Source: Apostichopus japonicus
Taxonomy: Eukaryota > Echinodermata > Holothuroidea > Aspidochirotida > Stichopodidae
Reading direction: 5' to 3'
Assembly (NCBI RefSeq): GCF_037975245.1
Contig: NC_092565.1
Location: forward strand, 10,596,499 to 10,660,498
DNA length: 64,000 nucleotides
In this document: in pieces, positions 1 to 64,000 of the stretch
Position numbering within the stretch: the stretch's first letter is position 1
Layout: every line of letters starts with the position of its first letter
Made by a program: the position numbers and the translations under genes
The notes under the pieces: generated by a model
Told to the model about the DNA's origin: nothing
The model's input: only the letters and a program-made list of their open reading frames with translations
Databases searched by the model: none

Positions 1-260
1 CATGTCTTAAATACTGTTCCGTACATCTCTTAAAAGTTCTTTCCGATACCCACAAAAATTAACCCCTCTCTGCAACAGAGAAAGGTTGAGAGTGCCGTCA
101 TATCTGAATGTCAAGAGGTGCTAAATTTGTCAAAATAAGTTCACCCAAGGACAAAACCATGTTTGGGTGAATGTGGACTTTTCCTTGGGAGGGGGGGGGA
201 CCCATTTCTATTGCTGCATCGGCGGCCAGCTTGCTCCTTGTTATGCCACTGGTGCTGGAT
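1..260 (+). repeat. Dispersed repeat, copy 1 (MITE-free version)
   Basis: The stretch from TCTTAAATACTGTTC to about ATGCCACTGGTG matches 52195-52860 collinearly (TCTTAAATACTGTT, CGATACCCAC, ACCCATTTCTATTGCTGCA). The second copy is interrupted by a 413-bp MITE that this copy lacks. The repeat class is unknown and the left boundary may be outside the window. Confidence 0.7.
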
Positions 261-3200
261 AGTGAAAAATTTGCAATGAAGAACTTGAAAGAAAGTGCAA
301 AACAAAAACAATACTCATTTTACTCAAAAATGCAATTTTGTGACAGTATTGTGTATTGATGTTAGAAGCCACTCCACATATGAAACAAGCATTTAATTGT
401 ACAACAAAAGGTTCTGCTTATTCATTTCAATGAAAAAAATTTACAGATTTTTGTCTTGTTTTCTTTTGATAAGCTTAACAAAAAAAAACAAGAACACCCT
501 GAGGGCAGTGATAACTGCCTTCCATCTTTGACTCTGTTGACAGAGAATATATTGTATAAATACTATATTAAATATACTTGTCATTATGAAAATTAGTCCA
601 TGGCACAAAGTACAAACTACACTGCTGTCATGACAAACATGGAGGGTAGGGAGCAAGTGGGGTGGGGGAATAAGCCCCCCTTTGCCCTTCTCATTTGGCT
701 ACACCTGTCCCAGTGCCTCAAATAGCTCTATGCACCTCGGGATGGGTGGGGGAGGAGGGAGAGAGAATTCCTTTCAAAAGGTCATCTGCAGTACACTGGT
801 AGTAGAAATTCTTGAAATTTATAATCAAGTTTTACATAGATGTAATGAAGAGAACTATTAAGGCAATTACATCAACTAGAGGGTGAAATCTCCCCATCAC
901 CTAAGACTTAATCGAATTGACCCCCTCTAGGACTATCGCTCCCCTATTAGTACGTCCCACTTGTATCTACTGCCACTCAATACCTGAGGTTAAATGCTTC
1001 TAGTTAACTAATTCATTCCTATTGCTTAAACACAAATCTCAGTTGCTTCAATTTCTACTTATTTTTATTTGGATGAAGGCAAACAATTTTAACTTTTAGG
1101 GTTTACTAAATGATATTTCTTTTTACATTAAATCTCAATTTTATCGTCTGGCCGACTGACATTTTATGCCATGCATCAAGAATAACAGTTTCCCTTGAAA
1201 AATAACCCACAAACTGTAAAGACAAGGAAGAAAGAAAACAATAATTTTAAGGAAAGTTAAAGATAGATTAATAGAGAGAAAGAAAGTGGGGGGCAGAGAG
1301 GGCACTTAATGCTAGGTTTCAACATTAAGTCTGAAAAGAGATAAGAATATCAGGCACTAAAAATAAAATCGTTTTAGTAACTTTCTATTATTACTGCATT
1401 ATGCACCCCCCCACTCCTTCCTTACCCCAATATGTCCAGGAAAATGAAGGAGTAGTGATGAGAAAGGACAGATATTTTGATTTACCCATTTTTGTTTTGT
1501 TATGTCATTGTTTTTCTTGCATTAAACCCACTGGCAATTTGAATATTATCAAAACAGACAATCATAGACGACAAACGTTTACGGTTTGGGTCAATTGAAA
1601 CAAGGATTTTGCAAACATAATCTGCTCAGCATCGAAGAAAGTGGAGACCATAGCCCTTCTTTTTTTACACCCATGGCCAAACGAAATACACTACATCTTA
1701 ATGTATTCACGATGACCATATATTGAGGCAGGAATTACCAAAGACAGAAAAACAGAAAATGAGCCCTTTTGATGATTTTCAGAGTGGAGCCCTAGCTCAG
1801 CAAAGTATTTGTTCTATTTGTAAGCTCTTCTGAACATATTTTACAGCCGTTGTCAATATTTAAACCGATACAAGAGATTCTGGGTAAATGTTATGACTAG
1901 AGTTGTCACTTGACAACTGTCCAAGCTATGGAAGAATGAGGTCATGGAATATTTCCCCCCTTTTTTTTTTCTTTCTAATGACAATTGAAAGTTTCAACTG
2001 CCACTATGACCCTGGAACTAACAAGTACTGACTATTACTTTACATTTACTACTAACTTAATACTTCTTGATATCTACATGTTATTGCATCCTCACCCTAC
2101 AGGCATTACGACTTTTAAATTCAGATCGAGAAGAGGGGGAGGAAGGGGGTACGGATGGGGGACAGGAGGGGGGGAGGGTGATGGTACAAAATAAGGGGGT
2201 GAAGAAAGTATTCCTGTATGATGACCAAGGAAGACATCAAAGAAATTGAAGAAAAAAAAAAGTATATAGAGAAAGAGAGATTATTATGAAACTTAAACAA
2301 TTTCTTGCACAGAATTTTAACTTTTGCACTTGAGGTATGATTTTTTTTGTTTTTCTTGTTTAACTATTAATAAGCCTCTAAATTTTAGAGTCAAATTGTG
2401 CTATGTATATCTATTGCTGTTGATATTCAATATCTGAATCATTCCCCCCTTTTATTTTATTTTTTTTTGGAATGAGAACCACCCATTGGTATCATCCTAT
2501 TGGATCGGGTTTGTGGGGATGGTTGGAGGGTAGTGTCTTACTGTACACATAGTATTGTGTGTTGGAGATTAAGATACTTTGATAATTTTACACCAAATAA
2601 ACTCAACTTGCAGATGACAATAAGCGGTAGGTTTATGCCACCTTCAGTTTTGCCTTTTTATATGATGAGCGATTTTGACACGTTTGAACAAAATCATGGT
2701 TTTTGAAATAGTTTTAAGGATGGGAAGAAGTGGAAAGTTAAATGAGACCTGCTAAGATTTGTGCCCACCCTACAAAAATAAAGTAAAGAATAAAAGATTT
2801 TCTAAAGATGAACTATCTTGAAGAGTGAACTTTTGATTGCTGACATTGCTAGTCCCTAAAAGAGTTTGCCAAAAAAACACCAAAAAAAGGCTATTAAATG
2901 TGAAAGAAGATAAAAATAAACAATAGAAGGGCAGTCTAGAAAAAAGAAAAGCGAAAAAAACTTTGTTCCGATGAGGTATTCTAAAAAAAGTTCTCTGTCC
3001 AACTGTGCTGGGAAAATAAAAATTTAACCCCAAACATTCCTTCCTGGGTACGATACTGAAATAAATATAAAATTTCAATGGAAGCTATTTCCAAACAAAA
3101 TGTACTTCTGCCAATAAGAGCATCTAGGGCTCGACACATTTGAGAGATAGATATAAACTAGAAAGTTTGTTTCCGAAATGTGTGAAAGATGAATGAAATT

Positions 3201-3340
3201 CCTGGCAGCCAAGTAAAACCAAACTATGTTAGGTGTTTTAAGATTAAAGAATGGGATAAAGTACTCTTTGTGGATAACTAAAAGGAGGATAAAAACAAAC
3301 CAAAATTGTCCCACTCTGTTGTGGGACGGCTCTGAACATA

Positions 3341-3831
3341 AAGCCCTGTTCACACTGTGTAAGATATGACACGATAAGATAGGATCAAAACAAAAAATCT
3401 GTGTTCATGCTACGTGTGATGAGTTGATGCGATAAATGTGACACCGATGGAAATATTTGTTGTCACCTCTCTTGCAACCAACAGTCATGGTGTAGACCTT
3501 AATTTTGGGCATCACGTGTGGTGGCAACAGTACGAGATGTTGAACACCTTGGATGAAATTGAACTAGTTATTGTCACTCTGCTCTACATATGGAACAAAC
3601 ATTTAAGCATATGGACATTACGTTTGTGCTCATATCGGTCAAATCAAAATACCGTCAGTCTGACACACATTTATCATATGACAAAAGTTAAAAATATATT
3701 TTATAGCATTGCATCGCCTGTAGTGTTAATGGGCTCATAAACTTACACAGTTTTTCAACTTTATTTTGGTTTGTAACGTATTGTGTCGTGCCAAACCTTG
3801 TGGTTGATTGAAAAGAGTGTGAACAGGGCTT
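3341..3831. mobile_element. MITE with 16-bp perfect terminal inverted repeats
   Basis: The left end AAGCCCTGTTCACACT (3341-3356) is the exact reverse complement of 3816-3831. The 491-bp interior has no coding capacity I recognise. No clear target duplication was seen, so the superfamily is open. Confidence 0.8.
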
Positions 3832-5322
3832 CACCCATAGAAGACTAATTGAAATGAAAAAATAACCACTTGGTGGGCAGAGGAAGTTCTACTTATTGCA
3901 GAAAATAGTTATACTGACTTCCAGAGGATAGATAGATAGATAGATGAGGGGGCTATGCTGAAATACATTCAAAGACATGTAAGGGCAACCTCAAATGCAT
4001 TCAATACTATACAATGCACTCTCGGTACACTTGTTCATGTGAATGCCAAAGCTACCCTTTTCTTCTATATCTTTAGGTTACTTCCACTGTATATTTTAAT
4101 ATCTACATCCTTAGTCAAGCCCAAACTATGTAAATCTTCAATGGCAAAAGGCAGCAAGTTTGACACAATTTGAAGTCTCAGGACAACTAGGTTGGTATAA
4201 ATAATAACGTAACAAAACAAACATATATTTCTGGGAGTATTCCTCTTAAAACAAAAACAGTTTAGTAACCTCTCAGGAAGAGGGTCATACCCTGCCTTTG
4301 ACATATCCTGGCTATTTTAAAGGGCATCTTTGGGGGGGGGGGGGAGGGGGACACTACATGATTCGGTGGACTCAAAAAGTAAACATTTATTCCAGGCTCG
4401 TTGTCAACCTCACGAACTGAATTAAATACTGGTCAGCCTCAAAGAATCTTTAACCAAAAGGGAAGGTTACTATTTACAAGACTACTGGAGGAATGCAAGG
4501 CACACCTCCTATGGTTGAAATGGAGTGACCTGAAACATGTAACATCTATTGCACACGCGTACTGGTTTGGACTGTCCGAATCTCGGCAGAGGTACCATAT
4601 TGGCTGAACATCGAGCGCAGAAAATCTGAAAGAGATTTACAAAACGATAACAACTTTGAGTCAGTTTTTGATGTCAGAGAGCTCCTGCTACTGATTAAAA
4701 GTGATGGCGATAAATCATCATGATAAATTATTCAAAAAATGGTCCTGATTTAATTTTGCTTCATCCGTTTCACATGTCTAGTTCTTTTCTTTGTTTAGGA
4801 GAGGGGGCGACCATGAAACGACCCAGTTAGACCGAATCCCCTCGTTTATTCCTTCTACTCATCGTGGTTGCGAATGACAGCTAAAGAGACAGAGACTTCA
4901 CTCTTGGCTCATCTTTGTAACCCTCCCTCATTCCCCTACATCTCCATCTCCCATCTCCCAATTGTCTGGCTCCAGCATATCTAATCAAGACAAATTAAAT
5001 CCGGCGCATAAAACTTGTTAAGCTAATCTAGGAGAAAGAAAACCCTGAACCTGACTGTTCCACCCTATTTATTACTCCCTAACAAATATAAAAAGAATAG
5101 GTTGTAACTATTGGAACCCTCGAGACTTAGCGGCTGGCTCTCCGACAATACTTAACCGTTAGAAAAAGTTCGGACATGACTACCGGACCATCGATAAAGG
5201 ACTAATAACACACATATATAGTAATGCGACTCCATTTAACACACGTATATTCGATGCTCTTCAACGTTCAGTACTTGTTTTAATATTGTGCTAAAACTCC
5301 ACTTTTTCAGACCTGCTCTTAC

Positions 5323-8300
5323 CTTCCCACAGTTTCTGCAGTGGTGCTTTCGTCTTAGGACTGTGAAAGTAGACTTGCAAGCCAGACATTTATTGACACT
5401 GTCATCTGATACCCAAGGAGGAGGTTCTGTAAGAGATGGCAATTAAGAAATGCTGACTACATTACCCAGTTGTAAAAAATAGGCTTATGGATTTTTGCAA
5501 ATATACAAATGGTAAATGTTCTCATATTATACAAGCTAATTGTCTCGGTTTCAAATTCATCATTTAGTTATGCCTCTTGATTTCTCTTGATACTAGTTTT
5601 TCCAATATACTTTGCTTGAAACACTTCCTATGAAACACGACCTATGATGCTACATTCCATATTGCACTTGCATTTCATACTTGTTATGAAACCAAGGTTT
5701 GTTTGTTCCATGCCAGAATGAGATGGCCTTTAAAAGACTCAGTCTGACCTCATATCAACATGCAAGCAGTACTGTTGTAAGACGCCCTCGATGCAAGTCA
5801 AACACACACTCGCTAACAACCACACTACTTTAGTGAGGTCTACCTCAAGCCCATCGCACACTGTCCGACTGATCGAGACAAGACTCAACGCAACCCTCGT
5901 TACGGCGAAAAATGTGGACGGTGTGATTAAAGACTACAACAGGTCATCGTCTTGGCAGTTTTACATCGCATCTTTATGAATCATGAAAACTGGCAGTTGG
6001 TAGTGTGCGGTGGCTCAGAACAAACAAGAAAACTGTCCAGCCTGAACAAATGTAACCAATCACAGCAAAGTAATTTTGAATCGGTCTTTAACGAGAAAGG
6101 AGTCATCCTGGGTGTCCGTCCTTCGTTTTGGCAATTTTACGCTGTGGGATCTGCACCACTATCGAAAACTAGGTCAAGGACGGTTGAGTCGTGATCAGTC
6201 AAGTAGTGTGTGCGTGGCCGGCTTAAGTCTAACGTAAAACTTTTTTTTTATGAACTGATGACCTAGTCTGTGACTCCACCTGTCCGGTCAATACCACAGG
6301 TCTCACCTTCCATAGAGTGTGCTCTGTTCCTGGACCCGTTGCTCCTATGTCTCCTCCGTCTACTGGCCCCTTCAGCTGCTGCTGGATCTTTATCCTGTGC
6401 GACGACTCCGTTGCTGGCAGCCTGCGCCTCCCCCTCTATCCATGTGGAGGTCTCCGGCGGCAGGCTACCGTGATAAGTGGGATTCTCGGCGCACACCTCG
6501 AACACTGTCTTCAGGATGCCTCTCAAGTCACTGGCATAATTTGTTTGCAGCTGGTCGGCCACGCCTGTGTAGAACGAGAAAATGACAGCATGACATTTAT
6601 ACAGTCAATGACAAGACGACAACCATTGTCTCACATTAGAAATAAGAGAGTAATATTCATATAACTGAATCTGCCAGTTGCTTCACCATTGGTACACAAT
6701 TTGAAATATGGTGAATGCTGACAAATAGGAAGTTATAAACACGGATATATGCAAGTCTAAAATCTACAAAATTGACTGAGCCAGTGAGCGATAAGTCAAT
6801 ATCGAACAGGTACACAAACCAAATGATTCAATTCAACAATTGGAACATATTTCCAACTACAGGAAAAGACTGCAGAACATTGGAGACACCCCATATGGTG
6901 TTACTGTCCTGTATTGTACTGTAATGTATTGTAATTTACTGTACTGTATGGTACTGTACTGTTTTGTACCATACTGTATTGTACTGTATTGTACTGCATT
7001 GTACTGTACTTTATTGTATTATATTGTACTGTATTTTACTATACTGTACTGTAGTGTGTAGTACTGTACTGTTATGTTCTATACTGTATTGTATTATATT
7101 ATATTGTACTGTATTGTACTATACTGTACTTTCTTGTATTATATTGTACTGTATTTTACTATATCGTACTGTATGGTACTGTACTGTACTTTCTTGTACT
7201 TTACTGTGCTGTAATGCATTATATTGTACTGTATTGTATTATAACGTACTGTACTGTATTGTATTATATGTACTATACTGTACTGTATTGTACTGTATGG
7301 TACTGTACTATACTATACTGTACTTTATTGTACTATACTGTTCTTAAATGTATTATATATATTGTACTGTATTGTATTATAATGTACTGTAATGTATTAA
7401 ACTGTACTGTATTGTACTGTATCGCATTGCACTGTATTGCACTGTATCGCATTGCACTGTATCGCATTGTACTGTATTGCATTACCAAAAACATTACATT
7501 TCATGATTTTTGACCTCTGCAAATATTCCAATATTATTTCTGTCCTTATATTGAGCTGACAACACACGGGGACAGCGACGTAGCCAGGAATTTGAAAGGG
7601 GGGGAGCACTTTTTGCGATAGATATGGATTTTCAAAGTTGTAGGCATGACTATCTGAGCGGAGCGCCACCTTCAGTTGGCGCGGAGCGTACAAGAAAAAT
7701 TTTTGGTTTTACAAACCCCCCAGATGGCCGGAAACGGCCATTCCTGAGTGTTCATTCTGGTTCCCTGGCCTCATGCTAACTTGAGACACCTCATTCAATA
7801 TTACTTTTAATCCCAAAAACAAACGAGTTAAAATAGTACGTAATTCAATACTACATAATGTATTAAAATTAGCAAGGTACGTGTACAGAGTAGTCTAACT
7901 TTTCAACTTCTGATACTTGTAGATACAAAGATAGGCCAGAAATGTCTTTGATACAACTATAGCCAGTAGTTGTCTTTGATACAACTGTAGCTAGTAAATG
8001 TTTAAGTTAGCCTAATAAGAGAAGGCGAGAGCTATCTGACGATTGCCATCTGATGCAAATTTCTCAACTGTTTTCTCAACTGAAATATTATCTGCGTAAA
8101 CGGGTTCTTAACTACATGTTAAAAAACTGACAAGATCGGATCCTAGTCTTTTTCGGCGGGTAGAGTGTTGAATGAAACGGCACGCGATAGAAATGACAGC
8201 CTATAGATGACAGAAGAATAGGTCACCTAATTTAGCCATATTCTTGCTACGTTCATTTCAATAGTTTTTCCTGTCTATACTCTTAAACTCGTCCAGCAAG

Positions 8301-11300
8301 CTTATCGATTTGAATTATGGGTGTTTTTAAAAAAAAGATAACTTGGCCAAAAAAATGTAGGCCCGGGCCTACAGTGCTACATACTGGCTACGCCCCTGAT
8401 CATATGATATCATTATCAGCAGATTTTGTTTCCTGTTTGAATTCTTTTACATGTTCTTTTACATAATATATCAGAAAGACAAACATATATCAGAAAGACA
8501 AACATAGTGCTCTCAGTGGCGGAGCTACGGGTATTGGTCAGTATGGGCGAGAATGATCTGTAGGGGCGCTTTCGACACAATCTAAGCGGAGCGCCACCAC
8601 TGGTTGGCGCGTAGCGTACAGACAATTTTTGAGTAAAGATACTCCCTAGATCGCCGGAAATGACCCTTTCCGGGCCTGGCTAATTTGCAGATAAACGAAG
8701 AATAAATAGGTGTCATCGCCAAATTACACCAACAAAATGTGACAAATGTCAATAAGTAGATGAGAGCGCAATAAAAAAGTCAATAATCTAGAATAAGTAA
8801 AAAGTGGTAAAGAGCTGAAAAGGGCGCCAGCAGTCCATTTGAGTCCGTCAGGGGGGGGGCATCCGCCCCCCTGACTGTATGGACGCTCCGCCACTGAGTG
8901 CTCTTTTACAATTTTTTCCAGTAGGATGATTCTTGTTTATTGTCCAATGTCTGGACTTTAATACATTTGACGAACTTAACTGATGGACAATATAAACTTT
9001 CATATTTTGTAATATAGCCAGATATGCAGTGGCCTAAAAACAAATATCGTTATCGCAGTGTATTAGCAGTGTAATACTTATTATAGGAAGTGCGTATCAC
9101 GTACGATTGCTAGCTTAGCTTCATAACATGCTGTTCGTGCAACAACTTACGACGACTCATAGAACGAACGTTGTCGACGTTGTTGTGCACACAGTTCGTG
9201 ACATTCCATAGAGTGCTGTTAGGTAGGCAATATGTATTTTATTACGCAGTGGCCAACTGTAGGCTTGTAATTGGCTATAAGCTAAATTTAGCTAATTGCA
9301 TCTACCAAACTAAGTAAGTATAGTTGAATGAGTAGGCGTGAATGTTACTACGATTACAATCGAGTTAACGGAGCTGACGAGTATTCCAGATCAAAAGAGC
9401 ACTGACAAAATACCATGCTAAAAAAACGACAGTTTAAAAAAAAAAATCGACACTGAAAGGGGGGGAGCAGTCGCTCCCCCTGCTCCCCACCTGGCTACGT
9501 CCCTGCACGGGGACAAGAATGTTTCTTAAATAAGATACACCTGTAGAGGAATGTTACGCTGCTATCACAAATCGCTTGACATAATCAGCATGCAGCCAAA
9601 CAGGTGCAGTCTGCACATTCAATACGTATATATAGCGTTCTCCTGCTATGATCTGCATTTCCGGACTACTCATTGCCTCAGTTTTGTCAGTCTGAGAGCA
9701 GAGTAAAACACTAGCAAAGGGTGACGTCATGTAAAGGGAATTCTGCCAACATCCCTGCTGGGTTTGTCTCCACTCAAGCCATGACAGAGTTGTGTCATTA
9801 AAAGCAATATACAAAAACTTCTCATAATTATATTTATTATATATGTTGCCATGAGAGTGTTCCAAATACATCCATCAATCCATCAAAACTCATTGCAATG
9901 GTGCACTGAGAGTGTCCAAGATATATTCAATAAATGAAATATCAGGATTGGGGTTATCGATTACATTTTTTGGAAGTAATAGTAATCGATTACTTCGATC
10001 AAAATGCAAAGGAATCTTAATAAATTATACTTTGGCAAAATAATCATACTTTACGATTACAAATGAAGTATCAATCAAAATTTGCTAAAATTAAAGAAGT
10101 GAAGACTTCAATGACACCATGCACAAGGGGTCTTCATTTTTCTTGGTAATGGGGGTGGGGGTGGGGGCGGGTGTTGAAAGCATACAGAATTGCTGCATAA
10201 TATTTTCAGTGTTAAGAAAGCTAGACATTTATTGTATCTATATTTCTGGATGAACAAGTACTACAGACTTACATACTCATTACGACAAACTTGAATCTTT
10301 TGAGAAGCATTCTCATTAATACTCATGCAGCTACAGTATGTGTAGAAAAAACGTTTCTTATCTTCATTTCTCTGTCTTTACTTCTGGCAATTAGTTTTGG
10401 GCACTCTGCCAGAAAACTTTGTAACCAATGACATTGGCAATGATAACAAAAAGAGGTATTACAGTAAATTACAACTATTGTTTATTTAGAATTCTTTCTT
10501 GTGGTTTTCCAATTCCTGTTTAAATTCCTACATATGTGACAATGATGATATTCATTACAGAAGAAGTGTGTGGGAAGGTGATCATTGGATTAGGCTGTTA
10601 GTTTAGTGCTTAATGATATCAGGCATGTACACCAGTTAGTGATAAATGATAACAAAACTCTAGAACTAGCCATAGCACACAGTCATAATTATGGAGTCTC
10701 TTCTTTTGTTTTATATTTTGTTGCACTTGGAATAACTTTGGCATCATTTGATTCACAGTGTAGTGTATTTGAACATTTTAACATGCCAAGTTTAGTGACT
10801 GAAAGCAGGTTAATTTTTTTCTTCACACAGAAAATTATATGTTATTGATCAGGGGTGGGCAACCTACGGCCTGCGGGCCACATGCGGCCTGCCAGTGATT
10901 TTTTTGCGGCCTGTGAGATGTCTCAAAATAAAGCAAAAAAATCTATTTTACATCATCACAAAAAACGAGCTGGCTGCTTAGAAATTATCGGCACTAATGG
11001 TGATGTCAGGTAGGCCTTTTATCCCCATTAATTATCAACTGTACTGTATTGACATTATGTTTTTGTGAATACAGATTAAGTACACACACCTATTGCTTGA
11101 AAGTCCTCGGAATCAAAGGTTTGAAATCAACAGCAGGTCATTGGTTAGTAGCTGCCCAGTCAATTTTTCACCCCTTATATCTGGCCCATTCATTCAAAAA
11201 GGTCGCCCACTCCTGATGTAGATATTTCTCAACTCATCAGCAATGTGTTACGGTTTGTTTGTTATAATTGAAAGTTTAATCTCTCTTATCAATATATAAA

Positions 11301-14300
11301 CTTGTTTTACACAGTAACCTTACTCCAAATTGATTATTTTAACTTTTGTGATTTTGCAAAGTTTGCACAAATTAAAAACATAATTCTCTACCCTCAGTTT
11401 CTATTTTAAATGTTTTTCTTGTCTCACATGACTCCACTCTAACCTTGCAATTTTTCTGTTTTCACTTTGGTTGACCTGCAATTGTGAGTTAATGCATTTC
11501 TACTTTTGATTTCCATTGCAATACCCTTTTTGACACCTACATGTATAAATGAGCTACGATGTGAGAGTGTCATTAAACCCAAACCAAACTTATCTAAATA
11601 AAGTGTTACAATTCCTGTGGAATAGTTAAGAGCTCACTACATGTAAAACATATGGGGATCATCTAGGCAAACATAGAAAGAGCTCAAGACGTTTATCCAC
11701 TTTACAAACAGTCAGAAAATTCATTTAATCAGACAACATTGTCATGATTGTAATCACGACTACATGCCCAAGTAATCTTATCCTTTGATTCCTTTGATTT
11801 TAGTCGTAAACATAATTGTAATCGTAATCATAAAATTTGAAGTAATCGTAATCCATTACATTTCACATATCATGTGGGCACATCCTTCCATAACAAAACA
11901 AATCATAGCAAAATAAACAAAACAAAGTATAACCCGGTTGGCAAAATTTACCTGATATGCAGACAAAGAGACGGTGAACCAGGTCACTGGAGCTGGAGAA
12001 ACGGGATCGGACTTCTTGCCTAGCTGCGATTTCCGCTGCTTGGATCGCCATTTTGATCTCCTGCGCGTCTGGATTGTCGGTCAGACTTGATTCTGAATCG
12101 CTGCTGGAGGGAATACATCCATATCTTCAAATAATGCATTTTAACGGACAGTTATCTAGACAGCTTTATTACCCCTTTATTATTGTCATATGACGTACAC
12201 AGTGAATGATTTATCCGGGTATCGCACCACAAAATGCCATGTAAGATTGCTGTACAAGCGCAAAGATGCATAGCGATGTTTGTACACGGAGTCATAGTAT
12301 TTTATAAGAGGGCAAAGTTCACAGCCTTCAAAGAGTGCTGTTCAGAAAATGTACACTAAATTATTTCCTGTATAGTATAGTATGTATGGATTTATATGAG
12401 ACCATGATATGTGTACGGGTTGACATTTCCTTTCATTTTCATTTTCTACAGTTTTGATGAATTATGCAGAGGGAGGGGTGTGTCTCTACTCATTCATTGC
12501 TTGCATGCTCAAGTCACAAGTTTAAATATTTACCTAAACCCAATGGGGTTTCCAAGATGAAGAAGGTTCACATGTAAACAGGGTTACCGATATATCGGGA
12601 TGGAAAGTGGGACACTGCGTTAGTACTAACTGAAGGTTAGTCATTGGGTCTTAACAATGTTATGTTGACCTAATGTTAAAACTAAAGTACTTACATGATT
12701 ACATAACGTAATAGCTACATTGACGTTAGTGTCACAAGGCTTTTCCCGCCTAGCTTTTGGGGCTAGTATGTCCTCATCAATAATGGTTTGTGTGTTGAAA
12801 ATGCCTCTTATGATGCTTCCAAAATGGTCATGTATTGTGGTGCGTACTACTCTGCCTGTACTTTTTTTTAAAGTTTGGGTATCGTACAAACAGAGACACT
12901 TTTGAATGTCACAAAGACCTTTAGAATACCAGGACACTTTTGGTTATCCAGAGGGACAGTATATTTTCCTTTCAACAATAGGACAATCCGGATTAATCAG
13001 GACATATAGTGACACTGCATGTCAACAGTGACTGTCATGCAAAAAGGATAATGCACCCTTAGAAGAATTTGACTACTACTACTTTGGTTAGAATTGATGA
13101 AAAAGATGGATATCTACTGGCAATGGGATTCAACTCTTTTCTCTTTGTTCTGAACCTACTGGGAATGAGAGGAGGTGGGTAAAACTGATTTCTAAGGTAG
13201 AGAGGTATAAATGTATGAAGGGTGCTCAGGTGGTTTGGATTACCAGTCAGTGGACATCGTCATGATTTATACTAGGGTTCACAGAATAGTTTTCCCTGTG
13301 AGTAAGGAAGACATACCTGTCATCTGATTCCCACTGGTAGTCTGGTTCCTCTTCGCCGTCACTGTAGGAGCAGCAAGAGCAAGTGCTGCCACAGGACCCC
13401 ATGCTGCTCCCCGTAGATCCCGTCCTGTTGGACGCTGCCGCCAGCCCTAGCAGCCCCGTGACTCTGTTCATGCCGCTGGTGGTTTGTATGTTGGACCCTG
13501 TGCTGGATCCCGACGGGTTGCGGAGCCTCAGGCGTGACCTCTGGGAAGATGTGCTGTCCGATTCATGGGAAGCGTCGCCGGAACTATCGACGGTGGCCCA
13601 CATCAGGGAGTGGACCATCTCATTGTCAAAGACGTCGTGGATGGTTGTGCCCACACTATCTGTGGTGTTTAATTCAGTACTAGCTAGACCTTTACCAAAA
13701 TGAAGAAACGAATCGACGCCGTTCGGTTTGAACTCGGCAGATTCCACCTGAGGCAATTTCCTCTTGGTGTTTTTGTCCTCTCTGAAAATATCGTCTGTCT
13801 CCGTCATCTTTTGAACAATGTTTTTGTCCCCCTGAGGAGGTTGACCTATCAACCCCTCGAGGGGGGCTCCGTCCCCCTTTTCCGACCCATCGCACGCAAA
13901 GTTATCCTGACAGGACTCGGGGGAGGTGTTCTCCATGGAACAGCAGTGTGAAGGGGTACCCAAGCCACTGTCCTCTCTTTCCACAGTCGTCCTGGCGGTC
14001 TGGCAAGGAGCACTAGCGGCTTCCACACCATTGCAGGTCACGTCCGTCTCCGGTCTGCAATTCGTTGCGTCCCTCTTCTCGCTATCGCTTGAAGATTTCC
14101 GCCTGGAGGTCTGCCGTACGGTTCCCTTCTTCCTACAAGAGGTGTCCACCTCCAGGGATTCCGGACTGACCACCGGCGGCTGGGAGCGGCGCCGTCTTCT
14201 CTTCTGGCTGGGGATGTTGATCCCTTCGCTCTTTGCATGGCCTTTATGGCAGTATACTACTTCGGCATCGGGGATGGGTGTTCCGGATGGCGGGAGACTA

Positions 14301-17300
14301 GATTTCCTGGTGGCCTCCATGCTGGCAGCGCCCACGCTGGCGTCGCACCAGCTGTCGTTGGCTTCGACCCTCAGACGGTCCTCCAGCATGCTGAACGATG
14401 GTACGCTGCTACAGGCGGTCTCGCACTCTGTGACCGAACTCTCCACTGGTGAAATGTAGCTTTGGGCATCGTAGTAAGATCCGCTCTCTTCGTACGAAAG
14501 TTGAAGTTCATTTAACTGCTTTTCGATATCTTCCCAAGAGTGTTCATTGCTGCACAGAGCCTTCTCGAGTAAGTGGACCTCTTCCGTTGTCAGAGTCCTC
14601 AACAACTGTCTGTAGGACGACGGAATAAGACAAAATGTAAATAAGGGCTAAACCATAGATCTCTATCAATGCTGGAAGAGTGAATTGAATCCCCTAACAT
14701 CTCTCCTGAACTACACTATAGGACACTCCAATCCTCTCCATATTAAACGACTCATTCCACATCATTAGAAGCCAAAAACAGGAGACTGACAGAGAACTTA
14801 CAAAGAAATGATTGACTAAACCAGTGAACTCAACCAATAGGAATATTTGACCTCAAATGACCTTTGATGGCCACAGATAACAATAGGGTTCTTCTACTCA
14901 CTCAGATGTATCCACACACCCAGTACTGAGTTGAACAACCATACCTACTTACTGAGTTATAAAATTTACAAGCCAAGGCATCACACACACATACATGAAC
15001 ACACACATACCAACACACACACCATCACATAGATTCTTGTTGCCTCTGGAAACAAAAACATATCAATATATTACTTGTACATCAACCCTGGATATGGACA
15101 AAACTATCCTCTTACCTAATTTTGAACAGCAGTTGGTAAAATGGTTTAAAAAGTTCTGAAATATTATCAGGATTCGTGTCCAAGTTAAGAGGTCCTTCTG
15201 GAAATATTACTAATCCGCTGTGGACAATAAAAAAAGAGGAGAAAGGATGTCAAACCGTCCCAAAAAGCAAAGAATTTTAACCAAATCGATTTGTAAAAGT
15301 TTTGAATGGACGCCTGCTTTTACCTTAGAATAGCTAGCCTCGGTATTGTGACCATAAGGCCCGGTTCGTAATCATCAACCTCTTCTTGGGTCAGCAAACC
15401 GGTGGTCAGGGCCCTGGATGAGGACAAAGAATATTAGAACGGATCAAGAGCCATGGAAGAAGGTTTTGGACCTTAAAACACATTCCATTCTACAACAGAA
15501 TTTGGAGATTTGAAGCATTCTTTTCCCACTTTTTATTCGATGTTTATTCAATGCTAAATTTCCATAACGACTGCAATTCATTAACACATTCCTTTAATAA
15601 TAAAAATAACAAATAATAAAGAATTTTTATAGAATGTTTTTTTCTTTCCAATTGGTGTTTAACATGTGATTTATACTACAGCAAAATATGTCTAGACAAC
15701 GGGTGAACGGTTGAATAGATGTCAATCACTACTTATTATTAGAGTCATTTACTTTCATTTGTTGAAAACATCTAAGAGTGTGTCATAGTTTTTTTTTCCA
15801 ATTTTGCTATCAATTTGATTGAATCAAATTTCATGGACAAATCAAGGAGATTACTATAAATAGTATAGAGAAATGGTAAACTTCTCCAAGAAAAATTTAC
15901 CATGACAATATCACAGACCATCCGTATAAACTTAAGAGATGAAGAGTTGTTATTCTCCTTTTCAAATACTTTTCAAAACATTTTGCCAACATAGCAAATT
16001 GAATCTGATGTGCGCAGTTTATCAATCTTTTAATTCCAGTCTCTACCATCTGGCACCTGCTATGTAACTTTGACCCAGCATGTACTTGAACTAATGGCAT
16101 CTCCCACATATCCCAATTATCTCTCTCATTTTTTATTTCTCCCAACAATGACAGTCCAGAGGGAACCATGTATGAGCAAAAACACAATTGACACAGCTTG
16201 GTGATTAATAGCACAAACAATCTCGAATTCTTAGATCACTTTAAGTCACAAATTATCCTGACACCTTTGAAGAAAAACAAAAGCTGCTACATCTCCAAAT
16301 CTTGGTAGCAACTTGCCAATTGTGCATAGCATTTTGGCTATTCCATAACACCCATAATTAGTTATATGGCGATACCCCATTAATGACTCCCTGAATGACA
16401 TAAATGAAAGGTTAACGTACATGTCGTCCACTCTTTTCTCAATTATACCAGACGGATACATCGATCCGTTGGGTGTTACATACATATAAATGAGAGTAAA
16501 TGATTTCTGGATGTCACCTTCATCTGCACTCACCTCTCAAGAGTCTGACAGAACATGACTATAACATCCTGCAGGGTGTCGTATTCCAGCGCACTCTTGA
16601 CCGGTACCATTGCACTTACGTAACTTAGCTCAAACTCAGCAAACACTTCGTCAAATTTTTGAAGGGCATTCTTCACCTGCAGTGAGAAAATTGGGAGGGT
16701 TTCAATTTCTCTGGCAGCTTTCAATGCCAAATCAACATCTCACATTTATTTAGTAGTAAACAACTATTGACTTTCTTCACTTCCAATCCCAAGCACCTCC
16801 CCCCACCCCCCATGCATACACAACCTCTGTCCCTAAAACACCCATTAGTTTGTTTGCAGCTTCACTATAAGATGCAAATAAGTTAAAAATACATCTCTTT
16901 CTAACTTAATGCAAGTTAATTCTTTGAATCTCGGATCAAACTTGGGGCACACTGTGGTTATAAGATGTTTGTATTTATCCCTGTTTAATGTGGTAAGGTA
17001 CAGTGGAACTCACACACCTGTAGATAAAGATCAACTCTGCTCAATTTCCATGTTGGACATGAAATGTTTAATTTCTTGACTTCCGTGCCAAGTTTGGAAT
17101 TTGAATGTGCCAACTATCCATTAAGTGTATTATACAGGCAGCCAAGTTAAAGTTCAGAGGGGGTTCATTGTGTTTTCCTCTCTCATAGGGAATGATGAAA
17201 CAGGAAACAATGATTAAAAGAAGCAAAGTATCAAAAACAAAAAGTTTTAAGCGAAAGATTTACAAGGCAAATGCTAATTTTAACAGACCTTAGTCGAGTA

Positions 17301-20300
17301 GGTAGTGGTGTTCTTATAGCAGTGATCCCTCAGAATCATCCTGAGACTGTCGATTGTTCTCGTCAGAAACCTAGCCAGCGGTCTCAGGGCTGCACTCTCG
17401 ATTTCACGATTTAGAATGACTGACCCCGCTGCTAGACACTGAAATATAAAGCATTTGTAACATTTTATCGATATAAACGAGGAAGACATGATCAATTAAA
17501 AGAACGTTGGATTAGTTTAACTTTGGATCAAGAAACATTGCACCATTCTGACCAAGGCATTTAATAATTGTTCTAGAAATTTAAGAAAGCCTGAAATGTT
17601 TAAGAGTTCAAGTATATATCCTTTTAACTGCCTCCCCCTCCCACCCCCCCCCCACAAAAAGAAAACCAGCTAAGCAAAATCTTTGTCAGATTGGGAAATA
17701 ACCTAGTTCAAATGTTGCATCTGGGTGCTGTCATTAGGTAAATCTGTGATGTCATAGTGCCCACTACAATACGATCTGTTCAAAAACGGTTTACTTTCTC
17801 CGTTTTTCTTTTCATATTTTCGACGTAGAATGTTGACAGTGCAGACACTGAAATTATTTCCCATAATGAGGTCATGTGAAGAGCTATTCCAATATTTTAT
17901 ATTCACCATTTGCAAAACTTGTAGAAAATATACTTTGTTATAAATGAATCAAAAAAATTGAAGAACACATGGCTTGATGATGTCATGTTTAGACTTGATC
18001 AAGTCTTCAGTCTTGTGTGTGAGGAACCATTAAGTCTGTGATATCAGTCTTGTGTGTGAGGAAGCATTAAGTCTGTGATATCAGTCTTGTGTGTGAGGAA
18101 GCATTAAGTCTGTGATATCAGTCGTGTGTGTGAGGAAGCATTAAGTCTGTGATATCAGTCTTGTGTGTGAGGAACCATTAAGTCTGTGATATCAGTCTTG
18201 TGTGTGAGGAACCATTAAGTCTGTGATATCAGTCGTGTGTGTGAGGAACCATTAAGTCTGTGATATCAGTCTTGTGTGTGAGGAACCATTAAGTCTGTGA
18301 TATCAGTCTTGTGTGTGAGGAACCATTAAGTCTGTGATATCAGTCTTGTGTGTGAGGAACCATTAAGTCTGTGATATCAGTCTTGTGTGTGAGGAACCAT
18401 TAAATCTGTGATATCAGACTTGTGTGTGAGGAACCATTAAGTCTGTGATATCTCCTACAAGGAATAAGACTTTTCTGAGCTATTTTGGGGATGTTGTTAT
18501 CTATGACAAATAATGTTGATTGGGTCTGTGCCTTTCTTTAAGGTAACACCAATGTACAAAAATTAACATTTTACCAAGTCACCTATAAACTCACCTCAGC
18601 ACCGAACCATAGTTGCCCACCTAGCGTCTCTTGTAAAACGTCGTCTGGAAACTTTGCCCTGAATTCTCTACTTGCTCTTTCATTTCCCAGAGAATCTTGC
18701 AGAATTTCTTCAATTATACCTTCAAGAAAATTTCAAGAAAAAAAACAAATGGTAAAACCAAAACCTAATTCTCTTTACTGAGATACAGGGGAAAGGGGAG
18801 AGCTAGGTCTGTGCTGTGATAAGCAAAACAAACATTACATACAGTAACATACTCTAAATTTCCCATTGCCATTGATTCTATGTTTGCACAGTAGCACCTT
18901 TGACTCAGCATGGTTTAAGAAAAGAAAACAACTCTGGCGGGAGATCCTGCCATGCACTCATCATGCTCATGTTCTAAAATTCCTTTCATTCACTTACATC
19001 ACATCTGCAGTACATCCACAGTTATTTCAACTACAGGAATCTTTTTGAACTGCCTGTAAAAACATTGCATAATCCTGGCAAATGTTAGTCTTCCTATGCT
19101 GTATGTACGTACAGCCAATGACACAGTGCCACTCTCAGCAGCATCCTGCTACAAATACTAGAACACAGAGCAGAAGCAGTCAAATCTTCTACATGGTGAT
19201 TTCCTTGACATTAATAAAAATTATGAAAACAGTCTTCCACACATACAGTACAGTAACGCATGTATCCATGTATGCTTAAAGTTTACATCATACAGTAGAC
19301 TCAGACTAGGTGGGAAAATTCTTATCAAGTGTTGCATCACCAATTACTATGCAAAATGGTCAAATTGCTATATATATATATGCACATGACATTTTGCCAA
19401 GATACTGTAGCACTTTAATGTGAACATAGGAATCATCACAGTTTAATAATCTGAGCAAGTCCAGAGCCTTCAAATTCTGCAACACAAACTTTGAACACTA
19501 AATTGAATTTGAACTAAATTATATCCTGGTGCCGGACACAATTTTCTAGGTTTTGTTATTGTAGAGAACAGAGTATCGTCAAATCGAAGTACACACTGTA
19601 CCCAAACTTGTAACATCAACATGCCTAAGTGATTATAACTGTGGACAGAAAATCCTATAGAGTACAGTATATACTGTACATACTGTAGCATGTACTCAAG
19701 GACTCACAGATCAAAACTGCTTCTGGTGCGTACTGGTGCGTACTATCTTTATTATGTACAGTAAATTGTCAATGTCAGAGGTGGCCCTAGATGGATCTTA
19801 CATGCAAAAATGAAATTTGGTACCTAATTTGTGTGCTGCAATACTTAAGCATTCCTTGTCTTTTAACAATGTACTTGCAATTTTATCCCTAAAATGATTG
19901 GGAGAAGAGCAATTTATAGCACGTCGTAAACATTATTAAAGTGAAATAATTTTTTTTTTCATTCGTCCCAACTTTCCAACAGGTTTAAATTGGTCTTACA
20001 ATTGTGTAATTTACATTCTCTCAGTTAGACATGAAAAGGTAGACAGTATTGTAACAAGATAGGTCCAAAACGTTGATCTGTTTTCGTATGCACTCATGTT
20101 GAGCAATGACACTTACCAAGCACTCTGTCTTGACATGTTCGCAGCCTGTTAACCAACACAGTACATCTTTCGGGATCCTGGCGTCCATCAAAACTGTCAA
20201 GTTCCTTAGAAATATCTACTAAGTCTAAATCAGCAAAGTAAAACCTACCAAGGGGATGGAAGTCAGTTTTCTATAAAAGATATAAACAAATTAGATAGCT

Positions 20301-22003
20301 TATAGTTGTACAAGAGCTATATATTTCTGTTATTGTGTCCACTGAAAATGGTGAAATGCAACAACTACAGTAGTTATCCTAATCAGTCACTTAATGTCAA
20401 AACCATCAGAAGTGAAAGTTATCTGATGTAAAAGTTTTTTTAGTTTTGACAACAGATTAGATGAAAATATCTCATGATGTGTTTGATCATGAGACTTTGA
20501 AAACAAGAATCACAAGAAAACTAAAACTGACATGTGAAGAAGGATAGAATTTGGGTTTCCTGATGCCACAAAACAATTCCCTTAGTAGAGAATTTTACAT
20601 TGAATTTACCAAAAATGAAATGAGATTGATCATGTAATTAACAAAATCTAGAGAGTATTGTTTCACTTTTGACCCCTCAATGTGTGATGGTTTCAACCTT
20701 TCAGCCAGGCAAAAAGACAATTGGCATTTTGACTAATATCTGAGTCATGGTATGTTAACATCTTTCGATGGCTAGATCTTTTGGTGGCTAGAGTTTATTG
20801 TTGGCTAGTTTCTGATGGCAAATTATGTTAGCCCTAAGCTGTAAGCAAAATTTTGTTACTTTCCAGCATTTTATATTAAATTTAGCTACAGTGTACAGAG
20901 TAATGTGCTTTCAAAGGAGGCCCCACTCCCAAGATGTTACTGTTACTGTCCAGCAATTATTTTACCACCTGACCTACCAAACTTTCACAAAACAAAATAA
21001 ACATACTGTAGCTCAAAAGTGGTCTCTGTGACTCAATGACACACAGTGTTGTGGTTGGCAGGAATATCACCTTATTTTAAACTCAAACTTTGCGTCAGGC
21101 AAGTACAAAATTAAGTATTTAGACCAAACTTCTAATAGCATGTACTCAGTGTTATAAATGTTATCCACAACATGCAAAATCTATGTTGATGATGCAATTA
21201 GCTGTCCTGTTGTTACTTAATAAACAGTCCAGTAATATCTAATTAACCTTAATTCATCTCACAAAAGCATTTAAATTTCAATTCTAGAGGATTTCAACTT
21301 CAATTTATAAGAAAATAATCGAGAAAGCTTTCATAATTCTTTGGTCTTTTCATTCAAAATAGGTGGCCAGATGGCAGATAGGAAAATGATTGTAACTTGT
21401 ACACTAAGTCACACAATTCTAGGCTCGGTAGAGTGCTTCATCATAAAAAGTAAAGACATACCTACTTCTTTACAAAACGAACATAATTTCACTTTACATG
21501 TAAGTTTCTCTACCTCCCAACCGCCTCCCCCTTTGTTTTCCTTTCTTTGTTGGAAATACTGATCATCAAAGTTGAATCTGAACTGACTCACTTGTGGTTT
21601 ACAACTTCACATGTGACATTCACAAGGTTGAGAATTATTTTGGGATTGCTATGCCCTACCATCTGCTACTGCTAGCAGCTTCCAATTTAGTTTTCATTGT
21701 TTAATTTAAGGCCAAACTAAGACATAAATTAACCATGTAAGTGTAACTGAGAGTAACTTGAAAGTGTATGTGTCCGATACTTTGGCCCAACACATTTGGG
21801 CCTAGGCCTTATTGAATATTCAGGAGTTACACCTGGCCTATTGAGGTTTATGCCTAACTGTTAACTGTTAGGCCTAGGATTACAGTAACACTAAATTACA
21901 TCTAAAGGATAGGCTACAACTTGTACAAATTGAAATGGGCTAATCTTCCTGAAATAAATTAACTTACCTTTGGCTTGTAAAGCCATTTTCTTATGGCTAA
22001 CAT
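5323..22003 (-). CDS. ZFYVE28: ZFYVE28 / LST2 (lateral signaling target 2), FYVE-domain endosomal protein; 3' end not found
   Basis: Coding exons in transcript order: 21968-22003, 20117-20270, 18595-18719, 17289-17438, 16534-16676, 15324-15413, 15116-15217, 13317-14609, 11952-12103, 6307-6564, 5323-5426. All have AG/GT borders and keep phase, giving 869 residues so far (human about 887). The start ATG (22003-22001) opens [12 protein letters not shown], matching the family N-terminus; a TGA lies in frame 15 nt upstream. Residues 1-300 are the conserved LST2 N-terminal region ([17 protein letters not shown]). Lys86 in RAKFPDD aligns with human Lys87, whose monoubiquitination controls endosome binding (family knowledge). 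The 1.3-kb exon encodes a Ser-rich, poorly conserved middle with a [12 protein letters not shown] patch. Exon 9 holds [18 protein letters not shown] and exon 10 [14 protein letters not shown]. The FYVE finger starts at about residue 835 with WVSDD, two Cys pairs and RRKHHCR. The final exon (FCSRC and RVC motifs) was not seen downstream of 5323 in the window. The family binds PI3P on endosomes and promotes EGFR degradation. Confidence 0.95.
6890..7475. repeat. Degenerate TACTG/TATTG pentamer satellite in ZFYVE28 intron 10
   Basis: About 590 bp made almost entirely of TGTAC/TGTAT/TACTG words, ending in an ATCGCATTGCACTGT sub-repeat near 7420-7475. Tyr/Leu/Cys-rich open frames across it are repeat artefacts. 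Confidence 0.9.
7573..9505 (+). mobile_element. Non-autonomous hAT element with 8-bp target duplication
   Basis: The ends CAGCGACGTAGCCAGG (7573) and CCTGGCTACGTCCCTG (to 9505) are inverted repeats. They are flanked by the identical 8-bp duplication CACGGGGA at 7565-7572 and 9506-9513. No transposase frame was seen. It carries the shared hairpin module (about 7651-7740) near its left end and hosts a nested hAT at 8514-8896. It lies in ZFYVE28 intron 10. Confidence 0.9.
8514..8896 (+). mobile_element. 383-bp hAT MITE nested in the 7573-9505 element
   Basis: The inverted ends are CAGTGGCGGAGC and its complement; the 8-bp target duplication AGTGCTCT is at 8506-8513 and 8897-8904. The inverted relative at 33.3-33.66 kb lacks it (empty site around 33555-33570), which supports these borders. 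It carries the shared hairpin module near its left end. Confidence 0.92.
10850..11215. mobile_element. hAT-like MITE (CAGGGGTGGGC ends)
   Basis: The left end CAGGGGTGGGCAACC pairs with the right end GGTCGCCCACTCCTG, the widespread hAT end type. The flanks TTATTGAT and ATGTAGAT agree at only 5 of 8 positions, so the target duplication is decayed or the insertion is old. Confidence 0.75.
17735..18660. repeat. Dispersed repeat containing an expanded minisatellite; copy 1
   Basis: Shares TGATGATGTCAT, TTAGACTTGATCAAGTCTTC, CTTTTCATATTTTC and the segment after GTGATATCTCC with 48330-48660. This copy's centre has expanded to 12 units. The repeat class is unknown; the right boundary is approximate. 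Confidence 0.65.
18007..18451. repeat. 37-bp minisatellite, 12 copies, in ZFYVE28 intron 3
   Basis: Unit begins TCAGTCTTGTGTGTGAGG and ends AAGTCTGTGATA. 445 bp gives 12 nearly identical units, with variants such as AAGCATT/AACCATT and CGTGTG/TTGTG. The array ends 144 bp before the ZFYVE28 exon at 18595-18719 and downstream of it in transcript order. Confidence 0.95.
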
Positions 22004-23123
22004 CGCGGACCTTTTTCATATCAGACAAGTATTGGTTAAACCTACATAAACGTTACGATTGGTACAGAAAACCACTAAAAACTGTCAGAAATATTTGGTA
22101 TTTTGCTACACTTGCACAGTATGTTCGTTACTATATTGGTAAATTACCCAAAGCATGAGCTGGATGTTTCCAGTTTGCTTACTATTGACGCATCGGATAT
22201 CCTAGATTCATTATCACGCGTTCGGTAACAAACTTGTTGCGCTTCCAATGTGTTCACCTTGAATATTTATTATGTAGGCTACAAACATCCGGATATATGT
22301 ATTAAAAAAACTACAGAATGGAGGAGAGGAGTGGTTACAGCACGCATCAAACAGTTAAACCCAAAATATAAACTCAATATGGGTGTAGGTGGTGCAGGAG
22401 CCCAAAATATATCATAGGGTGCCTTAGTCATCAAACTTTAAAAACTTGTGCAAAAATATATATATTCCGCTGAGGTTAAGGTTGAATTTGCAAGTGACCA
22501 GTACTTTGCTATCAAAGTCCGCTTTAGCAGTATAGGTAGGTCATTTTTCATATTTATGTGACTAAAAGTTTCTTTTGCTTCTGTGAGAGAACACTATAAC
22601 CTTAGTCAAAGCCATACATAGGGACTTCAGATGGCCCGGAGAGGCTACTGGCAGTTACATGTTTGTAGATTTATTTATTGCAACTCTTTCACGGTAAAAT
22701 ATGCCTCTTTTTTTCTTTTGTGTAAAATCAAGGTCACCGATCTCTGCATGCACATTATATATCTCGAAAAGGACGACACTGAACCCGTTATTCTTGGCCT
22801 GCAAGCACTGACACCCGCAAATTATGCAAAACACTAGACAGAAATGAGATGCTATGTGGAAAACATGCGGTAGTTAATAATCCTTGTTCGGTGTAATTTC
22901 ATTCAGTTTCGTGTTTAGTCATGTGGTCTGCTTATTTTCTGCATACGCGGCATCGTTGATGACTGAAGTGAAGGGTTAATATAAGTCTTACTCAACCGCC
23001 TACACACTTCCAAGGTTGTAAACTCTGCTATAGTGTAATACTGCGTGCGCACCTAAAACGAAAGTACCTGCGGATATTACATCAGAGTTGTTCTTTGTAA
23101 ATGTGCTAAATTTAGACATAGGC
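22004..23123. other. Upstream flank of ZFYVE28 (5' UTR/promoter side), no recognised gene
   Basis: Should contain the ZFYVE28 5' UTR and promoter. No TATA box or CpG-rich block stands out. A short plus-strand frame at 22631-22837 was considered and not called. Confidence 0.4.
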
Positions 23124-23309
23124 TTAAAGAGGCCATGACACGAAAAATCCAACTCATCGAGAGTAACTTCCTCTGAATCTATGAGAAAATCTATGTTCAA
23201 AACTATCCTCAACACCTTGAAAACCTCAAGGACTAATTAGTAATTAACGTTTTAATATTCGCATCCGAAAATAGATATCTGAGAATGCGATTTCACAACA
23301 AGACAATGA

Positions 23310-23317
23310 TGACGTCA
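23310..23317. promoter_or_regulatory. CRE palindrome TGACGTCA upstream of the THAP ORF
   Basis: A perfect TGACGTCA 168 bp before the THAP-like ATG, inside the left end of the TTAA element. The role is inferred from motif identity and position. Confidence 0.4.
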
Positions 23318-23484
23318 TGTTAGGAACACACGTGCAAAGCTCAGGCATGTATCGGATGCGCGACGATCATACCGTTCCATATACAGTACACGCACATTTA
23401 CACTGAGAGAACAACCACTGTATTACGCTATATCGTTAGAAATTTCAAGTTTGTTTTACAACTGTTGTAAACTATCCGAGAGAA

Positions 23485-23730
23485 ATGCCGGTCCGTTGTG
23501 TTGTTGGGGCTGCATAAATATCATTACCCATGCAATTAGCCTTCATCCATGGCTGAAGGACGAAAAAAAACACGGCGATTATGACCAAGTTAGTGCACAA
23601 CACCAGCGCCGATTTCACTGGACCTAGCCAGTATGCAGCTCCGAATGAAGCGAACACTTCACGGAAGCATACTACGATCCCTCCTTTTTGTTATGAAATA
23701 AAACAAATGGACTTTAACGGTTCGACATAA
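23485..23730 (+). pseudogene. Decayed THAP-type zinc-finger ORF
   Basis: Reading starts at MPVRCVVGAA then meets a stop. A second frame reads HPWLKDEKKHGDYD and a third KLVHNTSADFTGPSQYA. Together these resemble the THAP pattern (MPxxCxVxGC, ISLHPWPxDE, WxxxVxRxxADFxGPSxYS). At least two frameshifts and a stop break it, and the first zinc cysteine pair is incomplete. The family binds DNA and occurs in P- and Kolobok-type transposases. A TGACGTCA palindrome lies 168 bp upstream. Confidence 0.5.
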
Positions 23731-25068
23731 AAAAGTCATTCTTCTGTCAAGTAATCCACAAAAAACTACTCTGAAGACCAGATCGGGGAACAGAAAACCT
23801 CCAATGGGGCAAGTGGCGGTCCTTAGGAGGTAGCGCGCCGAGCACTAGTAGTACTATAGTATTAGCGTTACTACACTGAAGTCGCAATAGACGAAGAGAT
23901 TTTACTGTATCATCTAAATTAACACCCCCTTCATTGCTCTATTGTATACTAATAAGCTATGAGGTTAGCTTCAGAAGCGATGGGTTACATCTTCTTGTGA
24001 ACAAATCTCAGTGCCCCAATTTATTCTGGAATATGCTGGATCAGTTAATTATAGCAATAATTTCTTATTCCTATTCCAGGAAAACCATTTATTATGTTGT
24101 GGAGGGAGTGGGGTAATGGGGATGGGTCAAAATAGGTAGGTAAAAAGATTTTATTCCAAAGGTTGTTTAATTAAATCTCAAAGCGATTTATTTTAAAGTC
24201 ACAGAGCCAAAAATTCACACAACATAGTTCAAGTGTTAAATCATTGAACAAAATTTATTCAATATCAGTTCTAGACAGTCATTCTGGACAATCTGAACTA
24301 ACATTAACAACAATCATTGTATTATATGACATAAAAGTAAAACTGTACTTTCCATAAACATTATCATTCTTAAATTACACTAATGTAATTTGTGACATCA
24401 AAGGAGGTTAAAAGAAAACAACTTACATGAATTTTTTGCTTTAAGCCTACAAAGCAGTTGCATGTCCATCGCTATCAATCGTTGTTGTGACAAATTAATT
24501 AGAATAATCCAGAAGCAAATACAATACAGGGTTATTTAAACCAAGAAACACTGCACGACGCAACTCACATGCAAAAATGTTACCCACGCACGACGACACG
24601 TACAACACTGATGGGCAATGTGAAACACAGCATCACACGCATTAAAACAATCGAAGACCATTAACAGGGTGTACTGCTGAGTTTTTGAAGAAAGACTACA
24701 AAACAAACCAACTGCTGCTGAAGAAACAGTCTAAACATTCAAGAGTTCTGCTGCCTCCATTGGTCTTTATTATGACTTTTCTGTCAAATATCATTGGTGA
24801 TATGGATATTTTGGCTTCCAGATTAAAGGTACGAATCAAACGAGGTAAATGCCCCTAAAAAGGTCAATGCCCGTTCCCTTATGCACATTTTATATGACAT
24901 CACGGTCACGCCAATACTTGTGTCCAAATGCTTCAAAACATGCCTTTTCTTTTATTGTTGATGTTGGGTCTGGAAAATAACCTTTTCATCCTGAATTAAA
25001 AGTCTTGAATTTCAATATATCAACACTGAGGGAACCCTGACGGATTGATAATCCAACACAATCGTAGT

Positions 25069-25953
25069 TTAGAAAGGCTTCCTATACAATGAGTTTTCTC
25101 CTGGCAACTTGAATCCAGTGTAATGACCATTGGCTGGAAAATCACTTCTGATCCTTTGGACTGCACATGATGGTAGCACAACCCTGACGTGTCTTGCTAG
25201 GAACCCCAAGTATCATTGAACCTGTTGACCGTAGGCTATGTATCTGTACTGCCTGGGAAAAAATTTATGAAAGTTCAAAATGTATTAATGTTGGCCATGA
25301 TGTCCACAATAACAAGCAGGCACACAATGTACAGTTATGGTTACATTTGTTGTGATTTTACACCTTCCATGTATCATGAAACATTCTTTTGTTTCAGAAA
25401 ATTGATTTGCAAAACTCCAGGCCAAAGTACTAGCCAAGTAATAATGAGTATGAAATAACACATATGCCTACCTAGCATGGCTGCATAATGCAACTTACAT
25501 CCCCGAGCCAAACTTTCAGTATGCAACCAACCCTACTAGTACTACACACTCTACATATGGGTTGTAAGTTACCGTAACACAACGCACAATACGGTTTAGG
25601 GTGTTCCGCGAATTCCAACAACACATGCACAAAATGGACTGGATTTTGTTTTTAAATGCTTCGTTAATAAATTCTTACCACGTTGTATGTTCCTTGCAAT
25701 GGTTTCGAACGGATTTCTTCTTCGATATGTTGTGGAGCTTCAATTTCGGCTCGTTTAACAGGCTCGAACTGATACGGTTCTAACACCTCCGCTCCACCCT
25801 CAGCGTTCGGTTCAATATTGGAATGATCATCGCCTTCACTCTCTGCTTCGAATATGAGAAAGGGCACTCTAATTATAGCCCAATTTCACTGCCTAGTGAA
25901 GAACCATAATCACTTTGAACTTCGGTTGCCGCATTTGGCTCTGGATCCGCCAT
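25069..25953 (-). pseudogene. P2X7 C-terminal 'ballast'-like ORF, disabled
   Basis: Exon 1 (25953 to 25679) starts MADPEPNAATEVQ. After a frameshift near 25870 it continues with acidic sequence and LEPYQFEPVKRAE, like the xxPYxFEP signature that opens these proteins, and ends at a GTAAGA donor. A downstream exon (25252 to 25069, acceptor CCCAG) reads QYRYIAYGQQVQ, a TGA (25215-25213) where relatives have Trp, then YLGFLARHVRVVLPSCAVQR and IRSDFPANGHYTGFKLPGE. This matches the conserved core (YRYTAYRQ, RVVLPSCAVxxIR). The Cys-rich WCxCGxC segment normally between these parts was not found. Such domains occur in P2X7 receptors and in large multicopy families of invertebrates labelled P2X7-like. 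This copy looks dead. Confidence 0.75.
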
Positions 25954-26086
25954 TTCACAGGAAATTTTGATTTGATATCGCACTTGTGATCGGTGTTTTG
26001 TTTAGTAACTACTAGTGGTATGTGTACTTGTCTACTGTGTACGTGAATGGTACCGTAGCAGCGACAACAAATATGTGTTCAAAACG

Positions 26087-26104
26087 TGACGTCACATGAC
26101 GTCA
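26087..26104. promoter_or_regulatory. Paired CRE palindromes upstream of the P2X7-like ORF
   Basis: Two perfect TGACGTCA sites (26087-26094 and 26097-26104) separated by 2 bp, about 135 bp before the minus-strand ATG. They mirror the site at the other end of the element. Confidence 0.45.
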
Positions 26105-27173
26105 TGCGAATCGGAAAATTTTCGAGTAAACAAAGTTTCAAACGCCGAAAAGGGTAAATTCATTCTCAATTTTCGACTTGAAAAATCAAGTTTTAAACTG
26201 GCAGATTGGTTGATACATGTTTTAGAGAACATTCTTTGATGGATCCCAAAAATATAGGACTTTGAAATTTTCGTGTCATGGCCACTTTAAAGGCATTGAA
26301 GACTCGCCCTAAACAGTTGCGCCGTCTTTAAAAAGCTAACTTTCCGGCCCATATTTTGCGATCATAGCAAGAGGGCAAATTTCATTCACATTGAGTAATA
26401 AAGACGCGCACAGTGGCGGCGGAACCGGGGGGCTTGGGGGGCTCAGCCCCCCCCCCCAATAAAAAAGTTGAGGGGGCAAATGCATGATAAGCCCCCCCAA
26501 TATTTACCAAGGCTCCGAAACGTGCATCTGCCCATTTTTCAATGCATACTTGTCGATCTGTCCGATGCACACGTAAACTATATAGGTGTAATAATTTTAG
26601 TAAAGGCTGGGGGACCCTCGGACCGTCCCCTGGCTATAGACCACATTGTCACCCCAACCGCGTCTTCACGCCCCGTGAAAAGTGGAAGCAGTGTGTGTGA
26701 GTACCGGTACACTACGATTACACGCAAGGTGTGGAACATGGCTCTTTGTTTAAACGCAATAATTATTAAACGAACAAACTCACAATATTAGCATTTCACC
26801 TGTACTGTATAGGGTACTAAATCGCGACAGTGCGTGGTTCATAGAAATTTGTTGGCAACTGCACATAGTTTTGGACTTACCCATTTGTTGACATTAAGAA
26901 ATGCTTTCTGTTTTTTCTTATGACATTTATTTAATTATTGCATTTAATTGCAAGTACCGTAGTAATTTACTACACTCAAAAACGTCTTTGCGAGTACCGT
27001 AGCTACTCTCTTAAAACACCATCGAATGTACAAATTACAATGTTTTTTACAGATTTTTACGTGCAATCTGAGAAATTGCAGGCTTGAGACCAGGGGCGTA
27101 GCGAGCGGGGGTGTGGGGGGTGTCACACCCCCCAATAATTTGGTCGCTGTCGGCAAATTTTGGGTCTGTCGGC

Positions 27174-28267
27174 CAGTGGCGGCGGAACCGGGGGGGCTTG
27201 GGGGGGCTCAGCCCCCCCAATGAAAAAGTTGAGGGGGCAAATGCATGATAAGCCCCCCTCAATATTTACCAAGGCTCCGAAACGTGCATCTGCCCATTTT
27301 TCAATGCATACTTGTCGATCTGTCCGATGCACACGTATACTATATAGGTGTAATAATTTTAGTAATTGCTGGGGGACCCTCGGCCCGTCCCCTGGCTATA
27401 GACCACATTGTCACCCCGACCGCGTCTTCACGCCCCGTGAAAAGTGGAAGCAGTGAGTGTGAGTACCAGTAAGCGTAACACAACTTCGTCTTAGGCCAAT
27501 GACTTGCCTCATTTCAGCCAGTTCTCCAACATCCCCTTACTTAGTGGCGGAGCGTCCATATATACAGTCAGGGGGCGGATGCCCCCCCCCCCCCCCGACA
27601 GACTCAAATGGACTGCTGGCGCCCTTTTCAGCTTTTCACTATACTTTTTACTTATTCGCTATTATTGACTATTTTATTGCGCTCTCATATACCTATTGAC
27701 ATTTGTCATATTCTGTTGGTGTAATTTTCCGACAAAATGGCGACGACACCTATTTATTCTCCGTTTATCTGCAAATTAGCAAGGCCCGGAAAGGGTGATT
27801 TCCTGCAATCTAGGGAGTATCTTTACTCAAAATTTTTCTGTACGCTCCGCGCCAACCTGTGGTGGCGCTCCGCTTAGATAGTGTCGAAAGCGCCCCTACA
27901 GACCATTCTTGCCCCCCCCCCCGACCAATACCCCTAGCTCCGCCACTGCCCTTACTACACTCAAAAACGTCTTTGCGAGTACACTACGAGTATAATAGCT
28001 ACTCTCTTAAAACACCATCGAATATACAAATTACAATGTTTTTACAGACTTTTTGCGTGCAATCTGAGAAATTGCAGACTTGAGACCCATATTTTAGGGC
28101 TAGGTATTCGCAGCATAAAACACACGGGAAGTGCCGTTTCCGGCCATCTGGGGGTTTGAAATAACCCAAAATTTTCTTGTACGCTCCGCGCCAACCGATG
28201 GTGGCGCTCCGCTTAGATAGTCTCCACACATTAGCCCCCCAATAATTTTTCCGTTCCGCCGCGCCTG
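27174..28267 (+). mobile_element. hAT element D, inserted in B (second copy of family A)
   Basis: Ends CAGTGGCGGCGGAACCGG and CCGTTCCGCCGCGCCTG; target duplication CTGTCGGC at 27166-27173 and 28268-28275. Its first 300 bp closely match 26411-26700. It is interrupted by element E and carries the shared hairpin module near its right end (about 28130-28222). Confidence 0.92.
27542..27948 (-). mobile_element. hAT MITE E, inserted in D (same family as 8514-8896)
   Basis: Inverted ends TAGTGGCGGAGC (first base mutated from C) and GCTCCGCCACTG; target duplication CCCTTACT at 27534-27541 and 27949-27956. In reverse orientation it matches the 8514-8896 element over most of its length, including the hairpin module. 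Confidence 0.92.
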
Positions 28268-29444
28268 CTGTCGGCAAAAGGAGAAAAGGTGAAGAGAGCG
28301 GAAGGGGAAGAAAGAAGGAAAGCTGAATAGAGAAAAGGAGAACGGGAGCTTCTTCCGTGCCAAATTTGACTTAAAATATGCACCAGATTGCATCTAAGGA
28401 CGTTTCAAAACTAAAAATTTTCCAAAGGGGAGGGGTAGACCCCCTCCCCTTAGATCCCTCCCCCATTTCAGTCACCACTTCCAGATCCGTCGGCAAATCA
28501 AATTTGACTTAAAATATACACCAGATTGCATCTAAGGACGTTTCAAAACTAAGAAATTGCCAAAGGGGAGGGGGACACCCCTCCCCTTAGACCCCTCCCC
28601 CATTTCAGTCACCACTTCCAGATCCGTCGGCAAATCAAATGCTCCACACCCCCCCCAACAAAAACCCCTTCGCTACCCCCTGCTTGAGACCCATATTTTA
28701 GGGCTAGGTATATTCGCAGCATAAAACACTCGGGAAGTGCCGTTTCCGGCCACCTGGGGGTTGAAAAACCCTTGTACGCTCCGCCCAACCAATGGTGGCG
28801 CTCCGCTTAGATAGTCTCCACACATTAGCCCCCCCCCCCCAATAATTTCCCGTTCCGCCGCGCCTGGACGCGCATACGGTTAGGCTGAGAGAGTTCCTTA
28901 TTTCTTTATTTTAAACATTTCTGCGGTCGCTAAGTAACTTCACAACCATATTATAAGACGATCTTCAAATTTTATTTTGGTCAAAATAAATTAAACGAGC
29001 ATATTAAGTTCGACTTTTTACTTTCATTCGATCGGCAACTGACCTGATGTCTTGGTTTGATCAACTTTATAGATACAGGCCTATACTCATAATTTAGTAT
29101 ATGCAAATAAAAACTCAACACAAAAGCATACTGTTTTAAAGGAACACTGCATAATTGTAAACCGGGTGCGGAAATTCATTAACGACTCAGCAATTATTCG
29201 CCTAAGAAAAAAAAGAAAAGAAAAAAAAAACAATAACATAATTATAAAAGAAAGACTTTGGCCCGACTTTTCAAGTTTCAGTACGATTGACATAAAAAAG
29301 AACTGATTTTACAATATCTACACTTTAAATGGCCAATTGACTGGGAACTTATGAACAAACTTAACTTGAAAAGAGAAAAAGGAACCTTTTACTAGATAGG
29401 ATTCCAAGCAACTGATCGAGTGACCTCATGGGCGTAAACCCTGC

Positions 29445-30439
29445 CATAGGTGTACGAGGCGGGGGGGGGCAGGGGGCAGACTTCCCCCCCAAATTTCCAG
29501 AGGACAAGAAATTCGGGCAAAAGTCCTGAAAAATTCGGGCAGCCTAAGAGGAGAAAAAAATATATATATATAAATATGTAGTAGCTTGCCCGAATTTTTT
29601 TCATTTTCATATTTTTGCCTGAAAATTCCGTGGAGAGCGTTCTGTGTTATTTGTTTTGTGACATTAATATTAATATAGGCCTAATGATTTTCTTTATGTA
29701 GCATCATGATGCCCGAATTTTTCCGTGTAACACCACCGTAAGCGCAGCTCATCTGGGCTACCACGCTTTTTGCACTATCGCCGCTCACAATCGTGGTGAC
29801 AAGCATGCATGGAGATTAGCAGTCTCTGAAGTGAAAAAAACCGCGGTAAACATATTTTTATAACTAATCAACTGTATATCTGGACATCCCAGACATGAGT
29901 GTATATAAGAAACATTTTCTTTTTCATGGATGGTTGGGGGGGGGGGTGCCTTCAAGCCTAAAAGTACAGGTTTATCATATTCTTTGTTATTTTTTATACT
30001 TTTTGTGAGACAAATTGCAGTCTCACCCGACACCGCGACGTTTTCCCGCCTACGTGTCGTTGAACAATGTATGTTTTTCTTGGGGTAGCTGAGTACTGTG
30101 TTAAAATAATAAATACCGTAACTAAATAGGAGTTAACAAATATACTGTCCTAGTTTTCCCCGTCAAAGTGATGTTACCATTTTTTCTTCTTCTAATTTAC
30201 CAAATTTTTGGGGAAGTGTAAATTTCTAAACGTGAGATTATAAAATAAAGAATGTTTAGATGCGACTTGCAAGGCCTCAGAAGTGCCATTTCCGGCAATC
30301 TGAGAGGCATATTTTGCCAAAAAAATTCTTGTACGCTACGCGCCAACCGATGGTGGCGTTCCGCTTAGATAGTGTCACGGGAAATTTCGGGCACAAAAGT
30401 TTCTGCCCCCCCAAACCGAAATGGTCCCGTACGCCTATG
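29445..30439 (+). mobile_element. hAT-type element C with CATAGG ends
   Basis: Ends CATAGGTGTACG and CGTACGCCTATG; perfect 8-bp target duplication AACCCTGC at 29437-29444 and 30440-30447. The ends differ from the usual CAG/CTG start. The hairpin module is at about 30290-30378, near the right end. No transposase frame seen. Confidence 0.88.
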
Positions 30440-30475
30440 AACCCTGCGCTCTACCAGTTGAGCTTTCCAGTAAGG
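30440..30475 (-). repeat. tRNA-like (SINE) fragment split by element C
   Basis: On the minus strand, AAGCTCAACTGGTAGAGCGC is a good tRNA D-arm/A-box sequence, followed by AGGGTT. The sequence resumes on the far side of element C (29444 downward) with TTACGCCCATGAGGTCACTCGATC, a weak B-box-like string. A tRNA-derived SINE is the likely source; a functional tRNA is unlikely. Confidence 0.45.
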
Positions 30476-31030
30476 TCGGGTGGCGATCGGACTTATATAG
30501 GCCAACAGGTCATGAGCCACATGAGTCAAAAGCCACAGTAGACAATTCAGTGACAAATGTGAAAAATAGTACCGGGACGTTGTACTGTCATTTAAACAAA
30601 GTTATGCAGGCGAACTAGCACAATGATGACATAAGCAAACAATCCAAATGAACATTAAATGTCAAAACGTAGAAATACATTCCCAGTTGGGAAAATCACA
30701 GTAAACAATCAATCACATTTTAAGTTGAATAGAAAATTCAATAGTGTAATGGAGGTTTGGAAGGGATGGAGCCCAACCAAATACTATGGAAGCGCATAAG
30801 TGTCACAAACATGGAATAACAAATTTTGTATTTGCGACGTGTTCGGTTGTGCAGAGCATGAAATGTAATATTTCTGCTAGATTGGTAAGCAAATAAGGAT
30901 TAACCAGTTTCCGTTTACATCTCCTACCTCAAAGAAGACTTTATTGTTCATGATCGTTTTAGCGTATCATGCACGAAAAAGAGACAATCATCTTTTTCCG
31001 TAGCATTGTGTGAATGAACGTAAACCGTAC
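30448..31030. other. Spacer between element C and the 37-bp minisatellite
   Basis: Apart from the tRNA-like fragment, no feature recognised. Confidence 0.4.
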
Positions 31031-31038
31031 ATATACCA

Positions 31039-32222
31039 TGCATGGAAGCCACTTGGTCCCCAGTGTACTGAAGCATACATGGAAGCCACTTGGTCCTCAG
31101 TGTACTGAAGCATACATGGAAGCCACTTGGTCCCCAGTGTACTGAAGCATACATGAAAGCCACTTGGTCCCCAGTGTACTGAAGCATACATGGAAGCCAC
31201 TTGTCTCCAGTGTACTGAAGCATACATGGAAGCCACTTGGTCCCCAGTGTACTAAAGCATACATAAAAGCCACTTGGTCCCCAGTGTACTGAAGCATACA
31301 TAGGGGCCACTTGGTCCCCAGTGTACTGAAGCATACATGGAAGCCACTTGGTCCCCAGTGTACTGAAGCATACATGGAAGCCACTTGGTCCCCAGTGTAC
31401 TGAAGCATACATGGAAGCCACTTGGTCCCAAGTGTACTGAAGCATACATAAAAGCCACTTGGTCCCAAGTGTACTGAAGCATACATAAAAGCCACTTGGT
31501 CCCCAGTGTACTGAAGCATACATGAAAGCCACTTGGTCCCCAGTGTACTGAAGCATACATGGAAGCCACTTGGTCTCCAGTGTACTGAAGCATACATAAA
31601 AGCCACTTGGTCCTCAGTGTACTGAAGCATACATAAAAGCCACTTGGTCCTCAGTGTACTGAAGCATACATAGAAGCCACTTGGTCCCCAGTGTACTGAA
31701 GCATACATGAAAGCCACTTGGTCCCTAGTGTACTGAAGCATACATGGGGGCCACTTGGTCCCCAGTGTACTGAAGCATACATGGAAGCCACTTGGTCCCC
31801 AGTGTACTGAAGCATACATGGAAGCCACTTGGTCCCAAGTGTACTGAAGCATACATAAAAGCCACTTGGTCCCCAGTGTACTGAAGCATACATAAAAGCC
31901 ACTTGGTCCCCAGTGTACTGAAGCATACATGGGGGCCACTTGGTCCCCAGTGTACTGAAGCATACATGGAAGCCACTTGGTCTCCAGTGTACTGAAGCAT
32001 ACATGGGGGCCACTTGGTCCCCAGTGTACTGAAGCATAAATAAAAGCCACTTGGTCCCCAGTGTACTGAAGCATACATAGAAGCCACTTGGTCCCCAGTG
32101 TACTGAAGCATACATGAAAGCCACTTGGTCCCCAGTGTACTGAAGCATATATGGAAGCCACTTGGTCCCCAGTGTACTGAAGCATACATGGGGGCCACTT
32201 GGTCCCCAGTGTACTGAAGCAA
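31039..32222. repeat. 37-bp minisatellite, about 32 copies
   Basis: Unit begins GAAGCATACATGGAAGCC and ends CAGTGTACT. The variable positions fall at GGAA/AAAA/GGGG after ACAT and at CCCC/CTCC/CCAA. One unit near 31200 is 36 bp. Because 37 is not a multiple of 3, an open minus frame cycles through all three readings and gives an apparent 37-residue protein repeat. Confidence 0.97.
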
Positions 32223-32223
32223 A

Positions 32224-32360
32224 TACCTTGTGTAATTTGTGTAGCATGACTGGTGATATTTGTCTTCAATAGCCAGGATACCATGCAGTGTCATCTTTTC
32301 TTTAGCTGCTTGCTGAAGTTTTGCAGCTCCTATGGTAGAACACATCACTACATGTGTCAA
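32224..32360 (-). pseudogene. Fragment of an unnamed protein domain (KYHxSCYxxYTR type)
   Basis: Minus-strand reading KLQQAAKEKMTLHGILAIED then KYHQSCYTNYTR resembles a segment found in large, repeat-associated invertebrate proteins (pattern LxxxA-x-KYHxxCxxxYTR). An AAG/GTATTT donor-like site follows YTR at about 32228. The frame then runs by chance into the minisatellite. No neighbouring exons were found. Confidence 0.4.
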
Positions 32361-32427
32361 TCTACAGTGTCACTTTCTTATATCAGAAAATTGTAGGCTA
32401 TGTACTAAATTTACTGTGGGCTAACGT

Positions 32428-33033
32428 CAAGGGCGGCGGAAGCACTTTTAATCTGGGGGGGCACCGACATCAAAGGGCACTTTGCAGAAATTCGATTGGA
32501 CTGATGTAGCCTGATATTTAGTACCCTTTATAACTCTTACTGTATTATCTTATTTGCGTATACACATCACTCCATCAACGCCCCCCCCCCCCCCCCTCAA
32601 GGAAAATATGCATACTAGCACTGCAATATCCAATGTGCAAATTGGAAAACAAGGAACAAGTTTTCTATTGAGACAAATGAGGCGAAATCATGCTAGTTGC
32701 TAATGTAGGAAACTTCCGAATTAGAGTTTATTTCTTGTTTGACCCACATAAATTCATTAAAAGTCAGGGCGTAGCCATGATTTGCAAAGTTGTATGCACG
32801 ACTAACTGAGCGGAGCGCCACCATCGGTTGGCGCGGAGCGTACAAGAAAAATTTTGGTTTTACAAACCCCTCAGATGGCCGGAAACGGCCCTTCCCGAGT
32901 GTTCATTCTGGTTCCCTGGCCTCTTGCTAACTTGAGACAACTCAATTTTTATGTAGAAAAAGGGCACATTTTTAACCCTGAGGAAAAGTGGGGGGGCACG
33001 TGCCCCCTGTGCCCCCCGGTTCCGCCGCCCTTG
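32428..33033 (+). mobile_element. hAT-type element with CAAGGGCGGCGG ends, copy 1
   Basis: Ends CAAGGGCGGCGGAAGCAC and GGTTCCGCCGCCCTTG; target duplication GCTAACGT at 32420-32427 and 33034-33041. Contains a 20-bp C-run (32579-32597) and, from about 32767, a sequence like the left end of the 7573-type element followed by the hairpin module. Close relative at 55819-56468. Confidence 0.9.
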
Positions 33034-33279
33034 GCTAACGTGTGACTTAAAAGTCCTTTGCTTTTTTTTTTCTTTTTTTTTGAGTTAGTAGTCTCATCAA
33101 GTTTCATCAGATTTAGTAATGCAACTATGAATGAACGTGGAAAAAAATCAATTAAGATTTTACTTTATTAATAAAAGAAAAAAGGAAAAAACATAGAAAA
33201 TGTTTGCTATGTGCTACGCTTAGTTAGTTTGCAGAGCCTATACGGCTCCCTAAAGGTTCGCCCCTCCCTTTGCAAATTC

Positions 33280-33815
33280 CTGGCTACGCGCCTGATGATT
33301 CGTACTAGATAGTTGTTGCACGAACAGCATGTTATGAAGCTAAGCTAGCATTCGTACGTGATACGCACTTTCTATAAATAATTATTACACTACTAACACA
33401 CTGTGATAACGACATTTGTTTTTAGGACACTGCACATCTGGCTGTCTTACAAAATATGCAAGTTTATATTGTCCATCAGTAAAGTTTGTCAAATGTATTT
33501 AAGTCCAGACAATGGACAATAAACAAGAATCATCCTACTGGAAAAATTGTAAAAGAGCACCATTTTTGTGTTTCTGATATATTATGTAAAAGAACATGTA
33601 AAAATTCAAACAGGAAACAAAATCTGCTGATAATATGATATCATATGATAATGATGAAACTGGCAAAATATTGCACCAGATCGAATCTAAGGACCTTCAA
33701 TTGTTGAAAAATCTCCCAAAGGGGAGGGGACACCCCATCCCCTTAGACCCCTCCACCATATCAATCGCAACAAAAGTGCTCCCCCCCCCCTTCAAATTCC
33801 TGGCTACGTCGCTGA
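33280..33815 (-). mobile_element. Inverted fragment of the 7573-9505 hAT family
   Basis: 33300-33660 reads as the reverse complement of about 8395-9150 without the nested 8514-8896 MITE (shared TTGCACGAACAGCATG, CCAGACAATGGACAATAAAC). The right side (33663-33813) matches element B's 139-bp unit and ends CTGGCTACGTCGCTG. No target duplication identified, so this may be two joined pieces. Confidence 0.65.
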
Positions 33816-34715
33816 TTTGAGCCACATTTCTGGTTGACAGCAGAAAGTTGATACTGGAGTTCGCACTTCCAGCTGTAAAGCTGGGTGCTTATCACTCTTG
33901 TCAGTGTACACAAATTGCATGGCCCAGGCAAGACCACTATTTATTACGCTTGGATAACTTCAGAGATGGCTTCTTTTGCATTTCAAAACTTGTTTGTAGC
34001 CATTAATGATAAAAATTATTTAGCCCATAGGAGGCTGGCCTATGTCGTATGATTAGAGTTCGAAGTTGATCAACCATACAACCACTTACCTAACATCACA
34101 ATATGCTATTCAATAGTATTATGTAAAAACATCGTAAAATTAGAAAAACATCGCAACTCTTGGCAACAAATAGATTGCTATATGATGTTTCTCACCGTTC
34201 AAGGAGTGCCATTTTACGACGAAATCAAAAGTTTCTCTACCATGTCCTATGACAGTGAACTTGCGAATTTGCTCTTCGGTTTGAGATGTTGCACATGTAG
34301 CATTTCAAGGCGTTTCCATCTCCCGTAGGAGCTGACTTGCTGGTAGTTGCATGCCAGTTCATAAGGGGTTACAGCTTTTCACGTTGCATTTAATGATAGT
34401 AAAATATATATCGATAACCGACAGTGAAACAGTTAGTTTCACCATGGAGGTAAAACTAGACATCAATGGTTTCCCACTAGCCCTTGCACTCTACAGCCTC
34501 GCGAAATGTTGACGGTAGTACAAACCAAACAAGCTAACAGAATTTTTTTTTTAAATTTTTGCCAATAATTTGAATGTATAATTGCGAGTCAAAGGTCAAG
34601 TTGTTGCCCTGTGAGAGCTAGATATGAGTCGAGACACATTTTCTCTCCATGATTTGACTGTTTTCATGTCCACCACCCCCCCCCCCACCCGATGTGCGGC
34701 ACAGATAGGCTTGTG
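33816..34715. other. Intergenic, no recognised feature
   Basis: Non-coding, with a C-run near 34676-34686. I see no gene or repeat boundary here. Confidence 0.4.
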
Positions 34716-35708
34716 CAGGGCCGTCTGAAGAGATCACCGGGCCCTGGGCCCGGCAATGGAGCGGGGCCCTTGAATCAAGTGAGTTCGAAAAAAGTTGCGT
34801 GAACAATTGACATCCTTGACAATCGCTCAAGCATAGACATGCCTGCATTTACCACCCCTCCCTTTGTCGCGCATAAAGCATAAAACTTTAGCTGAATAAC
34901 ATACGTGATATATCTAAAAGCTGAAATACATTATAGAAGAGTAATCTTCCAGTTGCCCTCCATCCCTTCCCTAACAATACTAGACTCACCATTTGTAACA
35001 CCCTTGTGTTGAGTCTTTCAACTGGGGAAACTAACGGAACTTGCGGCATTTCTTGATCGTAAACTGTTGTATGATTGGCTGAAAGTCAATATTTTTGAGG
35101 ATGTCGCTTTCTATGCACATGAGAGAGAGCCTATTAAGTCTCCGTTGCCCCATTCTGTTCCGGAGATTATTCTTGATTAGTTTTAACCTTGAAAATGTAC
35201 GTTTCCCAGTACAATTTGTAACAAAATAACTGGTGCTCGGACCGCGGACACGAGTTGTCTGGTGTTGTAAGTCTTCGGGCATTGTATATTCCAGGGTTGC
35301 CAACTCCGATTCGAATATTTAATGTCAAACTCTCAAGTGTTTCACCAACTCTCGTCAAAAGTTGTCAAGTATCGAATTCAATCAGGCATAATGGCCTATT
35401 CAATAAATTTTCCTCCCAGATTAAGACATGGGGTTACTACGATTGGAGCCCCGGACATCGCGGGGCCCTGAACCAGGGCCCAGTGGGCCCATGCGTTAAG
35501 AAGGCCCTGTATTGGATATTGTATTACAGTGTACCACGATATAGTATGATAATTATAAATATTGCAGTACAATAGTATTGTATACTAGCATGCTTATGAA
35601 CCTGCTGTTCGAATATATGTCGACATAGGGGGTTACTACGATTGGGGCCCCTGACATCGCGGGGCCCTGAGCCAGGGCCCAGTGGGCTCATGCGTTAAGA
35701 CGGCCCTG
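34716..35708 (-). mobile_element. hAT element remnant with CAGGGCCGTCT ends
   Basis: Left CAGGGCCGTCT (34716) and right AAGACGGCCCTG (to 35708) are inverted repeats, with GGGCCC-rich subterminal palindromes. It contains a transposase tail (35031-35303). The right end is duplicated (35426-35555 and 35623-35755). The flanks GGCTTGTG and TATTGGAT do not match, consistent with rearrangement after insertion. Confidence 0.7.
35031..35303 (-). pseudogene. hAT transposase C-terminal (dimerisation) fragment
   Basis: Reads TFSRLKLIKNNLRNRMGQRR, then LNRLSLMCIESDILKNIDF and FTIKKCRKFR before a stop. This is the hallmark tail of hAT/ZMYM6-like transposases (FSKLKLIKNxLRSxMxQxRLxxLxLxxIE). Only about 70 diagnostic residues remain; the DDE core is absent from the flanks. 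Confidence 0.8.
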
Positions 35709-35755
35709 TATTGGATATTGTATTACAGTGTACCACGATATAGTATGATAATTAT
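35426..35755. repeat. Direct duplication of the hAT right end plus flank (about 130 bp, twice)
   Basis: 35426-35555 and 35623-35755 share GGTTACTACGATTGG, CATCGCGGGGCCCTGA, GCGTTAAGA and the post-element flank TATTGGATATTGTATTACAG. The duplication therefore copied DNA beyond the transposon end. Confidence 0.85.
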
Positions 35756-35918
35756 TGGTCCTGGGATGAATCCTGGGATGAATCCTGGGATGAATCCTGG
35801 GATGAATCCTGGGATGAATCCTGGGATGAATCCTGGGATGAATCCTGGGATGAATCCTGGGATGAATCCTGGGATGAATCCTGGGATGAATCCTGGGATG
35901 AATCCTGGGATGAATCCG
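35756..35918. repeat. 12-bp satellite (CCTGGGATGAAT)n, about 13 copies
   Basis: Near-perfect array starting directly after the hAT flank duplication and ending where the 15-bp array begins. Being a multiple of 3 without stops, it is open in several frames; these are not genes. Confidence 0.97.
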
Positions 35919-36285
35919 GGATAGCTCGACCTGGGATAGCTCGACCTGGGATAGCTCGACCTGGGATAGCTCGACCTGGGATAGCTCGACCTGGGATAGC
36001 TCGACCTGGGATAGCTCGACCTGGGATAGCTCGACCTGGGATAGCTCGACCTGGGATAGCTCGACCTGGGATAGCTCGACCTGGGATAGCTCGACCTGGG
36101 ATAGCTCGACCTGGGATAGCTCGACCTGGGATAGCTCGACCTGGGATAGCTCGACCTGGGATAGCTCGACCTGGGATAGCTCGACCTGGGATAGCTCGAC
36201 CTGGGATAGCTCGACCTGGGATAGCTCGACCTGGGATAGCTCGACCTGGGATAGCTCGACCTGGGATAGCTCGACCTGGGATAGC
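35917..36285. repeat. 15-bp satellite (CCTGGGATAGCTCGA)n, about 24 copies
   Basis: Essentially identical units. The shared CCTGGGAT core with the adjacent 12-bp array suggests one seed gave both. The array ends at GATAGCTTCAGGTTGG. It lies about 250 bp upstream of the PYROXD2 start codon. Confidence 0.97.
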
Positions 36286-36538
36286 TTCAGGTTGGTGCGC
36301 AAAGGACTTTGTAAACATTGGCGGATGGCAACACTGGGCCTTTTTGCCCCTCGAAAGAACGAAAAGCAAGCAAGTTGAACTTGAAGAGGCCTATACCTCC
36401 GGAGTAGGCTAGACTAGGTCGTCCATTGATGAGCTCGGCTAGTGCTAAAAACAGTGGGACGAAGTTAGTCTCAGCAAATTGCTCCCGCGGGATCCAGTAA
36501 CTAATTCGATATAGCCTAGTTAGTATTTGCAGTAGGAA

Positions 36539-39500
36539 ATGGCCTCGTTAGGTAAGAAACGGATGGCAACCATAAGTTTGGCCTAATTTAACTGAGGGTT
36601 AGGCCTAGGCCTAGATCTTTCCATAAACCTAGGCTAGTCAGGCTTTTGGCATGTGGTATAGTCAGTATTGCGAAGTTCGCCATACTGCGAAGTTCGGGCA
36701 CCCTAAGAAATACACGATTTTCACCATGAAAACCTACAGGAAGAGCCAAATTTCACCAAAAAGTACGAAGCTACAGTTATTTTATCTCCAAAATGACCCG
36801 TGTGCAAGAAATTACTTACATATTTGTCAATAAAATGACGAAGATCTATGAAGTCTGTTATAATGACTGAAAGAGCAACAGCGCCACCAATTTTTACCAG
36901 CGCCACACTGTGGGTTGCGTGTCCGAACTTCGCAATACTCTAGCAAGAAATACCAGTTCCACAATCACGAAGAATCTTCTTGGAAAACAACGTGAAAACA
37001 GTTTGCAGGAAAGAAAGTTTGGTCGTGTATCGTACTATAACAAAATTCTCCCACCATATCAAGTATATTTTCAAATGATTTATTACCAGAAGATTTAGTT
37101 TTGGGGTGTTTTAAGTCTTAAGTGGCCGAACTTCGAAGTCACCATCCTACTTTACCTCATGGCAGTCATGCTTACTAACTGGGCCCAGTCCACTACTATA
37201 AGAGAACTGTTCTCTGGAGTGGGGGAAGTGGAGGGTAATCCAAATTATTGGCAAAAATTTGATGTTATTAGTAACTTAAACCAGCCCATTGACACCAAAC
37301 TTAAATAAAGTATAGGCTTAGCTGGGCCAACAAGTATTGGTAAACTTAGGCAAAATTAGTAAAGGAGAAGTAAATCATGCATGCTGATGGCAAAACTACT
37401 TTGGGTCCTACAGATATGCCCAGCTGATGTGTGTGTGTGCTGAAGAATGTGGTGCAATTAATTAAGATAAAGATGTGGAAAAGTTGAAGTAGGCCTATAC
37501 CTGGCAAAAGTAGATACAAATTTGCAACATTGTTTGTAGTGTCTAGTTATATGTCTCAGTATCCAGACGGTGGCTTCAAATGCGACATTGGATGACATTT
37601 TAATATTTGTTTACCATGCATGCCTGTTAAGTTGTAACTTACTGTATTATGATGCTTTTTGAGAAATCTGTTTTCTGGCAATAATTTAGTGTTTGCATCA
37701 TTCTTACAAATGAAGTATCTTCCGTTTACGGTACAAAAGATTCTCTTCGGTAAGAAAAATGCTCAGAGCTTGCAAGGGCATAATATTTCACAACAAGAGT
37801 TCTGAGGTAGAGGTTCTAGGCAAATATATAGTTCTAAGTTAAAGCCTTAAGTATACAGTAGTATTGCGAAGGTATGGCAGGGAATAATTAATGTTCAAAT
37901 TTTGTGTAGCAGGTTTGAAGGAACTGTTTTTTTGTCCCTTTAAAATACTGTATAGATACTACTGTATGTGGCATCTTAGGACTTGCAGACCAATTTGATC
38001 GTTTCGCAATGCAATATACAGGATAAATTATTACCTGCAGAGATTATCTATCTGTGTTCCTAAGTGGTCTCAAAAACAGGTCAAAATTGGTAACCTATTT
38101 ATCTGTGACATAATGGACTTAAATTTCTTTTAGGAAAAGCCATATTAATTGGCAGTACGTATGTTAATAAAAAAGATTTTGAAAATGAATTGAATAATTC
38201 CCAGTCAATTTTTCCCTATCTTTTGCAGGAAACAAAATCAGAACAGTGAAATCCCTTGGTAAACCTTATTGGTATTTGAGATTACCCTGGCTACAACAAT
38301 GCCGTCCGGCATCGGGTGGAGATCCTTTGACCAAAGACTACGATGTGATCATCGTAGGAGCTGGCCATAATGGCCTGGTTGCTGTAAGTTTCCTTAAATA
38401 ATTACTATCACCAGCAAGCGTATCAGTCCTGCAGTTGTAGCGAGCATTTTCATCTGTCAAAGGGATGGAGTGGATGCCTAAATTTGCAAACACTCTTCTC
38501 CCCACAAGTAGGAAAAGACAAAAAATGAAAGAGAGATTGCAAGCAAGCATTTTAGTAACTGGTGCAGCATTTATTCTGCTTGAGGCAACATTTTAAACAA
38601 CTGCGGAAAAACTGAGACGTGCTTATAAAAACCTTAGGGAAACTTAATTAGGCACTGATGTGAAATAATTGTCAATTTAATTTGTCTGTTCAAAGAACTG
38701 AAAAAGATGCCATCCTTAATTTGCATATGAGCACAATCAATTGAAGAAAACAAAAAGGGGGGGGGGGAGGACATTCACTACCTATTTTGAAACAATTTTA
38801 GAAAAGCTACAGAGCATACATACTGTTCAAATCAGGTGGGGGGGGGGGGTAAAAGTGTCCTGTTGTGTGAGTTTCAGACGTTAACAGTGTCACAGCGGTA
38901 TGTGAACAAGAAATAAGGACACAAACAAAAAGTTGAATTAAACAGTGAAAATAAGCTCTTCATCTGGCTATAGATATCTACTACTGAATACAATGAATAT
39001 GTCAGGAGGGAATCAAGCTTGAATTGAGCTGTGCAAAGCACGGCTCCTGCAGGTCGAACCACTCTGAATACAATCGGTTCAAGTTTCATCTTATATACTC
39101 CTTGACAATGGATTACAGAGGCTATGGGACAGGAAGTTACTCTGTCCACATATTTACCTTTCTCCTGAAGGGTCAGAGGTTTAAACTACTACGAAATGAC
39201 CACACTATGACATCATTGGGAGTGCCATGATCATACTGAAGGTTACTTTATTGGTAGAGATCTGATATAAGGTGCAAAGGCAGGTGTAGTGTTTCTGTTG
39301 TAGAGATTTTCTGTGGAGGTCAAAGTGTCATGTACAGTGGGAGGATTTCCTGTCTGTGCTACTAGCTAAGGGATTGTAAAGGTGAACTTAGGGTAAGGGT
39401 GAAGGGAAGATAATGGTCAAATGCGTTCTGTTATTTAACAGTATCCCAAGTTTCATCCATTTGCAGTTAGTGGTATTGTTTCCAACCTGGTAGAGAACCA

Positions 39501-42500
39501 ATATCATTTTTTGGTTGTTGAAATATGATATTCCTCTTTGGATAAAGTGATTTAAATATTCAAATGTAAAAACAAAGAGTTTGTTAGCTCAATTGCTACG
39601 ATAACCTCATTCACTCTGCTGCTGCAAGATGAATTCACAAAGTACCGCCTAATCTTGAAAAAATTACATTTTTTACTTTTGCCATATTAAATGCTATATA
39701 GCTGGATGTGTGGTTTTGACCCTTTCAAGATGCAGAGCATGTCCAACGATTACGTGAAGTTAATCGACTTCAGCCACCACAGAATATCCTTTTGAGTGAT
39801 GCAACATTGTTTCAATATACTGGTTTTTGCATTTTTCAGTCTGCTTATTTACAAATGGCCGGATTACAGACTCTCGTACTGGAGAGGAGACATATCATTG
39901 GTGGTGCAGCTGTCACAGAGGAAATCATTCCAGGTTAGTGCTTCAGAGTGAAATGATTCCAACACTTTGATGTGTACGTACAGATAGCTGGATATATAAC
40001 AAAGTTCTGTCCTATATGGAAGGGGAGTGTTTGTGGATCAATATGTGTTTAAAGGTTGATTCCAGCGGCAGTAAATTTAACATGATAGCAGCGAAGACTA
40101 AGAAAACGTGCGCTTAAGCTTGATCATATTAATTCGATCCAGAGTTCTGCGAAGAGTACAGATTACTCGCGTAAGGAATTGAAGTGACAGCGCCCTCGGT
40201 GGATTACGTTGGAGAGTCACATTGAGAAGTAATGAAATCTGTCTCTTTGTTTCATTCTCATTCAGGGTACAAGTTTTCTAGATGTTCTTACGTTCTCAGC
40301 TTGCTTCGTCCTCATATCTACAAAGATCTTGAACTCAAGGTATGTATTGTCAACTGTGTGCACTGAATTTTATAATTTACATCTATAGACATGGATATAA
40401 CCAAAACAATAATATATTTTCTCTTCTCAGATATTGAATTGGGCTCTGAGAGCAATTCAAGTAGCAATTTTAAATGTAAGTTGCCAGCAAATATTGTTGG
40501 GCTGCTCTCATAAGCCTTCAAGTACAGTAACTGGCATATGTTTAAAATTCCAATGAGAACTTGATTGTAGCTTGTACCTTTTATATTAAACTCTAGCATT
40601 ACTTAGCAATTTTTTTTTTTTTCTACAGAAAAGGGGGCTGAAGGTTTACACCAGACCACATTTTGCCTTTACACCCCTTCTTGAGGAACCAGGTCAGAAT
40701 GGTCGTCCAAGGTCTCTACTACTGGGAAAGGATCACGAAAGTACATATCAACAGATTGCTAAATTTTCTAAAAAAGATGCAGAGGTGAATATAAAGATGA
40801 TAAAGAGTCATGCAATTTTTCATCTTCTCAAAACCATTTATTCAACTCCTTGCAAAGAGATCTTGCAAAAGTGATATTTTGTTCCTCCAGACAGGTTTAA
40901 ATCACAAGAGGATAGTAAGGCGGTGTGCATGTGCAATAAGGCTACTAATGATCAAGTTTTGCCCTGGCAATTTTGTAGTTGCATTGGCCTCAGTCCACAA
41001 GACAACATTCGGCAATGTGCTGGCCGTTCAGTACTAAAACTGCAGTTGTATGAAACAGAACCAATAATTGGTAAAACAAACGAGCACTGTCTATAGAGAG
41101 AGAACAGTCATAATGTGTTCTCATCAATCATTCAGGATGATTACTTATCTACCCAGCTGATCGAAAAACTTGGTCTCAAACAACCGTCGAGTTAAGTCGG
41201 GTCTCGTTAAGTCAGTGTGTGGCCATGCTTTACACTTGAAAATTGAGTGATAAAGAAACATACCGAACATAAGCATTTAACCTAGTTGGCCAGAGTCCTA
41301 ATACTTTTTGGTCTCTATACTAGCTGATAAGATTTATTTGGCTGTTTCATTTCATATGCATAAGCCAAGATTTGTTAAATGGTTTTGAAAGTTGCATTAA
41401 TGTACTCCAGAAAATGTAAATGTACTCCTATTCTTCACTATAACAAACAATTAATGTGTTGCTTAATTATCTTGTTGGAAACTGTGTGTTAATTTTAAAA
41501 TTTCTCTGTTGATTTACTTCTAGAAATTCCTCTCCCGTGATATGCATTCTGATTTATTAGACATCTTGTGACTTTGGGTGTTCTATCAACACTGGTTAAA
41601 TTGTTAAGGTTTTGTTAATTTAATACTATCTTGTTGATTGTTTGCAAAGTTTTCATGATTAAATTTATTCACAGGCGTTTCCAGAGTACGAAAAATATAT
41701 AGCCAAGCTCGGCGAGGCAATCGAACCATTACTTGACATGAGCCCAGTAGATATTCAAACCCTCACCGAGGGGACACTCCGAAAGAGGTTGAAGGCCTTA
41801 CCAGCCCTGAAAACATTAACGCAAACAGGTTAAAACATGGAATGTGTACATCCTTTGTTAATAGTTTATGTCTTCAGCTTTCTTGAAGGATGACTTTAGG
41901 CACATCATTAATTTTTATATATCATAGATAACATTGGATTTCTATACCACTGCCAGTTTTAGAGAAATTACCGTATAAGCATCTGTGACTCGTCTATGAA
42001 ATTTTATTGGACTCTCACATACTCTTTTCTTATGTACTGTATTATGATTTTGAAAGTGGTGGTATTTTCTCTTATGAATGTCCATGTTGGACATTCATAA
42101 ATGGAAAATAGGAAATTCAATAAGGAAAAATTGGGAAATTTTGGTCATTAAATGACCCTTTAAACATCTGAGACTCGTCAATGAAATTTTATTGGACTCT
42201 CACATACTCTTTTCTTACGGATTATGATTTTGAAAGCCGTAGTATTTTCCCCTTATGAATATCAATGTTGGATCGCCCTTCAGTTATATATAGATAATGA
42301 TAAGAGGTAGTTAAGTGTCCTGATAAAATATTTAACCGTGATTAATCAACAGCAGGAAAATGTCAGAGATATTATCAGTCAGTTTGTAAAGGCTTCAAAG
42401 ATTAACTTGGACGGGATTAAAACCTTGTGTAATATCAAGTTAATTCTACCAATTGAGCCATTTACCTGTATATGTGATGCTCCCAATTATAAACAAATCA

Positions 42501-45500
42501 ACATGTCCTTACTGGGTACCAATGCTGCTTAAAATGTAATATCATATTGCAAGACATTCATAATCATCTGTTTTGCTTATTTTCTGAAGACCCTTTGGAA
42601 GTTTTACTGCTAAACTAAAACCCTTCATCTCTTTTTATGTCAGCTCAAAGCATGTTCATAATATTTCACACCATGCAAGTTTCTCTCGAAGATCATGCAG
42701 TCCTTAAATGTTAAACTGTTAGTCAGCCTTTATGCGAATGTCAGTGTTTGTTTCAAATGTATTTGATTGATAAATGGAGGCCTTAACCATTGACAACTTA
42801 CCATCATCTCCTTTTCACTATAAAAGGTCTGGCTCTTGGGAAAGATATTCCAACATTTTATGAAATACTAACTGCTCCAGCAAAGAAGGTAAGTTGGTCA
42901 AAAGTTGAATCCCATGATATAGCCTCAATTTGCAATAGCATTTTTAAATCAAAGTTTTATAATATGACGTATATTAAATTGTAATGCTCTGTTTACTGAC
43001 AGAAAAAGAAGGTCTGGTGTGTCAGGCTTAATGATGATCGTTTCTTGGTTAGATCATGATGCTATCATTCAAATGGTTTTGTTTGCAATGCAGTGACTCT
43101 TGTCAATATATATATGTTACATATTACTCTCCCATTCATATATATAAGAATTGGGGCGGAAGTTGTTAACTTGTTAAAATCGCCATTGACTGTTTAGCTG
43201 AACTATTGTAAAGCTTCACGATCGTATACCACCGGAATTATTTGTACGAACATTTTTTGCTACATTCAGTGAATCTTGTGTAAAGTGAAGTTTGGTGGCA
43301 TTCCATTGCATTCATGTCCATCTGGCTTCCATGTGTGTCCTTAGGGCCATTAATCCTGCATTGTCTAGCATTTGTATATTGTCAAGATAGTAAGTTAGGT
43401 ACAATAGCAAGGAACTTTTCGTTTAGAGCAGGTTCCGAACCATTACCGCTCACATGGTGGGCAGTTTCAACGCTTCGTCAACCGAGACAATTAATGGAGG
43501 TCAACCTCTGTCACGATTTCTTCATATCTTTCCAAATTTGTCTTTGCTTCCCACTTTATTCTTTAATCGTATGTTATGGTACGTAGTAATATCGTCAGAG
43601 ACGGCCAATGTATACTATTCTCAATTCTGAACAGATCCTCGATCGATGGTTCGAGTCCGAGCCACTCAAGGCTACTATCGCCACAGACTCTGTTATCGGA
43701 GCAATGTTGACACCGGATCAACCAGGCAGTGGGTATGTACCCTTACTTTTAAAGGGAAATGTTTGAAACTGACGGTCGATTAAATTGTCAGAGAATGTCA
43801 AAACAAAAATTTAAAAAGGCCTTTGATAGAATCTCTCTTGAAAACATCTAGTTGCTTTTGCATTATGCAATAGTACCAGTTTTTTTAATGGTACTGTTGG
43901 TGATTAATACAAGAGGAGTTGGGGGGGGGGATTTAGTTAGATTCACCCTATAAGGTAACATGGAAGAAGACAAAAATGGAGAGGTGATATCAGTGAAAAT
44001 GGAGAGGTGATGAACCGTGGTCATTGCAAGTCTTCTCAATATATTCTCTGCCAAGTCATACAACATCAGCTAAATTTGACTTTGAAAGGATATTAGGGAA
44101 TGCAAAGCAATTCTTTGCTGATGGAAATTACTCCACTGAGCAAACTGGTCAAAAGCTACAGTATCAAGCTGGATTATATATGGATGCATTGAATTTACCT
44201 CAACAGTAACCTTAATAGGGTGTAAAGGTAAAATGTGGGAAGCTGTGATGACGATCATAACTACGCCATGACAGGATTCCCTTTACCGAGTACTGTGCCC
44301 TGGGGGTTTCTGCATTTACATTAGCTGCAGTTTTACTGTCATCGGAGAAGTATTACTTTATGTCAGTTGCAACTGAGACTGGATGGGTTCAACTGTCGGG
44401 CAACCATAGTTTTTTTTTGTAAATATTACAGTTATATTTTGTATGTTTCTTTTTGTCAGTTATGTACTGCTACATCATGTGATGGGCCAGATTGATGGTG
44501 AGAAGGGTGCATGGGGTTTTGCGGAGGGTGGAATGGGTTCCGTATCAAGGTGCATCAGTGAAGCTGCCCTAGAGCATGGAGCTACCATCTTGACTAATAA
44601 GGTAAAAGTACTTTCATTTTCTATGTACAGCTTAGCTTGAAAGTGAAGAATACATTCCACATTTGGCACATGTGACAGACCTGCTTACGATGAGCAACTT
44701 GCCTCACACAGCTAAGAATAATTCCATTCCCTTAAGGACCTATCATAGAGGCCACTATACATAATCACAGAGTCACTATTGCTTGTTTTGTTAGGTTTGT
44801 GAAAAAGAGAAAACATTGAATCACTTTTTTTTAGTGTCACTTTGTTCATTTTCTTTGGTAGAAATGTAATTTGCAAATGTTGCAGATATAGCCATTGGTT
44901 TCAGAAGTAATACTGCTGCTCGGTATCACCATTTAAATGTGGAAAGATGAAAAATGAAAAACTTAGATATTTTACCTAGTTTTAGTGATGTTGTTCGTCA
45001 TGAATATCTCAGTCTTGTAGGACAAAGAAAGTAGTTGGGTATGCTTAACTCAAATAACAAATAATATTCTGTAAATTTTTCTTCTCCATTTCTCTTGCAT
45101 CCTTTGAACAGCTAGTATCTGCTAGGCCCTGTAAATATCAATAAACTATTCAATGACATTGCATTTTAAGGCTTAAGTCGAAAGAGAGTTTCATTTAGGA
45201 GCACCGGAAATATTGTTTTCTATATGATGTCTTTTTTACTTTGTTAAACCTCCCTAGTAAAGCAATGCTCATCTTTCCAAAACCATGTCTCCTCTCCTGT
45301 GTATTACTTAGTCAACTCTCACATGAGACATTCTAAACTGTTGGAGGAATGGGGGAGAAGAGGGGGTGGGGGGAGGGGCTGATGAATAGGAGAAAATGCC
45401 ATAGGTGGTAGTCATTTTGGCATAAACAAAAAGATGAATTGCTATATTGTGCACTGACACTGGGAAGACTCTGGAGTAGTGTGGGTCTCAGGGATATAAT

Positions 45501-48500
45501 TTAGGTCTTTATTTCTCAACTTGGAAGGGGGATGGTGTGTGGGTGAGGTTTGCTCTTCTCATTAATTGTATTTTTTTTTAAATTATCTATTCTCTAAGTT
45601 CTTTGGTTTCAAGTCATCTCGTGTGAAAAACAAATTGACTGCATTGTCTGTCATTATTTCGCCCTCCCCCCCACATATTTTTTCTGCAAGCAAACAAACT
45701 GTTTCCAACAACCTCCCTCTGTCCAAAAATCTGAAATGGCCATATTACCTCTCTCAGTTTTATTTGTCTGTTTCTTGTTACAGACTGTCAGCTCTCTCCT
45801 CTCTGATTCTGACAAGAAAGTCTGTGGAGTCGTTCTTGAGGATGGCACCGAAATCAGAAGCAAAGCTGTCCTGTCCAATGCTACCCCTAAGGTGACCTTC
45901 GTGGACCTCTTACCCACTGGTCTAATCCCTGCAGAGCTGGTTCAGGATTTGAAGGGATTTGACTCTACATCCCCTGTAACAAAGATTAATGGTAAGCTTG
46001 AAGAAAGGTTTCAAGTTTGAAACAAAAGTTGAAAATATAGTCAGAGCAGTCCTGTAGTATTGACAGGTATAAAAGAAATTGCTGACTGGCATCTGGCTTA
46101 TGGATTCCTTACAATGGTGATGGCATATATGTATTCGTGGGTACGTGTTGTGATAATCACCATGCAGAGCCTACACGAACTTCATACTCGTTTATGCAGA
46201 TTTCACTAATTATCAAATTCTTGGTTGCTTGAGGTCAAAGGCCATTTGTGATCGTTAGTGGCCAAATTAGGGAAACTTTGTGAAATTTTTATTAATGATG
46301 ATCCTTTATTTGTATGTTGATACCTCTTGGTGGAGATCAGCAAATTGTCAAATTTTGAAAACCTGGCTAAATATACTAAATAGATGTATGGTTGGTGAAT
46401 CACATACTTGGTATGTGAATGTCACTGAAAGAATCAAACCCAGCGTGGGTATTGATCAACTAATATCAAAGTATGAACTCTCTATCAGTTATTATATCAT
46501 GCATCACACTTACGGGACAACTTTAAGGTGTTGCTAAACAAATTCAAATTGCACAACCCAACCAGTATTTTAGAGAAGATCTAAAAAGTCGACTTCCACT
46601 AGAATTGAAATTTATCTATGCTAACTTCACAGGTCAATAATTGCATGACCAATGAGCAAGTAAATATATATTGGCCTGGTTGTACATTTTATGGTCAAAT
46701 AATTGCTCCTTTCCTTCTTAAAAGTTGCTGTGAATAAGCTGCCGAACTTTACAGCTCTGCCGAACGTCAGTGAAAATGTGCCCGGCCCTCACCACTCCTG
46801 TACGATTCATCTGAACTGTGAGTCCATGAACATGATTAACGAGGCTTACTCCAGTGCAATGGCCGGGGAACTCCCGAAGAGGTGAGTGAACACAAATAAA
46901 AAACTTTATAATAGGATGAGAAAATTAACCATCCTCTGCCACATATGCAAAAGACTTGTTTTGAATGGGGGGGATCTCCCTCACACAGCGAAGGAAAAAT
47001 CTTGTTCTGTTGTGGTATCGTCATGGTATCCACTAGTGACTGAATACGACATTTAATTAAATACTTAAGTATTGAATCTTGGATTAACACTACATAATAC
47101 CATTTCGGTACTTAGTTTCCTCAGTGGCAGCTCTTTAATGGACATAATGACAGCTGCCCTTTGATATGCAATTTAACCTTTGATATCTCACAAGTTAATT
47201 CCCCCCCCCGCAACCTCCTCCCCACCCCCAACACTCCCTTCTAATAAAACACAAAAGAAGACAGTGAATGGATCACCTTTGGTATCTCTCCTTAGCAAGG
47301 TGAAGAGATTGATTTATATTTAAATAAATTTTCGGAAAGGAAAAATATTTTACAGTGAAGGATATCAAGATACAATCCACTTCTGAAGATCCAAAAAGAC
47401 CTCATTAAACCTGCTTCTCAGAAGGTGACACTTCTAATTTGTGGGGATGCGGTCATTAAGACCTATTTCCAACAATCTGTTTGCTGTTTGTGATTATTGA
47501 TAAATGTAGGTCCATTTATCATGTTTGTAGTGCCTGCACTTATAATACAGTGGCTATGCACAAAATAATGGCACAATTATAGTTGGTACACTGCTATAAC
47601 TAGTTAAACTATTATATCCAAGGAGTGTGTCATATTGCTATTGTTATAGATGCATGATGTAATATATACTTTCTCATTTATGTGGTTTTTTAATGCTAAT
47701 ATTCATAACCAGCACACCGAGAAACAATCGAATTGAGTCAAAGAATTGATGAATACTTCTTCTCTTCATTTTATCACCGTTTTTTCAGACCGATGATCGA
47801 ACTTTGTATTCCTTCAACCGTTGACCCCACCCTGGCTCCAGAAGGTCACCATGTGCTGTCATTCTTCACCCAGTATACACCCTACCATCTCAGTAATGGT
47901 AGAGAATGGGATGAGGAGACCAAGAAAGCTTATGCTGACATAGGTACGAGGGAGTGGTTTTATTCTTTGCCTGGTCCTCTACCGTTTGTCATATCGAGTG
48001 CTCATAATTGCTTAACAGGATATTCTGTTGGCAGATGATGGGAAGCTCACCGCACTGATAACCTCGTCTCCATAACTTTACCTTAACTTGAGATATAGTT
48101 GAATGATTGTAACCTTATTTGACTAGCTAAACCATCAACCATCCCAGAGTATCACATCAGGTGGTCCTGTGACGTCATCATGTCACATGTTCTTCTTAAG
48201 CTCTACTCTCCTTTTACAATCTTCTTGTTGATTTTTTCTCCTTCTCAAAATGCGATACATTTGGAACGTTTACTTGGCTGTCGATTTGGTTTAAAGGTTG
48301 TTTTTCTGGGAGCGGTCATTTTGTAAACCTGTGATGTCACATTGCCATTAGGGTCTGAAAGCTGTTACTTTCTCATTGTTTACCTTTTCATATTTTCAAG
48401 GTAGAATGTTAACAGTGTTAACGTTTACTATTTTTAGATTCTGCGTTTGCATATAAAAACTTGAAACACTTGTAGCTTGATGATGTCATATTTAGACTTG

Positions 48501-51261
48501 ATCAAGTCTTCAGCCTTGTCTGTGAAGATGTGATAAAACCTGTGATATCTCCCAAATGGAATAATGTTTGTCTTTACAGAGCCTGTTTGGGCAAGTTGTT
48601 CATGACAGCTATTTCTATCACATAAGACTAATTATGATATTTGGGTCTGTGTCTCCTCCGTTAACTTATAATACCATACATGGTGTTAATGTAAAGTTAA
48701 TCTGGTTTATTTTCCTTCCTGTATTCTAGTATTTGATGCGGTCGAGCAGTATGCTCCAGGATTTAAGGACAGTATTGTGGGTGCTGATATTCTACCGCCA
48801 CCAGAACTAGAGAGAATATTTGGTTTAACAGGAGGAGTAAGTTCTTTATCGTTTTTGTAATCGTTCAATTCATTAATAGAAATATTTGGCATAAGATATG
48901 TTACTTAATTTCATTTGGACATGCTCATTGTAAAGTCTTGCTGAGTGGTAGCCTTAAAGGAGTTTTTTGTCCCTGGAGGGAGGGAGGGAGTGGGAGGGAG
49001 GGAGGGGAAGGGAGGGAGGGGGATGGAGGGAGAGGGAGGGAGGGTGGAGGCAAGGGGCAGGAAGCAGGTTGTTGGTAATTCGTCAAAGTGCTCTCCCGCT
49101 CGGATTTTAAGTCCAGCAGTCTTTCTTTGATTTCAAAGTCAGTGAGTTTCATGAAGACAATACTACCACGAGTGGGCAGGGTGCACATTTCCGACAGTCC
49201 ACAAGTTACCAATCCTAACTTATTAATGCCGCCTTCAGCAGAGCACTTCACATTATGCAACCAAACATGAAATAGATATGCTACAGGGTAGTTTGCATAT
49301 GTTAGGGGGTTGCCTTTACTTGTGGTAGGAAATTAAAAAAAATTAATAAGACATCAATATCAGCTGCTCGTTGTTTGAATGTTTTGTTTGTCTTTTTGCT
49401 CATCTAATCTTTGACCTCATTATGAACTCATTACCTAAATTTGTGTATGTTTACGTGTATATGTTTATGTGTATGTTTATTAAGGCATTTCTCTCTATGC
49501 TAAGTGTGGAATGTTTACTAATTAGTGAAACATCATCTCCATTGAGGCATTTCTCTGTATGCTAAGTGTGTAATGTTTACTATTAGTGAAACATCATCTC
49601 CATTGAGGCATTTCTCTGTATGCTAAGTGTGGAATGTTTACTATTAGTGAAACATCATTTCCATTGAGGCATTTCTCTCTATGCTAAGTGTGTAATGTTT
49701 ACTATTAGTGAAACATCATCTCCATTGAGGCATTTCTCTGTATGCTAAGTGTGGAATGTTTACTATTAGTGAAACATCATCTCCATTGAGGCATTTCTCT
49801 GTATGCTAAGTGTGTAATGTTTACTATTAGTGAAACATCATCTCCATTGAGGCATTTCTCTCTGTGCTAAGTGTGTAATGTTTACTATTAGTGAAACATC
49901 ATCTCCATTGAGGCATTTCTCTGTATGCTAAGTGTGTAATGTTTACTATTAGTGAAACATCATCTCCACTGAGGCATTTCTCTGTATGCTAAGTGTGTGA
50001 TGTTTACTATTAGTGAAACATCATCTCCATTGAGGCATTTCTCTGTATGCTAAGTGTGGAATGTTTACTTTTAGTGAAACTAAGTGTGTTAGAATGTTGA
50101 ATGTAATCCCAATTGTTATCACAGAATATCTTCCACGGGGCATTGTCACTGGATCAGCTGTACCTAGCCAGACCATACACGTGGTGTTCCAGTTACCGCA
50201 CCCCAGTCAAAGGGCTTTACCTCTGTGGCAGTGGAGCCCATCCAGGTAAGGGTTGTTATTGGTTTTATGATAACATGATCTTAAAATGAGGTATTGAGTA
50301 GAAACTCGTGGAGGGCGGGTGGACAATGGAAAGGCAATGGACTTGCAATCAAAGGATTGCAAGTTCCATTCCCCGGTCAGGAAAAGGCAGTTAACCTTCA
50401 TTGCCTCTCTTCACCAAGGTGTGTAAATGGGGACTTGCAAAATCACTTTTATCTTGTTGTTTGTGCCGGTTTGTGGCTGGAAGTCGGCCAGTGAACACAT
50501 AAATATGGGATAAAGATGATAAATGTATTCCTATTTCCATAATAAAATTGAGAGCAATTTAAGAGTGGAATATGGGACACCAAAGTGACATAATGTTCCC
50601 CCCTTTGGTTGTGAGGTGACTCTTGATGCCTCTGGGGAGTATGTCCTCCATCTTGATATCATGGCAGTGCAAGGTGTTTTAAGTATGGCTGTTACTTAAG
50701 ATAAAAAGCAATGTACTGAAAATATAAATAAACGAAATAATACATGATCAAAAGAGGGTTATTATTCACTGTTGTCAGGATATTTCAAACTATTCAAGTA
50801 TTGCATACACACTCTTAAAGGTAGTCAGTATAGGCCCCAAATTATAGCACGCTATGATTGTTTTCAAAAAGGACTTTCCTTGAGGTCTTTACTCACCAAA
50901 TCGTTCTCAGACAATTTTAAGGAACGCACAAGATGACTTAATGTCCCACTGATGAAAATTTCCTACAAAGGTTGTAATAAACCAGTCTAAGAATTTTGAC
51001 CAAAGGTGACCATATTTGAGTATCTAGCATATTTTGGGCCAATACAGCATAACTTTAGGGACATATAATAGACATTAGACAACAAAGATGTCATATGTTA
51101 TTGATCAAATTATACTTGCAATTACCTGGATGGAAAGAATATTGTTGTTTGCTAGTGTTTTGATAGCTTCTCTTTCCCTCTCGTTGACAGGTGGTGGTGT
51201 GATGGGAGCACCCGGGTATAATTCTGCCCAGATCGTCAAGACGGATTTTGCAGCTATGTGA
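36539..51261 (+). CDS. PYROXD2: PYROXD2, mitochondrial FAD-dependent oxidoreductase-like protein (complete, 15 coding exons)
   Basis: Exons: 36539-36551, 38229-38383, 39840-39933, 40266-40339, 40629-40784, 41675-41828, 42827-42888, 43635-43732, 44460-44601, 45784-45991, 46725-46881, 47789-47943, 48730-48836, 50125-50245, 51191-51261. The lengths sum to 1767 nt, 588 residues plus TGA; human is 581. All junctions are AG/GT and in phase. The 13-nt first exon (MASL + G) is inferred from phase, a strong GTAAGA donor and an in-frame TAG 6 nt upstream; it gives a basic, Arg/Lys-rich N-terminus that suits a mitochondrial presequence. Domain signs: the Rossmann FAD motif [13 protein letters not shown] at about residue 44, [68 protein letters not shown], and the C-terminal flavin-binding [19 protein letters not shown]. 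The family is related to CrtI-type phytoene desaturases and is mitochondrial; its exact reaction is not settled. The introns carry a MITE (36.7 kb), a duplication (42 kb), a 37-bp-unit relative (48.5 kb) and a 61-bp satellite (49.5-50.1 kb). Confidence 0.97.
36664..36939. mobile_element. MITE in PYROXD2 intron 1
   Basis: Perfect 16-bp inverted ends AGTATTGCGAAGTTCG and CGAACTTCGCAATACT. The interior repeats GCGAAGTTCG at 36687, and CGAACTTCGAAG recurs at about 37124. The target duplication is unclear. Confidence 0.75.
41975..42270. repeat. Tandem pair of about 180-bp repeats in PYROXD2 intron 6
   Basis: CATCTGTGACTCGTCTATGA through TTATGAATGTCCATGTTGGA is repeated from about 42163 with minor changes. 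The first copy ends in a 9-bp-arm palindrome, GAATGTCCA-TGT-TGGACATTC. Confidence 0.8.
48330..48660. repeat. Dispersed repeat copy 2, unexpanded form, in PYROXD2 intron 12
   Basis: Homologous to 17735-18660 but with a single version of the 37-bp unit (about 48508-48550, TCAGCCTTGTCTGTGAAG). Confidence 0.65.
48973..49062 (+). repeat. GGGA purine tract (G4-prone) in PYROXD2 intron 13
   Basis: About 90 bases of nearly pure GGGA/GGAGG on the coding strand, 137 bp after the exon ending at 48836. Capable of G-quadruplex formation on the transcript. Confidence 0.8.
49482..50085. repeat. 61-bp satellite, about 10 copies, just upstream of PYROXD2 exon 14
   Basis: Unit begins GGCATTTCTCTGTATGCTAA and contains TTTACTATTAGTGAAACATC. 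Spacing of successive units is 61 bp. The array ends about 40 bp before the acceptor at 50124 and so abuts the branch-point region of that intron. Confidence 0.95.
50815..51055 (+). repeat. Inverted repeat arm 1 (pair with 53650-53900)
   Basis: AGGTAGTCAGTATAGGCCCC to GGGCCAATACAGCATA matches the reverse complement of 53650-53900 over about 240 bp. It lies in the last PYROXD2 intron; the other arm is beyond the gene. Confidence 0.85.
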
Positions 51262-52194
51262 ATGCAGAGATTTCTATGTATGTTTTCAATTTGCTTTAAA
51301 GGCTCAACACTCATTTTATTTTTGATAATGTGACGTACGTAGCAAGTCACAAACAAGTTTTTGGGGAAAAGGCTAAATGTTTACATGGTTTATAGTAATC
51401 ATACACAGCTTCTGTTTCTATTGTCTGCAAGTTTGGCAGCATTAAGATGTTAGAGCATTTGGTTGTTTTCAAATACACAACAGCATTCACTTTTTGATTT
51501 AGGAATAAGGCATAGGGTGTGTGAGTTCTCTATCAGTACTTTGAGCATTATTATTAACTAGTAATTAATAAGTATTCATTTCTCGCAGTGGGTTAACACA
51601 TTCACTTTTCAACGGTGGCTTATTTGTACGGATCAGGCATTGTGTGGCGTGTGTAATATTAAACGCAGCTGGTCTTGCATTCAGTAATTACACATATTCC
51701 CTTTATACTTAAATAACATGTTTCATTTCCTGCAGTATAACATTCCTTTGCACAGAACTATAATGACAATTTGCTTTCATTACTGTGAGATCGGATTTGT
51801 GAAGACTGTTTACTTTTCGAGACAAGCATGAAACCTTTGTAATACTAAGTAGATGTACCTAGCCATACACCATGGTTTGGAGTGAAGTAGCCTTTCATTA
51901 TTACATCCAAAGTAGACATTTTAACACAAAATATAAAAACTTGATATTTCACTTGTGTAAATAGCATTGCATTATTAAAATGAGTTAATCTGCCCAAGGA
52001 GGTATATTAACTTGGCTTGTGCTTTCTTTCATGGTTGATGAGAGAATGGTTGGGTAGAGTGCAGTGGCAACAGTAGGCCGGTGCTCCAGGGAGGCCTGGT
52101 GTCATGGACCAAAAAATAAGACAAGTTTTAATATTAGAAGATTGTTTTCATCTTTTTATATCTTAAATAACGCCAGGCCCACTTACTTTTACAC

Positions 52195-52860
52195 GTCTTA
52201 AATACTGTTATGTACAGTTTTTTTGAAGTTCTCTCCCGATACCCACCAAATTGGGAATTCAGACAAAACCCTTTCCACAACAGAGGCCTGGTCACACTAC
52301 AGAGATATTTTATCGGAATACGGTCTGATTTTTCCGATTTTAGGCCGAAGAGTGAGGTTTGTGGTGGTGAATGTAATGAATGTAATGGAATATTCGAATA
52401 CCTACTCCAAACCTGAGGGGTTCTGGAACGGACTACATTCTGAAGTGACGTCACATCGAAAATACGAAAAACGATAAAAATCGGAAGAGAAATCGGGTAG
52501 CTATCCGATAAAAGAAAACGGAGTCAATATCAAAAGTTAGGAGAGAGCTATTCCACATCGGAATGGCTCAACAGATAGCAAATCAGGTCCTTTATCACTG
52601 TGGCTAGAAGACCCGAACGAAAAACAGGCTGTTTTGATTCCTCCTGGAAAATCGGATAGTATTCCGATAAAAAATCGGTATAGTGTGACCGGGCCTTAAG
52701 AGTGCTATATTTGGTAGTGTAAAGGTGCCAAATTTACATAAAAAAACAGTCTCAATCAAGCCCAAACCATAATTGGGATTGGGAAAATTTGGACTCTTCT
52801 TTGGGGACCCATTTCAATTGCTGCACCTGGGCCAGGTTGCCCCTTACTACACCACTGGGT
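52195..52860 (+). repeat. Dispersed repeat, copy 2 (interrupted by a MITE)
   Basis: Collinear with 1-260 apart from the MITE at 52284-52696. Confidence 0.7.
52284..52696. mobile_element. MITE with GGTCACACTA ends
   Basis: Inverted ends AGGCCTGGTCACACTA and TAGTGTGACCGGGCCT. The interior is rich in ATCGGA/TCCGAT words. Its absence from the copy at 1-260 fixes the insertion point near CAACAG/AAGAGTG. Confidence 0.85.
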
Positions 52861-53168
52861 GTATGGGAGGATTGGGAGAACCGTTTCTGCATGTTATCAT
52901 GAGCCAGTATTACTCCATTATGAGAGTAAGGTGTAAGTTGGGTAAGCGCGGTTACTGCCCAGAACTTAGTTAAGCAAGGTAAGAGGTTTCTTCAAGTTTA
53001 AAGATGTGCTAATTTGTGCTTGCAAAGAGGTTAATTAACATAATTATGTATTGTATCCAAATCTTCATTCCTAGTCGTTGTTCTTCCATGAATATTTATG
53101 CAAAGCTCAAAGAGCATTTTACTTTTGATATAATTTCGATTGAATAATCCTTCATAATCATGTCAATT

Positions 53169-53533
53169 TTAAGGCATTGAAAACTCGCCCCAAACCGTGT
53201 GCCATGCTCTGAAAAAGTTAATTTTCCATTTCTTGCAACTGAAGTTTTCTTCTTGTCGCTACAAAATGCAGACAGTAATGAAACGTGATACCTTGTTATT
53301 TTTTATCTAGACCTGAGATGTCCACCGCTGCTATGTACACTGTATTGTGGGTATTGACTGTAGCTGTATGTATTGACTGTACACTAGTGTCTAATTACTG
53401 ACGGTAGCAAACTGTGTGTGTATTTTCTGGGGTCGATGTTGGTGTCTAACACTTCTGTTACACCTCATTCGAAACTAGGTCAGATTACCGGCATGAGACG
53501 TTTCTTTGTGAGACGAGTCTTCACACCCTTTAA
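53169..53533 (+). mobile_element. TTAA-flanked MITE, copy 1
   Basis: Starts TTAAGGCATTGAAAACTCGC and ends GTCTTCACACCCTTTAA, bounded by TTAA on both sides; the ends are imperfect inverted repeats sharing GAAGACTCG. About 90% similar to 60435-60801. A truncated left end adjoins the THAP/P2X7 element at 26287-26362. Confidence 0.8.
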
Positions 53534-53649
53534 TGTATTCTTTACTTGTATTTGTTTTTCTTCTTGTGTAATTGAACACTCCTCAATGTGTGGAAGTAAT
53601 TTGGAGATCCGCAGGCTAAAATTAGGGGCCAATAATGATGACATTTAAA

Positions 53650-53900
53650 GATATGCTGTATTGGCCCCAAATATGCTAGATATTCAAATATGGTCACTTT
53701 TGGTAAAAATTCTTAGATTGTTTTTATTACAACCTTCGAGTAAATTTTCCTCACTGGGACATTCAGTCATCTTGTGTGTTCCTTAAAAAATGTCTGAGAA
53801 CAATTTGGAGGGTAAAGACCTCTAGGAAAGTACTTTTTGAAAACTTCTAGCAATTAAAGCGTGTATAATTTGGGGCCTATACTGACTACCTTTTTAATTG
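53650..53900 (-). repeat. Inverted repeat arm 2 (pair with 50815-51055)
   Basis: Reads ATGCTGTATTGGCCCC to GGGGCCTATACTGACTACCT, the reverse complement of arm 1 with scattered mismatches. Confidence 0.85.
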
Positions 53901-54189
53901 TGTTATGCTTTTTTAATGTGATGAAATCCTGTTCAATACAGGGTTATAACTGATGACTGGACAGATAAAGTTATATTTATACAGCTTATGAAATTGTTTA
54001 AATTTCAATCCAGGATGGTTTTTAGCAATTCTGAAATCTTTTTTTAGGCTGGGTTGTTTTCAAATATGACCCAACAGATACCATCACAATATATTTAAGA
54101 AAATGGTACTACTTGATCACAAGAGAAAATTCAACACAAGAACAAGCAGTTCCAATCAATCATGGTTTGAAAGCACACAGAACTTGTTT

Positions 54190-54690
54190 ATTTACTAGAC
54201 AACCCAGCGGCATAATTTAGTAAAAAACATTCAAAAGATATGTGAATAATTAATAATAATCTAGGGTATACTAATCCATATATTTTGCTATAATTCTGTC
54301 CCCCCCCCCCCCCACACCCTTCTTAGGTATTTTTACTAGACAACAGAGTGATAGTCACTATGCAAAACATTCAATTGATACATGAATATGATGATCAGGG
54401 CTGTTGGTCAAGGATATATTAGTACACATATTTTTCTATCATTCTATAGCCCCTTCCTTTTTTTTGGGGGGGGGGGGTAAATTTGCTAGACAATCAGGTG
54501 AGTTGGTCACCTGCAAAACCATTCAATATTATATGAATGTATTTATTATTAGGGGTTTTATTTGGTCTAGAATACATGAGTCCATATATTTTTCTATCAT
54601 TCTGTACCCCTTTTTCTCTTTTGGTATGTTAACTTGACAGTGCAGTGACATAGTCACAGTATAAACCATTCAAAAGATACATGAATGTTT
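54190..54690. repeat. Degenerate tandem repeat, about 155 bp, three to four copies
   Basis: ACTAGACAAC, CATTCAAAAGATAC/ATGAATAT and TATTTTTCTATCATTCTGTA recur every 150-165 bp, with C- or G-runs in between. Confidence 0.7.
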
Positions 54691-55818
54691 ATATTGCTGG
54701 GTATTAGACCTGCAAGGAACCTTGTCAGTATTGTTGTGTGTGCTGGTTTGTGGCTGCACCCCTGGAAGTCTCCTAGGGGTCACGTAGATGTGGCACACTG
54801 TAGTGCCTCGGGATTGACGGTTTGAACTGTACATACGTACTTGGGTATTTGGGTGTAACAAAATTACCAATGACCAGGGTTTAATTGTTGTCAAGTAACG
54901 TGAGACTTTGCTTTTATACAATAATGTTAACCTTTAATTTTAATGAGTGAATATCAGCAGGCTTTGAGGAAAATATAATACAGCTTCAAGTATGTTATTA
55001 TTTTCTGTATTTCTTTACTGCATTGTGTTTGCATAGAGCATGCATTGGAGTTGATAAAATTATGTTAGCTAATATTCAGTGCTATCCATAGAACTATACA
55101 CCCCATGGTTACTTCAGACCTTTTATTCTTGCACCATTTGGCATGTTTGAATGTCACTTGTTTTCTTTTTTGTTAATCTGTATTCAGCTAATAATGTAAA
55201 TCTCGTTTGAAGTAATGTTTAAATGTATGGAATTGAAATTAGCAAGACACATGCACTGTATTACTGAATGATGAAATATAAAGATTGATCAGATGCAAAG
55301 TTAAATGCTTTGAAATTCACTTAATGTTACTTCCGGAATGGTTGAAGGATAATTGCAACAAGCAAGCACGTCCTGCCGAGGAGATTAAAATCACAAAGAG
55401 CAATTCAAACATTCATTTCACACACCCTTTGTGAGGTGATTGGTAATTTGGTATGGCCATTAAGTTGATGGCATGAAGAATTGGTTATGTGTAATCTAGC
55501 AATGGTTCATCTATCCTATTATCAGACTACCTCCACCTTTCACTATGGTTACATATCAAGTGTACGACTTGCACAGAATTTCAAAGGTAGGGGCAGGCAG
55601 CTCAAACATTGACTGATATTAGGCAGAGGCACAAATCTTGATAGATGGGTAGTGGGCAGATCACAAATTTTACAAATGGGGGTAGTGGTTGTGGGTTCGT
55701 TGAAAGCATGGATGTAAACGGGTGGGGGCTGATGAATTTCCTCCCCAAGAAGAAGTTTAGGTGTATTTATATTGGTTCTTAAAAAAAATGTATGACTGAT
55801 GATGTAGGTGGGCATGGC

Positions 55819-56468
55819 CAAGGGCGGCGGAAGCACTTTTAATCTGGGGGGGCACCGACATCAAAGGGCACTTTGCAGAAATTCGATTGGACTGATGCAG
55901 CCTTATATTTAGTACCCTTTATAACTCTTATTGTATTATCTTTTTTTGCGTATACACATCACTCCATCAACGCCCCCCCCCCCCTCCCTCAAGGAAAATA
56001 TGCTTACTAGCACTGCAATATCCAATGTGCAAATTGGAAAACAAGGAACAAGTTTTCTTTTGAGACAAAATGAGGTGAAATCATGCTAGTTGCTAATGTA
56101 GGAATCTTCCGAATTTGAGTTTATTCCTTGTTAATATCTTAACAAATTTTTTCCATTCGAAATAGCTTTGAGTTTGACCCACAGAAATTCATTAAAAGTC
56201 AGGGGCGTAGCCAGGATTTGCAAAGTTATATGCACGACTATCTGAGCGGAGCGCCACCATCGGTTGGCGCGGAGCGTACAAGAAAATTTTTGGTTTTACA
56301 AACCCTTCAGATGGCCAGAAACGGCCCTTCCCGAGTGTTCATTCTGGTTCCCTGGCCTCTTGCTAACTTGAGACACCTCAATTTGTATGTAGAAAAAGGG
56401 CACAATTTTAACCTGAGGAAAAGTGGGGGGGCACGTGCCCCCTGTGCCCCCCGGTTCCGCCGCCCTTG
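55819..56468 (+). mobile_element. hAT-type element with CAAGGGCGGCGG ends, copy 2
   Basis: Ends as in 32428-33033; target duplication GGCATGGC at 55811-55818 and 56469-56476. High identity to the first copy along its length, plus about 40 extra bases near 56130-56180. Hairpin module at about 56240-56330. Confidence 0.92.
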
Positions 56469-57101
56469 GGCATGGCCCTTCCACCGCTGTGCACGCCACT
56501 GGTTAAGTGGAAAACAAAATGGCAAAAACTGGTTATCTAGTTGCCTATATAGTGTTTGTGCTTTATATCAAAATCTGCTGCAAGCCTGATGATGTGTGGT
56601 ATCAGCATCAGTTCCAAAGTTTCAAGTAAGAAAGAAAAAATAGAATTCCAGCACAACTAAAGATGTTAGACCTACTGTGTGTGTCCACTGCATGTGAAGT
56701 GCACACAATTTTGACACCCTTGTTACTGCAGATATGGCTGGTAGTCACAAAATGTTTGGCACTTTTAGCTTCAAGTTGCATTGAAAAAATGGAAATTAAA
56801 TGCAGGGACTTCAAAGTTGTTGGAAATCAAAAGGAAATGACTTACAACAAAAATTATCCAAAGGCTATCATTATTTCTATGCTATCAAAGAACAACTCTG
56901 GTACATTTCAAAAGTACTTTGCTAGGAAGCTCTGACCCTCCATATTATTCCTATACATTAAGACATGTTTGAGTGTTATTATGTTGAGTTGAATCAGTAG
57001 TTCCAAAGGGCATAGATCCTTCCATAGCTCTACAATTCACATTCAAACTTGTTAACACATGTGAGAAATCAGTCAAGAGATTGTTTATCTTTTTCTTCAT
57101 T

Positions 57102-57107
57102 TTTATT
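57102..57107 (-). terminator. Polyadenylation signal of RPL26
   Basis: AATAAA on the minus strand, about 42 nt after the RPL26 stop codon. The short 3' UTR is typical of ribosomal protein transcripts. Confidence 0.7.
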
Positions 57108-57148
57108 GAGTTTTCGAAATTATAACATTGTCAGCGTGCAGTGGATAT

Positions 57149-58986
57149 TTACTCTGCGGTGGCAGCCACAGCATCTTCTGTGTGCTTGCCCTTAAGCTTC
57201 TCATCTGCAGCACGCCTTCCAGCATCCTTGCGTTCCAAGATCTTCTTCCTGTCTCTATCAATCTTTAGTTTGGTGATGACAACCTGAAAAAAATGAACGG
57301 GGAATGTGTTTAGAATATGTCTACTATTAAAAAGAGCGTTTTAAGAGACCACTGCAATGGGCTGTTCACTATTGACCATAATTTGCTACAGTGATTTACT
57401 ATTGTAACACCTCGCACCACTGCTTCTCCTCCTTTCCACTCTTGTAAAAACTTATCTCAAATTTGTGTATAATACTTTATAACTACTAGTTGTTCAGGAT
57501 TTTATTGCACCCAAATCAGGAACAGTTTTTAAATTTTAATTTCTTAACAATGCTCTTTTTGTTCTCTGTCTTTAAATGAGATGTTTACAAAGCTAAAGGC
57601 TACCAAGAGCTCTGTGTTTCTTGTTAATCTTGGTAGCATATTGCCTATTAACAGGAAAGATAGGGTCCCTGAAAACAGGTGTTTCTTTATTCAACCAAAA
57701 ATAGAATTTGGGATGAGGCCATGTCAAAACTCTGGCGGTAGCATTTGATCTTTAGAATTTACACCGCAATATTTCACTCCCACAAGATACCCTCGATAAT
57801 GAGATCACCTTTCTGTACAAACCCTAGAATTTTATACTATTTTGATTGTTTTTCACCCAGATTATCTTTCCCTGTTAATGACACCTTTTGACTGATTCTC
57901 ACTGAGCTTACTTGTAGAAATCCACAATCTGCAATACTATCTGGAAATTCTAGGAGAAAATGTTATTGCTTTGCAATAGTTTCTGACAAACTTTGAAAAT
58001 GAACCAGATTTCTGAACAACACAAGCCAAGCACAGGCACTCCTAACCATGTTACAGGTTTGCATGATAGTATGGTACTAAAAGAAGTCCTATTGATGGCT
58101 TCTAACAAGCTTCACAACATAAACTCACTGACTCGCTTTTATTGATGAAATGATTAACAAGAAAGTCATTAGGAGAATAATGGCACCAACAAAAACATGA
58201 TTGATATGAACTCACATTGCTTGGATGGATACCAACAAATACTTGGTTGCCATTCGCCTTTTCTCTGTTGATGCGCTCAATGTAAATGACAAACTTCTTC
58301 CTGTAAACTTGTACCACTTTGCCAACTTGCTGGCCCTTGTAATGTCCCCTCACCACCTGCACAAGAAAACATGTTAAAGTCAGCTATTGTAACTTATTAT
58401 CTTTAACATATGAACATGAGCTTATTAGCACATCAATATTTTTTACTCAATTCTACTTATTTGCATATGTGTACACAAAATTTGAAGTACTTTTTTTGAT
58501 GGCCAACATAGCACCATCAACACAGAGTAATCAAACCTTGAAAGCCTTGTTAGTACTGCTAAATGTGTATTACAGAGTAGGCTACACAAATTTTGAGGAA
58601 AACATCATACAGGCAGAACATTTAGAATATAGGGAATAACTGATCCAGTAATGCATAGCCAAAATGCTATGTAAATGGTCAAGCTGCTACACAAGTTGAA
58701 AGATGTATAACTGTGTTCCTACACAGCAACCATAGTATTTCATGAGAGACAAAATTCAGAGACTTCATAATTGCTTCACAGAATCCGTAAACTAAATTAT
58801 TTCTTGGTATGTGATTACCTGGACTTCGTCGTCCTTCCTGACTGGCATTGTTCTGACATTGTACTTCGCTCGCAAGTCCTTGGACAAAGATGAACTCATC
58901 AGCTTCCTTCTTATATGTGAGGGCGCATTGAAATGGCGCTTGCGGTTCTTCCTCCGCGATGATGTAACAAACGGATTCCTCTTCAT
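57149..58986 (-). CDS. RPL26: 60S ribosomal protein L26 (uL24), complete coding sequence
   Basis: Three coding exons: 58819-58986, 58216-58356 and 57149-57283, 444 nt in total, 147 residues plus TAA (human 145). The start is [20 protein letters not shown], the family's invariant N-terminus. Exon 2 holds the KOW motif region (DDEVQ then [19 protein letters not shown]) and [12 protein letters not shown]; exon 3 encodes [19 protein letters not shown] and a longer, Ala-rich tail (DAVAATAE). A splice acceptor (CTTTAG, minus strand) sits 3 nt before the ATG, so a non-coding 5' exon exists upstream, as is usual for ribosomal protein genes; I did not locate it. An AATAAA lies only about 42 nt past the stop. 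The protein is part of the large ribosomal subunit near the exit tunnel. No convincing intronic snoRNA was seen. Confidence 0.98.
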
Positions 58987-58989
58987 TGT

Positions 58990-61319
58990 CTAAAGAAGAA
59001 AAATAAAACCTGTCAATAGTAAATACCAGTTACTGTGTAACAACCACAAGCTTTATTCAGTTGTTGGGAAGTTTACTGTAATGCATCTCATAGTGCCAGA
59101 ATGGTGTGCATCAATGATCAAGCAGCAATCAGTTTGGGTCAACGTCAAGGGCCATACAACGGAACATAGGCCTACACAAAAGTGATTGCATCAGGAAGCA
59201 AGATCATTACCTAGGTGAATGCATAGCTTAATGGAAACTAAGCAAACAAAATTTGACTTCAATATTGCTGCAGAATAACACTAATATCAGAGATAATAAT
59301 GAAACAAAGTACTGAATAATGAAATACATATTGTCTTGTTATTCATAATTGACTAGGGTAAGCTATTCAAATTCTTCTGTTTGAAGAACACTGAAATCCT
59401 GCCATACCACTTACCAGGGAATTTAATTTTGGGTTCAAATTTTGCATAGAAGTTTTAAAGACACATAGACATAAACTCTTAAAATACCATGGTTCCTGTG
59501 TACAAACACTTCTTTTTCCAATGTGTTAATGGATACAGTATTCCCTGCACACTCGGAACAAGACAATAGTTTACCGGAGATGAATCTCTTCAAACAAGTT
59601 AATGACATTCCGGCCCTAAATCAACAGCCACAAGACAGTCATACCAAGAGTACCCACACTCCCTCAGATGTCGAACAAGATTCGGTATATCACAGCACAT
59701 TGAACCTACTCTTACTAGCATTGCCATTAGGCTATGCCATTATGCTACTGTAGGTGAGTTAGCCAGGCTTGTCTGGCAGGTAAGTCCCTAGTAGTAGTGG
59801 AATAGCGATTATTACTCAATCTGAGATACCAGAATCCACTTTAACAATGCTTAGTGAGTTGTACTGTCTCACAAAATGTGTATAAAACTCTAATATCACT
59901 ATAGCCTAATCCAGTGCTTCACAATCACATCATTTGCGAATTCTTATTAGCCTAGCCCTGACATAGTGCGTTTGCGAGTGTTAGTGATGGTTGTGTGGTT
60001 AGCGAAAAAATATCGAGACGTATTTTCGCTCAAATACCGTATCATGCGACAAATATACTACTCTTCTTATTTTAAATAATATTATCATATACTTTGTATC
60101 ATATATAGTCATGATGAGCTTATTTGAGGGAAAATAAAGGGGATGTTGTACTAACGAATATTGTTCCTCTGTATCGAGAAACACAGGTAAGAACCAAGAG
60201 GTCGAAGGTCACAGCGAAGTTGATGTACTAGTATATGCATGGAACGCGAATATGGACAAATTGAATGAAAATGAAAAACTGATTGATTATGATAGCAACT
60301 CGTGGACGGGGCCCAAGCAACATTTTTGCTTCGAAGGTGGGGGTTTCACGTATAGTCGTAGGGGAGGGATGTAATTGATAGGGATCCTCACCCCTATGAG
60401 TAATTTGGGTATAATGGACGGTGCTGTATTTCGCTTAAAGGCATTAAAGACTCGCCCCAAACAGCGTGCCGCCATCTTTAAAAAGTTTACTTTCCGTTGC
60501 TTGCAAGTGAAGTTTTCTCCTGTCCCTACAAAATGCAAACAGTAATGAAACGTGATACCTTGTTATCTTTAGCTGGACCTGTGATGTCCATCGCTGTATC
60601 GTTTGTACACTGTGATGTGGGTATTGACCGCAGCTGCATGTACTGACTGTACATAACTGTCTTAATTACCGACGGTAGCAAGCTGTGTGTGTATTTTCTG
60701 GGATCGATGGTGGTGTCTAACACTTCTGTTACACCTCATTCGATATTAGGTCAGATTACCGGCATTATACGTTTTTTTGCGCGAGTCTTTACACCCTTTA
60801 AATAATGAAAAAGAATTTTGAACTGTTCTAGGATCAGGAAACTAGTTTCTTTGTTGTTGTCTTTCAAGAGTTATATTTAATATTTAGAGGAATCTCGTTT
60901 CGGAAATGGATGCAAATGGGAATATTTGAGTGTGTATTGTGTTGTCAACTGAATTTGTAGATAAAAAGGTTTGATTCTGTGTTACAGTACCATCTTAACA
61001 AAAAAAGATTTTAAAATTTTAATCAGACGTTAACTTAAAAACACAAAATAGCTGGCCCTACATGTTCGCCAATAGAGATTAACATTTTCGTCGATGAAGA
61101 GGAAATTTTGTTGGTAATGAAACAAGCCGATATGAAATTCACACAGCACGAGTTCCATCATGTATTGTTCGCTAGCTTCGAACTTGTAGCCAACATTGAC
61201 AACATACATTACGTAATATAATACCATGTAACAGAGGTCACCACGAACCGAACCAAATACCAAGAGTAGACTCAGCCTTTTTGAATGACATCGTCCATTA
61301 ACAACTTATCAAACAAATC
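58990..61319. other. Divergent intergenic region RPL26 / ACADSB
   Basis: Must hold the RPL26 5' UTR exon and both promoters; I could not place them. Contains a TTAA MITE (60435-60801). Short frames here show no family signal. Confidence 0.5.
60435..60801 (+). mobile_element. TTAA-flanked MITE, copy 2
   Basis: TTAA at 60435-60438 and 60798-60801. Sequence parallels 53169-53533 throughout, e.g. AATGAAACGTGATACCTTGT and GTCTAACACTTCTGTTACAC. Confidence 0.8.
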
Positions 61320-63401
61320 ATGGGCATTTTCACGAAGATAAATTTGGTAAGAATAATTTCGATGCTCATGTCTGTTTCGCGAAACATAATCCACGTTGAA
61401 ACTTTAGCCGCCCTAACCTAGCGACGTTTAGTCGCGTAAGTCGTAGCCTAACGTTACATGTATAGGTCAGTTAGTTCACAATTCTATTAACTTCCTAGCA
61501 ACTTACTAGCATGGCCAACGTACCTATAACGTTATAAGTTTTATAAGTAAGACGTCGAACGTTCCAGTGAACTTTTATTAATGACGAGGCTAGCTCTTAA
61601 AGCTTGGGCTATGAATTATGATTGTGTTCATGAATTCCCTTGACAAGAGGCTTTAGACGTAGTATGAGTGAGTGGGCTAATGCTGACTAACAACACTGCA
61701 GTAACAGGTAAACTTTTAACTATTGAGGGCCTTTTGAAAAAGTTCAGGCATATCCCAGGGTCAGTACATAAACCGGCACATGTAATCCAGGGAAGTTTGG
61801 TTAGCCTAGGCCTATACAGGACAGTACAGTATTCAGTAACATTGTCTTACCTTAGAAGAGTTTCCTGTCTTTTAATTTGATTGAATGAGATGGCATTTTT
61901 TTTTACTGCCTAAGTGTGTGTTGTAAACATCAGTCTTAGCTCTGTTCACTCTCTGTATGAAAGCTTGTGAAAGGAGATATTCAGCAAGTGTTAGTCATGT
62001 TTTCACTGATTGTCAAAAATCATGCATAATTCCTCTTGGCAAGAATTGTAGACTTATAAATACTCTGTTTCTATAGAAAAATATATTGCAAAAAATCTGA
62101 AAGTTTCTGTGGTGGATGGTATTAACAGAGGAGAGAGAAAAGAACAACCAAATAAAAATTATGATAGGTGAAAATTAGATCATGTTTGACGTATATAGGC
62201 CAATAGGAATCAAGCTCATCGGGATAAATCAAATTCACCTATCAGTCACATTTTCACAACAGCTACTCCATGCCCTCAGGCCTCAGATTATGTAAGTACT
62301 ATGATATTAATACATGACAAAGATTTATGATTTACTGTATTGTATGATCATCAAAATAGCAACTTAAAATATCATATTGCAATTACAACAAGTTTTTGTT
62401 TACCCCAGGGCTTGAGAGCTGCGAATAGGTTAACGTTGCCGTTGAATCGGCCTTACCATGCCATACGACACACGCAGAAAATAAGGACATTGTCGACCGT
62501 ACCACAACCGGAATACTCACTGGAAGGGGTTGTACCGGCTGTCACCCAACTCTCAGAGGAAGAACAGATGATGAAGGATGCAGCGGCTAAGTTTGCCCGA
62601 GAGCAGATCGGACCATTAGTGAGACAGATGGATGAGGGAAAGGAGACGGACATGGGTGTCATTAAGGGATTATTCGAAAATGGGGTGAGTCCTTTATAAA
62701 GAGTGAAGAAAAGCAGGAGAAGACATGTTGGTGTGCTGCATACATGTACACTATATCAAGAAGGTTTATAGCGTAACTGTCATTTATGTTAAAGTACAGC
62801 TACTGTACAATGCATTGTTGTGTGGTGCATATCAGATGTTACTCAGTCAAGGAAAGGTGTCCATGTGTGTGTGTACCGGGCAGTAGAGGAGATATCGCCA
62901 GCATCATTGACCATATTTAAGTGCTTCTTTTTTGCAGATGTCGGTAGATGAGGTCATATAGATATTGTACTAAGTTGATAAAGTTACTGCATACAGTACT
63001 GTAGGTAATTATTAAAGACTAAGAAAAAATTCAAAGTGTTTGATAAAAAAATATTACATGAGAGGAGTTAATCACATAAGTGAAAAAAAAAGGTTTCCCT
63101 AAAGAAATGGGGATGTATAAATACAAGTTGTTATCAAAAAACAAGTGTCTGACAACCCCCTCAAAAGTGACATAATTTATTTGTTTATTTGCAGTTTATG
63201 GGGATAGAAGTCGAAGAGGAGTATGGAGGTCCACAGTCGACATTCTTCATCACGAACCTCATCATAGAAGAGATTGCCAAAGTCGACCCATCGATCAGTG
63301 TCTGCTGCGATATACACAACACCCTCATAGCTCTCATCTTTAGACGGTACGCTTCCGAAGAACTCAAGCGAAAATACCTTCCAAAGCTTGTCTCAGAATC
63401 G
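61320..63401 (+). CDS. ACADSB: ACADSB, short/branched-chain acyl-CoA dehydrogenase, 5' part (continues beyond the window)
   Basis: Exons 62409-62684 (92 codons) and 63195-63401 (69 codons) are certain. They give LSEEEQMMKDAAAKFAREQI, IKGLFENG then FMGIEVEEEYGG, IIEEIAKVDPSISVCCDIHN and LKRKYLPKLVSES, matching the N-terminal alpha domain of ACADSB better than other acyl-CoA dehydrogenases. Both exons start and end in phase 0. Exon 1 (61320-61346, MGIFTKINL) is proposed from a phase-0 GTAAGA donor and an in-frame TAA 21 nt upstream. Joined to exon 2 it gives a basic, acid-free leader (GLRAANRLTLPLNRPYH), a good mitochondrial presequence. The catalytic base and the FAD and electron-transfer-flavoprotein contacts lie in exons to the right of base 64000. 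The enzyme oxidises 2-methylbutyryl-CoA in isoleucine breakdown (family knowledge). Confidence 0.92.
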
Positions 63402-64000
63402 GTGAGTAATTGCCTATTCTTCTTTTCATGATGCACTTACTTATCTCTTTGTAGTAGAGGAGGGAGTTTTTTGTCAGACTTCTCTGATGTATTTGTTTCA
63501 GTATGGAATTGTGGATTTGTGACTGGGAACCTAGTGTTGACTAATTTAAGGTGTGATTTGACTGGTTAAGACCTGTTGGCCATTAAAATTATTCAGTGTT
63601 ATTGGTCTCGTGATATTTATTGGTACTCAAAGAATGAAAACCCTGGAATAACAAAGTGCTTATCTACTGCCAGATAACCAGTGCACTAGGTATGAAACCA
63701 CTGCAAGTGGACACTAATCTAACACTGACAACTAATAATCTAATCGTTATAGGACAGTGTTATTGGACGTTATAGGATGCAACATTATAGGATGTTGGAT
63801 CCTCGCTGGCCCTTCTTCAAAGGCTGAACTATTTTACTTTTGTCTATTTTCGTTTCAGTCCTGCTAGGATGGAAATGCTGTAGGGATAGAGCCATCACGA
63901 CATATGCCAGTTATTGAATCATAGCTTTAAACTATTTCTGTTTATTCATTTATAGTCTGTCTTCTAACCCTTGTAAAGGTAGATCTGTCACCATTCTCAA
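63402..64000 (+). other. ACADSB intron running off the right edge
   Basis: Begins GTGAGT after codon SES. No next exon (family VGSFCLSEAGAGSD) is seen before the window ends. Confidence 0.7.

What the first reader, a model, noticed from the sequence alone, without database searches (positions are those of the whole stretch)
23124..26290. A TTAA-flanked mobile unit carrying both a THAP finger and a P2X7-ballast-like ORF
Seen: inverted ends (TTAAAGWGGCCATGACACG) 3.2 kb apart, a decayed THAP ORF reading inward from the left and a decayed P2X7 C-terminal-like ORF reading inward from the right. Known: THAP domains occur in P and Kolobok transposases, Kolobok duplicates TTAA, and P2X7-ballast-like proteins are highly multicopy in echinoderms and cnidarians without the receptor channel. 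Inference: those copies may have spread as passengers of, or components in, TTAA transposons.
Basis: partly seen in the sequence, partly recalled or inferred. Interest (0 to 1): 0.8.

Follow-up and report, generated by a model that had tools for sequence, protein, structure and literature searches.

The report
Non-autonomous Kolobok transposon with gene fossils
The stretch is one copy of a young, many-copy jumping DNA family of the Kolobok kind that carries broken remains of its parent's two genes, one of them from the protein family behind the P2X7 receptor tail, a link that was published in 2022.

Summary
The window holds a 3.17-kb unit with 29-nt inverted ends, TTAA at both sides, a broken THAP finger reading in from the left and a broken P2X7 "ballast" exon from the right. 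In the host genome (671.6 Mb) the 19-base end has 596 matches, the reversed pattern 24. Of 100 listed places, 66 form 33 inward pairs under 6 kb; all 33 have one AGA and one AGT end, and 28 span 3,114-3,221 bp. The 20 pairs fetched, of the 33, are all copies of the window unit. Most copies share the same disabling stops, so the unit was already dead when it spread: a non-autonomous transposon, presumably moved in trans.

Elsewhere, ballast genes lie tail-to-tail with Kolobok transposase C-termini (20 of 30 loci), and three THAP-ballast pairs 8-9 kb apart are convergent. This is the Kol0 layout of Kolobok: transposase plus KolX. That KolX has the ballast fold and is the likely source of the P2X7 tail was published by Kojima and Bao in 2022. 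The autonomous partner with these ends was not found.

The parts
23124..23127 (.). TTAA target-site duplication, left copy
   Evidence: sequence; TTAA is part of the matched end
23128..23152 (+). left terminal inverted repeat, AGAGGCCATGACACGAAAAATCCAA (the AGA end)
   Evidence: AGA/AGT asymmetry in 33 of 33 pairs
23485..23835 (+). broken THAP exon (N-terminus of a Kolobok transposase), frameshifted, stop codons inside
   Evidence: tblastn with the intact THAP exon of L084: E 3.5e-12 at 23508-23693 and 8.7e-8 at 23485-23835 in another frame; Pfam alone negative
25105..25254 (-). broken last part of KolX / P2X7 ballast exon (profile about 143-192), one in-frame TGA; preceded by a splice-acceptor-like TTTTTTCCCAG
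   Evidence: Pfam P2RX7_C 33.4 bits E 5.4e-8; tblastn with the ballast frame of L052 E 1.8e-9; acceptor-like sequence
25680..25953 (-). probable broken KolX N-terminal exon (MADPEP...EPYQFEP...), ending at a donor-like GTAAGA; inferred, no profile match
   Evidence: six-frame reading; no meaningful Pfam match
26262..26286 (-). right terminal inverted repeat (the AGT end)
26287..26290 (.). TTAA target-site duplication, right copy
   Evidence: sequence

Best explanation
The unit is a non-autonomous Kolobok (Kol0-type) DNA transposon. It descends by internal deletion and decay from an autonomous element that encoded a THAP-DDE transposase from the left end and KolX, the ballast-fold protein, from the right end, tail to tail. 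The founder had already lost the catalytic part of the transposase and the zinc-cluster part of KolX and carried frameshifts and stops. It kept the two ends, and a transposase made by another Kolobok copy cut it out and pasted it into TTAA sites, giving a young family of perhaps up to about 300 copies. Shown: ends, TTAA, shared stops, copies, low divergence, convergent transposase and KolX genes in the same genome. Inferred: the deletion history, mobilisation in trans, and the identity of the helper element, which was not found.
For: End matches 596 vs 24 for the reversed control. Of 100 listed end places (the listing stops on C9), 33 inward pairs under 6 kb, all 33 with one AGA and one AGT end, 28 of them 3,114-3,221 bp. 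The 20 pairs fetched, of 33, are all copies of the window unit; the longest aligned piece is 91.6-99.2% identical, and 5 of the 20 are split by indels or insertions. The window unit also matches the DNA just inside all 30 of the first 30 end places, 12 of them unpaired in the listing. No 200-bp flank of the 21 units matches another unit's flank at E 1e-8. Ballast tblastn hit in 20 of 20. Ballast TGA in 19 of 21 aligned copies, THAP Cys-to-TGA in 19 of 21; median pairwise divergence 1.6%. No transposase in the unit by two searches and no zinc-cluster exon: 0 of 23 (window unit, 20 copies, L084, L085) at E<1e-3, best 0.22, against 30 of 30 ballast loci elsewhere. Intact THAP exon 350 bp inside an AGA end at C9:22148410. 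Transposase C-terminus convergent with ballast in 20 of the 30 best ballast loci. L081 holds a 550-aa transposase frame (Pfam Mutator 33.2 bits, cut-off 26.5) convergent with a stop-free ballast frame (115 bits). Termini AG/CT and TTAA agree with the Kolobok definition in PMC9587614.
Against: No autonomous element with these exact ends was recovered; L084 and the part of L085 that was read also show no transposase. TTAA in the fetched copies is partly circular, since the search pattern contained it. No empty site was found among the sequences held and the genome query for the window's own site did not complete. 34 of the 100 listed ends had no listed partner. 10 of 30 ballast loci showed no transposase in their 1.5-kb flanks, and the profile used was built from five of the 30 loci, several of which are near-identical copies. 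The window's THAP remnant is below Pfam's reach on its own.
Confidence: 0.93

Rival explanations
1. A piggyBac-type TTAA transposon. [quoted passage not shown]
For: TTAA duplication; only the C-terminal part of the ballast remains; passage in PMC9587614 section 12.
Against: Termini are AG/CT as in Kolobok (5'-RR, YY-3'). A THAP finger sits inside the AGA end. Ballast genes in this genome are convergent with transposase frames; the one in L081 carries a DxxH stretch as described for Kolobok and matches Pfam Mutator. No piggyBac search was made.
Confidence: 0.04
2. Two separate MITEs landed by chance on either side of decayed host genes.
For: 34 of 100 listed ends have no listed partner.
Against: 33 of 33 inward pairs are AGA plus AGT, 28 within 107 bp of one length, the whole interior is shared by the 20 of 33 pairs fetched, and interior sequence also adjoins the unpaired ends looked at (12 of 12).
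Confidence: 0.005
3. Segmental or tandem duplication of host THAP and P2X7-like genes rather than transposition.
For: Copies are very similar.
Against: No flank of the 21 units matches another unit's flank at E 1e-8; the listed pairs lie scattered over C1-C9 in both orientations.
Confidence: 0.005

Closest known systems
Kol0 lineage of Kolobok DNA transposons (Kolobok-1_XT type; Kojima and Bao 2022, PMC9587614)
   Same: TTAA target duplication, 5'-RR/YY-3' termini, two genes of which one is the KolX ballast protein (sections 3 and 16 read, section 12 seen as a passage)
   Different: The window copy is an internally deleted, non-autonomous derivative with both genes broken; its transposase core and zinc-cluster exon are missing
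Xenopus Kolobok elements (XKol) and the T2-MITE family (PMC6004289)
   Same: THAP finger in the transposase, AG termini, TTAA sites, non-autonomous MITE relatives (passages seen)
   Different: XKol full-length copies in the table seen are 6.8-13.9 kb; the word KolX is not in that paper (it is not among the papers holding 'kolx' and 'kolobok')
P2X7 receptor ballast (zinc-coordinating cysteine) domain and nanor (Rump et al. 2020, PMC7016195)
   Same: Same domain family, Pfam PF20478 for P2X7
   Different: There the domain is fused to a channel or stands in a short protein; the passages report few (<10) genes per species and the strings 'transpos' and 'mobile' do not occur in the main text, whereas this genome has 471 candidates, 150 of them scored and all 150 over the cut-off

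Membership tests
Kolobok superfamily | TTAA 4-bp target-site duplication | tested here: met
   TTAA at both ends of the window unit and of 20 of 20 fetched copies, partly circular as the pattern held TTAA; empty site not shown
Kolobok superfamily | termini 5'-RR ... YY-3' | tested here: met
   AG ... CT; definition from PMC9587614
Kolobok superfamily | DDE transposase with C/DxxH motif in the element | tested here: not met
   no transposase core found in the window unit; such a frame lies beside a ballast gene in L081. Expected for a non-autonomous derivative, so the claim is 'derivative of', not 'autonomous member'
Kolobok superfamily | THAP finger at the transposase N-terminus (as in Xenopus Kolobok) | tested here: met
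   broken remnant, E 3.5e-12 against the intact THAP exon of L084, which shares the left end; Pfam negative on the window itself
Kol0 lineage | second gene KolX with the ballast fold | tested here: met
   broken C-terminal exon, P2RX7_C 33.4 bits; Cys-cluster part not found
KolobokP | long terminal direct repeats of about 450 or 660 bp | tested here: not met
   longest direct repeat found in 22600-26800 is 22 nt
KolobokP | His-Me finger nuclease | not tested
   no separate search made
piggyBac | piggyBac transposase in the element or its relatives | not tested
   no piggyBac profile search was made in the genome; the termini are Kolobok-type by the definition

The most novel reading that the evidence does not exclude
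KolX is a working second protein of Kolobok transposition, set tail-to-tail with the transposase and kept under selection, so the ballast domain of P2X7 would be a reused transposition cofactor; this genome, whose 16 best ballast matches are stop-free, is a natural place to test it. The window family would be a parasite of that two-gene system that can do without its own KolX.
Probability: 0.4. Interest if true: 0.55.

Novelty: new member of a known kind. Interest (0 to 1): 0.3.

Why it matters
It gives an independent confirmation, in one whole genome, that many P2X7-ballast-like genes are parts of Kolobok transposons and not receptor relatives. Gene annotations that call such genes 'P2X7-like' should be read with transposons in mind. 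The claim itself was published in 2022, so the interest is moderate. What remains open is what KolX does in transposition and what the P2X7 receptor kept of it.

Tried and rejected
Pfam and PDB searches of the window's own THAP frames, plain and read through, gave no THAP; a relative was needed. A transposase remnant was looked for in the window unit and not found. The end pattern gave no match in viral contigs, and the ballast exon no relative there. L084 and L085 were fetched as possible autonomous parents; no transposase was found in either, though L085 was read over 4.6 kb only and its family stretch begins at unit position 1019.

THAP and ballast matches of the whole genome were crossed using 145 of 145 THAP rows and 89 of 150 ballast rows. 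Left out were the 60 lowest rows, each with one TGA, and the second piece of the C12 gene at C12:21120509. Four pairs lie within 25 kb: three are 8.1-8.8 kb apart and convergent, the fourth is 21.6 kb apart and not. About 0.1 convergent pairs within 10 kb are expected if sites were spread evenly. Both lists are capped first-look lists, so 142 of 145 THAP rows have no convergent ballast partner in them.

The selection estimate on KolX is mixed: of 16 pairs with a defined ratio, values run from 0.03 to 2.37, 14 below 1 and two above (L051-L066, 2.37; L058-L062, 1.09); two further pairs had no synonymous change; several pairs are not independent, and only pairs with 70-99.9% nucleotide identity were printed. 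Taxonomic identity of the host was not established. The transposase list of the genome, a THAP list seeded from L084 and the empty-site query did not complete.

Full report
What is there. The two ends TTAAAG[A/T]GGCCATGACACG are real and without mismatch, at 23124 and 26290, with 0.02 matches expected by chance at up to 3 mismatches. They extend to a 29-nt inverted repeat, 26 of 29 matching. TTAA is present at both ends and the element itself begins AG and ends CT. Between them, on the minus strand at about 25105-25254, lies a piece of the P2X7 ballast domain (Pfam PF20478, 33.4 bits against a cut-off of 23.5; tblastn with the L052 ballast frame 1.8e-9). On the plus strand from 23485 lies a THAP exon that Pfam does not see in its broken state but that matches the intact THAP exon of L084 with E 3.5e-12.

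It is one copy of a family. The window lies at C5:10596499-10660498 of a genome of 671.6 Mb. The end pattern with up to two mismatches has 596 matches there; the reversed pattern has 24. Of these, 100 places were listed, on C1 to C9. They contain 33 inward pairs under 6 kb, and in 33 of 33 one end is AGA and the other AGT; 28 of 33 span 3,114-3,221 bp. Twenty of the 33 pairs were fetched, and all 20 are copies of the window unit, 91.6-99.2% identical over the longest aligned piece, five of them with larger indels or insertions. The 34 unpaired ends count against a tidy picture, but the window unit matches the DNA just inside all 30 of the first 30 end places, 12 of them unpaired, so those look like truncated or older members. 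No flank matches another unit's flank at E 1e-8. If all 596 matches were ends, up to about 300 copies could exist; this is an upper estimate.

It spread when already broken. In an alignment of 21 copies the TGA inside the ballast exon is shared by 19 (L040 and L046 differ), and the TGA in place of a THAP cysteine by 19 (L037 differs, L038 is deleted there). The lowest 60 of 150 ballast matches in the genome all show one TGA. Of these 60, 19 fall in the range covered by the end listing: 17 lie inside listed pairs, the window's own among them, and 2 within 3.3 kb of a single listed end; 41 are outside the listing. Median divergence between copies is 1.6%. No transposase core was found, nor the cysteine-cluster part of KolX: 0 of 23 (window unit, 20 copies, L084, L085) at E<1e-3, best 0.22, against 30 of 30 ballast loci elsewhere. 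Older relatives (L040; L085, 90% identical) lack the ballast stop. The simplest reading is a non-autonomous transposon moved by a transposase made elsewhere; that step is inferred.

Where the parts come from. The genome has 471 ballast candidates, of which 150 were scored and all 150 passed the cut-off; the best 16 are stop-free. Around the best 30, with 1.5 kb of flank, a transposase C-terminus lies convergent with the ballast frame in 20; where found it was always convergent. The profile for this was built from five of these loci, and several of the 30 are near-identical copies, so 20 is not 20 independent cases. L081 (which contains L059) shows the transposase frame, with GDGRCDSPGHS, TDAH, DVWH and LESFNNH stretches that I read as the DDE and DxxH signatures (the assignment is my reading); Pfam calls it Mutator-like, 33.2 bits. 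Of 145 THAP matches, one intact and one broken lie 350 and 371 bp inside an AGA end of this family, as the window's lies 361 bp inside its own. Crossing 145 THAP with 89 of the 150 ballast matches gave three pairs 8.1-8.8 kb apart, all convergent, and one 21.6 kb apart that is not. These sizes fit full-length elements, but their interiors were not read.

Comparison with the known. Kojima and Bao (PMC9587614; outline, passages and sections 3 and 16 seen) state that Kolobok duplicates TTAA, has 5'-RR and YY-3' termini, that the Kol0 group encodes a transposase and KolX, that KolX shows clear similarity to the P2X7 C-terminus and adopts the cytoplasmic ballast fold, and that P2X7 arose by fusion of a P2X4-like gene with KolX. 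The Xenopus paper (PMC6004289; passages seen) states that Kolobok transposases usually have a THAP domain and gives AG termini and TTAA sites. Rump et al. (PMC7016195; passages seen) describe the ballast domain across animals; the strings 'transpos' and 'mobile' do not occur in its main text. A search for 'P2X7' with 'Kolobok' found two papers; the other holds each word once (listing only). What is new here is one more family, in one more genome, with its layout worked out.

Function of KolX. Pairs of ballast frames give dN/dS from 0.03 to 2.37, 14 of 16 below 1, on small counts and with related pairs. This points to some selection on KolX in the live families but is not strong. The cysteine cluster of the ballast is visible in the six longer KolX frames aligned, by my reading of the alignment.

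Limits. The helper element with the same ends was not found, the empty site was not shown, and the host was not identified. TTAA in the fetched copies is partly built into the search. The KolX N-terminal exon at 25680-25953 is a reading without a profile match.

Noticed in passing
window 50807-53903: Another unit of about 3.1 kb with long inverted ends (143 nt at 85%, plus 59 and 40 nt at 90%), TTAAAGGTAGTCAGTATAGGCCCC at one end and TTAAAAAGGTAGTCAGTATAGGCCCC at the other; possibly a second Kolobok/T2-like element.
   Followed up: partly
window 31037-32221: Array of 32 copies of a 37-bp unit, 93% matches, open in several minus-strand frames.
   Followed up: no
window 35759-36286: Adjoining minisatellites of 12 and 15 bp, 99-100% matches.
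   Followed up: no
window 18007-18452 and 49479-50080: Tandem arrays of a 37-bp unit (12 copies) and a 61-bp unit (10 copies).
   Followed up: no
window 8445-9147 with 27539-27914 and 33311-33603: Dispersed inverted repeat arms up to 177 nt, mostly 89-97% complementary, another repeat family.
   Followed up: no
L033, just outside both ends: The copy at C1:13662671 has the same ten bases (ACATATTACT) close to both ends outside the TTAA.
   Followed up: no
L085: Two members of the family lie side by side: an older 90% copy with an uninterrupted ballast exon and a second right-end part of 85%.
   Followed up: partly
G000:C12:21120509-21121105: A ballast gene whose cysteine part (65-127) and last part (151-191) are separate matches, suggesting an intron inside the domain in some families.
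   Followed up: no
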